Source of the DNA: an uncultured Pelagibacteraceae bacterium
Lineage (GTDB): Bacteria; Pseudomonadota; Alphaproteobacteria; Pelagibacterales; Pelagibacteraceae
Length of the DNA stretch: 64,000 bases
Assembly (NCBI GenBank): GCA_902592375.1
Contig: CACJEG010000003.1
Location: forward strand, 85,327-149,326
Reading direction: 5' to 3'
The position numbers and the translations under genes were made by a program. This document shows, one piece after another, positions 1 to 64,000 of this stretch. The stretch's first letter is position 1, and every line of letters starts with the position of its first letter. The notes under the pieces were generated by a model that ran no database searches, was not told the DNA's origin, and worked only from the letters and a program-made list of their open reading frames with translations.

Positions 1-111
1 AATTAAAAATTTTGAGTTAGAAAATCCAAAAAAATGTCTTAAAATTTTTAAAAGCAACAATTTTTTTGGTTTAATTATTTTCTTGAATATTTTAATTGCA
101 AAAAATTTATA

Positions 112-1848
112 ATGAATAGATCTGAAATTTATAAAAGACTTTTTAATGATTATTCTAAAAAATATTTAAATAAAATTTTTCTTTCAGTATTTTTTTCAAT
201 TCTAGTCGCTGGTAGCACTTCTTCTATTGCCTGGCTATTAGATCCAGCTATAAAAAAACTATTTATCGAAAAAGATCAAACACTAATAATTTTAATTCCA
301 TCAATGATTGTTTTAGCATTCGCAATCAAAGGCATATCATTGTACCTTGCAAAATCAATTATGATTGCTGTTGGAGAGTCTGTTAAAAAAAAACTTCAAT
401 ATGATATGATTAATAATTTAATTGGAACGGACACACAAATTATTGATAAAAAACATTCAGGAAAATTTATATCTAATCTAACTTATGATGTAACTCATAT
501 TACAAATTTGTTAAGTAACGCAATTTTAACTCTTTTTAAAGATTCACTAACACTTATTGGTTTGCTAATTGTAATGTTTTTACAAAACTGGAAACTAGCT
601 CTTATTTCTATTGTCATGATTCCACTAGCTAGCATAGCTGCTAAAACACTAGGTAAAAGGATGGGCAAAGTTGCAACAGAGGCTCAAGAAAAATCTGGAT
701 ATTTAACAACTTATTTAGTCGAATTGTTCAAAAATCATAAGTTAATTAAAATTTTTCAAACAGAAGAACGTGAAAAAATTAAAGCAGATTTATATTTAAC
801 CCAATTAAAAGAAAAAAGCCAAAAAATCCAAACTGTGTATGTGAGAATGTCTCCAATAATGGAAACTTTGACGGGAATAATGATCGCCATTTTAATTTTT
901 TACTCTGGTAAATTAATGGCAAATGGTGATCTTGATATAAATAATTTTTTTTCATTTTTAGCGGCTATGATGCTAGCTTACCAACCTGTGAGAGCATTAT
1001 CGACACTAAATATGGTTTTAAATCAAGGCCTATCTGCAGCATCAAGAATTTTGCCAATAATTGATCAAGAAAATAAAATTAAAAACAAAAATGATTCCAA
1101 GCCACTAAAAATAAATAATTCTGAAATTAAGTTCAAAAATATTAATTTTTCTTATGAGATTGATGAAGGTGAAACATTAAAATCAATAGATCTTGAATTT
1201 ATGGGTGGCAAAATGACTTCGTTGGTAGGTCATAGTGGATCTGGGAAATCAACAATACTCAATTTAATACCAAGATTTTATGATCCTCAATCAGGAGATA
1301 TTTTAATTGATGGTCAGTCAATATATAAATGTACAATTGAGTCAATTAGAAAAGAAGTTTCCATGGTTAGCCAAGAAACCACTTTATTTGATGATACAAT
1401 AAAAAATAATATAAAATATGCAAAAGAAGATGCTTCTGATGAGGAAATTTATAAAGTTTCACAATTATCATTTTGTGATGAATTTATAAATAATTTACCA
1501 AATAAATTTGATACATTAATTGGTGAAAATGGAGTGAGATTATCAGGTGGTGAAAAACAAAGAATATCAATCGCAAGAGCAATGCTAAAGAAAAGCTCAA
1601 TTATATTACTTGATGAAGCAACTTCTTCTTTAGACTCCGAAACGGAATCAAAAATTCAAGAAGCATTAAAAGTTTTAACAAAAGATAAAACAACAATAGT
1701 GATAGCACACCGCTTATCTACAATATTAAATTCAAACAATATTTATGTAATTGATGCTGGAAAAGTTGTTGAAAGTGGACAGCATGTTGAATTAATGAAA
1801 GAATCTGAATTGTATAAAAAATTTTATGAAAAACAGATTCAAAAGTAA
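112..1848 (+). CDS. msbA: ABC transporter, lipid A/lipid flippase MsbA family
   Basis: Fused TM + NBD; Walker A GHSGSGKST, signature LSGGEKQRISIARA; followed by waaA/lpxK/lpxL. Confidence 0.88.
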   Translation: MNRSEIYKRLFNDYSKKYLNKIFLSVFFSILVAGSTSSIAWLLDPAIKKLFIEKDQTLIILIPSMIVLAFAIKGISLYLAKSIMIAVGESVKKKLQYDMINNLIGTDTQIIDKKHSGKFISNLTYDVTHITNLLSNAILTLFKDSLTLIGLLIVMFLQNWKLALISIVMIPLASIAAKTLGKRMGKVATEAQEKSGYLTTYLVELFKNHKLIKIFQTEEREKIKADLYLTQLKEKSQKIQTVYVRMSPIMETLTGIMIAILIFYSGKLMANGDLDINNFFSFLAAMMLAYQPVRALSTLNMVLNQGLSAASRILPIIDQENKIKNKNDSKPLKINNSEIKFKNINFSYEIDEGETLKSIDLEFMGGKMTSLVGHSGSGKSTILNLIPRFYDPQSGDILIDGQSIYKCTIESIRKEVSMVSQETTLFDDTIKNNIKYAKEDASDEEIYKVSQLSFCDEFINNLPNKFDTLIGENGVRLSGGEKQRISIARAMLKKSSIILLDEATSSLDSETESKIQEALKVLTKDKTTIVIAHRLSTILNSNNIYVIDAGKVVESGQHVELMKESELYKKFYEKQIQK

Positions 1849-1850
1849 AT

Positions 1851-3101
1851 ATGTTTTTTTTTTATCAAATATTAATAACAACATTATTAATAATATCCCC
1901 AATTATATTAATTTTACGAATAATTAAAAACAAAGAGGATAAAAAAAGATTTACAGAAAAATTAAGTATACCTTCCCAAAAAAAAAAATCAGAAAATTTA
2001 ATATGGTTCCATGGAGCAAGTGTAGGCGAATTAATTAGTATAATACCTTTAATTAAATATTATGAGAAAAATAAATCAATAAATCAAATTTTAATAACTA
2101 CAAGTACGCTTAGTTCTTATGAGGTTTTTAGAAAATTTAAATTTAAAAAAACAATTCATCAATATTACCCTTTAGATCTTTCAATTTTTACAAATAGATT
2201 TCTTAATTACTGGAAACCGAAATTAGCAATATTTATCGACTCGGAAATCTGGCCAAGTATGTTTAAAAATTTAGATAATAAAAAAATCCCATTAATTTTA
2301 TTAAATGCAAGATTAACAAAAAAAACATTTAGAAGATGGTTTAAATTAAAGTATTTTTCATTTTCAATTTTCAAAAGAATTACAGTTGCATTCCCGCAAA
2401 ATATTGAAACAAAAAATTATTTAAAAAAATTAAATATAAAAAAAATCAAATCTATAGGTAATTTAAAATTTGCAGAAAATCCTGAAGAAAATTTAAATAA
2501 AAACGATAATAATTTAAAATTAAAGTTTAAAAATAAAAAAATTTGGATTGCATCAAGTACGCATAAAAATGAGGAATTATTTTGTGCAAAAACTCATATA
2601 GAGCTTAAAAGAAAAGTTAAAAATTTATTGACAATAATTATTCCCAGACATGTACACAGAACAAAAAATATTGCTAGCGAAATTAAAAATCTAAATTTAA
2701 AAGTAACTCTTCATAGTTCTAATTCAAAAAATCTTAATAAGGTTGATATTTATATTGTTGATACATTTGGAGAAACTAAAAAGTTTCATAGAATTGGAAA
2801 TTCGGTGTTTTTAGGTGGCTCTATTATTCGGAGAGGTGGACAAAATCCACTAGAGGCTGCCAGATTTGGTGCAAAGATCTTACATGGTCCAAATATAGAT
2901 AATTTTAAAGATGTATATAAACTCTTAAAAAAATTTAAGGTTTCAAAAAAAATTAATACGCCAAAACAATTAGCATCTGCCATAATCTTTAAAAAAAATA
3001 AAACTATAGGAATTAAAATCAAAAATATTGGAGAAAAAATTCTAAAAAAAACTATAAACGAATTAGACAAGCTAATTAACAATGAATTTAAAAAAACCTA
3101 A
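1851..3101 (+). CDS. waaA: 3-deoxy-D-manno-octulosonic acid transferase
   Basis: N-terminal WFHGASVGE motif, FLGGSIIRRGGQNPLEAA motif; lipid A gene neighbourhood. Confidence 0.88.
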   Translation: MFFFYQILITTLLIISPIILILRIIKNKEDKKRFTEKLSIPSQKKKSENLIWFHGASVGELISIIPLIKYYEKNKSINQILITTSTLSSYEVFRKFKFKKTIHQYYPLDLSIFTNRFLNYWKPKLAIFIDSEIWPSMFKNLDNKKIPLILLNARLTKKTFRRWFKLKYFSFSIFKRITVAFPQNIETKNYLKKLNIKKIKSIGNLKFAENPEENLNKNDNNLKLKFKNKKIWIASSTHKNEELFCAKTHIELKRKVKNLLTIIIPRHVHRTKNIASEIKNLNLKVTLHSSNSKNLNKVDIYIVDTFGETKKFHRIGNSVFLGGSIIRRGGQNPLEAARFGAKILHGPNIDNFKDVYKLLKKFKVSKKINTPKQLASAIIFKKNKTIGIKIKNIGEKILKKTINELDKLINNEFKKT

Positions 3102-4008
3102 GTTTTGGGACAATAATAAACCAAATGCAATCGCATATATACTTTCCCCATTATCATATTTAATTCAATTTTTTAGACCAAAAAGGAAAAAGAAAATTTT
3201 AAAAAAATTCAAAATTAAAACTATTTGTATTGGAAATATATATATCGGTGGAACAGGAAAGACTTCTTTAAGTATTAAATTAAATGAACTTTTAATAAAA
3301 AAAAAAATAAAATCATGTTTCATTAAAAAATTTTATAAAAATCAATTAGATGAGCAAAAACTTTTGAGTAAGAATGGCAAGCTTTTTATGTCCAAAAACA
3401 GGATTGAAGCAATTAAACGAGCAGATAATGAAAAGTATGAAGTTGCTATTTTAGATGATGGACTTCATGATGCTTCTATAGAATATGATTTAAGTTTTGT
3501 TTGCTTTAATAATATAAGTTGGATAGGAAATGGAATGACTATTCCTTCTGGTCCATTAAGAGAAAAAATAGAAAGTCTTAAAAATTATCAACACATATTT
3601 TTAAATGGAAACTTAGAAAATTTAAATTTTTTAAAAAATGAAATTCTGAAAATAAATCCTAAAATAACTATTCATTTAGGGAAGTACATACCTTTAAATA
3701 TAGAGAGTTTTAATCAAAATGATAAATATTTGGTATTTTCTGGTATTGGAAACCATCACACTTTTATTTCAATGATTAAAAATTATGGATTAAATGTTTT
3801 AAAAGATTTGGAATTTCCAGATCACTATGAATACAAAAGTTTTGATATAAATAAAATTTTATATGAAGCAAAAAAGTTGAATTGTAAAATAATTACAACT
3901 GAAAAAGATTTTTTTAGATTAAATGATATATACTCAAATAAAATTCTGTATATTAAGACAGAATTACAAATAGTTGACGAAGAAAAATTTATAAAAGCAA
4001 TAATTTAA
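3082..4008 (+). CDS. lpxK: tetraacyldisaccharide 4'-kinase
   Basis: P-loop IGNIYIGGTGKTSL; DDGLHD motif; overlaps waaA by 20 nt. Confidence 0.88.
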   Translation: MNLKKPKFWDNNKPNAIAYILSPLSYLIQFFRPKRKKKILKKFKIKTICIGNIYIGGTGKTSLSIKLNELLIKKKIKSCFIKKFYKNQLDEQKLLSKNGKLFMSKNRIEAIKRADNEKYEVAILDDGLHDASIEYDLSFVCFNNISWIGNGMTIPSGPLREKIESLKNYQHIFLNGNLENLNFLKNEILKINPKITIHLGKYIPLNIESFNQNDKYLVFSGIGNHHTFISMIKNYGLNVLKDLEFPDHYEYKSFDINKILYEAKKLNCKIITTEKDFFRLNDIYSNKILYIKTELQIVDEEKFIKAII

Positions 4009-4011
4009 AAT

Positions 4012-4872
4012 ATGAAATATATAAAATATTTTATACAGTTTTTGTTTGTTATTTTAAGTTTCTTAATATTTAAAATATTAGGACCAAATTTATCTTCTAA
4101 GATTAGTGGGAAAATCTTTGAGTTAATTGGTCCGTATTTTAGATCTAAAGAGGTTATTGATTCGAATATTAAAAAAGCTTTTCCAAATATAAATACACTG
4201 GCTCTAAGAAAAATTTCTAGTTCTATGTGGAAAAATTATGGGAAAGTTTTTGCCGAATTCATGTTTATGAAAGATTTTAGATTTGGAAAACTTGCAAATA
4301 AAATTGAAATAGATGGCCAAGAAATATTAAACGAAATCAAATCATCGAATAGACAAGCTATATTTATATCTGGTCATTTCAGTAATTTTGAACTTATGGC
4401 AATGTATTTAGAAAAATCAAATATTAATCTCTCAACAATATACCGTCCATTAAATAATATTTTTCTTAACAGAATAATGGAAAGAATAAGAATTAAATAT
4501 ATTTGCAAAAATCAAATCAAAAAAGGAATTGGAGGTCTTAAAAAATTGATTAAATTAAAAAAAAATAAATTCTCTACAGCCTTAATGATAGATCAACGTG
4601 TGTCTGAGGGAATACTATCAAATTTTTTTAATCAAAAAGCTTTAACTACAACAATACCTGCTCAGCTAGTGAAAAAATTTAATATTCCCATTATACCAGT
4701 TTTTATTAAAAGAATTGAGGGTGTAAGCTATAAAATTAAAATTAATAAACCAATATACTTTTCTAAAGATGAGTCTATTGAAAATATAACCGATGAACTA
4801 AATAAAATTCTTGAAAAAATGATAATTAAAAATCCAGAAGATTGGATATGGTCTCACAATCGTTGGAAATAA
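4012..4872 (+). CDS. lpxL: lipid A biosynthesis acyltransferase (LpxL/HtrB family)
   Basis: GHFSNFEL HX4D/E-like motif, DQR motif, C-terminal WIWSHNRWK. Confidence 0.85.
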   Translation: MKYIKYFIQFLFVILSFLIFKILGPNLSSKISGKIFELIGPYFRSKEVIDSNIKKAFPNINTLALRKISSSMWKNYGKVFAEFMFMKDFRFGKLANKIEIDGQEILNEIKSSNRQAIFISGHFSNFELMAMYLEKSNINLSTIYRPLNNIFLNRIMERIRIKYICKNQIKKGIGGLKKLIKLKKNKFSTALMIDQRVSEGILSNFFNQKALTTTIPAQLVKKFNIPIIPVFIKRIEGVSYKIKINKPIYFSKDESIENITDELNKILEKMIIKNPEDWIWSHNRWK

Positions 4873-4881
4873 TAAATTATT

Positions 4882-5070
4882 TTAAATCGTCTCTCTTTTT
4901 TTAAAAGCTTCTTTATATGAATAATATGCCTCTTGTAACTCTACATTCCAGTAAGTTAGATTTTCAATATTAATTTTTTTCTTAGTTACAGCGCACTCAA
5001 CATAATCTCCTTGTTCAATAATTTGAAAATTATTAGGTAAATATTTTATTTTAGCTAATTTTTTTGTCAT
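4882..5070 (-). CDS. DUF2093 family small protein
   Basis: MTKKLAKIKYLPNNFQIIEQGDYVECAVTKKKI resembles DUF2093; start moved to internal Met at 5070 to avoid purD overlap. Confidence 0.7.
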   Translation of the reverse strand: MTKKLAKIKYLPNNFQIIEQGDYVECAVTKKKINIENLTYWNVELQEAYYSYKEAFKKRETI

Positions 5071-5091
5071 TTTTAGTTTATATAGTTTTAT

Positions 5092-6357
5092 ATGAAAGTT
5101 GGAATAATTGGAAGTGGTGGAAGAGAGCACGCAATTTGCCAATCTATTAAAAAATCAGCTAAAGTAGATACGATTTTTTGTTTTCCAGGAAATGCTGGAA
5201 CGAAAGAAATTGCAAAAAATATTCAAATAGATTTAAAAAATTTCAAAATTTTAAAAGATTTTATTTTAGATAATCGAATAGATTTAATAATTGTTGGTCC
5301 AGAAAAACCCTTGGTCGATGGAATTGTTGATTACCTTGAAAAGTTTAAAATAAAAGTTTTTGGCCCAAACAAAATTGCCTCTCAACTAGAAGGCTCTAAA
5401 ATATTTACAAAAAAACTTTGTGAAAAGTTTAATATTCCAACTGCAAAATTTGGAATTTTTAAAAATAGAGATAATGCAAAAAAATTTATAAAAAATACGA
5501 ATTTCCCTGTAGTAATAAAAGCAGATAATCTAGCTTCAGGCAAAGGTGTTTACATTTCTAATAATAAAATAGAAGCTTACGGTGCTATCGATGAAATTTT
5601 TGATGGTAAATTTGGTAAAGCAAACAAACTGCTTGTAGAAGAATTCTTAGTTGGTGAGGAAATGAGTTTCTTTACTATTCATGATGGAAAAATATTTAAA
5701 AATTTTGGTACAGCGCAAGATCATAAAAGAGTGTTAGAAGGTGATAAAGGTAAAAATACTGGAGGTATGGGGGCTTATTCACCTTCTAGACTAATTAACG
5801 ATGAACTTGAGAAAAAAATTATAAATAAAATTATACAACCAACACTTAATGGATTGTCTGATCTTGGATGTCAATATAAAGGTTTTTTATATGCAGGCCT
5901 AATGATTGTAGATAATGAACCTTATTTAATTGAATATAATGTTAGAATGGGAGACCCAGAATGCCAAACGATACTTCCAAAATTAAACTCTGATTTAAGT
6001 GATATTATTTTAGCTTGTTGTGAAGAGAGACTTAAAGAGACCAAAATTAATTGGCTAAATAAGAAAAGTTTGTGCATTGTTCTTTGCTCGAATGGATATC
6101 CTGATAATTATAAAAAAAATATTGAGATAGAAAAACTAAAAAATTTAGAACTCGGTAATAATGAATTTTTATTTCACGCTGGAACTTCTGATAAAAAAGG
6201 AAAAATATATGCAGTGGGCGGAAGAGTGTTGAACTTTGTAACTATCGAGGATGATTTTAAATTTGCTAGAGATAAAATTATTAAAAAATTAAAAATATTA
6301 AATTGGTCCGATGGCTTCTACAGAAATGATATCGGATACAAAGTTATCAAATTATGA
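5092..6357 (+). CDS. purD: phosphoribosylamine--glycine ligase
   Basis: N-terminal GSGGREHA, GGMGAYSP, ATP-grasp architecture. Confidence 0.95.
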   Translation: MKVGIIGSGGREHAICQSIKKSAKVDTIFCFPGNAGTKEIAKNIQIDLKNFKILKDFILDNRIDLIIVGPEKPLVDGIVDYLEKFKIKVFGPNKIASQLEGSKIFTKKLCEKFNIPTAKFGIFKNRDNAKKFIKNTNFPVVIKADNLASGKGVYISNNKIEAYGAIDEIFDGKFGKANKLLVEEFLVGEEMSFFTIHDGKIFKNFGTAQDHKRVLEGDKGKNTGGMGAYSPSRLINDELEKKIINKIIQPTLNGLSDLGCQYKGFLYAGLMIVDNEPYLIEYNVRMGDPECQTILPKLNSDLSDIILACCEERLKETKINWLNKKSLCIVLCSNGYPDNYKKNIEIEKLKNLELGNNEFLFHAGTSDKKGKIYAVGGRVLNFVTIEDDFKFARDKIIKKLKILNWSDGFYRNDIGYKVIKL

Positions 6358-6920
6358 GAATTATTTCCGGGATTTTTAAAGGAAAAAAAATTTTAGAACC
6401 AATTAATCAAAACACAAGACCATTGAAAGATTTAACAAAGGAGTCCATTTTTAATATAATTTTACATTCAAATAAATTTAAAGTTAATTTATTTAATTCA
6501 AATGTTTTAGACTTATTTTCTGGCGTAGGTTCCTTTGGAATAGAATGCTTATCTAGAGGTGCAAAAAATGTAATTTTTTATGAAAATTATTCAGGTGTTA
6601 TTCCAATTTTAAAAAAAAATTTGTCAAACTTAAAGGATTTAAACAACTATAAAGTAATTGAAAAAAATGTTTATGATGAAAAAGTTTCTTTTAATTCAAA
6701 TATTATATTTGATATTATTTTTTTAGATCCTCCTTATAAAGACAAAAATTTGAATATAGTATTGGAAAAAATAAATAAAAGTAAAATTCTAGATAACAAC
6801 GGAATAATTATTTTGCATAGACATAAGAATGAAAAAAAAAAAATTTCGCCAAACTTCAAAATTATAGAAGAAAAAAAATACGGCATATCAAAAATAATTT
6901 TTTTAATTCAATTAAATTAA
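6354..6920 (+). CDS. rsmD: 16S rRNA (guanine(966)-N(2))-methyltransferase RsmD
   Basis: MRIISGIFKGKKI, LDLFSGVGSFGIE, LDPPY motifs. Confidence 0.9.
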   Translation: MRIISGIFKGKKILEPINQNTRPLKDLTKESIFNIILHSNKFKVNLFNSNVLDLFSGVGSFGIECLSRGAKNVIFYENYSGVIPILKKNLSNLKDLNNYKVIEKNVYDEKVSFNSNIIFDIIFLDPPYKDKNLNIVLEKINKSKILDNNGIIILHRHKNEKKKISPNFKIIEEKKYGISKIIFLIQLN

Positions 6921-8063
6921 CAATTTTTTTGTCTCTTTTTTTATTAGTTCTACAGCTGGTTGATCAAAAGGATTTAACTTTAAAGATCTACCTAATAGGA
7001 TTGTTTCTAAAATGAAAAAGCAAAATAATTCACCTAGAGTCTTCTCATCTCTTTTTTTAATCTCAAAACTGCGAAATGGAATATTTTTAGTATTAAATAC
7101 TTTTTCAGTTGCTAATTTTTGCGCGTAAGTAATGTTTGATATTTTTTTATTTTTTAAGAAAAGATGTGAAGATAATAATGCTTTATTATTGATTATTTTT
7201 GAACCTTTGTCATGTACATAAAATAAAGTAAAAAAATTTTTTTGAAAACCATCTAAATAAAGTTGCATGACGCTATGATTATCTTTTGGCATATTTGAAA
7301 CTATTGGCAAAATACCTTTTTTTTTCTTACCCAAACTTTCAGCAACTAATTGTTGATACCACTTAAAAAAACTTTCTGATTTTTCATCATAATTTAATAT
7401 TACGGAGTTATATTTTTTCTGATGAATTAATTCTAATAAAGAGCTAACATTTTTAACCAATAAATCTAAAAATCCTTTATTTTTTATCAACGAATTAAGT
7501 TGTCTAAATTTTCTAACATTAAACCCCATCAATTCTGCTGGCAACATTCCAACCTCTGAAAGAACAGAATATCTTCCACCAATAAAATTATTATGATGAA
7601 CAACCTCTGATTTTAATTTTTTAGCTAAAAGATACAGATAACTTTTTTTGTTTTCTGTAATAAAAATATTTTTTTCGTTTTTTTTAATTAAAACATTTGT
7701 ATTTCCAATCACCTCAATTGTATTTCCAGATTTTGAAATAACTAAATTGGTAAATTTTTTTTTATTTAATTTCTTCTCAGGTATAAGATTATCAATAAAA
7801 ATAAATTTTTTTTTTGTTTTATTTTTTAAAAAATTATAAATTGCCTTAGAACCGAGAGATGAACCTCCCATTCCTATTAATCTATAATTTGATTTATTTT
7901 TAAATTTAATTAGATTTTTATTTTTATAACTATCCTCATAATCTTGGGATAAAGATTTTAAAATTTGATTTTTTTCTTTAAATAATTTTTTAAGTCTTAG
8001 TTTGATTTTAGATAATTTTCCTCCTTTCTTAAAACCAATAAAATTAATTCCTGATGTAAGCAT
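6912..8063 (-). CDS. pgi: glucose-6-phosphate isomerase (short form)
   Basis: GMGGSSLGSKAIY and ISKSGNTIE SIS-domain motifs. Confidence 0.75.
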   Translation of the reverse strand: MLTSGINFIGFKKGGKLSKIKLRLKKLFKEKNQILKSLSQDYEDSYKNKNLIKFKNKSNYRLIGMGGSSLGSKAIYNFLKNKTKKKFIFIDNLIPEKKLNKKKFTNLVISKSGNTIEVIGNTNVLIKKNEKNIFITENKKSYLYLLAKKLKSEVVHHNNFIGGRYSVLSEVGMLPAELMGFNVRKFRQLNSLIKNKGFLDLLVKNVSSLLELIHQKKYNSVILNYDEKSESFFKWYQQLVAESLGKKKKGILPIVSNMPKDNHSVMQLYLDGFQKNFFTLFYVHDKGSKIINNKALLSSHLFLKNKKISNITYAQKLATEKVFNTKNIPFRSFEIKKRDEKTLGELFCFFILETILLGRSLKLNPFDQPAVELIKKETKKLLI

Positions 8064-8374
8064 TAATTTTTCTTAATTTTTTTTAGTAAATTTTCCTCAA
8101 AATCACTATTACTATTTTCTACAGATTGATCTTTATTATCATTGTTAATAATTAGTGACTTAATTGAATTATTCTCTTGATCAAGATTTTCTTGTTCAGA
8201 TTTTGGAATAGGCAATTGGTCATAATCTGGTGGCATTACAAGAGGTGATTTTTTTTCGACTAAAAATTCATCTGAACTATTTTTTTTTTGATTTGTAAAA
8301 CCCTCTTTGAGTGTTCCACATGAAGATAAAAATAAACTTATTAATGATATTAAAAATATTCTAAAGCATTTCAT
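8063..8374 (-). CDS. DUF3035 lipoprotein (BamF-like)
   Basis: Lipobox LSSCG, PLVMPPDYDQLPIP motif; next to lspA. Confidence 0.65.
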   Translation of the reverse strand: MKCFRIFLISLISLFLSSCGTLKEGFTNQKKNSSDEFLVEKKSPLVMPPDYDQLPIPKSEQENLDQENNSIKSLIINNDNKDQSVENSNSDFEENLLKKIKKN

Positions 8375-8868
8375 ATTTTATTATTACTGTCATTCGTTAT
8401 TAATTCAATTAATATCATAAAAATGACACCGAGCGTAATAAATATATCTGCTACATTAAAAATAAACCAATGAAAATTTTGAATATGTAAATCGATAAAA
8501 TCTGGAACAGCTTTATAAAAAATTCTGTCAAAAATATTACCTAATGCTCCACCTAAAATCATTAAAAGTGAGTATTTTTTTAAACCTTCACTTTTAATTA
8601 TCATAAAAAAAATTACTAATATTATTATTAAAATAAAAAACGTTAAAATATTATAAAAGTACTTTTCGTCGAATGAAAATAAACCAAATGCAATTCCTTC
8701 GTTCCAGATCAAGTGAATATTCAAAAATTTTAAAGATAATATTTCAGATCCAAAAAATTTCTTATCTAGATAAATTACATAAACTTTAGAAATTCTATCA
8801 ATTAAAAAAATCAGAATAACTAAAGATGAATTAATAAAAAATTTTTTTCCTAAGTTTTTTATTTTCAT
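8371..8868 (-). CDS. lspA: lipoprotein signal peptidase
   Basis: IWNEGIAFGLF, GGALGNIFDR, FNVADIFITLG motifs; start reassigned to 8868. Confidence 0.92.
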   Translation of the reverse strand: MKIKNLGKKFFINSSLVILIFLIDRISKVYVIYLDKKFFGSEILSLKFLNIHLIWNEGIAFGLFSFDEKYFYNILTFFILIIILVIFFMIIKSEGLKKYSLLMILGGALGNIFDRIFYKAVPDFIDLHIQNFHWFIFNVADIFITLGVIFMILIELITNDSNNKI

Positions 8869-8870
8869 TA

Positions 8871-11597
8871 CTAATTCAGAGCACAATTAGGTCTATAGCA
8901 AGCTTTTTCTTTAATCTTCCAACAAATCGAACACTTTGATCCTTTTGCTTTTGAAGTGATTGCTGTCGTTTCTATATCATCTTCATAACTAACCTCTGCT
9001 TTTGAAGTAATACAAAGTTCGGAAAAATCTGTTTTTTCTGTAAGATTTTTTAATTTTTTATTTATATTTATTTTTAAATCTGCTTCTAAGCTTGATCCTA
9101 TTTCTTTACTCGCTCTTTTTTCTTCAATGCTTATATTGCAAGTATTTCTGATTTTAATTAATTCGATCCATTTTTTACTAAGTTTTTCATTTTTAAATTT
9201 ATCAGGCAATTCTGGAAATTTTTTAAGATGAATACTTTTTTGATCCTTAAATAATAACCTAAATATTTCTTCGGTAGTAAAAGACAATATAGGAGCAAAC
9301 CATTTTAAAAGAGCGTTTAAAATAATATTAAGTGTCAAAATTGTTGATTTTCTTTTTTTTGAGTCAATGGGATCGCAATAAAGATTATCTTTTCTAATAT
9401 CAAAGTAAAAGGAAGATAAATCAACGGTGCAAAAATTTAACAATTCTTTATACAAATTATGAAAATCGTAATTGCTAAAATATCTTTTAAAATTATTATT
9501 TAATATATAAATTTTATGCAACATTAACTGTTCTAACTCAGGAAATTCATCTATATTTAGTACTTCTAAATTTATTGTTTCAAAATTATCGTTTATATTT
9601 CCAAGCAAATATCTAAAAGTATTTCTAATTTTTCTGTAGGATTCGGCATGTTGATCTAGAATTGAATAATCAATTCTTAAATCCTCAGCATAATTAGATG
9701 ACGCTACCCAAATTCTTAAAATATCTGCACCATACTTTTTTAAGATGTCATCAGGTGCAATTACATTTCCTAATGATTTTGACATCTTTAATCCTTTACC
9801 ATCTACAACGAAACCATGAGATAAAATAGATTCAAATGGTGCTCTACCTCTAGTTCCACATGACTCTAATAATGATGAATGAAACCAACCCCTGTGTTGA
9901 TCAGATCCTTCCAAATACATTGATGCTGGCCATTTTAAGTCATCTCTTTTTTCTAATACAAATGAATGGGTTGAACCACTGTCGAACCAAACCTCAACAA
10001 TATCACTAAGTTTATCGTATTCAGCAGCTTTATATTTTTTTCCTAAAAATCGTTGGGGATCATCTGAAAACCAACAATCAGAACCCTCTTTTTGGTAAAT
10101 AGATGCAATATTATCTATAACCTCATCATCAGCTAAAATTTCTTTTGTTTTTTTATTTATAAAAATTGGAAGAGGTACTCCCCAAACTCTCTGTCTTGAA
10201 ACACACCAATCAGGTCTTGTTTCTATCATTGATTTTAATCTCTCTTTTCCTTTGCTTGGATAAAAAGTGGTTTCATCAATAGCTTTTAATGCTTTATCCC
10301 TTAATTTATGACTTTCCATTGAAATAAACCATTGTGGAGTGGCTCTATGTACAAGTGGAGCCTTGGACCTCCATGAGTGTGGATAAGAGTGAACCAACTC
10401 ACCTTTAAATAATAAATTTTTTTGCTCTTTAAGTTTTTCAATTACAACAGGATTTGCTTTAAAAATATGAATTCCTTCAAACAATTTCACATTGTTAGTA
10501 TATTTTCCATCTCCATCAACTGTTTCTATTGCTTTTATACCGTTATTCAAACAAAGATTAAAGTCATCAGGTCCGTGACTAGGTGCGCAGTGAACTATTC
10601 CAGTTCCTTGCTCAGTTGTTACAAATCTAGCCTCAAGCATTGGGATATCATGGTCATAACCAAGATTTAAGAAAGGGTGATTACAAATAGTATTAATAAA
10701 TTCTTTTCCTTTAAAGGTATGAATTTTTTTATAATTATTTAATTTACACTCTTTAACAACTGACTCTAGTAGAGCGTCTGCAATAACAATTTTTCTATTT
10801 TTAAAATCACTCTCGTCATTTATTTCTAATAATACATAATCAAGAGACTCGTTATATGCTAAAGCTTTATTGGCTGGAATTGTCCATGGTGTTGTTGTCC
10901 AAATAACTATTTCACTTCCAACTAAATCTTTTAAATTAGATGATTTCACTTTAAACGAAGTGTAAATTGTATCTGATTTATGATCTTGATATTCTACCTC
11001 AGCATCTGCAAGCGCAGTTTTTTCAACTGTTGACCATAACACAGGTTTAAAACCTCTATATAAACTTCCTTCCTTTAAAAATTTACCAAGCTCTCTTACA
11101 ATCTGAGCTTCTGCATTAAAGCTCATTGTTGAGTAATAATTTTCCCAATCCCCTACAACACCTAATCTTTTAAATTGAGTTTTGTGAACTTCAATCCACT
11201 TCTCAGCAAATGTTCTACATTCTTTTCTAAACTCTACTATTGGAACTTCGTTTTTGTTTTTTTTACTTTTTTTATACTGTTCCTCAATTTTCCATTCAAT
11301 TGGTAAGCCATGACAATCCCAACCTGGAACATAAATAGAATCTTTTCCATCCATTTGATGAAATTTTACAATTATATCTTTAAGAATTTTATTCAGAGCT
11401 GTCCCCATGTGAATATTTCCATTTGCATAAGGAGGACCATCATGTAGGATAAATTTTTCTCTTCCTTTACTTTCATTTCTTAATTCATCGTAAAGTTTTA
11501 TTTTTTTCCAATATTCAAGAATTTCTGGTTCTCTCGTAGGAAGGTTAGCTTTCATAGAAAAAGCTGTTTTTGGTAGATTTATTTGTGATTTAGTCAT
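8871..11597 (-). CDS. ileS: isoleucyl-tRNA synthetase
   Basis: HIGH-like GNIHMGTALNK, KMSKS motif GLKMSKSLGN; C-terminal Cys cluster. Confidence 0.97.
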   Translation of the reverse strand: MTKSQINLPKTAFSMKANLPTREPEILEYWKKIKLYDELRNESKGREKFILHDGPPYANGNIHMGTALNKILKDIIVKFHQMDGKDSIYVPGWDCHGLPIEWKIEEQYKKSKKNKNEVPIVEFRKECRTFAEKWIEVHKTQFKRLGVVGDWENYYSTMSFNAEAQIVRELGKFLKEGSLYRGFKPVLWSTVEKTALADAEVEYQDHKSDTIYTSFKVKSSNLKDLVGSEIVIWTTTPWTIPANKALAYNESLDYVLLEINDESDFKNRKIVIADALLESVVKECKLNNYKKIHTFKGKEFINTICNHPFLNLGYDHDIPMLEARFVTTEQGTGIVHCAPSHGPDDFNLCLNNGIKAIETVDGDGKYTNNVKLFEGIHIFKANPVVIEKLKEQKNLLFKGELVHSYPHSWRSKAPLVHRATPQWFISMESHKLRDKALKAIDETTFYPSKGKERLKSMIETRPDWCVSRQRVWGVPLPIFINKKTKEILADDEVIDNIASIYQKEGSDCWFSDDPQRFLGKKYKAAEYDKLSDIVEVWFDSGSTHSFVLEKRDDLKWPASMYLEGSDQHRGWFHSSLLESCGTRGRAPFESILSHGFVVDGKGLKMSKSLGNVIAPDDILKKYGADILRIWVASSNYAEDLRIDYSILDQHAESYRKIRNTFRYLLGNINDNFETINLEVLNIDEFPELEQLMLHKIYILNNNFKRYFSNYDFHNLYKELLNFCTVDLSSFYFDIRKDNLYCDPIDSKKRKSTILTLNIILNALLKWFAPILSFTTEEIFRLLFKDQKSIHLKKFPELPDKFKNEKLSKKWIELIKIRNTCNISIEEKRASKEIGSSLEADLKININKKLKNLTEKTDFSELCITSKAEVSYEDDIETTAITSKAKGSKCSICWKIKEKACYRPNCALN

Positions 11598-12517
11598 TTA
11601 ATCTTCTTTGCAATATTTAAATCTTTTTTAATTTGTGCTTTTAATTGATTAACATTATTAAATTTTTTTTCTTTCCTAATAAACTTTAAAAACTCTACTG
11701 ATAAAAGTTTATTATAAAGATTTCCAGAAAAATTAAATAAATGAACTTCTAATAATATTTTTTTTTGATTAAATGTTGGTCTGTATCCAAGATTAGCAAT
11801 TCCTTTAAGATATTTATCACTATTTTTTCTCAAAATCTTGACGGCATAAACTCCTGGTTTTGCTAAAACATAATCACCGATGTCTATGTTGCAAGTTGGA
11901 AATCCAATTTTTTTTCCTACTTGTCTTCCCTTTTTCACCACTCCTTGTATCGCCCAGTTTCTTTTTAAAAGATTATTGGCTTTGTCCAATAGACCTTTTT
12001 CTAAAAGATTTCTTATTAAAGATGATGATACAATCTTTTTACTTTTTAGTAATGGTTCTGGTTTAACAACTTTATAATTAAACAATTGTTCGTATTTTTT
12101 TAATAACTTAACATTTCCTTCTCTTTTATTTCCAAACCTAAAATTATTGCTAACAAATATAAATTTAGAACTTAATTTTTTATTTAAAATCTGAGTAATA
12201 AAGTTTAACGCTTTAGTTTTTGAAAATTTTTTATCAAATTTTTTTGTAATAACAAAATCTACTTTTAAATTACTAAGTAATTTAATTTTTTGATCAATAT
12301 TAGAAAGTCTAAAATTTTTTAATTTTTTATTGAAAAACATTTTTGGCATTGGATCAAAATTTACAACACCAATCTTTAAATTATATTTTTTCTTATATGA
12401 TTTTGCTAATTGAAATAATTTTTGATGTCCTAAATGCAAACCATCAAAATTACCAATTAGAATAATTGATCCTTTGTGTAATTTTTTAATATTAAAATTT
12501 CTATAATGTTTTACCAT
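11594..12517 (-). CDS. ribF: bifunctional riboflavin kinase/FAD synthetase
   Basis: GNFDGLHLGHQKL, GRQVGKKIGFPTCNI motifs. Confidence 0.93.
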   Translation of the reverse strand: MVKHYRNFNIKKLHKGSIILIGNFDGLHLGHQKLFQLAKSYKKKYNLKIGVVNFDPMPKMFFNKKLKNFRLSNIDQKIKLLSNLKVDFVITKKFDKKFSKTKALNFITQILNKKLSSKFIFVSNNFRFGNKREGNVKLLKKYEQLFNYKVVKPEPLLKSKKIVSSSLIRNLLEKGLLDKANNLLKRNWAIQGVVKKGRQVGKKIGFPTCNIDIGDYVLAKPGVYAVKILRKNSDKYLKGIANLGYRPTFNQKKILLEVHLFNFSGNLYNKLLSVEFLKFIRKEKKFNNVNQLKAQIKKDLNIAKKIK

Positions 12518-13329
12518 TTTAAATCTGATTGAATAAAATTAACTATCGCTTCATACTCTTTTGAAACATCTTGAATACCTTTATTTTTTATTTCATTTCT
12601 ATGTATTCCATTACTAATTAATAAAGAATCATAATTTAAAAGATTTGCACCTTTAATATCGGTATTTAAATTATCACCAATCGCTAATATTTTCTTATTT
12701 TTATTATTAATTGACTGATTATAAACCTCTGGATGGGGTTTTCCAAAATATACTACTTCTCCACCCATTTTTTCAAAAACCATTGCGACAGAACCTGCGC
12801 ATAACTCTCTAACTTCACCACGATCAACAATTAAATCTGGATTTGTGCAAATCATTTTTTTGGTAATATGTTTTTCAAGTAAATCTTTATAAAATTTTAA
12901 ATCCTTATCATGATCATCAAATAATCCTGTACACAATAAATATTCACTATCACTAATATCTTCACACTTATTTTTCTCAAATAAATAAAATAAATCAAAA
13001 TCCCTTGGTGGACCTATGTGATAAAACTTTTTCGATAAGTACGATTTTTTCAAATAATTTAGAGCTGCCTCTCCTGAGGTAAATACGTGATCTCTGAGTA
13101 CTTTATCCATGCCCATCTTTTCTAAAAAATTTTGAACAGTTTTATTTGGTCTTGGGGCGTTTGTTAAAAGTACTAACATTTTCTTTTTTTTTAATAGTTC
13201 GTTCAAAACAACTATTGCCTTTTCATGAAGATTAACCCCATTATGAACAACACCCCATAAGTCTATATAAAAAAGATCATAATTATCAGCAATTGATTGT
13301 AAGCCATTAAAATCTAAATTTTTGGTCAT
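12511..13329 (-). CDS. HAD-superfamily class IIA hydrolase (NagD-like)
   Basis: DLWGVVHNG, VLLTNAPRP, GKPHPEVYN, AIGDNLNTDIKGA motifs. Confidence 0.82.
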   Translation of the reverse strand: MTKNLDFNGLQSIADNYDLFYIDLWGVVHNGVNLHEKAIVVLNELLKKKKMLVLLTNAPRPNKTVQNFLEKMGMDKVLRDHVFTSGEAALNYLKKSYLSKKFYHIGPPRDFDLFYLFEKNKCEDISDSEYLLCTGLFDDHDKDLKFYKDLLEKHITKKMICTNPDLIVDRGEVRELCAGSVAMVFEKMGGEVVYFGKPHPEVYNQSINNKNKKILAIGDNLNTDIKGANLLNYDSLLISNGIHRNEIKNKGIQDVSKEYEAIVNFIQSDLKW

Positions 13330-13396
13330 ATTTTAAGGTATAAACCATAAAATCCCGAATTTACTAGCAATATTAATATCCTAAAGATTTTCTGAT

Positions 13397-13424
13397 CTTG
13401 AAATAGACGGTGAAATATCTATAT
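13397..13424 (+). promoter_or_regulatory. candidate sigma32 (RpoH)-type promoter for groESL
   Basis: CTTGAAA at 13397, 17 nt after CTTG then TCTATAT; close to alphaproteobacterial CTTG-N17/18-CYTATNT. Confidence 0.55.
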
Positions 13425-13461
13425 GAAGCTCATATTTATAAAGATTTATTAAGGAGAATTT

Positions 13462-13752
13462 ATGAAGTTTAAACCGTTACATGACAGAGTTTTAATTGAA
13501 GTATTAGATGGCAGTGAAAAAACTGCTGGAGGAATAATTATCCCTGACACAGCTCAAGAAAAACCTCAAGAAGGAAAAGTTGTTGCTGTAGGTGGTGGTG
13601 CAAAAACTGAAGATGGAAAAATAATTCCAATGGATGTTAAGGTTGGTGATAAAGTTTTATTTGGCAAATGGTCAGGAACTGAAGTCAAAATTAATGGTAA
13701 AGAATACAGCATAATGAAAGAGTCTGACATTATGGGTATTTCAGGTAAGTAA
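13462..13752 (+). CDS. groES: co-chaperonin GroES
   Basis: [31 protein letters not shown] aaggag upstream. Confidence 0.98.
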
Positions 13753-13762
13753 TTTAATTTAA

Positions 13763-15436
<1,674 letters not shown>

Positions 15437-15485
15437 TACGTTTCCATTTAGAGAACACTCTAAAACATAAACTCAACAAAATTAG

Positions 15486-15520
15486 AACCCCCTGGAACGA
15501 AAGTTTCGGGGGTTTTTTTT
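15486..15520 (+). terminator. rho-independent terminator after groEL
   Basis: AACCCCC...GGGGGTT stem followed by T-run (aaccccctggaacgaaagtttcgggggtttttttt). Confidence 0.9.
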
Positions 15521-15542
15521 AGGAACAAATTGTATTATTTTT

Positions 15543-17573
15543 TCATTCATTTTCTATTTTTTTTATTATATCCATAATTAAATTATTTATCATTTCGGCA
15601 CCTTTTAGGGATGGATGATCATCATCAGAATAAAATATATTTTCCTCATCATGAGTTACGCATCTACCTTTAATAACAGTATTACAAAATAATTTGTGAG
15701 GGTAAACTCTATAAATATTTTTATTTATTAAACTGTCTAGGAGATTAAATGAACTTTTGGTTCTATCAACATAAACACTATAAGAAGTTGTTAAATAATC
15801 ATTTTCCATCTCATTGCCCTTTTTACGATATTTTTTTATTATTTCATTGGGCACAGAATAACCTACCTCAGGTATTGGATAAACAATTATAACTTTATTG
15901 TTATTTTTTAAAATATCGGAAACAAAGTTTCTTAAAGAATTTTCTATTTCACTTTTATTTAATTTATAATCAAATTTATTTCCTTCTTTTCCACCAGTTT
16001 CAATGTATCCTTCTTTATTATCGAAATATAGCTCTGTTAAATATAAGGGAAATCTTCCTGCAATAATAACTATTGAATTTGTCGTTTTTTTAAAAAATTT
16101 ATTTTCTTGATTTAAAGTTTCATTATTACAAAATTTATGTTTTTTATTAGTAAATCTATTAACATAATTAACATCTCTAAAGTTAAAACAAGTTTTATAA
16201 GTTGTTATGAAATTATAATCTTTATTTTGTAATTTTTTGTATAAATCAAATGATAAAGATCCAGCATGACTATCACCAAATAAAATAATTTTGCTATTTT
16301 TTTCATTGAAAAATTCACATGGTTTTTTACTATTCATGCATGTTCCGTTATAATCTTTAGTATTAATTTTAGGCTTTAGCTTGCCCCAGGGATTTTCAAC
16401 ATCAATTGACGATAATAATATTTGAGGGAACCTATTTTTGAAACCATTTTTTATAATATTTAAAGTATTAAAACTTACTAATATAAAAATAAAAAGTAAT
16501 ATGATATAAACTAATATATTCATTTTATTTTTTTTATCTCGCGCAGGTTTCTCAATTAAAAAATAGCTTAACAAGGATAATATGATTATTAAAACTATAC
16601 ACTCTAACTTTTCATATTCTGAGATGTTAAAATTTTTAATTCTTGCAAATGCAAAAACTGGATAATGCCAAAGATATAAAGAATATGAAATTAAGCCAAT
16701 TCCAACAATAAACTTTGTTGAAAGGATCTTTGTAATTAATTCATCTCTCTTTGAAAACCATATAATTAAACAAACACCTAAGACTGGTGATAATGTGTAA
16801 ATAGATGGATGAAACCTATCATCAAAAAAAATAATTGCATGAATGATCAAGATCAATCCAATGGTAGGCAAAATTAAACCTAGCCTATTGTTTCTGTTTC
16901 TATATCCAAGTTTAATTTCAAAATATGATAAAATTGAACCTGCTAACAATTCCCAACCTCTTGATGTTAAATTATAAAAATTAAATGAAGGATGATTTTT
17001 ATTGCCCCAATCGGCTAAACCTAAACTAATAATAAATCCAAATATTAAAATAAAAATTAAATATTTTTTAAAATATTTAAATGAAACCAAAAAGACTATT
17101 GGAAATAATATATAAAATTGTTCTTCAATGGATAGAGACCAGGTATGTAAAAATGGTTTTAACAGTTCACTTTCAGCACCATAACGACCACCTGAATACC
17201 AGAAATAAAAATTTGAGCTAAATCCAATTGAATAAAGAATGGATTTTGAAAAATCTATGAAAATAGTTGGTCTCATATATAACCAAGCAAATGGAAGAGA
17301 TGCCAACATTACAAATAACAAAGCAGGCAGTATTCGTCTTATTCTTCTTTCATAAAAATTCTTAAAAGAAAATGAACCCTTTATAAATAGTTCTTTAAAA
17401 ATAATTGATGAAATTAAATAACCAGATATCACAAAAAATATATCAACTCCTATAAACCCACCCTTAAAAGATTTATGGCCTAATATATTTATTTGAGAGT
17501 GATACAGAATCACCGCAATAACTGCGACTCCTCTTAAACCATCTATCTCTGGGCGATAAGTAAGTTTCATCAA
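15543..17573 (-). CDS. acyltransferase-3 / SGNH fusion (OafA/YrhL-type O-acyltransferase)
   Basis: N-terminal YRPEIDGLRGVAVIAVILYH; multiple TMs; C-terminal SGNH FGDSHAGS and DDDHPS motifs. Confidence 0.92.
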   Translation of the reverse strand: MMKLTYRPEIDGLRGVAVIAVILYHSQINILGHKSFKGGFIGVDIFFVISGYLISSIIFKELFIKGSFSFKNFYERRIRRILPALLFVMLASLPFAWLYMRPTIFIDFSKSILYSIGFSSNFYFWYSGGRYGAESELLKPFLHTWSLSIEEQFYILFPIVFLVSFKYFKKYLIFILIFGFIISLGLADWGNKNHPSFNFYNLTSRGWELLAGSILSYFEIKLGYRNRNNRLGLILPTIGLILIIHAIIFFDDRFHPSIYTLSPVLGVCLIIWFSKRDELITKILSTKFIVGIGLISYSLYLWHYPVFAFARIKNFNISEYEKLECIVLIIILSLLSYFLIEKPARDKKNKMNILVYIILLFIFILVSFNTLNIIKNGFKNRFPQILLSSIDVENPWGKLKPKINTKDYNGTCMNSKKPCEFFNEKNSKIILFGDSHAGSLSFDLYKKLQNKDYNFITTYKTCFNFRDVNYVNRFTNKKHKFCNNETLNQENKFFKKTTNSIVIIAGRFPLYLTELYFDNKEGYIETGGKEGNKFDYKLNKSEIENSLRNFVSDILKNNNKVIIVYPIPEVGYSVPNEIIKKYRKKGNEMENDYLTTSYSVYVDRTKSSFNLLDSLINKNIYRVYPHKLFCNTVIKGRCVTHDEENIFYSDDDHPSLKGAEMINNLIMDIIKKIENE

Positions 17574-17709
17574 TTATCTAAATATCAGAAAAAAACATTT
17601 AATTTTAAAAAAAGATTAATAAATTCAATATTTTAAAAAAATTTTCAAGCCAGTTATGAGTTTTTTTGAGTTTTAATATCCTTTTAAATATGTATAAGAG
17701 CCAGAATTT

Positions 17710-19536
17710 ATGAATAATAATATCAGAAACATCACAATCATAGCCCATGTTGATCATGGTAAAACTACTCTAATTGACAATTTAATGAAACAAAGTGGTT
17801 CATTTAGAGATAATGAAATTATTGAAGAAAGATTAATGGACTCTGGTGAGCTTGAAAAAGAAAGAGGAATTACAATTTTAGCTAAACCAGCTTCAATAAA
17901 TTGGAACAATTCAAGAATAAATATAATTGATACCCCAGGCCATAGAGATTTTGCTGCAGAAGTTGAAAGAGTTTTAAGTATGGCAGACGGAGCACTGTTA
18001 TTAATTGACTCTGCAGAAGGTGTTATGCCTCAAACAAAATTTGTATTATCAAAAGCACTTAAACAAGGATTAAAGCCAATTGTTGTTATTAATAAATTAG
18101 ATAAAGCTGATCAGAGAGCTAATGAAGTTCTAGATGAAACATTTGATTTATTTGTTAGCTTAGATGCAAATGAAGAACAATTAGATTTTCCAGTTCTGTA
18201 CGCAAGTGGAAGATCAGGTTGGGCTGATCATGAAGTTGATGGTCCAAGAGAAAATTTAAATCCTCTATTAGATTTAATTGTTGATCATGTGAAACCTGCT
18301 GAACTTGATAAAACTAAACCTTTTGCAATGTTATCAACACTGCTTTATGCAGATAGTTTTTTAGGAAGAAGTTTAGTTGGAAGAATTACTCAAGGCACTG
18401 CGAAAGCTAATCAATCTATAAAAGCAATTAATTTAAATGGTGAAAAAGTTGATGAAGGAAAGTTAACAAAAATTTTTAGATATGAAGGAACAAAAAAAGT
18501 TCCAATAGATGTTGGCGAGGCTGGAGATATTGTAGTTATTGCTGGGTTAGAAAAAGCAAACGTTGCCGATACAATATGTGACCTAGAGGTAAATGAACCA
18601 ATTCCCGCTACACCGATAGATCCTCCTACAATGTCAATTACAATTACTGTAAATACTTCACCTTTGGCTGGAACTGAAGGTAAAAAATTAACCAGCACGC
18701 AAATACGAGATAGATTATTTCAAGAGGCACAAAATAATGTTGGTATTACGTTTTCAGAAAACGAAGGTAAAGACTCTTTTGTTGTAAGCGGTAGAGGTGA
18801 GTTAATGTTAGAAATTCTTCTAACTCAAATGAGAAGAGAGGGTTTTGAAATGACAGTAAGCCCTCCGAAAGTATTATATAAAATTGATCAAAGTGGAAAT
18901 AAACTTGAGCCAATTGAGGAAATTACAATGGATCTTGATGAAGAATATTCATCAAAAGTTATAGATTCTATGAACAGAAGAAAAGGTAAACTAATAGAAT
19001 TAAAAGATACTGGAACTAACAAAAAAAGATTAATTTTTCATGCACCTACTAGAGGCTTAATGGGATACACAAGTAGATTTCTTACACTTACAAAAGGAAA
19101 TGGGGTGATCAACAGAATATTTCATAGCTATGGTCCTTATGAAGGAGAAATGGAAGGTAGAAGAAATGGAGCTTTAATCTCGATGGAACAAGGAAAAGCT
19201 GTTGCATTCGCAATCTTTAACTTACAAGCACGAGGAGAAATGTTTGTTACACATAACGACTCTGTTTATCCTGGAATGATCGTAGGTCTTTCACCTAAAC
19301 CAGGTGACATGATAATCAATGTTATGAAAGGTAAAAAGTTAACAAATATGAGAACTCAGGGCACAGATGAGAATGTTGTACTTACACCTGTAAGAAAAAT
19401 GTCAATTGCAGAACAATTAAGTATGCTTAATACAGATGAAGCTTTAGAGATAACTCCAGACTCATGTAGATTGAGAAAAGCAATTCTTGATCCACACGAA
19501 AGAAAGAAAAGCGAAAAAGCTTCAGCTGCAGCCTAA
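17710..19536 (+). CDS. typA: GTP-binding translation factor TypA/BipA
   Basis: AHVDHGKTTLIDNLMKQSG, DTPGHRDF, NKLDKADQR. Confidence 0.97.
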   Translation: MNNNIRNITIIAHVDHGKTTLIDNLMKQSGSFRDNEIIEERLMDSGELEKERGITILAKPASINWNNSRINIIDTPGHRDFAAEVERVLSMADGALLLIDSAEGVMPQTKFVLSKALKQGLKPIVVINKLDKADQRANEVLDETFDLFVSLDANEEQLDFPVLYASGRSGWADHEVDGPRENLNPLLDLIVDHVKPAELDKTKPFAMLSTLLYADSFLGRSLVGRITQGTAKANQSIKAINLNGEKVDEGKLTKIFRYEGTKKVPIDVGEAGDIVVIAGLEKANVADTICDLEVNEPIPATPIDPPTMSITITVNTSPLAGTEGKKLTSTQIRDRLFQEAQNNVGITFSENEGKDSFVVSGRGELMLEILLTQMRREGFEMTVSPPKVLYKIDQSGNKLEPIEEITMDLDEEYSSKVIDSMNRRKGKLIELKDTGTNKKRLIFHAPTRGLMGYTSRFLTLTKGNGVINRIFHSYGPYEGEMEGRRNGALISMEQGKAVAFAIFNLQARGEMFVTHNDSVYPGMIVGLSPKPGDMIINVMKGKKLTNMRTQGTDENVVLTPVRKMSIAEQLSMLNTDEALEITPDSCRLRKAILDPHERKKSEKASAAA

Positions 19537-20180
19537 TCAAAAGTTTTATCAACTAAATAAAGTCCTAACGCAACACAAGGACCTATGCCAAATGCAAACA
19601 ATAATGTTCCAATCCCTACTGTTCCTCCTAAATACCATCCAATACTAACAACTGAAATTTCTAATGTTGCTCTTACAACAGCTATAGGAAAATTAGTTAA
19701 TTTTTGTAATCCTATCATAAGTCCATCTCTAGGGCCGGCTCCTAAATTTGATACTAAGTAAATACCCCCACCTATTCCAACTGTAATTACAGAAATTACA
19801 GCTAATAATAATTGATAAATATAATTTGATGGTGTTGGAACATATTTGATACAAAGATCAATCATAATTGCAATTATCAAAGCATTAAATATTGTACCCA
19901 TCCCTGGTTTTTGCCCGAGTGGAATCCATAAAATTAAAACAGCAATACTTATTAATAATGTAATAGTTCCAATACTTAAATTAATATTTAAGGAAATACC
20001 TTGGGCTAAAACACTCCAAGGAGAGGCTCCTGTGAATGAAACAATTAATAATCCTTCACCTAATCCAAATAAAGACAAACCAAAACATAAGAAAAAAAAT
20101 GTAGAAAACTTTGGTTTAAAATTAAATGGTTTTTCTGAGCTCCATTTTACTTTTGGAATTTTTTTTATTTTTAAAAACAT
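19533..20180 (-). CDS. YczE/YyaS/YitT family membrane protein
   Basis: Multiple hydrophobic helices, GASPWSVLAQG and NLGAGPRDGLMIG motifs. Confidence 0.75.
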   Translation of the reverse strand: MFLKIKKIPKVKWSSEKPFNFKPKFSTFFFLCFGLSLFGLGEGLLIVSFTGASPWSVLAQGISLNINLSIGTITLLISIAVLILWIPLGQKPGMGTIFNALIIAIMIDLCIKYVPTPSNYIYQLLLAVISVITVGIGGGIYLVSNLGAGPRDGLMIGLQKLTNFPIAVVRATLEISVVSIGWYLGGTVGIGTLLFAFGIGPCVALGLYLVDKTFD

Positions 20181-20233
20181 AATTATAATAAGCTATATCT
20201 ATTAATGAAAAATTCTAATATTGTAATCAGCAA

Positions 20234-20914
20234 ATGAAAAAGATTGCAATTATTTTACTTTTAACATTTTTCTCATCAATTTCTTTAGCCCATATTGGTC
20301 ATTATAACAAATTTGACAAAATAGAAATGGAGATCTTGAGAAATGATGAAGTAATTGGGTATAACAATTATTTTTTTAAAAGAGATGGTGAAAAAACGAT
20401 AGTAAAAAATCAATATAAATTTGAGGTAAAACTCCTATCTGCAACAATATTTAAAGTAGAGGGATATGGAGAAGAAATTTATTTAAAAGATAATTTAATA
20501 TCTTTTCAATCAAAGACGCTTCAAAATAAAAAAGAAAAATTTGTAAACTTAAAACTTGATAAAAATAATAAGAAATTTGACATCAAAGGATCTTCATACT
20601 CAGGTGAAGCTTCTATTAAAAATATTATTGGAAATTGGTGGAGTCATAAAATTTTACAAGCAGAAAGCCAAATAAGTCCTATTTCTGGAAGTATAAAAGA
20701 ACAAATAGTTACTTTTATTGGTAAGGAAAATATTTCAATTAATGGCAAACAATACGAAACAGATCATTTCAAACTTACATCTAAAGATATGTCTCTACCT
20801 GAAGATAAAAAATTAAATTTTGATATTTGGCTGGATAAAAAAACTTCAGTGATTATTAAAATTACATATAAGAGAATGGGAAATTGGGAATATCGCTTAA
20901 AAAATCTTGAATAA
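20234..20914 (+). CDS. exported DUF6134-like protein
   Basis: Signal peptide; IEMEILRNDEVIGYNNYFFKRDG, WWSHKILQAESQISPISGSI. Confidence 0.6.
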   Translation: MKKIAIILLLTFFSSISLAHIGHYNKFDKIEMEILRNDEVIGYNNYFFKRDGEKTIVKNQYKFEVKLLSATIFKVEGYGEEIYLKDNLISFQSKTLQNKKEKFVNLKLDKNNKKFDIKGSSYSGEASIKNIIGNWWSHKILQAESQISPISGSIKEQIVTFIGKENISINGKQYETDHFKLTSKDMSLPEDKKLNFDIWLDKKTSVIIKITYKRMGNWEYRLKNLE

Positions 20915-20916
20915 AA

Positions 20917-21888
20917 TTATTTATTTATTTTTTTATAAAGATCATTTGCACTTATCCATCCAGCCTCTACTCTAGGGCCTACAAACCAATCTGCACACAC
21001 TCCTAAATTTAATTTATTATTCCAATAACTTTTGACTTTAAAGGGCCTAGAATTTGAGGAATATTTCCAACCATGATTTAATGAAGTTATTATTTTTGTT
21101 TTTTTAATTCCAGTAAGTTTAAAAAATTGATTAATTAAAATCTTTGAGTTTTTTTCTTTATTTTCTCTATTTTTATTTATTTTTTTATTTGCCCATAAAT
21201 TTGTACTTTGTAAAGTCCATAAATCATTATTACTTTTAAATCTTTTTTTACTATTTTCTTTAGCCGCCCAGCCTAAAATTTTATCATCAAACAAATAACT
21301 CGATATATTTTTATTTGTTTTTTTAATTTCGATCATGACTGTAATATTTGCATCCATTTTTATTTTTTGTTTGATGAACGGGTCTTTTATAAATTTTTTT
21401 GATAATTTTTTTAATTGTGGGAATGGGCAAGTTAATATCAACTTATCATAATATTTTGTTTGGTTGTTATTAAAATCTAATTTCCATTTATTTTTAATAT
21501 ATTTAATCTTCTCCAACTCACTTTGAAAGTTACAATTTATATTTTTTATTAAATGTTTGCTAATATCATTGTTACCTTTGCAGCCAATTATTTTAACATG
21601 ATTTTTATTTTCTTTTTTTAACTTATGTAAAAACACATGTTTGCCGCCCCATTTTTTTAGAATTTTTTTTTTACGTAAATTTGTAATAAATTTTTTAAAA
21701 TTAATTGTTTTTGGAGAAATATATTGTGCCCCATGATCAAATCCTTTTGATTTATTTAATCTTTTAAAAGAAGATCTGCCACCTGGACCTCGGGCTTTGT
21801 CATAAATGTGTACAGAATTTTTTTTACTTAACAAATTAGCTATTGTTGCTCCAGAAATTCCAGAGCCAATTACACAATAACTACTCAT
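20917..21888 (-). CDS. FAD/NAD(P)-dependent oxidoreductase, amine oxidase/renalase-like
   Basis: N-terminal dinucleotide fold CVIGSGISGATIANLL; ARGPGGRSS; C-terminal GVCADWFVGPRVEAGWISAN. Confidence 0.75.
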   Translation of the reverse strand: MSSYCVIGSGISGATIANLLSKKNSVHIYDKARGPGGRSSFKRLNKSKGFDHGAQYISPKTINFKKFITNLRKKKILKKWGGKHVFLHKLKKENKNHVKIIGCKGNNDISKHLIKNINCNFQSELEKIKYIKNKWKLDFNNNQTKYYDKLILTCPFPQLKKLSKKFIKDPFIKQKIKMDANITVMIEIKKTNKNISSYLFDDKILGWAAKENSKKRFKSNNDLWTLQSTNLWANKKINKNRENKEKNSKILINQFFKLTGIKKTKIITSLNHGWKYSSNSRPFKVKSYWNNKLNLGVCADWFVGPRVEAGWISANDLYKKINK

Positions 21889-23201
21889 TTTCCTGCAACA
21901 GTCATACCTTCTATCATCATAGTTGGTGAATTGACTGAATATTCGAATTCTAAATCATTAGCTAAAATAATATTTTTGAACATATCCTTAAAATTTCCAG
22001 CAATTGTTATTTCATTAACAGGATATTTAAATTCTCCGTCTTCAACCAAAAAACCAGTGGCCCCTACTGAATAATCTCCTGTTACAAGATTAGATCCGTG
22101 ACCAATAGTTTCAGTAATATAAAGACTTCTTGAATTTTTTTTCATAAGATCCTCATGGCTTATATTTCCTTTTTCAAAATATAAATTGGTAGTTCCACCA
22201 CTTCTTCCATTTGATTGTAAATTTAATTTTTTTCCATTGTATGTGTCGACAAGATAATTTTTAAGTATTCCATTCTCTATAAGTTGTAATGTATTTGAGT
22301 TTACACCCTCTGCATCAAAGTTTTGAGAACCCATTCCTTTAATTATATCAGGTTTATCAATTACATTTATCGAATCAGCAAAAACCTGTTCACCAATTTT
22401 ATCCTTTAAAAATGAAGTACCTCTTGCAATTGCGGAGGCAGATATTGCACTTGCAAAAACACTTAACATTCCCTTTGAAATTCTTTTATCAAAAATTATG
22501 CTGATCTTTTCACTTCCAATTTTTTTAGGGCTCAATTTTCTAATAGTTTGCTTGGCAGCTTTATTTCCGAGATCTATTGCTTGCTTAATATCAGACAAAT
22601 GACGTTTGCTAGAAAACTCGTAGTCTCTTTCCATGCTATTTTCATCTTTTGCAACTGTTACGCAAGAAGTAGTAAAAGAAGAAGTTTTATAACCGTCACA
22701 AAAACCGTCACTATTTGCAAGTATAAAATTCGATTTATTTTCAGTGAAACTAGATTCTGTATTTATGATTTGATTATTTGATGAAGCAGACTCTTCTAAA
22801 TCTTTTAAATATTTTATTTTTTTATCGTTTTCGAATCTTGTTTCATCATACAAATTAAGACTACTAATTTGTTTGGCTAATAAATTTTTATCAGGTAAAG
22901 AATTAAATTCATCCTCTGGTGTAATTTTTGTAGTTTCAAAGCACTTTTCAATTAAAGTTTTTATATTTTCATCTAGTAAATTTGATGATGAAATTGATGA
23001 TCTTCTTTTACCTAAATAAGTTTCTATACTTAATGCCAATCCATCTGATCTATCTGAAGCTTCTAGGGATTTATTTCTAAAATTAACTGTTTCTGAAATT
23101 GAGTGACCAACTGTAACACTTGCATCAGTTGCTCCCATTTTTTTTGCCAAATCCAAACAATATGAAGCTTTAGATTTTAGAAATTCTTGATCCTTAACCA
23201 T
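21885..23201 (-). CDS. tldE: TldE/PmbA family metalloprotease subunit
   Basis: TldD/PmbA-type architecture, GHGSNLVTGDYSVGATGFLVEDGE, paired with tldD. Confidence 0.87.
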   Translation of the reverse strand: MVKDQEFLKSKASYCLDLAKKMGATDASVTVGHSISETVNFRNKSLEASDRSDGLALSIETYLGKRRSSISSSNLLDENIKTLIEKCFETTKITPEDEFNSLPDKNLLAKQISSLNLYDETRFENDKKIKYLKDLEESASSNNQIINTESSFTENKSNFILANSDGFCDGYKTSSFTTSCVTVAKDENSMERDYEFSSKRHLSDIKQAIDLGNKAAKQTIRKLSPKKIGSEKISIIFDKRISKGMLSVFASAISASAIARGTSFLKDKIGEQVFADSINVIDKPDIIKGMGSQNFDAEGVNSNTLQLIENGILKNYLVDTYNGKKLNLQSNGRSGGTTNLYFEKGNISHEDLMKKNSRSLYITETIGHGSNLVTGDYSVGATGFLVEDGEFKYPVNEITIAGNFKDMFKNIILANDLEFEYSVNSPTMMIEGMTVAGK

Positions 23202-23203
23202 AA

Positions 23204-24616
23204 TTAAAGTTTAGTTCCACCAACTGTCATTTTATCGATCAAAATTGAAGGTTGAGCGACTCCCACAGGAACTCCTTGTCCAGCCTTTCCACAAGTTCCT
23301 ATACCTGGGTCCAACATCATGTCATTTCCTACCATTGATACTTCTTTAAGTATTGATGGCCCATCACCAATTAGTGTTGCTCCTTTAATTGGAGACCCAA
23401 TTTTTCCATTATTTATTTCGTAGGCTTCGGTGCAATTAAATACAAATTTTCCAGATGTGATATCTACCTGACCTCCTCCAAAGCTTACAGCAAAAATTCC
23501 TTTATCAACAGATTTGATCATTTCATCTTGAGTTTGATTGCCACTTAACATCATTGTATTTCTCATTCTTGGCAAAACAATATGTCTATAATTTTCTCTT
23601 CTTCCAGATCCAGTGGATCTTGTCTTCATTAATCTCGCATTATGCCTGTCTTGCATAAAGTTTTTAAGAATACCATTTTCAATTAAAACTGTTCTCTCCG
23701 TTGGCGTTCCCTCATCATCAATTGTTAAACTTCCTCTTCTATTATCAATCGTACCATCATCAACAATTGTTACACCCTCACTTGCAACTTTTTGACCCAT
23801 AAGATCGTGAAAAGCTGATGTTTTTTTTCTATTAAAATCTCCTTCTAGACCATGACCAATTGCTTCATGAATTAATATAGCAGGCCAACCAGGTCCTAAG
23901 ACTACTTTCATCTCACCAGCAGGTGCTGGTTTGCTGTCTAAATTTACTGATGCAATTCTAAAAGCCTCTTCACAAACATTTTTCCAATTATCATTTTTTA
24001 AATAATCGTCATAAGATTGTCTGCCACCAATTCCATATACTCCAGTTTCTTTTCTTCCATTTTTTTCCAACATTACAGAGACATTAAATCTAATTAATGG
24101 ACGTACATCGGTAAGTGCTTCTCCACCTGATCGAATAATTTCAATTGATTTTTGCTCACCAGCAAAACTAGCAGTCACTTGTTTTACTGATCCATCTTTT
24201 TTTCTTAAAAAATCATTTACTTTATTTAAAACTTCTAATTTCGAGTCTAAAGATTTTTGTTCAATTGGATTAATATCTTCATAAAATTTTTTATTAGATT
24301 TTGGAATTTCATGATTATATGTGCCTTTAATTGATTTAAGAGTTGATTTAAGATTTTCTGAGGAATTTTTTAATGAATCTTTTGATATTTCGTTAGAATA
24401 TGAATAAGCAACAACCTCGTTTGAGATAGCTCTGAAGCCAAATCCTAAATCAGAACTATAGTTTGAGCTTTTTATTTTATTATCATCTAAAACAATTGAC
24501 TCTGATTTTGACTCCTCTAAATAAAGCTCACCATCATCACAATTATTTAGTGTTTCAGATACTATTTTATCTGCATCTTGTCTTGTTAAATCAGATTTGT
24601 TAAAGAAATTACTCAT
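23204..24616 (-). CDS. tldD: TldD metalloprotease
   Basis: HEAIGHGLEGDFN metal-binding motif (HExxxH). Confidence 0.93.
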   Translation of the reverse strand: MSNFFNKSDLTRQDADKIVSETLNNCDDGELYLEESKSESIVLDDNKIKSSNYSSDLGFGFRAISNEVVAYSYSNEISKDSLKNSSENLKSTLKSIKGTYNHEIPKSNKKFYEDINPIEQKSLDSKLEVLNKVNDFLRKKDGSVKQVTASFAGEQKSIEIIRSGGEALTDVRPLIRFNVSVMLEKNGRKETGVYGIGGRQSYDDYLKNDNWKNVCEEAFRIASVNLDSKPAPAGEMKVVLGPGWPAILIHEAIGHGLEGDFNRKKTSAFHDLMGQKVASEGVTIVDDGTIDNRRGSLTIDDEGTPTERTVLIENGILKNFMQDRHNARLMKTRSTGSGRRENYRHIVLPRMRNTMMLSGNQTQDEMIKSVDKGIFAVSFGGGQVDITSGKFVFNCTEAYEINNGKIGSPIKGATLIGDGPSILKEVSMVGNDMMLDPGIGTCGKAGQGVPVGVAQPSILIDKMTVGGTKL

Positions 24617-24701
24617 TCATCTTAAATAGTGGTTTGTTGATAATTTTCAACTGATCATTTTACGCATGTACAATTTATTACTAAAAGTTAATTATTGTTA
24701 A

Positions 24702-25055
24702 ATGAAAGTATTTTTTAATAACTCTTGTAAAATCTGTAGATCAGAAATTAACTTATATAAAAAAGAAAATATCAAAGATATTGACTGGATAGATATAACA
24801 AATAATTCAGATGCTGAGAAAGAAACATCTAGAAATGATAAAGAATTATTAAGAAGATTGCATGTCAAGGAGAATGGTAAAATTATTGAAGGTGCGGAGG
24901 CATTTCTTTATGTTTGGAAAAAAATTCCAAAATATGAATTTTTATATAAATTTTTCAAACTACCAATAATTTTCACAATCTTTAAATATGGGTATGAAAT
25001 AATTGCCTTTTTTTTATATTTAAAAAATAAAAAACAACTTAAAAAACTAAGTTAA
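24702..25055 (+). CDS. DUF393 / DCC-family thiol-disulfide oxidoreductase
   Basis: FFNNSCKICRSEINLYKK (CxxC), GAEAFLYVWKKIP. Confidence 0.75.
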   Translation: MKVFFNNSCKICRSEINLYKKENIKDIDWIDITNNSDAEKETSRNDKELLRRLHVKENGKIIEGAEAFLYVWKKIPKYEFLYKFFKLPIIFTIFKYGYEIIAFFLYLKNKKQLKKLS

Positions 25056-25340
25056 AAAAAATATTAAAAATTCACTGAGTAAAGACATAGATAATAAAAA
25101 CATAATTAATAAAATTGAATACATAAGAGTTATAACTCTATTTCTTTTTCTCCTTAGTCTAACAAAAGTTTTATCATCTAAATCTGAAATATCCCTTTCA
25201 CCAACTACGGGATAGTCATAACTCCATCGCCATGTAGATTGGCCTAATCTAGAGTCGAGACTGTTAAAATACCTTATCCATGCAAGAACATATTTTAATA
25301 CTAGATACAAAATAATCATTAGTATTGAAGAAAGTAACAT
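25047..25340 (-). CDS. small two-TM hypothetical membrane protein
   Basis: Two hydrophobic segments flanking a basic/acidic soluble loop; overlaps the DCC gene 3' end by 9 nt. Confidence 0.6.
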   Translation of the reverse strand: MLLSSILMIILYLVLKYVLAWIRYFNSLDSRLGQSTWRWSYDYPVVGERDISDLDDKTFVRLRRKRNRVITLMYSILLIMFLLSMSLLSEFLIFFLT

Positions 25341-25370
25341 TCTTAATAGTACTTAATTATGTATGATAAT

Positions 25371-26558
25371 TTAATTGATATTTTTGGCTCTTTTTCTTGC
25401 GATTAACTGTGTAAGAGCATCAACCATGGTATCTGAGGCCTTAAATATTTCATTATTTTTAAACTCATGAGAAATATTTTTTTCTGGATTAGTTTTGTCT
25501 TCAATAACTATTCCTTCATCTGGTGAATTATTTTTTATATAAATTAATAATAGCCATTCATCATCTGAGGCTTCATCCCATTTAACAAATATTTCTCCTG
25601 TTTCAAATCTTCTGTCTATACATCTAAAGATAGACATATGTCTTGTTATGTGTCTTTTGTTTAACTGAAAGACTAAACTACTAGCACTTCTGTAAAAACT
25701 TTCGAGAGCAAACTCAATTTTTTGTCTAGCTAAAGTATATTCTTTTTCTTTTTGTAAAAGTGTTTCTCTATCTTCATCTCCTTGAATTTTTACTCCTAAG
25801 GCCTCTACTCTTTCCCTAATCTTTTGATCTCTAATAATTCTGTATTTTTCTTTAAGTTTTTCTATTCTTTGTTGTAAGCCAGCATAATCCTCTCTCTTTT
25901 CTCTTAAAGAAATTTTTTCTAATTTCTCTAATTCTTTAACCTCTCTAACTCTAAATTTTTCAATTTGCTTATCTAATTTTAATTGTTGTAAAAATTTCTT
26001 TTGTTTTTCTGCTTGTTCAATTCTTAAAAGAGCCTGTTCTTTTCTTAAGAATAATTTTATTTCTTTTGTTCTTTGTTTTTCTAATCTAATTTCATCCTTT
26101 AAAGCTTGTTCTTTTAATTTAACTTTTAATTCAGCCTCTTTTTGTTTTTCTTTTGCAATTTCGATCTTTTCTAACCTTTCTTGTTCTTGTTTTTCTAATT
26201 TTAATCTTCTTGCTTCATCTTTTTTTAGAATTTTATACTGTGAAATTGTGTCTGCTATTTTATCAAAAAATGCTTGGATATATTTTTCAAAACCGAAATT
26301 TAATCTAAACTTAAATTCAGGCTTTAGAGAATTTTGAAAGTTAACTAACTTTAAAAGAAAATCTGGTTTCTTTGGTGATGTAGATTTATATTTTTTTATT
26401 ACTTTTTTAGATTTTTTAACTTTTCTATTTTTAGAATTTTTTTTTTGTCTTACCTTAACTTTTTTAATGTTGCTTTTCTTGATCTTTTTTAGAGCTTTTT
26501 TAATTTTTTTTTTATTTTTGGAAAAATTTTTTTTTATTTTTTTTTTCTTTTTTTTCAT
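25371..26558 (-). CDS. Lys-rich, coiled-coil hypothetical protein with C-terminal folded domain
   Basis: 34 Lys in first 67 residues; long K/E/Q/R/L coiled-coil; C-terminal non-repetitive domain; continuous 395-aa ORF. Confidence 0.75.
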   Translation of the reverse strand: MKKKKKKIKKNFSKNKKKIKKALKKIKKSNIKKVKVRQKKNSKNRKVKKSKKVIKKYKSTSPKKPDFLLKLVNFQNSLKPEFKFRLNFGFEKYIQAFFDKIADTISQYKILKKDEARRLKLEKQEQERLEKIEIAKEKQKEAELKVKLKEQALKDEIRLEKQRTKEIKLFLRKEQALLRIEQAEKQKKFLQQLKLDKQIEKFRVREVKELEKLEKISLREKREDYAGLQQRIEKLKEKYRIIRDQKIRERVEALGVKIQGDEDRETLLQKEKEYTLARQKIEFALESFYRSASSLVFQLNKRHITRHMSIFRCIDRRFETGEIFVKWDEASDDEWLLLIYIKNNSPDEGIVIEDKTNPEKNISHEFKNNEIFKASDTMVDALTQLIARKRAKNIN

Positions 26559-26585
26559 TTGAGGAAATTTATATTTATCAATAAT

Positions 26586-27776
26586 TTATTGATAAATATA
26601 GTCTCTTGTAACTGGTGTTGAAGAATAATTTTTTGTTAATTGAAATTGATATACAACTTGATCACCCCATTTAAATGCCATCTCACAACCTGCAAGATAA
26701 AATTCCCACATTCTAAAAAATTTTTCATCAAACATTTCAATTATTTTTTCTTTGTTTTTGAGACAATTTTCTTTCCAATGTCTTAAAGTGTGCATGTAAT
26801 GTAGCCTTAAAACTTCAATATCTGCAACGATTAATCCCGACTTTTCTATATGTGGACTTACCTCACTCAAACTTGGTGTATATCCACCAGGAAAAATATA
26901 TTTCGTAATCCACGGATGTGGATCTCGAGGTGGATTTACTGACCCTATAGTATGAATCAATGAAACTCCATCATCTTTCAAAAGTTTTTCAATTTGTGAA
27001 AAAAATTTTCTATAAAATTTTCTTCCTACATGCTCAAACATTCCAACACTTACGATTCTATCGAATTTTTCGTCTAGCTCCCTATAATCCATAAGTTTAA
27101 AGTGTAACTGATTTTCTAAATTAAGTTCTTTTGCTCTTTTTTTACAATAATTAAATTGATTTTCAGAAAGGGTGATACCTGTGACTTCACAATTTGCACT
27201 CTTTGCTATATCAGTTGCAAGCGATCCCCATCCGCATCCGATATCTAAGACTTTTTGATTAGGCTTTATATTGAGTTTTTTTATAATATGTTGAATTTTA
27301 TTATTTTGTGCTGTTTCAAGCGTGTCTGTTTCATTTTTAAAATATGCACATGAATATTGTCTTTTAGGATCTAAAAACAAGTCATAAAGATCATCCGAAA
27401 TATCATAGTGATGAGAGACATTCATCTTAGATTTTTTTATAAAATTAAAATTAGTTAAATATCTATAAGAACCTCTTAATCTATTAAGTAAATAACTAAA
27501 AAAATTTAAGTCTCCTCTTCCAAAGTTCATCAAAGAAAGATCCAAGAAATCAGTTAATGTTCCATTTTCAATAGTTATTTCTCCATCTGTGTATGCTTCA
27601 CCAAAATATAAATCTGGATGAAATAGTAACTTATAGTGAAGATTTTTATTTAAAATTTTAACTTTTATAGGGTTTTCACTTTTTGGATTTCCAATAATGT
27701 AACTTTTTGAATTAGCGTCAACTAATATAAATCCATCTTTTTTAAAAACATTATTTAAAAATCTAGCCAGTTGCAT
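26586..27776 (-). CDS. cfa: cyclopropane-fatty-acyl-phospholipid synthase family protein
   Basis: HHYDISDDLYDLFLD, VLDIGCGWGSLA, FEHVGRKFY motifs. Confidence 0.9.
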   Translation of the reverse strand: MQLARFLNNVFKKDGFILVDANSKSYIIGNPKSENPIKVKILNKNLHYKLLFHPDLYFGEAYTDGEITIENGTLTDFLDLSLMNFGRGDLNFFSYLLNRLRGSYRYLTNFNFIKKSKMNVSHHYDISDDLYDLFLDPKRQYSCAYFKNETDTLETAQNNKIQHIIKKLNIKPNQKVLDIGCGWGSLATDIAKSANCEVTGITLSENQFNYCKKRAKELNLENQLHFKLMDYRELDEKFDRIVSVGMFEHVGRKFYRKFFSQIEKLLKDDGVSLIHTIGSVNPPRDPHPWITKYIFPGGYTPSLSEVSPHIEKSGLIVADIEVLRLHYMHTLRHWKENCLKNKEKIIEMFDEKFFRMWEFYLAGCEMAFKWGDQVVYQFQLTKNYSSTPVTRDYIYQ

Positions 27777-28661
27777 CTAAGCCGCCTTATTATTTTTTAA
27801 TGAAAAATTTAATTTTTCTAAATTATTGATTAAATCCGTTTCATCTTTAGAATTTAAAATACTAAGTGGTGGTAAAAGATTTTTATAATATATTTCTTTT
27901 TTACTAAAGTATGTGTGTAAACCTGAAATCAAATTATACTTTTCAAATTCAGCTCTTACCTCACAAAGGTTTTGGTTTACTGTCTGTTCATTTCCATCAT
28001 TAAAATCATCGTATACCTTTCTTGCCAGTGAAGAAGTAGCATTACATGTAGCTGTGATAATTCCTGAACAACCTAATTGAAGCCCTTTGAATAATTTGGA
28101 CTCTGATCCAGGTAAAACTGAAAAATCGTCAATTTTTAGGTTTTCAAAAAGATTGTAAGAACTATCTTTTACTCCAATAATATTTTTTGGATATTTTTTT
28201 ACTAACTCTTCAATACATTCAATACTAAACTTATAACCACAAAGTTTTTCAAAATTATATAGTACTATTTCACAATCAGAAATTGCCTCTACTATTTTGC
28301 TATAAAATTCTATTACTTCTTTATCTCCATATTTATAATAAGCAGGCGGCATAACTAAGAATCTATTAAAACCTAAAGATTTAGAAACTCTCATTAAATT
28401 AATTGTTTCACCTAAAGAATTTAAACCAGTACCTATAATATATTTTTCTTTGTGTTTGCTTGAAGTCAGATGATTTAACAAATTAATTTTTTCAGAGACA
28501 GGTATAAGTTGAGCCTGCCCTGTACTTCCAAATATAGCTGCTCCGTGACAACCATTGTCAATAACCATTTCTGCATGCAGAATGGTTTTTTTAATATCAA
28601 GCGTCAAATCATCATTTAATATCGACATTGAGGCCGCATAAATGCCTTTAATTTTACTCAT
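27777..28661 (-). CDS. dihydrodipicolinate synthase/N-acetylneuraminate lyase family protein
   Basis: GSTGQAQLIPVSEK, LYNFEKLCGYKF, Schiff-base Lys in GVKDSSYN. Confidence 0.8.
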   Translation of the reverse strand: MSKIKGIYAASMSILNDDLTLDIKKTILHAEMVIDNGCHGAAIFGSTGQAQLIPVSEKINLLNHLTSSKHKEKYIIGTGLNSLGETINLMRVSKSLGFNRFLVMPPAYYKYGDKEVIEFYSKIVEAISDCEIVLYNFEKLCGYKFSIECIEELVKKYPKNIIGVKDSSYNLFENLKIDDFSVLPGSESKLFKGLQLGCSGIITATCNATSSLARKVYDDFNDGNEQTVNQNLCEVRAEFEKYNLISGLHTYFSKKEIYYKNLLPPLSILNSKDETDLINNLEKLNFSLKNNKAA

Positions 28662-28710
28662 AGTAAAAATTTATATAAAAATATTAATTAGTAAAGTTTA
28701 TAAATTAACC

Positions 28711-29673
28711 ATGAAAATATTAGTAATTCAAAACAGGATGGGTATAGGTGATACGGTAATTTTCCTACCCTTTATTAAAGCTATTTCAAATAAATTTGGA
28801 GTACCTGTTAGTTTGCTAGTGAAAGAAAATTCAAAAGCTAACGAATTTTTAAATCAAACAAATTATATTGAAGAAATAATTCACTTAGAAAGAGACAATA
28901 AAATAAATCAAAGACATGATGGTTTTAAAGGATTTTTCAAATTAGCAAGTGATCTTAAAAAATATAATTTTGATAAAGTTTTTATTTTTAATTCATCTTT
29001 GAGATATAACTTAATTTCTAAATTAGCAGGTGTTAAAGAAATATTTCAATATCCGTTATTTGAGAAACAAAATCAACACATCACTAAACCGGCTAAAGCT
29101 ATAATAAAAAAATATTTAGATATCGAAACTATTGATAATCCAGAAATTCAAATTGATAACAGTTTAGTTCAAAAAACAGCAGTAAACTTTAATATTAATA
29201 ATGATGAACTTAATGTTTTGTTGGGTATAGGTGGCTCAGGCCCAACAAAGAGAATACCATCAAAAACTTTTCTAGACGTAATGGAAAAATTAGAAGCTTT
29301 TAAAAAATGTAGGTTTTTTTTAGCCACAGGTAAAAATGAAGATGAGCAAAAAATCTTAATGGAAATATTAAATACAAAATTTAGAGAAAAGTGTGTTGCT
29401 TTAGATAACCTCAGTATAAGGGATACATTGCCTATTATTAAAAATTGTAATGTTGCAATCTGCAATGATACGAGTTTCTCACATTTATCATCAGCATTAG
29501 GAATTAAAACAATTACATTGATGGCAGATACACCATTAATTTATGGTTCTTATAATACAAATATGTATCCTATAATTCCTGATGGAGAAACAACTGTTTC
29601 TCACAATACTCATGGTAAAGATAAAATAAATCCAGATAAGATTTATGAAAAACTATTATCAATAATTAATTAA
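28711..29673 (+). CDS. glycosyltransferase family 9 (heptosyltransferase-like)
   Basis: MKILVIQNRMGIGDTVIFLPFIKAI; CNDTSFSHLSSALGIKTI; start reassigned from 28642 to 28711. Confidence 0.85.
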   Translation: MKILVIQNRMGIGDTVIFLPFIKAISNKFGVPVSLLVKENSKANEFLNQTNYIEEIIHLERDNKINQRHDGFKGFFKLASDLKKYNFDKVFIFNSSLRYNLISKLAGVKEIFQYPLFEKQNQHITKPAKAIIKKYLDIETIDNPEIQIDNSLVQKTAVNFNINNDELNVLLGIGGSGPTKRIPSKTFLDVMEKLEAFKKCRFFLATGKNEDEQKILMEILNTKFREKCVALDNLSIRDTLPIIKNCNVAICNDTSFSHLSSALGIKTITLMADTPLIYGSYNTNMYPIIPDGETTVSHNTHGKDKINPDKIYEKLLSIIN

Positions 29674-30173
29674 GAAATATCCTTAAGAACTATTTCTTTA
29701 GCTTCATTAACAATAGCTGATAATCTTGAGGTTTCTGGAGAAATATCGGGGTGAATTTTTTTTTGAATTTTTTGGTAAGCTTTATTTAGAGCTTCTTTAG
29801 TTGGTTTTTTATTAATGTCTAAATTTAAAATCTTATATGCCTCAGATATTGATAATGATGACGAGTTATTATTTTGATATTGATTAAAAGAAAATCTTCC
29901 AGAATTTCTTAAGGTTTGAATAAGCCTATAAAGAGAAAGCAATTGAAACAATGATAAACCTTTAAGTTTAACTAGAGCAAGGCTTGCAAGAGTTAATGGC
30001 AATGTGAGTAGAAATTTTCCACCAATAGCAAATAAAACTGCTAATAAAGCCAATAATAAAATTGTAATCAGCCTAACTCCTTTTGACATTTTTTTTGGAG
30101 AAATATTTGACCACCATCTTAATAAAAAATATAAGATGACTAAAATTACAAGTAGATAAATAATAATATTCAT
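29670..30173 (-). CDS. membrane-anchored J-domain protein (DnaJ/Tim14-like)
   Basis: N-terminal TM, C-terminal J-domain with HPD (KKIHPDIS); start reassigned to 30173. Confidence 0.8.
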   Translation of the reverse strand: MNIIIYLLVILVILYFLLRWWSNISPKKMSKGVRLITILLLALLAVLFAIGGKFLLTLPLTLASLALVKLKGLSLFQLLSLYRLIQTLRNSGRFSFNQYQNNNSSSLSISEAYKILNLDINKKPTKEALNKAYQKIQKKIHPDISPETSRLSAIVNEAKEIVLKDIS

Positions 30174-30188
30174 ATATTTCCTTATTAG

Positions 30189-32264
30189 ATGAAAGTACCA
30201 CAACTTAAAAAAAAACTAGAGATAAAAACTTGTCACAATATTGATTGGGAAGACAATTACAGCTGGATTCATCAAGATAATATTTTGGAAGTTCTCAGAG
30301 ATAAAAGCAAGTTAGATCCTGAAGTGAAAAAATATTTAGAAGATGAAAATGCTTACACAGATCATCATTTAAAAGATACAAAAGATATTCAAAAAAAATT
30401 ATTCGATGAAATTAAAGGAAGAATTAAATTAGATGATGAATCTTTGCCCTATAAAGATCACACCTATGAGTATTGGACAAAAACTACAACAACAGGAAAT
30501 TATTCCATAAAACTTAGAAAAAAAATTGGTTCAGAAAATATTGAGGAAATATGGAATGGAGATCAAGAAAAAGAAAAACTTAAAACTGAATATTTTGGGG
30601 TTGGAGATTTAGAAGTAAGTAATAATGATAAATATCTTGGGTACTCTTTAGATCTTAAGGGTTCTGAATATTATACAATTTATTTAAGAGATATAAAAAC
30701 AAACAAAATTATTTCAAAAGAAATTACGGAAACATCAGGGGGAATAACATTTAGTCTAGATGATAAATATATTTTTTATTCTAAACTTGATGAAAATCAT
30801 AGAGCAAGAACAATATACAGGCACAAAATAGGAGATTTTGAGGCCAAAGATGAATTAATATTTGAGGAGAAAAGCGAGGCTTTTACAGTAGGAATTGGAA
30901 AAAGCTCAGATGAAAAATATTTTTTTATAAATACTTCTGACCATAATACTTCAGAACAATATTACTTTAAATCAGATGAATTAAATCCATCTCCAAAACT
31001 GATTATTAAAAGAGAAAGAGGTGTTCTATATTCTGTTAATTCATGGGATGGTAAATTTTATAATCATACAAATAAAAATGCTGAAGACTTTAAAATTGAT
31101 ATTTGTGACAATTTAGAAAATCAAAATTGGAAAGCATATATTCCAGCAAAAGATGAAGTTTTAATTGGTGGATTAACATTCCTTAAAAATTGGATTATTC
31201 GTGGTGAAACATCAGATGCACTAGATAAATTATTTGTCAAAAATATTTCTACGAATAAAGAAGAAGAATTAGTTTTCTCTGATGAGTCTGTTTATGTTCC
31301 AGGAGTGAGCTTAACTCAAAAAGATAGAAATACTGATGAAGTTTATTTAGGATACTCATCGCCCAAAACTCCTTCTAGAGTATTTAAATATAATTTAAGA
31401 ACAAAATCTAAAGAACTTGTTAAAGAGCAAGAGATCCCATCTGGTCATAATAAAGATGATTATATTGTTGAGAGAGTTGAGTTTAAATCTCATGACGGAA
31501 GAATGGTTCCATTAACAATTACTAGACACAAAAAAACAAAAATTGATGGGTCTGCAAATGTTTTATTATATGGATATGGGTCTTATGGAAATTCTATGTC
31601 ACCAAGTTTCTCTTCCACAAGATTAAGTCTTATCAATAGGGATATAATTTGGGCGACAGCTCACATTAGAGGTGGTATGGAAAAAGGGATGAAATGGTGG
31701 AAAGAGGGAAAATTAACAAACAAAAAAAATACTTTTGAAGATTATATTTACGCAGCAAAATATTTAATTGAAAAGAATTATACTTCAAAAGGAAATATTA
31801 TTGGAATGGGTGGATCGGCTGGAGGATTATTGATGGGAGCTGTAGTCAATCAATCTCCTGAATTATTTTTAGGAATTATCATGGCTGTTCCTTTTGTGGA
31901 TTCTTTAACAACAAATCTTGATCATTCTTTACCTTTAACTGTGGGAGAATTTGACGAATTTGGAAATGCAAAAGAGAATAAAGAACACTTTGATTATATT
32001 TTTTCATATGCGCCCTACAACAATATTAAAAAAATGGATTATCCACATATTTTTATTACAACAAGTTTAAGTGATAATAGAGTTTTATTTGATGAACCTG
32101 CAAAGTTCACAGCAAAACTTAGAGACTATAAAACAGATAATAATTTACTTCTTTTAAAAACCGAAATGAATGCTGGTCATGGTGGAAAATCAGGAAGAGA
32201 TGGCGCAATAGAAGAAATTGCGATTGATTATGCATTTGCATTAAAAATTTCAAATAAAATTTAG
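30189..32264 (+). CDS. ptrB: oligopeptidase B (prolyl oligopeptidase family, S9A)
   Basis: GMGGSAGGLLMGAVVNQ nucleophile region, YGSYG, NAGHGG catalytic His. Confidence 0.93.
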   Translation: MKVPQLKKKLEIKTCHNIDWEDNYSWIHQDNILEVLRDKSKLDPEVKKYLEDENAYTDHHLKDTKDIQKKLFDEIKGRIKLDDESLPYKDHTYEYWTKTTTTGNYSIKLRKKIGSENIEEIWNGDQEKEKLKTEYFGVGDLEVSNNDKYLGYSLDLKGSEYYTIYLRDIKTNKIISKEITETSGGITFSLDDKYIFYSKLDENHRARTIYRHKIGDFEAKDELIFEEKSEAFTVGIGKSSDEKYFFINTSDHNTSEQYYFKSDELNPSPKLIIKRERGVLYSVNSWDGKFYNHTNKNAEDFKIDICDNLENQNWKAYIPAKDEVLIGGLTFLKNWIIRGETSDALDKLFVKNISTNKEEELVFSDESVYVPGVSLTQKDRNTDEVYLGYSSPKTPSRVFKYNLRTKSKELVKEQEIPSGHNKDDYIVERVEFKSHDGRMVPLTITRHKKTKIDGSANVLLYGYGSYGNSMSPSFSSTRLSLINRDIIWATAHIRGGMEKGMKWWKEGKLTNKKNTFEDYIYAAKYLIEKNYTSKGNIIGMGGSAGGLLMGAVVNQSPELFLGIIMAVPFVDSLTTNLDHSLPLTVGEFDEFGNAKENKEHFDYIFSYAPYNNIKKMDYPHIFITTSLSDNRVLFDEPAKFTAKLRDYKTDNNLLLLKTEMNAGHGGKSGRDGAIEEIAIDYAFALKISNKI

Positions 32265-32276
32265 TACATATTCAAT

Positions 32277-32304
32277 CTTGAAAAAAAAAAATTAATTCCC
32301 ATAT
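32277..32304 (+). promoter_or_regulatory. candidate sigma32-type promoter for hsp20
   Basis: CTTGAAA (32277) - 14 nt - CCCATAT (32298-32304). Confidence 0.65.
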
Positions 32305-32307
32305 AAG

Positions 32308-32369
32308 TTAGGTAAGTCGCCTAATGGGGCTTGCATAAATAAACTTGCTTAAAAAAGGAGGATATTATG
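32308..32369 (+). promoter_or_regulatory. candidate ROSE-like RNA thermometer in the hsp20 5' UTR
   Basis: UUAGG/CCUAA hairpin (32308-32324) plus CUUGCUU (32344-32350) pairing AAGGAGG SD (32355-32361) with one internal G-G mismatch. Confidence 0.6.
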
Positions 32370-32813
32370 ACAAGTAAGGATCTATCTATATTTAACTCAC
32401 TTAGACCTTTTTCAATTGGTTTTGATGATATGTTCGACCAATTCGAAAATATGTTAGGAAATGGAAATTTGACGATGCAGTCAAATTATCCACCATACAA
32501 CATCCGAAAGACAGGTAAAGACAACTATGCAATTGAAGTAGCATTGGCTGGCTTTAGCAAAAAAGACGTTGAGGTTGAGTTCGAGGACAATTTATTAACA
32601 GTTAGAACAAAACAAGTTAATAAGTCTGAGGACAGTGATGTAAATGGAGAAATTATTCATAAAGGGATTTCTCAAAGACAATTTGCAAGATCATTCACTA
32701 TAGCTGATGATGTAAAAGTTAATGGTGCTGAGCTTAAAGATGGTCTTTTAACAATATCTTGTGAAAGAATAATTCCAGAACATAAAAAAAAGAAGCTTAT
32801 TGAAATTAAATAA
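32367..32813 (+). CDS. Hsp20/alpha-crystallin small heat-shock protein (IbpA-like)
   Basis: FDQFENML, YPPYNIRKTGKDNYAIEVALAGF, alpha-crystallin domain. Confidence 0.95.
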   Translation: MTSKDLSIFNSLRPFSIGFDDMFDQFENMLGNGNLTMQSNYPPYNIRKTGKDNYAIEVALAGFSKKDVEVEFEDNLLTVRTKQVNKSEDSDVNGEIIHKGISQRQFARSFTIADDVKVNGAELKDGLLTISCERIIPEHKKKKLIEIK

Positions 32814-32826
32814 GTCTTAAACCTTG

Positions 32827-32856
32827 CTTGTGGGGATTTCTCCCCACAAGTTTAAA
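32827..32856. terminator. probable bidirectional terminator
   Basis: CTTGTGGGGA-TTTC-TCCCCACAAG 10-bp perfect stem between convergent hsp20 and permease genes. Confidence 0.8.
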
Positions 32857-32860
32857 TTAA

Positions 32861-34183
32861 TTATTTCTTTGCCATTATAGCATTTAAAACAAATGCTAAT
32901 AATCCAGCAGGTATAAGTCCAGTTGTTAACAGTAGTTTTAAACTTATTCCAAAATCTGGAATATTTTTCACAAAGTCTGGTAACAATGACATTCCAATTC
33001 CAAAAGACAAAGAAAGAGCTAAGATTAATAAATTTCTTTGATCCATTTCTGCCCTTGAAATCAATTTAATACCAGCAGCTACAATCATCCCAAACATAAT
33101 GATTGCTGCTCCACCAATCACCGACTCTGGCATTGCTGCGATTATTCCACCTAATTTTGGAAATAATCCCATTAGAACTAATACTATTCCTGCAATAGTT
33201 CCAACGTGCCTACTTACCACTCCTGTAAACGCAACTAGTCCAGCATTTTGTGAATAGGATGTATTTGGCATCGCATTAAATATTGCACCAAATGCAGTAC
33301 CAACACCATCTGCCATAATTCCACCTGATATTTCTTTATCCGTTGCTTCTCGTTTAGCACCACCCATTGTAGTAGCACTTATGTCTCCAATTGTTTCAAT
33401 CGTTGTAACAATTGACATAAACAACATTAGAATTATTGCACCAGGCACAAAATCAATTCCATATTGAAGTGGCATTGGAAATGCAAACCATGATGCAGAT
33501 GCAATTTTACCATAGTTAACCATTCCTAGTGCTGCTGCAACTATGAAGCCAGCTACTATTCCAATCAAAATTGAAGCTGCAGAAGCCATTCCTTTACCTC
33601 TAAGATTGAAAAAGATAGCAACTATGAACACTGAAGCGGCAACCGTTAAATGATTTGCATTTGCAAAGATTTCAGGTTTATTATTCATTAACCATCCACC
33701 TCCACCTGCATACATAAAACCGACTTTAAGCAAACTAAATCCAATCATTAGCACAACTATACCTGTGACTAATGGTGGGAATAGATGTCTTATTGGTTTT
33801 AAAACTTTTCCAATGAAAATTTGAAAAATTCCTCCAATGAACGCTGCTGTAAATACTGCACCTAATCCTGCTGCTTTAAATGGTAGCATGATTGGTATAA
33901 ATGCAAAACTGGTTCCTTGAACAATAGGAAGTCTTGCACCAATTTCTTTGTATCCAACTGTTTGGATAATTGTTGCAACTCCCGCAACAAACAAAGCCAT
34001 TTGTATCAAAAATATTTTTTGTTCAGGCGTTTGACCAAAAACTCCAGCCACAATTATAGGAACAGTTATATTACCAGCAAACATTGCTAGTACGTGCTGA
34101 ATTCCTAAAGGTATGGATTTATTTAATGGAAGTTTTTTATCCGGACTGTTTGTAGAGCCCACTTTTGTTTTTCTTGAAGCCAT
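32861..34183 (-). CDS. NCS2 family xanthine/uracil permease
   Basis: IQHVLAMFAGNITVPIIVA, about 12 hydrophobic segments, NAMPNTSYSQNAGLVAFTGV motif. Confidence 0.92.
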   Translation of the reverse strand: MASRKTKVGSTNSPDKKLPLNKSIPLGIQHVLAMFAGNITVPIIVAGVFGQTPEQKIFLIQMALFVAGVATIIQTVGYKEIGARLPIVQGTSFAFIPIMLPFKAAGLGAVFTAAFIGGIFQIFIGKVLKPIRHLFPPLVTGIVVLMIGFSLLKVGFMYAGGGGWLMNNKPEIFANANHLTVAASVFIVAIFFNLRGKGMASAASILIGIVAGFIVAAALGMVNYGKIASASWFAFPMPLQYGIDFVPGAIILMLFMSIVTTIETIGDISATTMGGAKREATDKEISGGIMADGVGTAFGAIFNAMPNTSYSQNAGLVAFTGVVSRHVGTIAGIVLVLMGLFPKLGGIIAAMPESVIGGAAIIMFGMIVAAGIKLISRAEMDQRNLLILALSLSFGIGMSLLPDFVKNIPDFGISLKLLLTTGLIPAGLLAFVLNAIMAKK

Positions 34184-34320
34184 ATAACCTCCGTCGTTAA
34201 CTAAATAGACGTTACATTATTGGCTATGAATTAATATAAAAAAACTGATTACTTTAGAACAACTCCACTTTAGATAGTAAAAAAAACCTATAATGAGCAG
34301 ATTTATTTAAATTAATAAAT

Positions 34321-34626
34321 TTAAAAGCAACCGTTTGAAACAAAACCCACAACTATATTTTCTGAATTTATTTCAAACCTACGTTCACATGGAACAAGGT
34401 ATTTTTTACTATTATAAACTAGCTCAAAATTCCCTTTAGCATTTTTAAAGTCTTCGTCTGGTTTTCCAAGCTCCATCTGAAGTTCACTAGCTGATTTTCC
34501 AAGGAATTTACTTAATTTTTCATTTTCTTTTTCAACAATTGCATCTGTTTTATCTTTAACAGTTTGACACCCTGAAAAAAAAATTAATACAATTACAAGA
34601 CTTATTGCTGATTTTAATTTTGACAT
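34321..34626 (-). CDS. small lipoprotein (SmpA-like fold possible)
   Basis: Signal peptide with lipobox FFSGC; LGKPDEDFKNAKGNFELVY. Confidence 0.6.
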   Translation of the reverse strand: MSKLKSAISLVIVLIFFSGCQTVKDKTDAIVEKENEKLSKFLGKSASELQMELGKPDEDFKNAKGNFELVYNSKKYLVPCERRFEINSENIVVGFVSNGCF

Positions 34627-34752
34627 AAGTTCAAATTAACATTTTTTGTTTCATAAATTATTAACTTTTAAGTTGTATAAATAATTTATTTCTTATTACT
34701 TTTAAGTTTAATTATAGTACCAATTGTGTTCTTTATTTGATGGTTCAAGCAT

Positions 34753-35343
34753 ATGAATGAAAAAACCCTAGAAAAGATACTAAATATATTTTTAAAAGAA
34801 GTTTTACCCTTAACTGAAAAAGGTGTTGCTAAAGGTAGTAAAATATTTGGTGCCGCAATAATTAAAAAAGAAGATTTATCTCTTGTAGTTGCAGAAACAA
34901 ACAATGAAATAGAAAATCCATTATGGCATGGAGAAATGCATACTCTTAAAAAATTTTATGAATTAGATCCAAATACAAGACCAAAAGAAAAAGACTGCAT
35001 GTTCTTAAGTTCACATGAGCCTTGTAGTATGTGTTTGAGTGCAATCACATTTTCTGGATTTGATAATTTTTATTATTTGTTTCCGTATATTGCCACAAAT
35101 AATGAATTTAATATTCCACACGATTTAAATATACTCAAAGAAGTATTTAAAATTAATGATGGAGAATATAATAAAGAAAATTCCTATTGGAAAAGTCGAA
35201 ATATAAACTTACTTATTGAAAATTTACCTACTTCAAAAAAAGAAAATATTTTAAAACAATTAGACGAAATTAAAAAAAAATATCAAATTTTATCAAATCA
35301 ATATCAGGAAAATAAGGATGGAAATTCTATACCATTAAATTAA
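34753..35343 (+). CDS. cytidine/deoxycytidylate deaminase-fold protein (purine/nucleoside deaminase?)
   Basis: WHGEMHT (HxE) and SHEPCSMCLSAI (PCxxC) zinc ligands; upstream of purine-type ABC transporter. Confidence 0.8.
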   Translation: MNEKTLEKILNIFLKEVLPLTEKGVAKGSKIFGAAIIKKEDLSLVVAETNNEIENPLWHGEMHTLKKFYELDPNTRPKEKDCMFLSSHEPCSMCLSAITFSGFDNFYYLFPYIATNNEFNIPHDLNILKEVFKINDGEYNKENSYWKSRNINLLIENLPTSKKENILKQLDEIKKKYQILSNQYQENKDGNSIPLN

Positions 35344-35346
35344 GAA

Positions 35347-36837
35347 ATGAATACAAACCTTAAAATTTCAAATGTAACTAAAATATATCCTGGGTGTGTT
35401 GCAAACGATAATGTTTCGCTAGAGTTTAATAGTGGTAAAATTTATGCTCTTCTTGGAGAAAATGGTGCTGGAAAATCTACACTAGTTAAAATTCTATCAG
35501 GCGTCATAATTCCTGATGAAGGTGAAATTTATTTAAATAAAAATAATCTAAAGCTTAATTCTCCATTAGATGCAAAAAAAAATGATATTGGAATGGTATT
35601 CCAACATTTTAATCTTTTTGAAACTTTGTCCGTATTTGAAAACTTAATAATAGACTCAGATGAACAAAGGGAAAGTTTAAGAGAAAAAATTGATTCAATT
35701 ATGAAAAAATATAATTTTTCAATTGATCTTGATATTCCTGTTCTAAATCTGTCAGCAGGTCAAAAACAGAAAGTGGAAATAATTAGATGTCTGATAAGAA
35801 ATCCAAAAGTTTTAATTATGGATGAGCCAACATCAGTATTAACAGAGCAAGAAACAAGTGAATTATTCTTATCTTTGAAAAAATTTTCAGAAGAAGGAAT
35901 TTTAATTATTTATATAACCCATAAATTAAAGGAAGTTATGCAGCTTTGTGATGAAGTTGCTGTAATGAGAAGAGGAAAATTAGTTTCTGTAAGTGAAATA
36001 AAGAATGAAAATATTGAGTCACTTGCCAACAAAATGGTGGGTCAGAACCTTAAAACAATTAAGAAAAAAAAAGCAAAAACTTCATCAGATCAATTGATTA
36101 AGATAACTAATCTTAATTTTACAAGTGAAGATCCTTTTGAAACAAACTTAATGGATATTAATTTTTCTGTTAATCGAGGTGAATGTTTAGGAATTGCTGG
36201 TATATCAGGAAACGGTCAAAGTGAATTATTTCAAGTATTAAGTGGTGAAATTATATCAGACAAGAATTGCATAGAATTTAATAATAATTACATAGGAGAT
36301 TTAGATCCTCAAGAGAGAAGAGAATATTTGATGGCCTTTTCTCCAGAAGATAGACTTGAGCAGGCTGCAATTCCACAAATGAAAATTTTTGAAAATGTGG
36401 CTCTAAACAATTTTAAATCATCAAATTTTTTTAATAATGGATTAATTAACGAAAACAAAATTAAGGAACATTCAAAAAAAATAATTTCGGACTTTAATGT
36501 TAATACAGATAACATAGAGTTAAAAAGTCAATTTTTGTCAGGAGGAAATCTACAGAAATTAATTATTGGAAGAGAGTTAATAACATCTCCAGATTTATTA
36601 ATTTGCTTTAATCCAACTTGGGGTTTAGATGTTGGAGCCATAAATTATATTCACGAAACATTGATTAAAATCAATGAACAAAATAAATCAATTATATTAA
36701 TATCTACAGACACTGATGAGTTATTAAAATTAAGTGACAAAATTTCAGTAATTCATAAAGGAAAATTGTCAAAAATTATGAATGCTGAAGAAGTAACCTC
36801 TGAAAAACTTGGGATACTAATGGGAGGAGTAAATTGA
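35347..36837 (+). CDS. ABC transporter ATP-binding protein, two NBDs (BMP-type purine nucleoside importer)
   Basis: GENGAGKSTLVKILSG; two ABC domains; followed by two permeases and BMP protein. Confidence 0.92.
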   Translation: MNTNLKISNVTKIYPGCVANDNVSLEFNSGKIYALLGENGAGKSTLVKILSGVIIPDEGEIYLNKNNLKLNSPLDAKKNDIGMVFQHFNLFETLSVFENLIIDSDEQRESLREKIDSIMKKYNFSIDLDIPVLNLSAGQKQKVEIIRCLIRNPKVLIMDEPTSVLTEQETSELFLSLKKFSEEGILIIYITHKLKEVMQLCDEVAVMRRGKLVSVSEIKNENIESLANKMVGQNLKTIKKKKAKTSSDQLIKITNLNFTSEDPFETNLMDINFSVNRGECLGIAGISGNGQSELFQVLSGEIISDKNCIEFNNNYIGDLDPQERREYLMAFSPEDRLEQAAIPQMKIFENVALNNFKSSNFFNNGLINENKIKEHSKKIISDFNVNTDNIELKSQFLSGGNLQKLIIGRELITSPDLLICFNPTWGLDVGAINYIHETLIKINEQNKSIILISTDTDELLKLSDKISVIHKGKLSKIMNAEEVTSEKLGILMGGVN

Positions 36838-37898
36838 TCAAAATCGTAAAAAGAGATCAACCATCAAGAGCTATTTTTTTCTTTACACCTGTGTTAGCTA
36901 TTTTTCTAACATTAGTAGCGGGAGGTTTGATTTTTTTTATTTTAGGTTTTAAACCATTTGAAGCTCTAAAATTTTTTTTCATAGTTCCAATTGCAGATAA
37001 ATATGGTTTCAGCGAATTACTATTAAAAGCTACACCGCTTTGTTTAATAGCAATCGGTTTATCTTTTTGTTTTAAAAGTAATAACTGGAATATTGGAGCT
37101 GAAGGTCAATTAACTTTCGGGGCGATAGTTTCTGGAGGAGTAGCATTATTGTTTTATGAACAGGAAGGGTTTTACATTCTTCCAATAGTAATTTTAGCTG
37201 GTGCAATTGGTGGTATGCTGTATGCATCAATACCGGCAATCTTAAAAACTTACTTTAATACAAATGAAATATTAGTAAGTCTTATGTTGGTATATGTTTC
37301 AAAATTAATTTTGGACTATCTTGTTGTTGGTCCTTGGAGCAATCCAGAAGGATTTAATTTTCCTGAAACTAGACAGTTCAGTGACTCTGCTAAACTTCCG
37401 TTGTTATTTGAAGGACTAAGAATTCACGCAGGAATATTTTTAGCTTTAGCTGCAGTGATTGTCAGTTGGTTTGTTTTTTATAAAACATATTTAGGGTTCC
37501 AAATGAAAGTTTCAGGTTTTAGTTTAAAGACAGCAAAATATGCAGGTTACAAAGGTAAAAAAATGATCATCCTCGTTTTTTTAATAAGTGGTGCTTGCGC
37601 AGGTTTAGCTGGAGTTGGAGAAATAACTGGTCCTATCGGACAGCTTCATAGAGAAATTTCTCCAGATTATGGTTTTACTGCTATAATTGTAGCGTTTTTG
37701 GGGCGTTTACATCCTGTTGGTATCATCTTTGCATCTCTAGTTGTTGCAATAACTTATCTGGGTGCTGAAACAGCTCAAATATTTATGCAAATACCTAAAT
37801 ATACTGGTCAAGTTTTTCAAGGAATGATTTTATTTTTTCTTCTTGCATCAGATTATTTACTTTTTTTCAAAATTAAATTTATAGGTTCAAAAAAATGA
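36834..37898 (+). CDS. ABC transporter permease (YufP-like)
   Basis: Hydrophobic permease, NWNIGAEGQLTFGA motif; TTG start overlapping upstream TGA. Confidence 0.9.
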   Translation: MIKIVKRDQPSRAIFFFTPVLAIFLTLVAGGLIFFILGFKPFEALKFFFIVPIADKYGFSELLLKATPLCLIAIGLSFCFKSNNWNIGAEGQLTFGAIVSGGVALLFYEQEGFYILPIVILAGAIGGMLYASIPAILKTYFNTNEILVSLMLVYVSKLILDYLVVGPWSNPEGFNFPETRQFSDSAKLPLLFEGLRIHAGIFLALAAVIVSWFVFYKTYLGFQMKVSGFSLKTAKYAGYKGKKMIILVFLISGACAGLAGVGEITGPIGQLHREISPDYGFTAIIVAFLGRLHPVGIIFASLVVAITYLGAETAQIFMQIPKYTGQVFQGMILFFLLASDYLLFFKIKFIGSKK

Positions 37899-38827
37899 TC
37901 ATCGATATAAATTTTATTGGACTGATAATTGCATCAATCATGGCCTCTGCTGTGCCTTTGATTTTAGCTTCTTGTGGTGAACTAATTACAGAAAGGTCTG
38001 GAGTTTTAAACCTTGGTGTTGAAGGAATGATGATCATTGGTGCTATTTCAGGTTTCGCATTAATGACCGTTACAGGAAGTTTAATTATTGCAATTTTTGG
38101 AGCAATGTTAGCTGGAGTTTTAATCTCAACTATTTTTGCATTCCTGACACAAACATTAATCACAAATCATGTCGCTACTGGTTTAGCTCTTACTATATTT
38201 GGAATTGGAATATCAGCGATGATAGGAAAAAATTTTGTAGGTATTCCCGGAAAAGAATTTCCTGTTTTATTTGAAAATTTAAAAGATACAATACCACTTA
38301 TAGGTCCAATATTATTTGGACATTCAATTGTTTTTTATTTTGCTTTTACCCTTCCCTTCATAACTAGCTATTTTTTAAAAAAAACGAAAATTGGGTTAAT
38401 TGTAAGAGCTGTAGGAGACTCACCAGAGTCTGCATCTAATCAAGGAATAAATGTTAGGCTAGTTCGTTACCTATGTATTCTTTACGGAGGCGCAATGAGT
38501 GGACTTGCTGGTGCATATTTATCAATGATTTACACTCCACAGTGGATTGAAAATATGACAGGTGGAAGAGGTTGGATCGCATTAGCTCTGGTGGTTTTCT
38601 CAACATGGAACCCAATTAAAATTTTGATTGGTGCTATGATTTTTGGTGGCTTAACAATTATTCAATTTCATATGCAAGCAATTGGAGTAAGAATTCCTGT
38701 ACAATTTTTAACAGCTCTACCTTACATCGTTACAATAATAGTTTTAGTTGTAATTTCTCGTGATAGTAGAAAAATTAGGCTAAGTACTCCTAGTTCTCTG
38801 GGGAAATCTTTTCATAAAGACAATTAA
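37895..38827 (+). CDS. ABC transporter permease (YufQ-like)
   Basis: ERSGVLNLGVEGMMIIGA motif; ATGA overlap with upstream gene. Confidence 0.9.
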   Translation: MIIDINFIGLIIASIMASAVPLILASCGELITERSGVLNLGVEGMMIIGAISGFALMTVTGSLIIAIFGAMLAGVLISTIFAFLTQTLITNHVATGLALTIFGIGISAMIGKNFVGIPGKEFPVLFENLKDTIPLIGPILFGHSIVFYFAFTLPFITSYFLKKTKIGLIVRAVGDSPESASNQGINVRLVRYLCILYGGAMSGLAGAYLSMIYTPQWIENMTGGRGWIALALVVFSTWNPIKILIGAMIFGGLTIIQFHMQAIGVRIPVQFLTALPYIVTIIVLVVISRDSRKIRLSTPSSLGKSFHKDN

Positions 38828-38905
38828 TTCAAAAATAATTATTTTTTTTTAGATAATTTAATCTAAATTTAAATTTATTAAAAAATCAAAAGGGGAAATA
38901 AATTT

Positions 38906-39976
38906 ATGCATAAAATATTTATTCGTTCTTTCGTCTCTTCTTTAGTTTTATTATTTACATTGACTGTAACTGCAATAGCAAAGGATGTGAAAGCAGCGTT
39001 CGTTTATATTGGTCCAACTGGTGACCATGGATGGACATATCAGCATGATGTGGGTAGAAAAGCTGTTGAAGCTGCCGGATTTAAAACAACTTACGTAGAA
39101 GGTGTTCCAGAAAGTGCTGATGCTGAGAGGGTTCTTAGACAATTAGCTAATTCTGGTCATGACATTATCTTTACAACTAGTTTTGGATATATGAATCCAA
39201 CTAACAAAGTTGCAAAAGAGTTTCCAAATGTAAAATTTGAACATGCTACAGGATACAAAAGAGAACATGCAAATGTTTCAACATACGCAGCTAGATTCTA
39301 TGAAGGTAGAACTATCTTAGGAACAATTGCTGGAACTATGACAAAATCAAATGTTATTGGTTATGTTGCATCTTTTCCAATTCCTGAAGTTATCAGAGGT
39401 ATCAATTCATTTACTTTAGCAGCTCAAAAAGTAAACCCAAATATTAAAACTAAAATTGTTTGGGCTTTCACTTGGTACGATCCAGGTAAAGAAGCAGAGG
39501 CAGCAAAAGCTTTAATCGATCAAGGTGCTGATGTAATTGCTCAACATACAGATAGTACTGCTATTGTTCAAATGGCTGAAAAAGCTGGAGTATATGCTTT
39601 TGGACAAGCAAGTGATATGGACAAGTTTGCTCCTAAAGCTGTATTGACTTCAGTTGAAAACAATTGGGGGCCATATTACGTGGACAGAGTTAAAGCTGTT
39701 GCGAACGGTACATGGAATCAAAAAGATACTTGGCATGGTATTGGAGATGGTATGGTTGTGATATCAGATTTAGATTCACAAATGCCAGCTGACCTAAGAT
39801 CAAAAGTTAAAAAACTTCAAGCAGATTTAGCATCTGGAAAAGTTCATTCTTTCACAGGACCAATTTATGACCAGAAAGGTAATTTAATGGTAGCAGAAGG
39901 AAAAACTGCAGATGATGGAATGCTTGCAGGAATGATGACTTACGTTAAAGGTGTTGAAGGAGATATACCTAAGTAA
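38906..39976 (+). CDS. BMP family basic membrane/nucleoside-type substrate-binding protein
   Basis: Signal peptide; AAFVYIGPTGDHGWTYQHDVGRKAVE, TTSFGYMNPTNKVAKEFPNVKFEHATG. Confidence 0.93.
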   Translation: MHKIFIRSFVSSLVLLFTLTVTAIAKDVKAAFVYIGPTGDHGWTYQHDVGRKAVEAAGFKTTYVEGVPESADAERVLRQLANSGHDIIFTTSFGYMNPTNKVAKEFPNVKFEHATGYKREHANVSTYAARFYEGRTILGTIAGTMTKSNVIGYVASFPIPEVIRGINSFTLAAQKVNPNIKTKIVWAFTWYDPGKEAEAAKALIDQGADVIAQHTDSTAIVQMAEKAGVYAFGQASDMDKFAPKAVLTSVENNWGPYYVDRVKAVANGTWNQKDTWHGIGDGMVVISDLDSQMPADLRSKVKKLQADLASGKVHSFTGPIYDQKGNLMVAEGKTADDGMLAGMMTYVKGVEGDIPK

Positions 39977-40000
39977 TCAATTTCCAATTTAAAAAATTTA

Positions 40001-40029
40001 AAAGGCCGGTTTTTTAACTGGCCTTTTTT
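40001..40029 (+). terminator. rho-independent terminator after BMP gene
   Basis: AAAGGCCGGTT...AACTGGCCTTT stem (one G-T) plus T-run. Confidence 0.88.
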
Positions 40030-40552
40030 ATATCTGATGTTTTTTTTTGATTTCTTCGATCCTTAATTCTTCATAAATTTCGAAGGGTTGTACTATCCAA
40101 GGATTATCAGGAAGTCTATTTGCACAGAAGTCTGGCTCAAATGTTGATTTCTTTTTTTTAAATAATGTTGCGGTTTTAATATCCTCTATTTTATCCTTAA
40201 TGGGTTCATATTTTTTTAACCAATCTATACTTTTGTTAAAAGTAATTCCTGTGTCAGATAAATCATCACATAAAAGTATTTTTCCGCCCATATTAGGTGC
40301 TATCGAACTCATTTCTCTTGAAAACACAATGTCACCCTGCTCATCCTCTACTCCCTTACCACTGTAAGATTCGACTGCAAGATACGCACATTTTAATTTA
40401 AAAATTCTACTTAAAACATCTATCATCGGCGCTGCTCCACGCATTATGCCAACGAGTATTGTTGGTTTATATCCACTCTCATCAATTTGGATTGCTAGTT
40501 TCTCAACAGTTTTGTTATACTCGTCCCAGCTGACAATCATTTTTTCAGACAT
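40028..40552 (-). CDS. purine phosphoribosyltransferase (xanthine/hypoxanthine-guanine type)
   Basis: PRPP loop LLCDDLSDTGITF; GIMRGAAPM. Confidence 0.8.
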   Translation of the reverse strand: MSEKMIVSWDEYNKTVEKLAIQIDESGYKPTILVGIMRGAAPMIDVLSRIFKLKCAYLAVESYSGKGVEDEQGDIVFSREMSSIAPNMGGKILLCDDLSDTGITFNKSIDWLKKYEPIKDKIEDIKTATLFKKKKSTFEPDFCANRLPDNPWIVQPFEIYEELRIEEIKKKHQI

Positions 40553-40568
40553 AATTTTTTATATCTAG

Positions 40569-41480
40569 TTATTTAAATAATAAAACTAAAACTGCAAGAA
40601 CGATAAGAGCTATTATTGAAGAAATTAGAATATACAACCTATGAATGTTTCTTCCTCTTAAATTAAAATAATGTCTTGCTACACCAGAAATAATAGCAAT
40701 CGCACATAATATTAACCAATTATATTGATGATAAACTAAAAAGCTCGAATGCCCAGAAAGCATTATAAACAAAACTAAAAAAGTTGAATAATTGTTGTGA
40801 ATTGATCGTTGTTTAGCTGCCAAAGATAAACTCATGTCAAATTTTTCTCCTCTTTCACTGCTACTAATTATGTTCATTTGATTTGGGATAATTACTGTAA
40901 AAACATTACCAAACATATTAGTACCAATAATTAATCCAACACTCAAAATTGCAAATTTAGGTCCAAATAATTTTGTGAGACCGAAAGAAACGAGAGCTAA
41001 CAAAATTATTCCAGTGCATATAAATAAAATATTATTCTCAATTAATTTAGATTTGCACAAGAGATCATAAATAAACCAAGCCACAATCAATGATAAAAGC
41101 GAGATAATAATGGCATAACTAGGAGGCATTAATAGAACACGTTTATCAACCATCAATACTCCAGCGTTATAATAATAAATTACAACTAAGAGCAACATTC
41201 CAGTTACAAAGGTTAAGTAACTTTGCCACTTGAAGATTACTAATCTATTTAAGTAATCTTGAGGTGGAGATGTTTTTAACCTTGAAAGTTTATAAAAAAA
41301 ACCAGAATGCATCAGATATCCTTCACCATCGATATCATCACTTGTTATATTTTTATTTAAATTATTATCTAAGTAATTAAATAAAAAACTATTACCTACC
41401 CATAATATTGCAAATAATACATGACCCCATCTTAGAATAACTTCTAACCATTTGATTGTATAAGGTAAAAATTCCATCAA
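40569..41480 (-). CDS. puuD: PuuD-like membrane urate oxidase/hydroxylase (no fused cytochrome c domain)
   Basis: EVILRWGHVLFAILWVGNSFLFNYLD; multi-TM; within urate pathway cluster; no CxxCH motif. Confidence 0.82.
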   Translation of the reverse strand: MMEFLPYTIKWLEVILRWGHVLFAILWVGNSFLFNYLDNNLNKNITSDDIDGEGYLMHSGFFYKLSRLKTSPPQDYLNRLVIFKWQSYLTFVTGMLLLVVIYYYNAGVLMVDKRVLLMPPSYAIIISLLSLIVAWFIYDLLCKSKLIENNILFICTGIILLALVSFGLTKLFGPKFAILSVGLIIGTNMFGNVFTVIIPNQMNIISSSERGEKFDMSLSLAAKQRSIHNNYSTFLVLFIMLSGHSSFLVYHQYNWLILCAIAIISGVARHYFNLRGRNIHRLYILISSIIALIVLAVLVLLFK

Positions 41481-41947
41481 TATTTTATTTTATCTACTTT
41501 TTTATCCCAAATTTCAAATGCTTTTAAAGCTTCATCCCTAAGCATTTGTACCATTTTAATTTTCCTATCATCAATTTTTTTTGGGATTTCCGAATAAATA
41601 AACGAGTCATCAAAATCTATATTTTTTGCATCTTCTCTAGTGTTTGCATAATATATTTTATCTAATCTTGACCAATAAATTGCCGAAAGACACATAGGGC
41701 AAGGTTCACAAGATGTATAAATCTCACATCCAGAAAGATCAAAAGTATTTAAATTTTTACAGGCTTCTCGAATTGCTACTATTTCTCCATGAGCAGTTGG
41801 ATCATTTGAAGAAGTAACTTTATTAGAACCCTCTGCAATAATCTTATCATCCTTAACTATAACGCTTCCAAAGGGACCTCCAATGGTATTCGCACTATTT
41901 ATTGATAGCTCAATCGCTTTTGCCATAAATTTTTTTTTATCTTCCAT
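41477..41947 (-). CDS. guaD: guanine deaminase (CDA-fold)
   Basis: AHGEIVAIREACK and SCEPCPMCLSAIYWSR motifs; beside xdh genes. Confidence 0.82.
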   Translation of the reverse strand: MEDKKKFMAKAIELSINSANTIGGPFGSVIVKDDKIIAEGSNKVTSSNDPTAHGEIVAIREACKNLNTFDLSGCEIYTSCEPCPMCLSAIYWSRLDKIYYANTREDAKNIDFDDSFIYSEIPKKIDDRKIKMVQMLRDEALKAFEIWDKKVDKIKY

Positions 41948-41948
41948 T

Positions 41949-44252
41949 TTAATTTTTTATTTTATTTTTAATTTTGTTAATACTCATTAAAATTCTTTCA
42001 GGTGTTGCTGGTGCATTAAGTTCTGGTGCACACTGGTAATTTCCAATTGAAGCAACTGCATCTTTAATTGCATAAAAAACACTCATGGCTAGCATCAAAG
42101 GAGGTTCGCCAGTTGTTTTTGCTTTATTAACAACTTTTTCTTTATTTAATCCCTCTTTAAAGATTTCTACATTAAATTTTTTTGGAATATCACTTACTGC
42201 AGGTATTTTGTAAGTCGATGGAGAAAAAGTTGTAATCTGACCATCTGAATTCCACTTTAATTCCTCTATTGTCAGCCATCCCTGTCCTTGCACAAAACCA
42301 CCCTCAATCTGACCTAGTTCTAGTGCTGGATTTATTGGTTTGCCGGCATCGTGTAAGATATCCACTCTTTCCAGTATATTTTCACCCGTTAATGTATCTA
42401 CAGTTACTTCCGAAACAGCTGCTCCATAACAAAAGTAATAAAAAGGTCTTCCTCTAAATTTTTTTTTATCAAAATTAATTTTTGGTGTTGAATAGAAGCC
42501 TGATGATGAAAGAGATATTCTATTTAAATATGCCTCTTGAATTATGCTTTTAAATTCAAATTGTCTGTTTCCAAATATTATATATTGATCTTTATATACT
42601 GCCTCTTGATTGTAGATCTTATATTTTTTCTTAATAAATTTTTCTAAATTTAATTTAATTTTTGCTACTGCATTTAGAGCTGCTGCTCCATTAAGGTCTG
42701 TAGTTGACGAAGCGGCGCTAGCTGAAGTATTTGGAACCTTGGCTGTATTTGTTGATGAGATATGAACTAAATTATATGGTAATCCTAAAGAATTTGCCAC
42801 TAATTGAGCAATCTTTGTGTGAGTCCCCTGACCCATTTCAATTCCTCCATGATTCAAATGAACACTTCCATCTGTGTAAATATGAACTAAGGCTCCAGCT
42901 TGATTTAAATGAATTGTAGTAAATGAAATACCAAATTTTAAAGGTGTAATAGCTATACCCTTCTTTTTAAATTTATTTTTTTCATTAAATTCTCTTATAT
43001 CTGAATATCTTTTCTTGTAGTTAGATTTTCTTTCTAATTTTTTAAATATTTCATTAATAACATTATCTTCAACTGTCATTCCATAATGAGTTACATTCCT
43101 TTTATCTTTTTGATAAAAATTTTTCTTTCTGACTTCTATAGGATCTTTTTTTAAGTACCTTGCGATATTATCTATAATATTCTCTATAGCCATCATCCCT
43201 TGATTTCCACCGAAGCCTCTAAATGCAGTTGAGGTTGGAATATTTGTTTTACATAAATTATTTGTTACCTCGATATCTGAAATATAATATGCATTGTCCA
43301 CATGAAGCAAAGCTCTCTCGTTTATTGCAGCTGATAAATCGGGTGACATTCCACAATTTGAGGATAAGTTTATTTTTAATCCTTCAATAATTCCTTCATC
43401 ATTAAAACCAACTTCATATTCAGATAAAAATTCATGTCTTTTACCAGTCAATATTATATCATCATCTCTATCTAATCTTAGTTTGACTGGCTGTCCTGAT
43501 TTTTTTGCCAACAACGCACAAATGCACGCTGTCATGAAATTTGTTTCTTTCCCCCCAAACCCACCTCCAATTCTTCTAACTTCTACATTTATTGAATTAC
43601 TTTTTTGATTAAACATTTTTGCAATTAATTGTTGAGTTTCTGATGGGTGTTGTGTTGAACTATAAACTAAAAAATTATCGTCTTCCTTAGGAACAACAAA
43701 AGCTGCCTGGCCTTCTAGATAGAAGTGCTCTTGGCTTCCAGTTGTAAAATTTCCTTTTAAATTATTTTTTGAATTTTTTATTTTTTTAGAAGGGTTGCCT
43801 TTTTTAACTTTTCTAGGTTTAAATAAGAATTGCTTCTTATTTAAAGCTTCTTTTATTGTAATAATTGGTTTTAAATCTTTATAGCTAACTTTAGCTTTTA
43901 ATACTGCCTTTCTAGCAAGTTCTGTAGTTGTAGCAGCTACAGCAAATAATGGCTGACCAAAAAACTCTACTTTTTTTTCTGGAAAGATTGGATCACCTTC
44001 AAAAACAGGACCTACGTCATTCCTACCAGGGATGTCTCTTTGAGTAACTACCGATATAACTCCTTTACTTTTTTTTACTTCAGTGAGGTCTATTTTTTTG
44101 ATTATTGCATGAGCTTTTTTACTTAAACCAATAGCGCCATAAATTGTGTTTTTTGGCTCATTAATATCATCGGTATACTCTGCATATCCACTCACATGCT
44201 TATACGCACTATCATGTGGTCTTATTTCCTCAATATAGTTCTCTTTGCTCAT
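41949..44252 (-). CDS. xdhB: xanthine dehydrogenase, molybdopterin-binding subunit
   Basis: RRIGGGFGGKE, FRGFGGNQGM, GGIEMGQGTHTK, TTGEPPLMLAMSVF. Confidence 0.95.
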   Translation of the reverse strand: MSKENYIEEIRPHDSAYKHVSGYAEYTDDINEPKNTIYGAIGLSKKAHAIIKKIDLTEVKKSKGVISVVTQRDIPGRNDVGPVFEGDPIFPEKKVEFFGQPLFAVAATTTELARKAVLKAKVSYKDLKPIITIKEALNKKQFLFKPRKVKKGNPSKKIKNSKNNLKGNFTTGSQEHFYLEGQAAFVVPKEDDNFLVYSSTQHPSETQQLIAKMFNQKSNSINVEVRRIGGGFGGKETNFMTACICALLAKKSGQPVKLRLDRDDDIILTGKRHEFLSEYEVGFNDEGIIEGLKINLSSNCGMSPDLSAAINERALLHVDNAYYISDIEVTNNLCKTNIPTSTAFRGFGGNQGMMAIENIIDNIARYLKKDPIEVRKKNFYQKDKRNVTHYGMTVEDNVINEIFKKLERKSNYKKRYSDIREFNEKNKFKKKGIAITPLKFGISFTTIHLNQAGALVHIYTDGSVHLNHGGIEMGQGTHTKIAQLVANSLGLPYNLVHISSTNTAKVPNTSASAASSTTDLNGAAALNAVAKIKLNLEKFIKKKYKIYNQEAVYKDQYIIFGNRQFEFKSIIQEAYLNRISLSSSGFYSTPKINFDKKKFRGRPFYYFCYGAAVSEVTVDTLTGENILERVDILHDAGKPINPALELGQIEGGFVQGQGWLTIEELKWNSDGQITTFSPSTYKIPAVSDIPKKFNVEIFKEGLNKEKVVNKAKTTGEPPLMLAMSVFYAIKDAVASIGNYQCAPELNAPATPERILMSINKIKNKIKN

Positions 44253-45689
44253 TTAATTTACTCTTGAAAACTTATTAGAATTTATTTCTACAAAACATTT
44301 CATCAATAAATTTTTTGCTATCTCTAGTCTGTATTCTTTACTAGCTCTCATGTCTCCAATAGGACTTAAATCTTTTTCTAAATATTTTTTTGCTTGATCA
44401 AAAGTGTTGATTGTAAGAGGCTTATTTTTAAGAATTTTTTCACATGCTTTAGCTCTTTTTGGCACAGCAGCCATACCTCCATATGCAATATAAACCTCTT
44501 TAATTTTATTATTATTAATCTCAAAATTAAAAGATCCACAAACAGATGAAATATCATCATCAAATCTTTTTGAGATCTTAAATGCCTTAAAAATATTTTT
44601 CTTAAATAATGGTATTTTTATTGAGTGTATAAATTCATTGTTTTTTAATTTAGTTTTTCTGTAATCAAGAAAAAAATGATTTAAAGGTAATACTTTTCTT
44701 TTATTAAAACTTTCAATTAAAACCTCTGCATTTAAAGATAATAGAATTGGCAGTGAGTCACCAATTGGAGATGCAGTTGCAATATTGCCACCTATAGTTC
44801 CAACATTTCGAATTTGAACAGATCCATATCTTTTTAGAACCGAATAAAAATCTGGATAATATTTTTTAATTTCTTTTTCAAATTTTATTAATGGTGTAGC
44901 GGAACCAACTTCTAAATAATTTTTACTTACTTTTATAAAATCTAATTCATTAATTTCTTTTAAATCAATTATAAAAGGAATTTCTTTTCTTTCTTTTGTA
45001 ACTTTTAAAGATAAGTCAGTTCCACCAGCAAGAAAACTAAATTTAGAGTGTTTTTTAATTATTACTTTTAAATCTTTAATATTTTTTGGTGAAAAATAAA
45101 TTTTATCATCTTTTTTAATATAAACATTTTTTGGTTTAATTTTTTTTAATTGCTGAATAACTTTATTTTTATTTTTAGAAAATTGATCATTCTTGTTTAT
45201 CTTATTTAAACTTTTGGCAGCATCAATTATAGGTCTATAACCAGTACAACGACATAAATTACCTGATATAGAATCTGTTATTAATTCATTACTAAGTTTT
45301 TTATTATTTTTAAACATTGAAAATAAAGACATAACAAATCCTGGGGTACAGAAACCACATTGGGAACCATGAAATTTAACCATCGCATCTTGCACTGGAT
45401 GAAGTTTTCCATTTTGAGAAACTAAATCTTCAACAATTATAAGTTGCTTACCATTCAATGATGGGACAAATGCAATGCAAGAATTAATTGCTTTATATTC
45501 AATTTTATTATCGACTAATTCACCTAAAACAATTGTACATGCACCACAGCCACCCTCTGAACATCCCTCTTTAGTTCCAGTCTTTTTTAATTCAGTTCTA
45601 ATATAATTAAGTAATGTTTGGTTTGGATCTGGATTTTTGATTACTATAAGCTTGTCATTTAATAAAAATTTAACAGAACTCGATATCAC
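44253..45689 (-). CDS. xdhA: xanthine dehydrogenase, 2Fe-2S/FAD subunit
   Basis: CSEGGCGACT, CGFCTPGFVMS, CRCTGYRPI iron-sulfur motifs; FAD domain AGGTDLSLK, NVGTIGGNIATASPIGD. Confidence 0.95.
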   Translation of the reverse strand: MISSSVKFLLNDKLIVIKNPDPNQTLLNYIRTELKKTGTKEGCSEGGCGACTIVLGELVDNKIEYKAINSCIAFVPSLNGKQLIIVEDLVSQNGKLHPVQDAMVKFHGSQCGFCTPGFVMSLFSMFKNNKKLSNELITDSISGNLCRCTGYRPIIDAAKSLNKINKNDQFSKNKNKVIQQLKKIKPKNVYIKKDDKIYFSPKNIKDLKVIIKKHSKFSFLAGGTDLSLKVTKERKEIPFIIDLKEINELDFIKVSKNYLEVGSATPLIKFEKEIKKYYPDFYSVLKRYGSVQIRNVGTIGGNIATASPIGDSLPILLSLNAEVLIESFNKRKVLPLNHFFLDYRKTKLKNNEFIHSIKIPLFKKNIFKAFKISKRFDDDISSVCGSFNFEINNNKIKEVYIAYGGMAAVPKRAKACEKILKNKPLTINTFDQAKKYLEKDLSPIGDMRASKEYRLEIAKNLLMKCFVEINSNKFSRVN

Positions 45690-46040
45690 TTAACTACCTC
45701 TATAAGTAGAATAACTCCAAGGTGAAACAAGTAAAGGAACATGATAATGCTGTGAAGGATCTGAAATACCAAATCTGATAACAACATCATCCAAGAATGG
45801 TACATCACTAGCTGAAGATGTATTTTTAAAATAATCACCAATATGAAAAACTAATTCATATTTACCCTTAATAAAAACATCTCCCTCTGCTAATGGTGAA
45901 TTAGCTCTACCATCGTCATTGAGTTTTGTTGACGTTAATTTTTTTCGTTCTGAATTATTAATATAAAATAACTCAACTAAGATACCTTTGCCAGGTTTAC
46001 CAGAATACACATCTAAAACATGAGTTGTGAGCTTTGTCAT
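45690..46040 (-). CDS. uraH: 5-hydroxyisourate hydrolase (transthyretin-like)
   Basis: LTTHVLDVYSGKPG, HYHVPLLVSPWSYSTYRGS with C-terminal YRGS signature. Confidence 0.96.
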   Translation of the reverse strand: MTKLTTHVLDVYSGKPGKGILVELFYINNSERKKLTSTKLNDDGRANSPLAEGDVFIKGKYELVFHIGDYFKNTSSASDVPFLDDVVIRFGISDPSQHYHVPLLVSPWSYSTYRGS

Positions 46041-46065
46041 AAAATTATAGTATCATTTAATTTCA

Positions 46066-46085
46066 AACTTAAATTATTTAAAGTT
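46066..46085. promoter_or_regulatory. candidate operator: imperfect inverted repeat in the 47-bp divergent intergenic
   Basis: AACTTAAATTATTTAAAGTT; arms match except one missing base. Confidence 0.3.
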
Positions 46086-46087
46086 AT

Positions 46088-46585
46088 ATGAGAACAATAG
46101 ATAACATTAACGATCTTAACAAGTCTGATTTTTTGTCTGTATTTGGTAATGTTTTTGAAAAAACTGAATCAGTTGCTATAGAAGCTTTTGAGTCAAGACC
46201 ATTTAAAAACTTCGAAGATATTGTGTTTAAAATGCTAGATATTTATGAAAATTACGAAAAGAATAAAATTTTAGAGATTTTAAATGCACATCCTGAGCTT
46301 GCTGTAGCAAAAAAAATGACCTCTGAATCTATATCAGAACAGGCCTCTGCAAAATTAAACCAATGTTCTAATGATGAATATGAGGAATTTAAAAAATTAA
46401 ATGCAGAATATAAAAAAAAGTTTAATTTTCCTTTTATAATTGCCGTAAAAGGTAAAGATAAAAATGAAATTTTGAATAATTTTAGACAAAGAATACAAAG
46501 TGATGTAGAAAGTGAATTCCTTGAAGCAAAAAAACAAGTAAAAAAAATCGCAACCTTTCGTTTGAATGAAATAAACAAAAAATGA
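46088..46585 (+). CDS. uraD: OHCU decarboxylase
   Basis: ILNAHPELA, ASAKLNQCSNDEYEEFKKLNAEYKKKFNFPFIIAVKG. Confidence 0.95.
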   Translation: MRTIDNINDLNKSDFLSVFGNVFEKTESVAIEAFESRPFKNFEDIVFKMLDIYENYEKNKILEILNAHPELAVAKKMTSESISEQASAKLNQCSNDEYEEFKKLNAEYKKKFNFPFIIAVKGKDKNEILNNFRQRIQSDVESEFLEAKKQVKKIATFRLNEINKK

Positions 46586-47568
46586 AAAAATTTATAAGTG
46601 CAAAAATGATTAACTTAGCAGATCCAAGAATTGGATCTAAAGTTATATTTAAGACTGATGATTTTTTTGCAGCTGCTCATAGAATATTAAACATCGAAAC
46701 TCCAGTTTTTAAAGATGGACTATTTGACAAACATGGTAAATGGATGGATGGATGGGAAACAAGGAGAAGAAGATCAAAAGGTTTTGATTATTTAATTTTA
46801 AAACTTGGTAAACCTGGAAAGATATTTGATATAGACATTGACACAACACACTTCAATGGAAACCAACCCACACATGCTTCGTTAGAGGGCTGCTTAAGTA
46901 AAACAAAGCCTAATAAGAAAACAAAATGGATTTCTTTACTGAGCAAAAAAAAACTTGGGCCAAGCCGAAACCATAGCTTCAAATCAAAAAACAAATCTGT
47001 TTTTAATTATATAAGACTAAACATTTTTCCAGATGGTGGAGTTGCAAGAATAAGACTTTATGGAAAAATTGAAATGGAAAAAAACTTTTTAAGTAACAAA
47101 ACTATCAACCTTACATCTGTTTTAAATGGCGCTTCAATTGTTGGTTGTAATAATGAACATTTTGGCAGGGCTGAAAATATCATAGCACCTGGTAAAGGAA
47201 AAAATATGGGAGATGGTTGGGAAACAAGAAGAAGTAGAGGAAAAAACTTTGATTGGCTTATAATAAAATTTGGAAAACCAGGATTAATAAAAAAACTAGA
47301 GATAGATACCCATCATTTTAAAGGAAACTATCCCGATAGTTGTTCAATTCAAACCGCAAGCATTTCAAAAGATCTGTCCAATAAATCAATTGTCAATAAT
47401 TCAAAAAATTGGAAGTTTATTTTAAATAAGTCAAAACTCTCAGCTCACAAGAAACATATTTTTAAAAAATTCTTAATTAAAAGAAGTAAGGAAAATTATC
47501 TTAAAATAAATATCTATCCAGACGGTGGAATTTCAAGAATAAGGGCATTTGGAAATTTTGTGAAATGA
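46582..47568 (+). CDS. alc: allantoicase
   Basis: Two homologous halves with DGWETRRRRSKGFDYLILKLG and DGWETRRSRGKNFDWLIIKFG. Confidence 0.95.
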   Translation: MKKFISAKMINLADPRIGSKVIFKTDDFFAAAHRILNIETPVFKDGLFDKHGKWMDGWETRRRRSKGFDYLILKLGKPGKIFDIDIDTTHFNGNQPTHASLEGCLSKTKPNKKTKWISLLSKKKLGPSRNHSFKSKNKSVFNYIRLNIFPDGGVARIRLYGKIEMEKNFLSNKTINLTSVLNGASIVGCNNEHFGRAENIIAPGKGKNMGDGWETRRSRGKNFDWLIIKFGKPGLIKKLEIDTHHFKGNYPDSCSIQTASISKDLSNKSIVNNSKNWKFILNKSKLSAHKKHIFKKFLIKRSKENYLKINIYPDGGISRIRAFGNFVK

Positions 47569-48056
47569 AAGTAATAAAAGCAAAAAAAATTACTAAAAAA
47601 AATTTTTCTAAATTTGGTCAATTAATAGATACGTCAAAAAAAAATCCTATAAATATTAATGATGGATATGCAAAAAGATTTGATAATTTGATAAATTTAG
47701 ATGCATCTAAAAACAAAGGGAAAGCAATTGTTAGTATTTTTAAAGCAAAAAAAAGAAGGTTTCCTATGAAAATTGATATGATGGAAAAACATCCTTTAGG
47801 AAGCCAAGCCTTTATACCTATGGAAGATACAAAATTTTTAGTGTTTGTAGCACCAAAAGGAGATAAACCAGATGTAAATAAAATCCAATCCTTTTTAGTC
47901 CCAAAACAAACTGGGGTTAATTACAATGCTGGTATTTGGCACTTTCCGTTGATTTCTATGAAAAATATGAATTTCCTAATTGTTGATAGAAAAGGAAAAG
48001 GAAACAATCTCGTCATTTATAAATTTAAAAAAGATAAAATTATTTTGAAAAAATGA
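47565..48056 (+). CDS. allA: ureidoglycolate lyase
   Basis: MEKHPLGSQAFIPM, GVNYNAGIWHFPLI motifs; ATGA overlap with alc. Confidence 0.93.
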   Translation: MKVIKAKKITKKNFSKFGQLIDTSKKNPININDGYAKRFDNLINLDASKNKGKAIVSIFKAKKRRFPMKIDMMEKHPLGSQAFIPMEDTKFLVFVAPKGDKPDVNKIQSFLVPKQTGVNYNAGIWHFPLISMKNMNFLIVDRKGKGNNLVIYKFKKDKIILKK

Positions 48057-48952
48057 AAAAAAAATACCCAAGAGATTTGGTGGGATATGGTTCCCAAAAA
48101 GTTAAAGTAAAGTGGCCTGGTAATGCTAAGTTAGCTTTGCAATTTGTACTTAATTACGAGGAGGGAGCAGAGAATTGTACTCTTCATGGTGATAAAACTT
48201 CAGAGGTATTTTTATCAGAAATTATAGGGGCAAAACCAATTAAAGGTCGACACTTAAATATGGAGTCAATTTATGAATATGGATCAAGAAGAGGGTTTTG
48301 GAGAATTCATGATCTATTTAATAAAAAGAAAATTCCACTCACTATTTTTGGAGTTGGTATGGCATTGGAAAGAAATAAAGAAGTTTGTTCGGCTATAAAA
48401 AAAGCAAATTATGAAGTTGCTAGTCATGGGTGGAGATGGATTGACTATCAAAATGTATCAAAGAAAAAAGAAAAGAATGATATGAAGCTTGCAGTCAAAT
48501 CTATAAAAAAGATTTTTGGTGATCAACCTGCTGGTTGGTACACAGGCAGGTGTAGCGAAAATACTTTAGATTTAGTAATTGATAATGGTAGTTTTTTATA
48601 CTGTAGCGACACATACAGTGATGATCTTCCTTACTGGATAAAAAAAGGTAATAAAAAACAACTAATGGTTCCTTACACGCTTGATAACAATGATATGAGG
48701 TTTGCAACCAATCAAGGATTTAATTCTGGTGAACAATTTTACAATTATTTAAAAGATAGTTTCGATGCACTTTATGAGGAAGGAAAAACTTCACCAAAGA
48801 TGATGTCGGTTGGTCTGCATTGTAGATTAATTGGAAGACCAGGTAGAATACAGTCTCTTAAAAAATTTTTAAATTACATCACAAAATTTAAGGATATTTG
48901 GATCTGCAGAAGAGTAGATATAGCTAAACATTGGATAAAAAATTATAGTTAA
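48053..48952 (+). CDS. puuE: allantoinase PuuE (polysaccharide deacetylase family)
   Basis: YPRDLVGYGSQ, LALQFVLNYEEGAENCTLHGD, ASHGWRWIDYQ, GWYTGRCSENT. Confidence 0.95.
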   Translation: MKKKYPRDLVGYGSQKVKVKWPGNAKLALQFVLNYEEGAENCTLHGDKTSEVFLSEIIGAKPIKGRHLNMESIYEYGSRRGFWRIHDLFNKKKIPLTIFGVGMALERNKEVCSAIKKANYEVASHGWRWIDYQNVSKKKEKNDMKLAVKSIKKIFGDQPAGWYTGRCSENTLDLVIDNGSFLYCSDTYSDDLPYWIKKGNKKQLMVPYTLDNNDMRFATNQGFNSGEQFYNYLKDSFDALYEEGKTSPKMMSVGLHCRLIGRPGRIQSLKKFLNYITKFKDIWICRRVDIAKHWIKNYS

Positions 48953-48960
48953 AATTTTTA

Positions 48961-49284
48961 TTATTGTTCCGCAGCTATAGAAGTATAGTGAGCAACCGCT
49001 TCTATTTCCTCATCAGTCAGTATACCCTCCATTGCGGGCATTACTCCTATACCGTTTCTAACTGCCATTAAAATTCTTTGAATATCAGGTCTAATTTCAT
49101 TTAAATTTGGACCAACCATTGCGTTCGATCCAGCATCAGTAAGCATATGGCATGCTGCACAATTTCCGGCCTCCAGAAAAACTTCTTTTCCCTTATTAAA
49201 CAATTCATCAGCATTAACGTGCGTTAATGATAAAAATATCAAAAATAATGATGTACCAAAGAAATTTAAAAATAATTTTTTCAC
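48961..49284 (-). CDS. small exported c-type cytochrome
   Basis: Signal peptide; CAACH haem motif; distal Met region GVMPAM. Confidence 0.9.
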   Translation of the reverse strand: MKKLFLNFFGTSLFLIFLSLTHVNADELFNKGKEVFLEAGNCAACHMLTDAGSNAMVGPNLNEIRPDIQRILMAVRNGIGVMPAMEGILTDEEIEAVAHYTSIAAEQ

Positions 49285-49327
49285 ATAAATTTGGTATCAT
49301 AATTAAAAAAATTTAAAAAGGAGAATT

Positions 49328-49615
49328 ATGAAAGCTTATTGGGTTGCAAATTATACTGAAATAAAAGACGACGAACGACTTAAAAAATACGCCGTTAAAG
49401 CAAAAGAAGCGGTTGAAAAATATTCTGGTAAAATAATAGCGAGAAGCGCAAATAATGTAACTTTAGAAGGAAGAGAAATGGTAAGAGTAGCTCTTGCAGA
49501 ATTTCCTGATATTGAAACAGCAAAAAATTGTTACAATTCTGAGGAGTATGTCGAAGCTAGAAAACATTTAGAAAATAATGCTACTAGAGAACACATAATT
49601 TTTGAGGGAATGTAA
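49328..49615 (+). CDS. DUF1330 family protein
   Basis: KAYWVANYTEIKDDERLKKYAVKA, VALAEFPDIETAKNCYNSEEY; SD aaaaaggag upstream. Confidence 0.85.
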   Translation: MKAYWVANYTEIKDDERLKKYAVKAKEAVEKYSGKIIARSANNVTLEGREMVRVALAEFPDIETAKNCYNSEEYVEARKHLENNATREHIIFEGM

Positions 49616-49627
49616 GCTAATAAAGAT

Positions 49628-50263
49628 TTAATATTGAATAGGTTCTGGATCTATACTTCTCCATAAATACCAAGTTGCAACAGAGCAGTAAGGGGAAAAT
49701 TTTTTGTTTAGATATTTCACATAACTTTCTGGTGGTAGATATTTTTTATTAAAATTTTTTGAAATAGCTCTTAACAAACCAATATCTTGGATTGGCCAAA
49801 TATTAGGACGATTATAAGTAAATAACAAAATCATTTCTGCTGACCATCTTCCAATTTGTCTTAATTGAGACAGATAAATTATAGCATCTTCATCAGACAT
49901 TTTCGAAATAAGTCTTGGATTAAACTCTTTACTTAATATTTTTTGGGCTAAACTTTTTATTCCTTTTACTTTCTGTCTACTGAGACCACAACTTTTGAGC
50001 TGAATAGTAGATAATTTGCTAACTGTTTTTGCATTAATTTTATTTTTACATTTTTTCTTAAATTTTAAAAAAACTGAATTAGCAGCAGCAACACTAATTT
50101 GTTGACCAATTATGCTTTTACATAGAGAGAAAAAAACATCTTTTCTTGATGTTAAAACTGTTTCTGAAGGAGATTTGTATTTTTTAATTAAAGAGTACAT
50201 AGTTTTATCTTTTGCAGATAAATATTTTTTTGCTTTATTCCAATATGATGGGGTTTTACTCAT
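49628..50263 (-). CDS. DNA-3-methyladenine glycosylase II-like (HhH-GPD)
   Basis: SIIGQQISVAAAN; HhH-GPD RQIGRWSAEMILLFTYNRPNIWPIQDIGLLRAI. Confidence 0.88.
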   Translation of the reverse strand: MSKTPSYWNKAKKYLSAKDKTMYSLIKKYKSPSETVLTSRKDVFFSLCKSIIGQQISVAAANSVFLKFKKKCKNKINAKTVSKLSTIQLKSCGLSRQKVKGIKSLAQKILSKEFNPRLISKMSDEDAIIYLSQLRQIGRWSAEMILLFTYNRPNIWPIQDIGLLRAISKNFNKKYLPPESYVKYLNKKFSPYCSVATWYLWRSIDPEPIQY

Positions 50264-51137
50264 GTCTAGAAACAGATAACTTTTTTTTCAAGTACATTTC
50301 TCTTCTAAATATAATAACAGATGAAACTATAACTAATAAGGCACCTAATAATGTTTTAGAAGTTGGTATTTCGTTCCAAATAAAATATCCAAATATTATA
50401 GCAAAGACTAAACCAAGATATTTTAAAGGGGAAACCAAACTTACTTCTGAGTATTTGTAAGATTGCGATAACCATAAATTTGCAAGACCACCTAATATTC
50501 CAACCATTGATAACAAAAATAAATCTAGTAAACTTGGCAAAATCCATCCCTGATAAAAAGATAAAAAACTTAAAAGCATTATCGAGAATGAAAAGAAAAA
50601 ACTAATTAACCAAGCAGGCTCGGTTGATGATAATTTTCTTATAGCAATAGCAACGTAAGATAGACCTAAGCAAAAAATTATTGGATAAATATAATATAAA
50701 TTTAAAGAGCTAAAACCTGGTTCAGTGATGAAAATTATACCAACAAATCCAACTAGGACCGCTAACCATCGATAAATACCAACTTTTTCTTTTAATAAAA
50801 AAATTGAAAATATTGTTATAAATATTGGTGCTGCAAAAGAAATACTTACAACTGTTGCTAAAGGTAGATTTCTTAATGCTATAAATATAGAAACCAAAGC
50901 AATTAATCCTGCTAAACATCTTTTAAAATGAAGAAATGGTCTCGTTGTTTTGTAAAAATCTAAATATCTATCTTTAGGAATAAGAAATAAAATTGGAATT
51001 ATTCCACAAAATCCTCTGAAAAATAATACTTGTCCAACGGGATAATCCTCAGACCATTTTACAATGACATCCATAAGTGAAAATGCACATACCGATATGA
51101 ACATGTAAAAAAAGCCTAATTGATTTTTTGATAGCAT
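50256..51137 (-). CDS. EamA/DMT family transporter
   Basis: About ten TM segments, two EamA repeats. Confidence 0.9.
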   Translation of the reverse strand: MLSKNQLGFFYMFISVCAFSLMDVIVKWSEDYPVGQVLFFRGFCGIIPILFLIPKDRYLDFYKTTRPFLHFKRCLAGLIALVSIFIALRNLPLATVVSISFAAPIFITIFSIFLLKEKVGIYRWLAVLVGFVGIIFITEPGFSSLNLYYIYPIIFCLGLSYVAIAIRKLSSTEPAWLISFFFSFSIMLLSFLSFYQGWILPSLLDLFLLSMVGILGGLANLWLSQSYKYSEVSLVSPLKYLGLVFAIIFGYFIWNEIPTSKTLLGALLVIVSSVIIFRREMYLKKKLSVSRHE

Positions 51138-51171
51138 ATGATTAACTTTAGATTAATTAAGTTAATTATCA

Positions 51172-51615
51172 ATGGAAATAGCAATTTTAGGATTAGGATG
51201 TTTTTGGGGACCAGAAATTAAGTTTAGTAAACTTGATGGAGTTATAAAAACAGAAGTAGGTTATTGTGGAGGTCATAATGCTGAAACCAATTACAAAGAA
51301 GTATGTACAGGTACAACAAATCATGCAGAAGTAGTAAAATTAGATTTTGATCCTAAAGTAATATCTTACGAGAAAATTCTTGAATATTTTTTTGAAATTC
51401 ATGATCCAACAACCTTAAATTCTCAAGGGCCAGATTTCGGAACTCAATATAGAAGTGAAATATTTTATTTAAATGATCAGCAAAAAATTACTGCTGAAAA
51501 AATGATAGAAAAAGAAAACATCAAATTATCAGGAAAAGTAGTAACAAAAACTTCTTTAGTTAAAAATTATTGCCCAGCTGAAGAGTATCATCAACGATAT
51601 TTGGAAAAAAGATAA
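51172..51615 (+). CDS. msrA: peptide-methionine (S)-S-oxide reductase
   Basis: GLGCFWGPEIKF, GYCGGHNAETNYKEVCTGTTNHAE. Confidence 0.95.
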   Translation: MEIAILGLGCFWGPEIKFSKLDGVIKTEVGYCGGHNAETNYKEVCTGTTNHAEVVKLDFDPKVISYEKILEYFFEIHDPTTLNSQGPDFGTQYRSEIFYLNDQQKITAEKMIEKENIKLSGKVVTKTSLVKNYCPAEEYHQRYLEKR

Positions 51616-51616
51616 A

Positions 51617-52429
51617 ATGTCTTTAGTTGATACAAGTTGGTTAGAAAATAATATTGATAAAGTAAAAATTATTGATTGCTCATGGCATATGCCTCAAGCT
51701 CAAAGAAACGGTTTTGAGGAATATACAGAGGAACATATTCCAAATGCTATTTTTTTTGATTTAGATAAAAATTCCAAATTAGATACTGATTTACCACATA
51801 TGCTTACCGATACTAAATCTTGGGAAAAAATAATGAGCAATATGGGTATAGAAAATAATGATCGAATAGTAGTTTACGATAACTCTGATGTTATTAGCTC
51901 TTGTAGATGTTGGTACAATTTAATTTATTATGGACATGACCCTAAACTAGTTCATGTTCTAGATGGTGGATTAAAAAAATGGAAAAAAGAAAATAAATCT
52001 ACAAATAATAAAGAAGTGACCACTCAAACTTCTAAGTATACATGTAAAGAAAATAAAGAACTTGTTAAAAATAAAAAACAAATAGATGAAAATATTGATA
52101 CAGGAAAATTTAATGTTGTTGATGCAAGAAGTAGAGAAAGATTTGAAGGTAAAGTTGCTGAACCAAGGAAAGGTCTTAGAAGTGGTTCTATAAAAAATTC
52201 TTTTTGCCTCCCCTTTTCTGAATTAATTAACGAAGACCACACTTTCGTTAGTAAAGACAAAATACTTGAAAAGTTTAAGTCATTTAAATTTGACCATGAT
52301 AAAAACATAGTATTTTCATGTGGTTCTGGAGTGACCGCAAGTGTTTTGGCACTAGCTTATTCTTTAATAAATGCTAAATATATGCCGACCATCTACGACG
52401 GCTCTTGGGCTGAGTATGGAAAAAACTAA
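51617..52429 (+). CDS. sseA: 3-mercaptopyruvate/thiosulfate sulfurtransferase
   Basis: Two rhodanese domains; active-site CGSGVTAS. Confidence 0.93.
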   Translation: MSLVDTSWLENNIDKVKIIDCSWHMPQAQRNGFEEYTEEHIPNAIFFDLDKNSKLDTDLPHMLTDTKSWEKIMSNMGIENNDRIVVYDNSDVISSCRCWYNLIYYGHDPKLVHVLDGGLKKWKKENKSTNNKEVTTQTSKYTCKENKELVKNKKQIDENIDTGKFNVVDARSRERFEGKVAEPRKGLRSGSIKNSFCLPFSELINEDHTFVSKDKILEKFKSFKFDHDKNIVFSCGSGVTASVLALAYSLINAKYMPTIYDGSWAEYGKN

Positions 52430-52431
52430 CT

Positions 52432-53427
52432 ATGAAAACATCAACAAAAATTACAAGCGTAGTAATTATTTTTTTTCTTATAATTGCAACAGTGATTATC
52501 GGAAGAACAATGATCGGAAATCATTTCAAAAAAAAATTCAGTAAAAGACCACCTCCTGGAATAATAGTGACTACTACTCAAGAAAGAGTTTTTGAAAATG
52601 TTGTTAGTACCTATGGGACTGCAACTCCAATTCAAACACAATCATTTAAAATTGAAAAATATGAAATATTGAAACCCATAAATTATAATCAAAAAGTTAA
52701 AAAGGGCGATGTAATTGCTGATCTTAAAAATCGAAAAGTAATTGCTCAATTTGATGGTGTTATTGGAAAAAGAGAATTTTCGGAAGATATAGAGGTTTCA
52801 AAATCTTCAATATTAATAAATCTTGAAGATACTAGCTCAATATATTGTGATGTAGATATACCTGAAATTTTTGTACCATTTATTAAAGTTGGTCTGCCAG
52901 TTGATATTAAATTTTCTGGATATAAAAATAAAATTTATAAAGGTGAAGTAGACTCATTTGCTAGCAGGATAAGTGAAGATACAAGAGCTTTAGCAACAAG
53001 AATTAAGATGGATAATTCATCAGGTGAAATATTACCTGGCTCATTTTTAGAAATATCAATTAAATATGATGTAAGAAATGGCTTAAGTGCTCCCGACACT
53101 AGTACAATTGTCGAGGGTGAAAATGTTTTTATTTATAAAGTAGATGAAAAAAATAAAGTAATGAAAACAAAGGTAACCATTGGTGATAGATACTTAGGCT
53201 TTGTGGAAATATTAGATGGATTAAATTATGGAGATAAAATTGTTGCAGAAGGAACAAAAAAAGTAAGACCAAATTTAATAATCAGACCTATAGAGAAAGG
53301 TGCTAAAAAAAAACAAGGAAATTCTAGCTGGGGTAAAAAAGATAAATCAAAAAAAGCTGAAGAAAAAAAAGGTAAATTTGATTGGTTGAAAAATATTTTT
53401 AAAAAATCAGATAAAGAGAAAAAATAA
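52432..53427 (+). CDS. RND efflux periplasmic adaptor (HlyD/MFP family)
   Basis: N-terminal TM, biotinyl-lipoyl-like region; directly upstream of RND pump. Confidence 0.88.
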   Translation: MKTSTKITSVVIIFFLIIATVIIGRTMIGNHFKKKFSKRPPPGIIVTTTQERVFENVVSTYGTATPIQTQSFKIEKYEILKPINYNQKVKKGDVIADLKNRKVIAQFDGVIGKREFSEDIEVSKSSILINLEDTSSIYCDVDIPEIFVPFIKVGLPVDIKFSGYKNKIYKGEVDSFASRISEDTRALATRIKMDNSSGEILPGSFLEISIKYDVRNGLSAPDTSTIVEGENVFIYKVDEKNKVMKTKVTIGDRYLGFVEILDGLNYGDKIVAEGTKKVRPNLIIRPIEKGAKKKQGNSSWGKKDKSKKAEEKKGKFDWLKNIFKKSDKEKK

Positions 53428-53431
53428 TTAA

Positions 53432-56400
53432 ATGTATATAACTGAAGTTAGCATTAAAAGACCTGTGGTAGCTTGGGTCATGTCTTTAATATTAATTATT
53501 TTTGGTATTTTTGTCTTTTTAGAATTGCCAGTAAGAGAACTTCCTGATGGTATACAGCCTCCTGTAGTTCAAGTTCAAACTGATTATAAATCTGCTTCAG
53601 CTGAAATTGTTGATGAAGAAATAACTCAAAAATTAGAGGATGTAATTGGTGGAGCAGAAGGTATAAAAAATATTGATTCAAGTTCTCTCAATGGAAGAAG
53701 TAGGATTAATATTCAATTCAACACAGACATTGATTTAGATGATGCTGCTAATGATATTAGGGAAAGAGTTGCAAGAGTTGTAGATAATTTACCAAGTGAG
53801 TCAAACCCTCCACAAATTTTAAAACAGGCAGCAGGTTTTACAACTACAATGTGGGTAGCATTATCATCCCCAACCTGGAATGATCTAGATCTTGGAGATT
53901 ATGCTGAAAGATATCTAATAGATGCATTTTCAAGCGTACCAAACGTAGGTCGAATTTTAGTTGGTGGATTAAGAGAGCTTAGTGTTAGAGTTTGGATAGA
54001 TCCAATAAAATTAGCTGCAAACGATCTTACAATTCAAGAAGTTGAAAGAGCTCTTAGAAATGAGAATATAAATCTTCCAGCAGGAACCTTAGAAGCTAAT
54101 AACAAAGACTTAACTTTAAACATTGATAAATCCTATTCTAATATTGATACTATTAAACAATTGCCACTTAAGAAAAATAAAGAAAAAGTTATTATTTTAT
54201 CCGATGTGGCTAATATAGAGTTTGGACCTGTTTCAGAAAAAACTTTATTTAAAGCACAAAGAAAAAATGCAGTAAATTTAAAAACTGTTGGTATTGGTAT
54301 TTATGCTAAAAGTGGTGCATCAACAGTAGAGCTTTCTAAACAAATAAAAACTAAAATCAAAGAACTTAACAAGTCCTTACCAGATGGATTAAAATTAGAA
54401 ATAGCGTTTAACAGAGCAACGTACATTGGCGCTGCAATAGAAGAAGTATATAAAAGTTTAGTAATTGCATTTGTATTAGTTGTTTTAATTATTTATCTTT
54501 TTTTAGGTAACCTTAAAGCAGTAATAGTTCCTGCAGTTGCTTTACCAGTTAGTCTTATTGGATCATTTCTTGGATTATATATATTTGATCTATCAATTAA
54601 TATTTTTGTATTACTAAGTTTTATTCTAGCAATTGGTATAATCACTGATGACTCTGTGATCATGACAGATGCAATTTATACAAGAATTGAAAACGGTGAA
54701 ACACCATTAGTGGCTGCATACAAAGGTTCTAAACAAATTACATTTGCAATTATTGCAACTACTTTAATTCTTATAGCAGTATTTTTACCTTTAATTTTTA
54801 TTAAAGGAATATCAGGAACTTTATTTCAAGAAACAGCAATAGCCTTATCTTTTTCAATTGTTGTATCTTCTTTTGTCGCATTAACATTATCTCCAATGTT
54901 AGGAAGTAAATTTTTAAACAAAAAAGAAAAAATTAATTTCTTTGTAAAAAAATTCAATAATGGATTCAAATCTTTTACAGGATTTTATGTAAACTCTCTT
55001 AAATATTGGGTGAATAAACAAAAAACTATTTCAATATTTATAATTTTAATTGTTGCTGCCTCAGCTTATTTATTTAGTTTTTCTAAAAAAGAATTGATAC
55101 CAGTTGAAGATAGAGGCGCTTATTTAATTATTGGATCAACTGATGAAGGAAGTTCATTTGAATACACCCAAGAAAAAGCGCAGATAATTGAAGGAAGAAT
55201 ATTAAGATTATTGCAGGCGGAAGATAGTCCATATGCAAGACTAATAATGAGAGTTCCTGGTTTTGGAAGATCTGCAACATCTTATAACAGTTTTATAATT
55301 ATTGCATTGCTTGATGAGTGGAAAAATAGAGAAAAAGGTAGTCAACAAATACTAAGAGAAGCTATCGGACAAGTGGTTTCTGTACCTGAAACTTTTGCAT
55401 TTCCAATTTCTCCACAATCAATAAGAGTATCTAGTTACAATAAGCCTGTTCAAATGGTTATATATGGATCTAGTTACGAAGAATTAGAGGAAATTCAAAA
55501 TAGTGTCTTAAGAGAATTAAGAAAAAATAGTAATATGTCTAGAATTGAAAGCGATTATACAAAAAACAAACCCGAGGTTAAATTAATCACTAATAAAAAT
55601 AGAGCAAATGATTTGGGAGTTTCTACTGAAAATATAGGTAGAACTCTAGAAACTCTTTATGGAGGAAAAAGAGTAACAACTTTTAGTAAAGAAGGAAGAG
55701 AATACCCAATTATTTTACAACAATATTTAGCAGACAGAAGAGATAAAGATGGGTTATCAAAAATTTTTGTTAGATCTGAAACAACTGGTAAACTTGTATC
55801 TGTTGCAAGTTTAGTTGAGTTTAAAGAGAAAGGCACTGCTGAAGCGCTTCCAAGATACAATCGTCAAAGAGCAGTTACAATTTCTGCTGCGCTTGCAGAA
55901 GATTACACTCTAACAGAGGCCATAAAATACCTGGAAGATGTCATGATTAGAGTTGCTCCTCAAAATCAAATCACTTGGAAAGGAAAATCTGAAGAGTTAA
56001 AAGAAACAACAAATGAAATATACTTAATTTTTGCTCTTGCTTTGTTAACTGCTTATTTAGTTATGGCAGCAACATTTAACTCTTTTGTTCATCCATTTAT
56101 TATTATTTTAACAGTTCCACTAGCTGTATTTGGTGGATTAGTATTTATTTTATTTTTAAATAGTTCAGTAAATATTTTCTCTCAAATCGCTTTAATAATA
56201 CTGATTGGTATATCCACAAAGAATAGTATTTTGATTGTAGACTACACAAACCAGATAAGAACTACCGGTGTTAAAATTCAGGACGCTATAATTAAAGCTT
56301 GCCAACTTAGAATTCGACCAATCATAATGACCTCACTTAGTACAATGATAGCAATGCTTCCATTAGTTATTGGAAATATTGGCCCAGGTGCAGGTGAAGG

Positions 56401-56554
56401 CTCTAGATTAGCTGTGGGTTCTACAATTTTAGGAGGAATGATTATTTCAACCTTCTTTACTTTATATGTAACTCCAACAATGTATTTAGCTCTTGCAAAA
56501 AATACTAAGCGAATTGATGCAGTTGATATTGAATTAAAAAAACAGCTAAATTAA
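53432..56554 (+). CDS. RND family efflux pump inner-membrane subunit
   Basis: 1040 aa; VSIKRPVVAWV, LPVRELPDGIQPPVVQVQTDYKSASAEIV, ISTKNSILIVDYTNQ. Confidence 0.95.
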   Translation: MYITEVSIKRPVVAWVMSLILIIFGIFVFLELPVRELPDGIQPPVVQVQTDYKSASAEIVDEEITQKLEDVIGGAEGIKNIDSSSLNGRSRINIQFNTDIDLDDAANDIRERVARVVDNLPSESNPPQILKQAAGFTTTMWVALSSPTWNDLDLGDYAERYLIDAFSSVPNVGRILVGGLRELSVRVWIDPIKLAANDLTIQEVERALRNENINLPAGTLEANNKDLTLNIDKSYSNIDTIKQLPLKKNKEKVIILSDVANIEFGPVSEKTLFKAQRKNAVNLKTVGIGIYAKSGASTVELSKQIKTKIKELNKSLPDGLKLEIAFNRATYIGAAIEEVYKSLVIAFVLVVLIIYLFLGNLKAVIVPAVALPVSLIGSFLGLYIFDLSINIFVLLSFILAIGIITDDSVIMTDAIYTRIENGETPLVAAYKGSKQITFAIIATTLILIAVFLPLIFIKGISGTLFQETAIALSFSIVVSSFVALTLSPMLGSKFLNKKEKINFFVKKFNNGFKSFTGFYVNSLKYWVNKQKTISIFIILIVAASAYLFSFSKKELIPVEDRGAYLIIGSTDEGSSFEYTQEKAQIIEGRILRLLQAEDSPYARLIMRVPGFGRSATSYNSFIIIALLDEWKNREKGSQQILREAIGQVVSVPETFAFPISPQSIRVSSYNKPVQMVIYGSSYEELEEIQNSVLRELRKNSNMSRIESDYTKNKPEVKLITNKNRANDLGVSTENIGRTLETLYGGKRVTTFSKEGREYPIILQQYLADRRDKDGLSKIFVRSETTGKLVSVASLVEFKEKGTAEALPRYNRQRAVTISAALAEDYTLTEAIKYLEDVMIRVAPQNQITWKGKSEELKETTNEIYLIFALALLTAYLVMAATFNSFVHPFIIILTVPLAVFGGLVFILFLNSSVNIFSQIALIILIGISTKNSILIVDYTNQIRTTGVKIQDAIIKACQLRIRPIIMTSLSTMIAMLPLVIGNIGPGAGEGSRLAVGSTILGGMIISTFFTLYVTPTMYLALAKNTKRIDAVDIELKKQLN

Positions 56555-57150
56555 AAAATAATATATTTTGACGTTGATAAAGAATTTTTACATTCTGATA
56601 ATTGTTGCTTATAAATATTTGATTGTTTCTCCACTCTTTTGGCTAGATTAATTACTTTTTTATTTTTTTTATAATTTTTATAGTTACCCCACCCTTCATG
56701 ATAAGCAATATACTGCTTGAAAGCATCTTTTTTTGAAACTTTTAAAATTTTTTCAGTTTTATTAGTATACCAACCAATAAAATCTACACTGTCTTTAAAT
56801 CTTGTCCTAGCAGCAAGCTTATTCCCAGTTTCTTCTTTATATTGTTTCCAAGTTCCTTTTACAGCCTGTGAATAGCCGAAAGAACTTGATGGTCTCTTAT
56901 AAGGCACTACTTTAAATAATTTTTGTCTAGGAGGTTTTGCTAACCAATCAAAACTGGATTCCATTTTTATAATTGCAAGCTGTAAATAAACTGGGGTTCC
57001 CCATTTTTTTTCAGCTTTTTTTGCATGTTTATACCACATATATCTTTCAGTAAATATAGAACAACTATCTGCTGTATTTTTTGGAACAGACGAGCAACCT
57101 GAAATAAAAATTATTAAAATAAATAAATAATTAATTTCTAAAATTTTCAT
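56551..57150 (-). CDS. SLT-type lytic transglycosylase lipoprotein
   Basis: Lipobox FISGCSS; LAIIKMESSFDW catalytic Glu; SSSFGYSQAVKGTW. Confidence 0.85.
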   Translation of the reverse strand: MKILEINYLFILIIFISGCSSVPKNTADSCSIFTERYMWYKHAKKAEKKWGTPVYLQLAIIKMESSFDWLAKPPRQKLFKVVPYKRPSSSFGYSQAVKGTWKQYKEETGNKLAARTRFKDSVDFIGWYTNKTEKILKVSKKDAFKQYIAYHEGWGNYKNYKKNKKVINLAKRVEKQSNIYKQQLSECKNSLSTSKYIIF

Positions 57151-57550
57151 TTTTTTTAAAAAAGTAAAATATAATTATGGCTATAATTACACCCGATAGA
57201 TTTCCGAATAAATCTGAAAATTCAAAACTTCTATTGGGTACAAAGTATTGTAAAACTTCAAGCACAATAGATAAAAATATTAAGTATATACTTAAAATAT
57301 TGAATTGATTACTTTTTCGGTAAGTTAAAAAACCAATAACTGAAAGCACTATATAGGCATACAAATGATTTGTTGAAACAATAAAGTTTGCAGTTATTTG
57401 AGACTGAATTTTACAATCATCATAAACATAACAGCCAAGCAAACTACCTGGAAACAAATACAAAACAATTAAAATCAAATTGCATATATAAAAAATAAAT
57501 TTATATTTCAAAAAATAATTAATCATTAATAATATAGTTTTATTTATCAA
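57131..57550 (-). CDS. VanZ-like membrane protein
   Basis: Four hydrophobic segments; VLEVLQYFVPNRSFEFSDLFGNLSGVIIA. Confidence 0.75.
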   Translation of the reverse strand: MINKTILLMINYFLKYKFIFYICNLILIVLYLFPGSLLGCYVYDDCKIQSQITANFIVSTNHLYAYIVLSVIGFLTYRKSNQFNILSIYLIFLSIVLEVLQYFVPNRSFEFSDLFGNLSGVIIAIIIFYFFKKNENFRN

Positions 57551-57571
57551 ATTGATTTAAAAGATAAACAA

Positions 57572-58279
57572 ATGAGTTATTTAATTTTAATAAGACATGG
57601 TCAAAGTGTATGGAACCTTGAAAAGAAATTTACTGGATGGGTCGATGTCGATCTAACTGAAGATGGAAAATCAGAGGCAAAAAAAGCTGGTGTATTAATA
57701 AAACGAGAAAAAATTGAGATTAATCTGTATTACTCGTCTTTTCAATTAAGAGCTAAAAATACTTTAAAAATTATACAGGAAGAATTACAAGATTTTAAAA
57801 AAGTTAAGAGTGCCTGGGAATTAAATGAAAGACATTACGGAGCTCTTACAGGATTAAATAAAGATGAAATGAAAGTAAAACTTGGAGAAGAAAAAGTTCA
57901 TCAATTTAGACGTTCCTGGGATCTTAGACCTGACCCCTTAGATAAAAAAAATCCATTTCATCCGCTAAATATTGAAACTTATAAAGAAATTCCTTTAGAA
58001 AATATTCCTGACACTGAGTCACTAAAAGATACATATGAAAGAGTAATAAAATTTTATAGCAAAGAGATAGAATACAAAACAAGTGAAAATATTCTCATTT
58101 CTGCTCATGGAAACTCCATTAGAGCTCTTTGCAAATATTTGTTTAATTTAAATAACAATGAGATATCTAAACTTGAAATTCCAACAGGAAACCCGCTTTT
58201 AATTGAATTAGAAAACAGCAAAATTTCTAATTGCAAATATCTTGATCAAGATAGAGCTAAAGATCTTTTAGTTTTTTAA
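57572..58279 (+). CDS. gpmA: 2,3-bisphosphoglycerate-dependent phosphoglycerate mutase
   Basis: LILIRHGQSVWNLEKKFTGWVDVDLTEDG; NERHYGALTGLNK; SAHGNSIRAL. Confidence 0.97.
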   Translation: MSYLILIRHGQSVWNLEKKFTGWVDVDLTEDGKSEAKKAGVLIKREKIEINLYYSSFQLRAKNTLKIIQEELQDFKKVKSAWELNERHYGALTGLNKDEMKVKLGEEKVHQFRRSWDLRPDPLDKKNPFHPLNIETYKEIPLENIPDTESLKDTYERVIKFYSKEIEYKTSENILISAHGNSIRALCKYLFNLNNNEISKLEIPTGNPLLIELENSKISNCKYLDQDRAKDLLVF

Positions 58280-58946
58280 AAATATCCAGATTAGTTAAAT
58301 GATAAAATTTTTTTTGGCTTTCGTAACCAAATAACTTTTTTTGGTCTAATAAATTATTCCAAATTTCCAAAATTGAATAATTTTCTATTTTCTCTTTAAT
58401 AAATAATTTTTTATTAATTATTTGACACCCAATGTAAATAAATTCTTTTTCAACCTCTTTATTAATTAAATTATTTTTTAAATTAAAATCTCCCTTTAAC
58501 TTTTTATCAAAACTAAATCTTTTGTTTACCAAAAGAAGAATGTTTTCTAATTTTTCAGAAAAATACATTTTTTCCATTTTTAATATCTCATCTTTATAGT
58601 CATTACTCCAAATTGTATCTGGATTAAAAATTATAAAATCCTTTTCATGAGAGTCTTTAATCATATTTTGAATACCTCCACCTGTATCTAAAATATCCTC
58701 ACCATCTTCAATTATTTTGATATCAATATTGAAATTTTTATTTTTTAAAAAAACTGAAAATTGATCCTTTAAATAAAAAGTATTTATTAAGATTTTTTGA
58801 ATACCTAGTTTTTCGATTAAATTAATACATCTCTCTAGCATACTTACATCTTTAATCTCTAATAAGGGCTTAGGAGTATTTAAAGTAATTGGGTTTAATC
58901 TCTTACCAAAACCTGCACATAAAATTAAAGCTGTATTTATTTTCAC
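58257..58946 (-). CDS. murU: N-acetylmuramate-1-phosphate uridylyltransferase family (MurU)
   Basis: ALILCAGFGKRLNPITLNTPKPLLEI; adjacent to amgK. Confidence 0.87.
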   Translation of the reverse strand: MKINTALILCAGFGKRLNPITLNTPKPLLEIKDVSMLERCINLIEKLGIQKILINTFYLKDQFSVFLKNKNFNIDIKIIEDGEDILDTGGGIQNMIKDSHEKDFIIFNPDTIWSNDYKDEILKMEKMYFSEKLENILLLVNKRFSFDKKLKGDFNLKNNLINKEVEKEFIYIGCQIINKKLFIKEKIENYSILEIWNNLLDQKKLFGYESQKKFYHLTNLDIFKKLKDL

Positions 58947-58950
58947 AACT

Positions 58951-59898
58951 TTACCTTATATATTTTGGAAAATTATTTTTTAATAGCAACATCAAATTAT
59001 TGAATTCATTTTGCTCTTTAATTCTATGATTAATCATTTCCCAAGCGTATGGAATTAATTTTAAATATTTTTTTTTATTTTCTCTAATAGCTAAACGCAT
59101 AAATATACCGATTATTTTTAAATTTCTTAAAACAGATAATATTTCAAAATCTTTTTTAAATTTTTTCAAATCAATTTTTCTATTTGTTTTGATGTAAAAC
59201 TTAAATACTTTTTCTTTTAATTGATTAGATGTTTTTAATCTTACGTCGTCAATTAAGGATGCTAAATCGTAAGCTCTATTGCCAATTAGTGCATCTTGAC
59301 TATCTATTACTGCAATTTTTTTGTTGTGATACATTAAATTTGAAACATGAAAATCTCTATGAACAAATGTAACATTTTTATAATTTAATTTTGATAATAA
59401 CTTCTTTATCTCTAATCTAAATTTTTTTTTAAATTGAATACTTTTGGATTTTGACAATATCTTTGGTGCATACCAATCATAAAAAAGTTTAGTTTCATCA
59501 AACAAAATTTTGTTATTATATTCTTGAACTTTATATAATTTGTTTTTAAAATTTTTTACTTTTTTATCTTTTATTAATTGTATTTTATTTAAAATTTTTA
59601 TTATCTTTTTAAAAATGATATATTTATTATTATTTTTGTTTTTTAAAATTTGAAACAAAGTTTGATCTCCAAAGTCATTTATTTCTATATAATTATTAAT
59701 GTAATTTTCACTTAATAGAATTGGTGCTAGAATTTTATTTTTAATTAAAATTTTATTTATTGCATCGTAAATCAAAAGATTTTTTAACTTTTCTTTCTTT
59801 GATACTACAATAATAGATTTATTTTTTCTGTTTCTATAAAATTCTCTTAAAGACGCGTCACCTTTTATTTTTTTCAATTTTGCTACGCTTTTCATCAA
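58951..59898 (-). CDS. amgK: anomeric MurNAc/GlcNAc kinase family (AmgK), aminoglycoside phosphotransferase fold
   Basis: FVHRDFHVSNLMYHNKKIAVIDSQDALIG; adjacent to murU and tsaE. Confidence 0.85.
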   Translation of the reverse strand: MMKSVAKLKKIKGDASLREFYRNRKNKSIIVVSKKEKLKNLLIYDAINKILIKNKILAPILLSENYINNYIEINDFGDQTLFQILKNKNNNKYIIFKKIIKILNKIQLIKDKKVKNFKNKLYKVQEYNNKILFDETKLFYDWYAPKILSKSKSIQFKKKFRLEIKKLLSKLNYKNVTFVHRDFHVSNLMYHNKKIAVIDSQDALIGNRAYDLASLIDDVRLKTSNQLKEKVFKFYIKTNRKIDLKKFKKDFEILSVLRNLKIIGIFMRLAIRENKKKYLKLIPYAWEMINHRIKEQNEFNNLMLLLKNNFPKYIR

Positions 59899-59911
59899 AA
59901 TAATTTTTAAT

Positions 59912-60361
59912 TTAAACTTTTATATCTACAGTTCTATCATTTAATTGATTTAAATAATTAAATGTTAAAGTTATAAATTTTATATCTTGTTTATCAGTAA
60001 TTAATTGTGGCCATTCTATAAGTGTTATTAATTTATTATCTTTTTCAAAAATATCTAAATTATTGATATCTTCTTTTCTATTAATTCTAAATAAATCATA
60101 ATGTTTTATTCTTATATCTTTCACCTGATACTCATTTAATAAACTAAAAGTAGGGCTTGTAATTTCTGTTTGTGTTAAATTACTTATTTTTTGATACTCA
60201 TTTATAAAATATTTAACAAAAGTTGTTTTACCAACGCCCATCTCTCCATATAAAAAAACAAACTCTCCACCTTTAAGATATTTTGTAAATTCTTTAGCTA
60301 ATTCTTTGGTTAACTTCTCTGAGGTGATATCGATTGTGCTATCTTTAATAGCGATAGGCAT
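59912..60361 (-). CDS. tsaE: tRNA t6A biosynthesis ATPase TsaE
   Basis: [40 protein letters not shown]; start reassigned to 60361. Confidence 0.9.
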
Positions 60362-61631
60362 CTGGTTTGAAAGGACCTTCTGTTCCAACACTTATATAGT
60401 CTGCTTGCTCTTTTGATAATTTTGTTAGTTTTGCTCCAACCTTTTTTAAATGCAGAGTTGCTACTTTTTCATCCAAATGTTTTGGAAGTACGTAAACTTT
60501 ATTTTCATAATTTTTATGATTATGCCAAAGCTCTATTTGAGCAATTACTTGATTAGTAAATGATGCACTCATTACAAAACTTGGATGTCCAGTTGCACAG
60601 CCAAGATTAACTAATCTTCCTTCAGCTAAAAGAATAATTCTTTTACCACTTGGCAGCTCTATTTCATGCACTTGGGGTTTTACTTCAGTCCACTTATAAT
60701 TTCTAAGAGCTTCAACTTGTATTTCATTATCAAAGTGACCAATATTACATAAGATAGCTCTGTCCTTCATATCTCTCATATGATCTGCAGTAACAATGTC
60801 TTTGTTACCTGTTGCTGTTACAACGATATCTGCTCTACTTATAGCCTCCTCCATTAATACCACTTCATAACCTTCCATTGCAGCCTGAAGAGCACATATT
60901 GGATCTGCTTCTGTAACTAAAACTCTAGCTCCACTTTGTCTTAAAGATGCAGCACTTCCTTTTCCAACGTCTCCAAAACCAGCAACAATAGCAATTTTTC
61001 CAGACATCATTACATCAGTAGCTCTTCTGATGCCGTCTACTAAACTTTCTCTACATCCATATAAGTTATCAAATTTTGATTTTGTGACGGAGTCATTCAC
61101 GTTTATTGCTGGAACTAAAAGCGATTTATCATTTTCCATTTTATTTAATGCTTTAATCCCAGTGGTAGTCTCTTCTGAAACGCCTTTAATATCATTCATT
61201 AAATCTTGATATTCATTGTGCATGATAGCTGTTAAATCACCACCGTCATCTAATAACATGTTAGGTTTCCAGTCAGGTTTTCCAACTATAGTTTGTTTAA
61301 TGCACCATAAATATTCCTCTTCTGTTTCACCTTTCCAGGCATAAACAGGAATCCCAGCCTTTGCAATTGCAGCAGCTGCATGATCTTGAGTTGAAAAAAT
61401 ATTACATGAAGACCAACGAACTTCAGCGCCTAATGCAACTAAGGTTTCGATTAGTACAGCCGTTTGAATTGTCATATGAAGACATCCAATAATTCTTGCG
61501 CCCTTTAATGGTTTTTCCTTAGAATACTCTTCTCTTAATGCCATTAAACCAGGCATTTCACTTTCAGCTATTGATATTTCTTTCCTACCAAAATCTGCTT
61601 GGGATATATCTTTTACTTTATAATCTTCCAT
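60345..61631 (-). CDS. ahcY: adenosylhomocysteinase
   Basis: [50 protein letters not shown]-terminal KPDAYRY. Confidence 0.98.
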
Positions 61632-61673
61632 AGCAAGCTTTATACATATAAGATTTTATTTATCAACATAAGA

Positions 61674-63215
61674 TTAAATATTGGGAAATCTTATTTCAAT
61701 CATAGCTCCTTCTTTATCAGTACGATTGGATGCTACAATTTCACCATCATGAAGTTCAACCAAATTTTTAACTATGTTTAAACCTAGACCTGAATGCTCT
61801 CCAAATTTTTCAGGCCTATTACTATAAAATCTTTTAAATATTCTTGATGTGTCTTTTTCTTTAAATCCTTGGCCTTCATCAATAATTTTGATTGATATTT
61901 GATTTTTTCCATTAATAGAAACATCAACAAAAACATTACCACCATCTTTACTAAACGATATTGAATTATCTAATAAATTTGCAATGATTTGTTCAATTCT
62001 ATTTTCTATACCATTTATTAAATATTTATCTTTTCCATCATTTTTATATTCAATTTTTATTCCTTTTTTCATTTGATGAATATTATTATAATCATCAACA
62101 ACAGATTGAATAATAGGTTCAATGTTAATTCTTTTCATTTGTTCTTTACTTAAAGCAACTTCATCTTTTAACATTTGTGAATAATCAGTAATTAATCTTT
62201 CTATTCTTTGTACATCGTGACTTAGTATATTTAATAGTCTATTTCTTTGGTCGTCATCATTTGTATCTTGCAAAATTTCTGAAGCACTTTTTAAAGATGC
62301 TAATGGATTTCTAATCTCATGAACCAAATCTGTCGAAAAGTTTTCTGCATGCGTAACTCTATTTTGAAGCTCTTTTGTCATATCCTCTAAAGAATTTGAT
62401 AAAAGTCCCAATTCATCATTTCTTTTTTTAAGATTTTCAATACCTGGTTTAGCTTGACTTTTTTCTTTAATACGAATTGTGTATGCAACAAGATTTTGTA
62501 TTGGTTTAATAAAATATCTGCTTAACACAAAAGAAAAAATTAATATTACAAATCCTACTGATATAGCTGTTCTTATTACAAATGCTTTTCTCTCATCTAT
62601 TGCTGTCTTTATTTCATTAGCGTTTTCTGTAATAGCTACATAACCAAGATTTATCTCATTCTTTGTAACATTCTTAATAGTTGTTACATTAAATTGATTA
62701 AAATCTTCTTGCGTAAATGTGTAAGGAACCCCCAAATTTTCAGAACTAGAATAATTTTTTAATATATCTTTGAATGAAACAGGTTTTTTTTCATCAATTT
62801 TTATATTTTTTTCCTCAATAGTTTTTTCTATTGCCTCATTATCTAAACTTTCAAATTCAATTCTATCAAGCCTTGTAGAGAATGATCTTGGATCAAGATC
62901 TAAAGTATCAGTGTCACCAATAAGGTTAAGTTGATCATCAAAAAATATTACTCTATCTAAATTTTGAAAAATAAACCTTGTAGAAAATAAAAATCTTCTA
63001 ATATCTTCAGATTGGAATTTTACATCTAGTCTTAAAATATTATCAATGGTGTTGTTAATGATGTTTGTGTGATTTTGAGATTTTTTTTTTATTAAACTTG
63101 GCTGAATATTATTTAGATATATGAATGTAAATAGTCCAATAATTGTAAAAATTACAAAATTTATAAATAAAAATTTTTTTAATATAGAAAGAGTTTTTAA
63201 GTATTTACTAAACAT
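61674..63215 (-). CDS. chvG: sensor histidine kinase, ChvG/ExoS family
   Basis: HAMP, H-box DLVHEIRNPLASLKSASEIL, GLGLNIVKNLVELHDGEI; paired with chvI. Confidence 0.88.
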   Translation of the reverse strand: MFSKYLKTLSILKKFLFINFVIFTIIGLFTFIYLNNIQPSLIKKKSQNHTNIINNTIDNILRLDVKFQSEDIRRFLFSTRFIFQNLDRVIFFDDQLNLIGDTDTLDLDPRSFSTRLDRIEFESLDNEAIEKTIEEKNIKIDEKKPVSFKDILKNYSSSENLGVPYTFTQEDFNQFNVTTIKNVTKNEINLGYVAITENANEIKTAIDERKAFVIRTAISVGFVILIFSFVLSRYFIKPIQNLVAYTIRIKEKSQAKPGIENLKKRNDELGLLSNSLEDMTKELQNRVTHAENFSTDLVHEIRNPLASLKSASEILQDTNDDDQRNRLLNILSHDVQRIERLITDYSQMLKDEVALSKEQMKRINIEPIIQSVVDDYNNIHQMKKGIKIEYKNDGKDKYLINGIENRIEQIIANLLDNSISFSKDGGNVFVDVSINGKNQISIKIIDEGQGFKEKDTSRIFKRFYSNRPEKFGEHSGLGLNIVKNLVELHDGEIVASNRTDKEGAMIEIRFPNI

Positions 63216-63922
63216 TAGCTAACATTCCATCTATATCCACTACCATACCTAGTTTCAATAGCTGAAAAATCAGGATCTACTTTTTTAAATTTTTTTCTAA
63301 TTCGTTTTACGTGACTATCAATAGTTCTGTCCTCAATATCGGTGTCCTCTCTATAAGCTATATCCATAAGCTGAGCTCTTTCTTTAATTATACCAGGTCT
63401 CTTTGCTAATTCTTTAACGATTAAAAACTCAGTTGTCGTCAATTTATCAGGCAGCTGTTTTCCATTCCATTCACACTCGAGTTGTGATGGATCTAATTTT
63501 AATCTTCCATGAGATATCAGGCTTTTATTTTCCTCTAAAATGTTATTTGAATCTTTTTTTCTTAACTGCACTCTAATTCTTTCAATCAAGACTTTTATGG
63601 AAAAACCTCCTGATTTTTTTACAAAATCATCTGCACCCAGCTTTAGACCTAACAACTCATCAATTTCATCATCTTTAGATGTTAAAAAAATTACTGGCAA
63701 GGAAGTTTTTTTTCGAAGTTTTTTTAGTAATTCTTCTCCATCCATCTTAGGCATCTTTATATCTATGACTGCTAAGTCGGGTGGCATTCTGGTTAAACCG
63801 ATTAATGCACTTTCACCATCAATGTACGTTTGAACTTTAAAACCCTCTTTTTCTAATGCGATACTCAAACTTGTTAAAATATTTCTATCATCATCTATCA
63901 AGGCTATTGTTTGTTTTTGCAT
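63215..63922 (-). CDS. chvI: response regulator, ChvI family (OmpR-like)
   Basis: ALIDDDRNILTSLS, VIDIKMPKMDGEELL, winged-helix EDRTIDSHVKRIRKKF. Confidence 0.9.
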   Translation of the reverse strand: MQKQTIALIDDDRNILTSLSIALEKEGFKVQTYIDGESALIGLTRMPPDLAVIDIKMPKMDGEELLKKLRKKTSLPVIFLTSKDDEIDELLGLKLGADDFVKKSGGFSIKVLIERIRVQLRKKDSNNILEENKSLISHGRLKLDPSQLECEWNGKQLPDKLTTTEFLIVKELAKRPGIIKERAQLMDIAYREDTDIEDRTIDSHVKRIRKKFKKVDPDFSAIETRYGSGYRWNVS

Positions 63923-64000
63923 AAAATAGTTTAAAAATACTAAATTGTCCTAATTTGGGCAATGTTATAAATTAATGCAACATACCCCAATTATCTCCAA

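Follow-up and report, generated by a model that had tools for sequence, protein, structure and literature searches.

We propose that the 5' leader of hsp20 in this SAR11 bacterium is a short ROSE-like RNA thermometer lying behind a sigma32 promoter, a reading that sequence comparison makes very probable. The leader carries a sigma32-type promoter sequence and two conserved hairpins, and its fold sequesters the Shine-Dalgarno (SD) sequence. A promoter and ROSE-like element before hsp20 had been claimed in a first-pass annotation of the window (the whole stretch of 64,000 nucleotides that was analysed), and comparative tests of promoter spacing, of the two hairpins and of the specificity of a covariance model, R1, support this core claim. 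The features of the locus, in window coordinates, are as follows.

32277..32283, + strand: sigma32-type -35 element, CTTGAAA.
32298..32304, + strand: sigma32-type -10 element, CCCATAT, 14 nt after the -35 element.
32311..32312, + strand: probable start site of transcription, at the base of hairpin I.
32312..32334, + strand: hairpin I, with stem 32312-32318/32328-32334, bulged G32319, CC 32320-32321 paired to GG 32326-32327, and loop UAAU 32322-32325.
32344..32350, + strand: anti-SD CUUGCUU, the 5' arm of hairpin II, containing the ROSE motif U(U/C)GCU with bulged G32347.
32355..32361, + strand: SD sequence AAGGAGG, the 3' arm of hairpin II, sequestered in folds of the leader alone.
32367..32813, + strand: hsp20 (small heat-shock protein), with its ATG at 32367.
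32370..32381, + strand: codons 2-5 (ACA AGU AAG GAU), with near-frozen synonymous sites; AAGUAAG at 32372-32378 is complementary to the anti-SD.

The open reading frame directly downstream of the leader encodes a small heat-shock protein, and no second PF00011 gene was found in the 1.25 Mb genome of this member of the Pelagibacteraceae. The letters of the promoter that had been read as CTTGAAA-N14-CCCATAT are confirmed, and its spacing is kept in relatives. A TTGA-type -35 element is present in 154 of 163 distinct Pelagibacteraceae leaders; among these 154, the spacer to the -10 element is 14 nt in 133, and the distance from the end of the -10 element to hairpin I is 7 nt in 121, as it is in the window. 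Such a promoter is meaningful here because the genome encodes RpoH (TIGR02392 match, 364 bits, above the cut-off). The rigid distance between the -10 element and hairpin I points to a start site at the foot of the hairpin, which would give a leader of about 56 nt with hairpin I transcribed whole. Just 3' of hsp20, at 32827-32850, there is a strong hairpin (CUUGUGGGG-AUUUCU-CCCCACAAG), and GC-rich hairpins with other stem letters occupy the same place in relatives; it probably acts as a terminator, one that the convergent permease gene may share.

CUUGCUU, AAGGAGG and the ATG all stand where the first-pass annotation had placed them. Within the 64 kb, this anti-SD/SD/start pattern occurs once, compared with 0.43 occurrences expected in sequence simulated from a first-order Markov model. 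A single instance proves nothing alone, and because it is weak evidence we gathered homologous loci, the comparison of which carries the case. The 220 loci collected span nine genera of the family, the genus of the window among them, together with a second family of the order. Leaders were readable in 218 of them (177 distinct), with L159, which meets a contig end, and L083 left out, neither of which counts as an exception, and the anti-SD/SD/ATG arrangement is present in all 218.

Hairpin I was evaluated in 88 SAR11 leaders on a plain MAFFT alignment with no fitting to structure. Its pairs form in 97.3% of cells, compared with 31-58% in slid controls, and changes on both sides occur in 7 of the 9 pairs (62 cells); none of 500 shuffles reached either the observed paired percentage or the observed covariation score. 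In the window, the hairpin (GUAAGUC-G-CC-UAAU-GG-GGCUUGC) adopts the same fold when folded alone, and its apical sequence, G-Y-Y-GCC...GGG, is conserved among relatives. An alternative hairpin, UUAGG-N7-CCUAA, had been proposed for this part of the leader. Its letters are present, but its pairing is not conserved (46.5% of cells in the same 88 leaders, about the level of slid or shuffled controls), and we rejected it in favor of the hairpin at 32312-32334. The accompanying concern that the upstream hairpin might be only partly transcribed falls away with it, since the true hairpin I differs and would be wholly transcribed from the proposed start. Leaders of the second SAR11 family (L150-L166) have an additional hairpin, such as GCUGAUGGC...GCAUCAGC, upstream of hairpin I and about 60-85 nt before the start codon; these leaders may thus have three hairpins, like classical ROSE.

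For hairpin II, counts were made on a model-fitted alignment (A4), which leans towards structure, because the MAFFT alignment (A1) misaligned the anti-SD columns of the long-spacer and CCUUGCU types. The proposed pairing of the anti-SD with the SD stood, and the G-G mismatch drawn within it is one of two possible registers: a register with a bulged G (C32344-G32360, U32345-A32359, U32346-G32358, G32347 out, C32348-G32357, U32349-A32356 and U32350-A32355) pairs in 99.6% of cells, and the symmetric G-G register in 95.7%. Where CUCGCUU occurs with AAGGAGA, the C-G, U-A and C-G pairs form in the bulged register only. When a C precedes CUUGCU, all 35 leaders have an SD whose last base is G, compared with 98 of 124 when an A precedes it (Fisher p=0.0013, phylogeny not corrected), and a G opposite the extra 5' C is expected only with the bulged register. 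In the second family (f2), hairpin II is longer and has other letters (UUUAAUC-G-CUU with GAG-GAUUAAA), and it folds with the bulge. Against this comparative preference, nearest-neighbour energies calculated for the leader in the window favor the symmetric register. Judged by the fit to relatives, the bulged G appears to be the better drawing. As to the compensatory conservation on which the annotation had staked its case, hairpin I covaries clearly, and the anti-SD pairing is kept nearly everywhere with sparse compensatory change: two pairs have changes on both sides, and U-G becomes C-G in the CUCGCUU lineages. Compensatory change is sparse in this helix because the SD itself is constrained.

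A scan of 161 nt around the leader with 4227 Rfam families returned no family at its gathering score. ROSE_3 (RF02523) matched over its full length with 22.3 bits (E=0.0076; gathering cut-off 43 bits), and ROSE (RF00435) with 20.9 bits (E=0.25; gathering cut-off 45 bits). In this ROSE model search, which had been suggested for the leader, the GCC..auGGggC hairpin and the UUGCU anti-SD of RF00435 align end to end with the SAR11 leader. Across the 1.25 Mb genome, the best ROSE_3 site is the hsp20 leader (E=0.014; next site 0.75). RF00435 gave no match over 148 genomes of the order, nor in any control genome, which makes its silence in the order uninformative.

A further test came from R1, which was built from 21 Pelagibacter leaders only. 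In the genome, R1 finds the hsp20 leader with E=1e-15, and the next site has E=10. Among 289 alphaproteobacterial genomes, its five best matches outside the order (L230, L231, L232, L233 and L234) all lie directly before hsp20; the next by E-value are L235 (no clear gene), L236 (before rpoH), and L237 and L238 (both before hsp20), so that 7 of the 9 matches with E < 0.04 precede hsp20. Because the model contains nothing on hsp20, this association is an independent test. ROSE_3 also matches the leader at L231, though below threshold (28.6 bits, E=0.04). Two weak R1 matches lie before genes other than hsp20. One (E=0.02), at L236:1501-1562 (G646:C86:8458-8519, minus strand), is directly before an rpoH-like sigma factor gene and contains UAUUGCUUAUGAAAGAAGGAUAUAAUUAUG; ROSE-like control of rpoH itself is possible in this alphaproteobacterium. 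The other (E=0.48), at L246:1501-1554 (G640:C138:4355-4408, minus strand), is directly before dnaK and contains CUUGCUAACGAAUGAGGAUAUUAUG. Neither element was found in the two relatives compared in each case, and we did not retain these leaders as further ROSE cases.

Based on these observations, heat would act twice on hsp20, on transcription and on translation. RNA polymerase carrying RpoH would initiate at the foot of hairpin I, a structure established by covariation whose role may be that of a stable cap. In the cold, the U(U/C)GCU anti-SD, whose pairing is conserved, would hold the SD in the weak hairpin II with its one bulged G and so repress translation; on warming, hairpin II would open and 30S subunits bind, by analogy with experimentally probed ROSE elements. 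Free energies predicted for hairpin II in the genus are about -6.9, -4.7 and -3.0 kcal/mol at 10, 25 and 37 C, which makes a response at marine temperatures plausible. In folds of the leader alone, the predicted unpaired fraction of the SD rises from 0.12 at 4 C to 0.23 at 42 C. This shallow opening neither supports nor excludes function, as nearest-neighbour models are crude for such helices. It is nonetheless what would be expected if hairpin I guarded the 5' end, the weak SD hairpin set basal translation and all heat control came from sigma32, and stabilisation of mRNA by 5' hairpins is known (discussed in PMC3669281). We consider such constitutive damping or stabilisation improbable, given that the two families retain the exact ROSE motif and its bulged G, when a stronger helix could readily have evolved. 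Still more improbable, to the point that we give it little weight, is that hairpin I binds a protein or a ligand, as a riboswitch would, with SD pairing as its output. The conserved apical sequence would suit such a site, but the leader matches no Rfam riboswitch, the element is tied to hsp20 across the Alphaproteobacteria, and the hairpin is small and without pocket-like architecture. In Pseudomonas, thermoregulation is achieved by hairpin II alone (PMC3669281).

The start of the reading frame raises a rival of another kind, one that elaborates the thermometer and does not deny it. When two genera are compared, codons 2-5 are the same in 99.4% of cases, against a mean of 56% over 108 conserved degenerate codons, and they form the best four-codon run in hsp20. 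At codons 3 and 4, each of the 110 complete distinct sequences uses the same rare synonym (13% and 25% usage), which happens at no other codon of hsp20. Codons 2-5 are therefore likely to be constrained at the nucleotide level; a codon control on the neighbouring permease gene involved 36 strains too closely related to inform. When coding sequence is included in the folds, a competing fold often takes the anti-SD by pairing it with AAGUAAG, which weighs against the plain thermometer reading. These findings could be explained by a bistable switch, in which the anti-SD has two exclusive partners, the SD (off) or AAGUAAG of codons 2-4 (so that the SD and AUG lie in a loop), with the balance between the two shifted by temperature or by the ribosome. 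The seven contiguous pairs between the anti-SD and the coding sequence, one of them G-U, are consistent with this, as is the near-freezing of these codons across genera with its two fixed rare synonyms; in model ensembles for the genus of the window, the probabilities of the SD and coding partners shift from 0.45 and 0.16 at 5 C to 0.29 and 0.34 at 37 C. The probability of the coding pairing is 0.00-0.01 in the second genus despite the same codons, however, the complementarity is weak or absent in several other lineages, and the G-U wobble is never upgraded to G-C. We thus regard the switch as unlikely. Equally doubtful, in our estimation, is the broader proposition that the SAR11 element extends into the reading frame, with codons 2-4 held for RNA reasons as a second anti-SD partner, which would make it a two-state thermometer as opposed to a simple zipper.

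SAR11 are the most abundant bacteria of the ocean, with tiny genomes and few regulators, and their surface-ocean habitat is warming. An RNA thermometer on the single small heat-shock gene of these cells would represent a concrete and testable heat-sensing device, and the element is conserved in two families and occurs before hsp20 in other Alphaproteobacteria as well. As AT-rich members are missed by the current Rfam ROSE models, the class is probably under-counted. Thermometers, heat shock and hsp genes go unmentioned in the main text of a study of structured RNAs in Candidatus Pelagibacter ubique (PMC2704228). Stav et al. (2019, PMC6429828), whose analysis centred on the SAR11 strain HIMB5, reported "a possible RNA thermometer" for which the main text names no gene, and this was possibly an earlier notice of the same element. 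In the literature searched, the supplement of Stav et al. (2019) excepted, we found no ROSE element or RNA thermometer clearly tied to SAR11 hsp20.

The element shares with published ROSE elements its place in the leader of a heat-shock gene, mostly one for a small Hsp, at least one stable hairpin upstream (hairpin I), and a 3'-proximal hairpin that pairs U(U/C)GCU to the SD. The published motif has a predicted bulged G (PMC11342760; motif also in PMC3669281), and the comparative counts, though not the energy model in the window, likewise give an imperfect helix here in which a G is bulged out opposite the SD. ROSE-like elements on ABC transporter genes (PMC11342760) concern other genes, and their heat induction was assayed, whereas that of the SAR11 leader is a prediction. 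Classical ROSE (RF00435; rhizobia and Caulobacter) belongs to the same gene class and the same bacterial class, and its model aligns end to end, but it has three to four hairpins (PMC3669281), whereas two fit between the proposed start and the AUG in Pelagibacteraceae. The closest known system is the short ROSE-like thermometer of Pseudomonas ibpA (Krajewski et al. 2013, PMC3669281), in keeping with ROSE_3 as the best-scoring Rfam model. The SAR11 leader differs from it in being alphaproteobacterial, AT-rich and below the Rfam threshold, in the constraint on codons 2-5, and in a hairpin II that is weaker in the model (median -3.0 kcal/mol at 37 C, compared with -4.1 to -7.6 reported; PMC3669281). 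The two nevertheless have in common a leader of about 60 nt with two hairpins only, a stable hairpin I, a hairpin II in which U(U/C)GCU pairs with the SD, a sigma32 promoter and a small heat-shock gene (PMC3669281).
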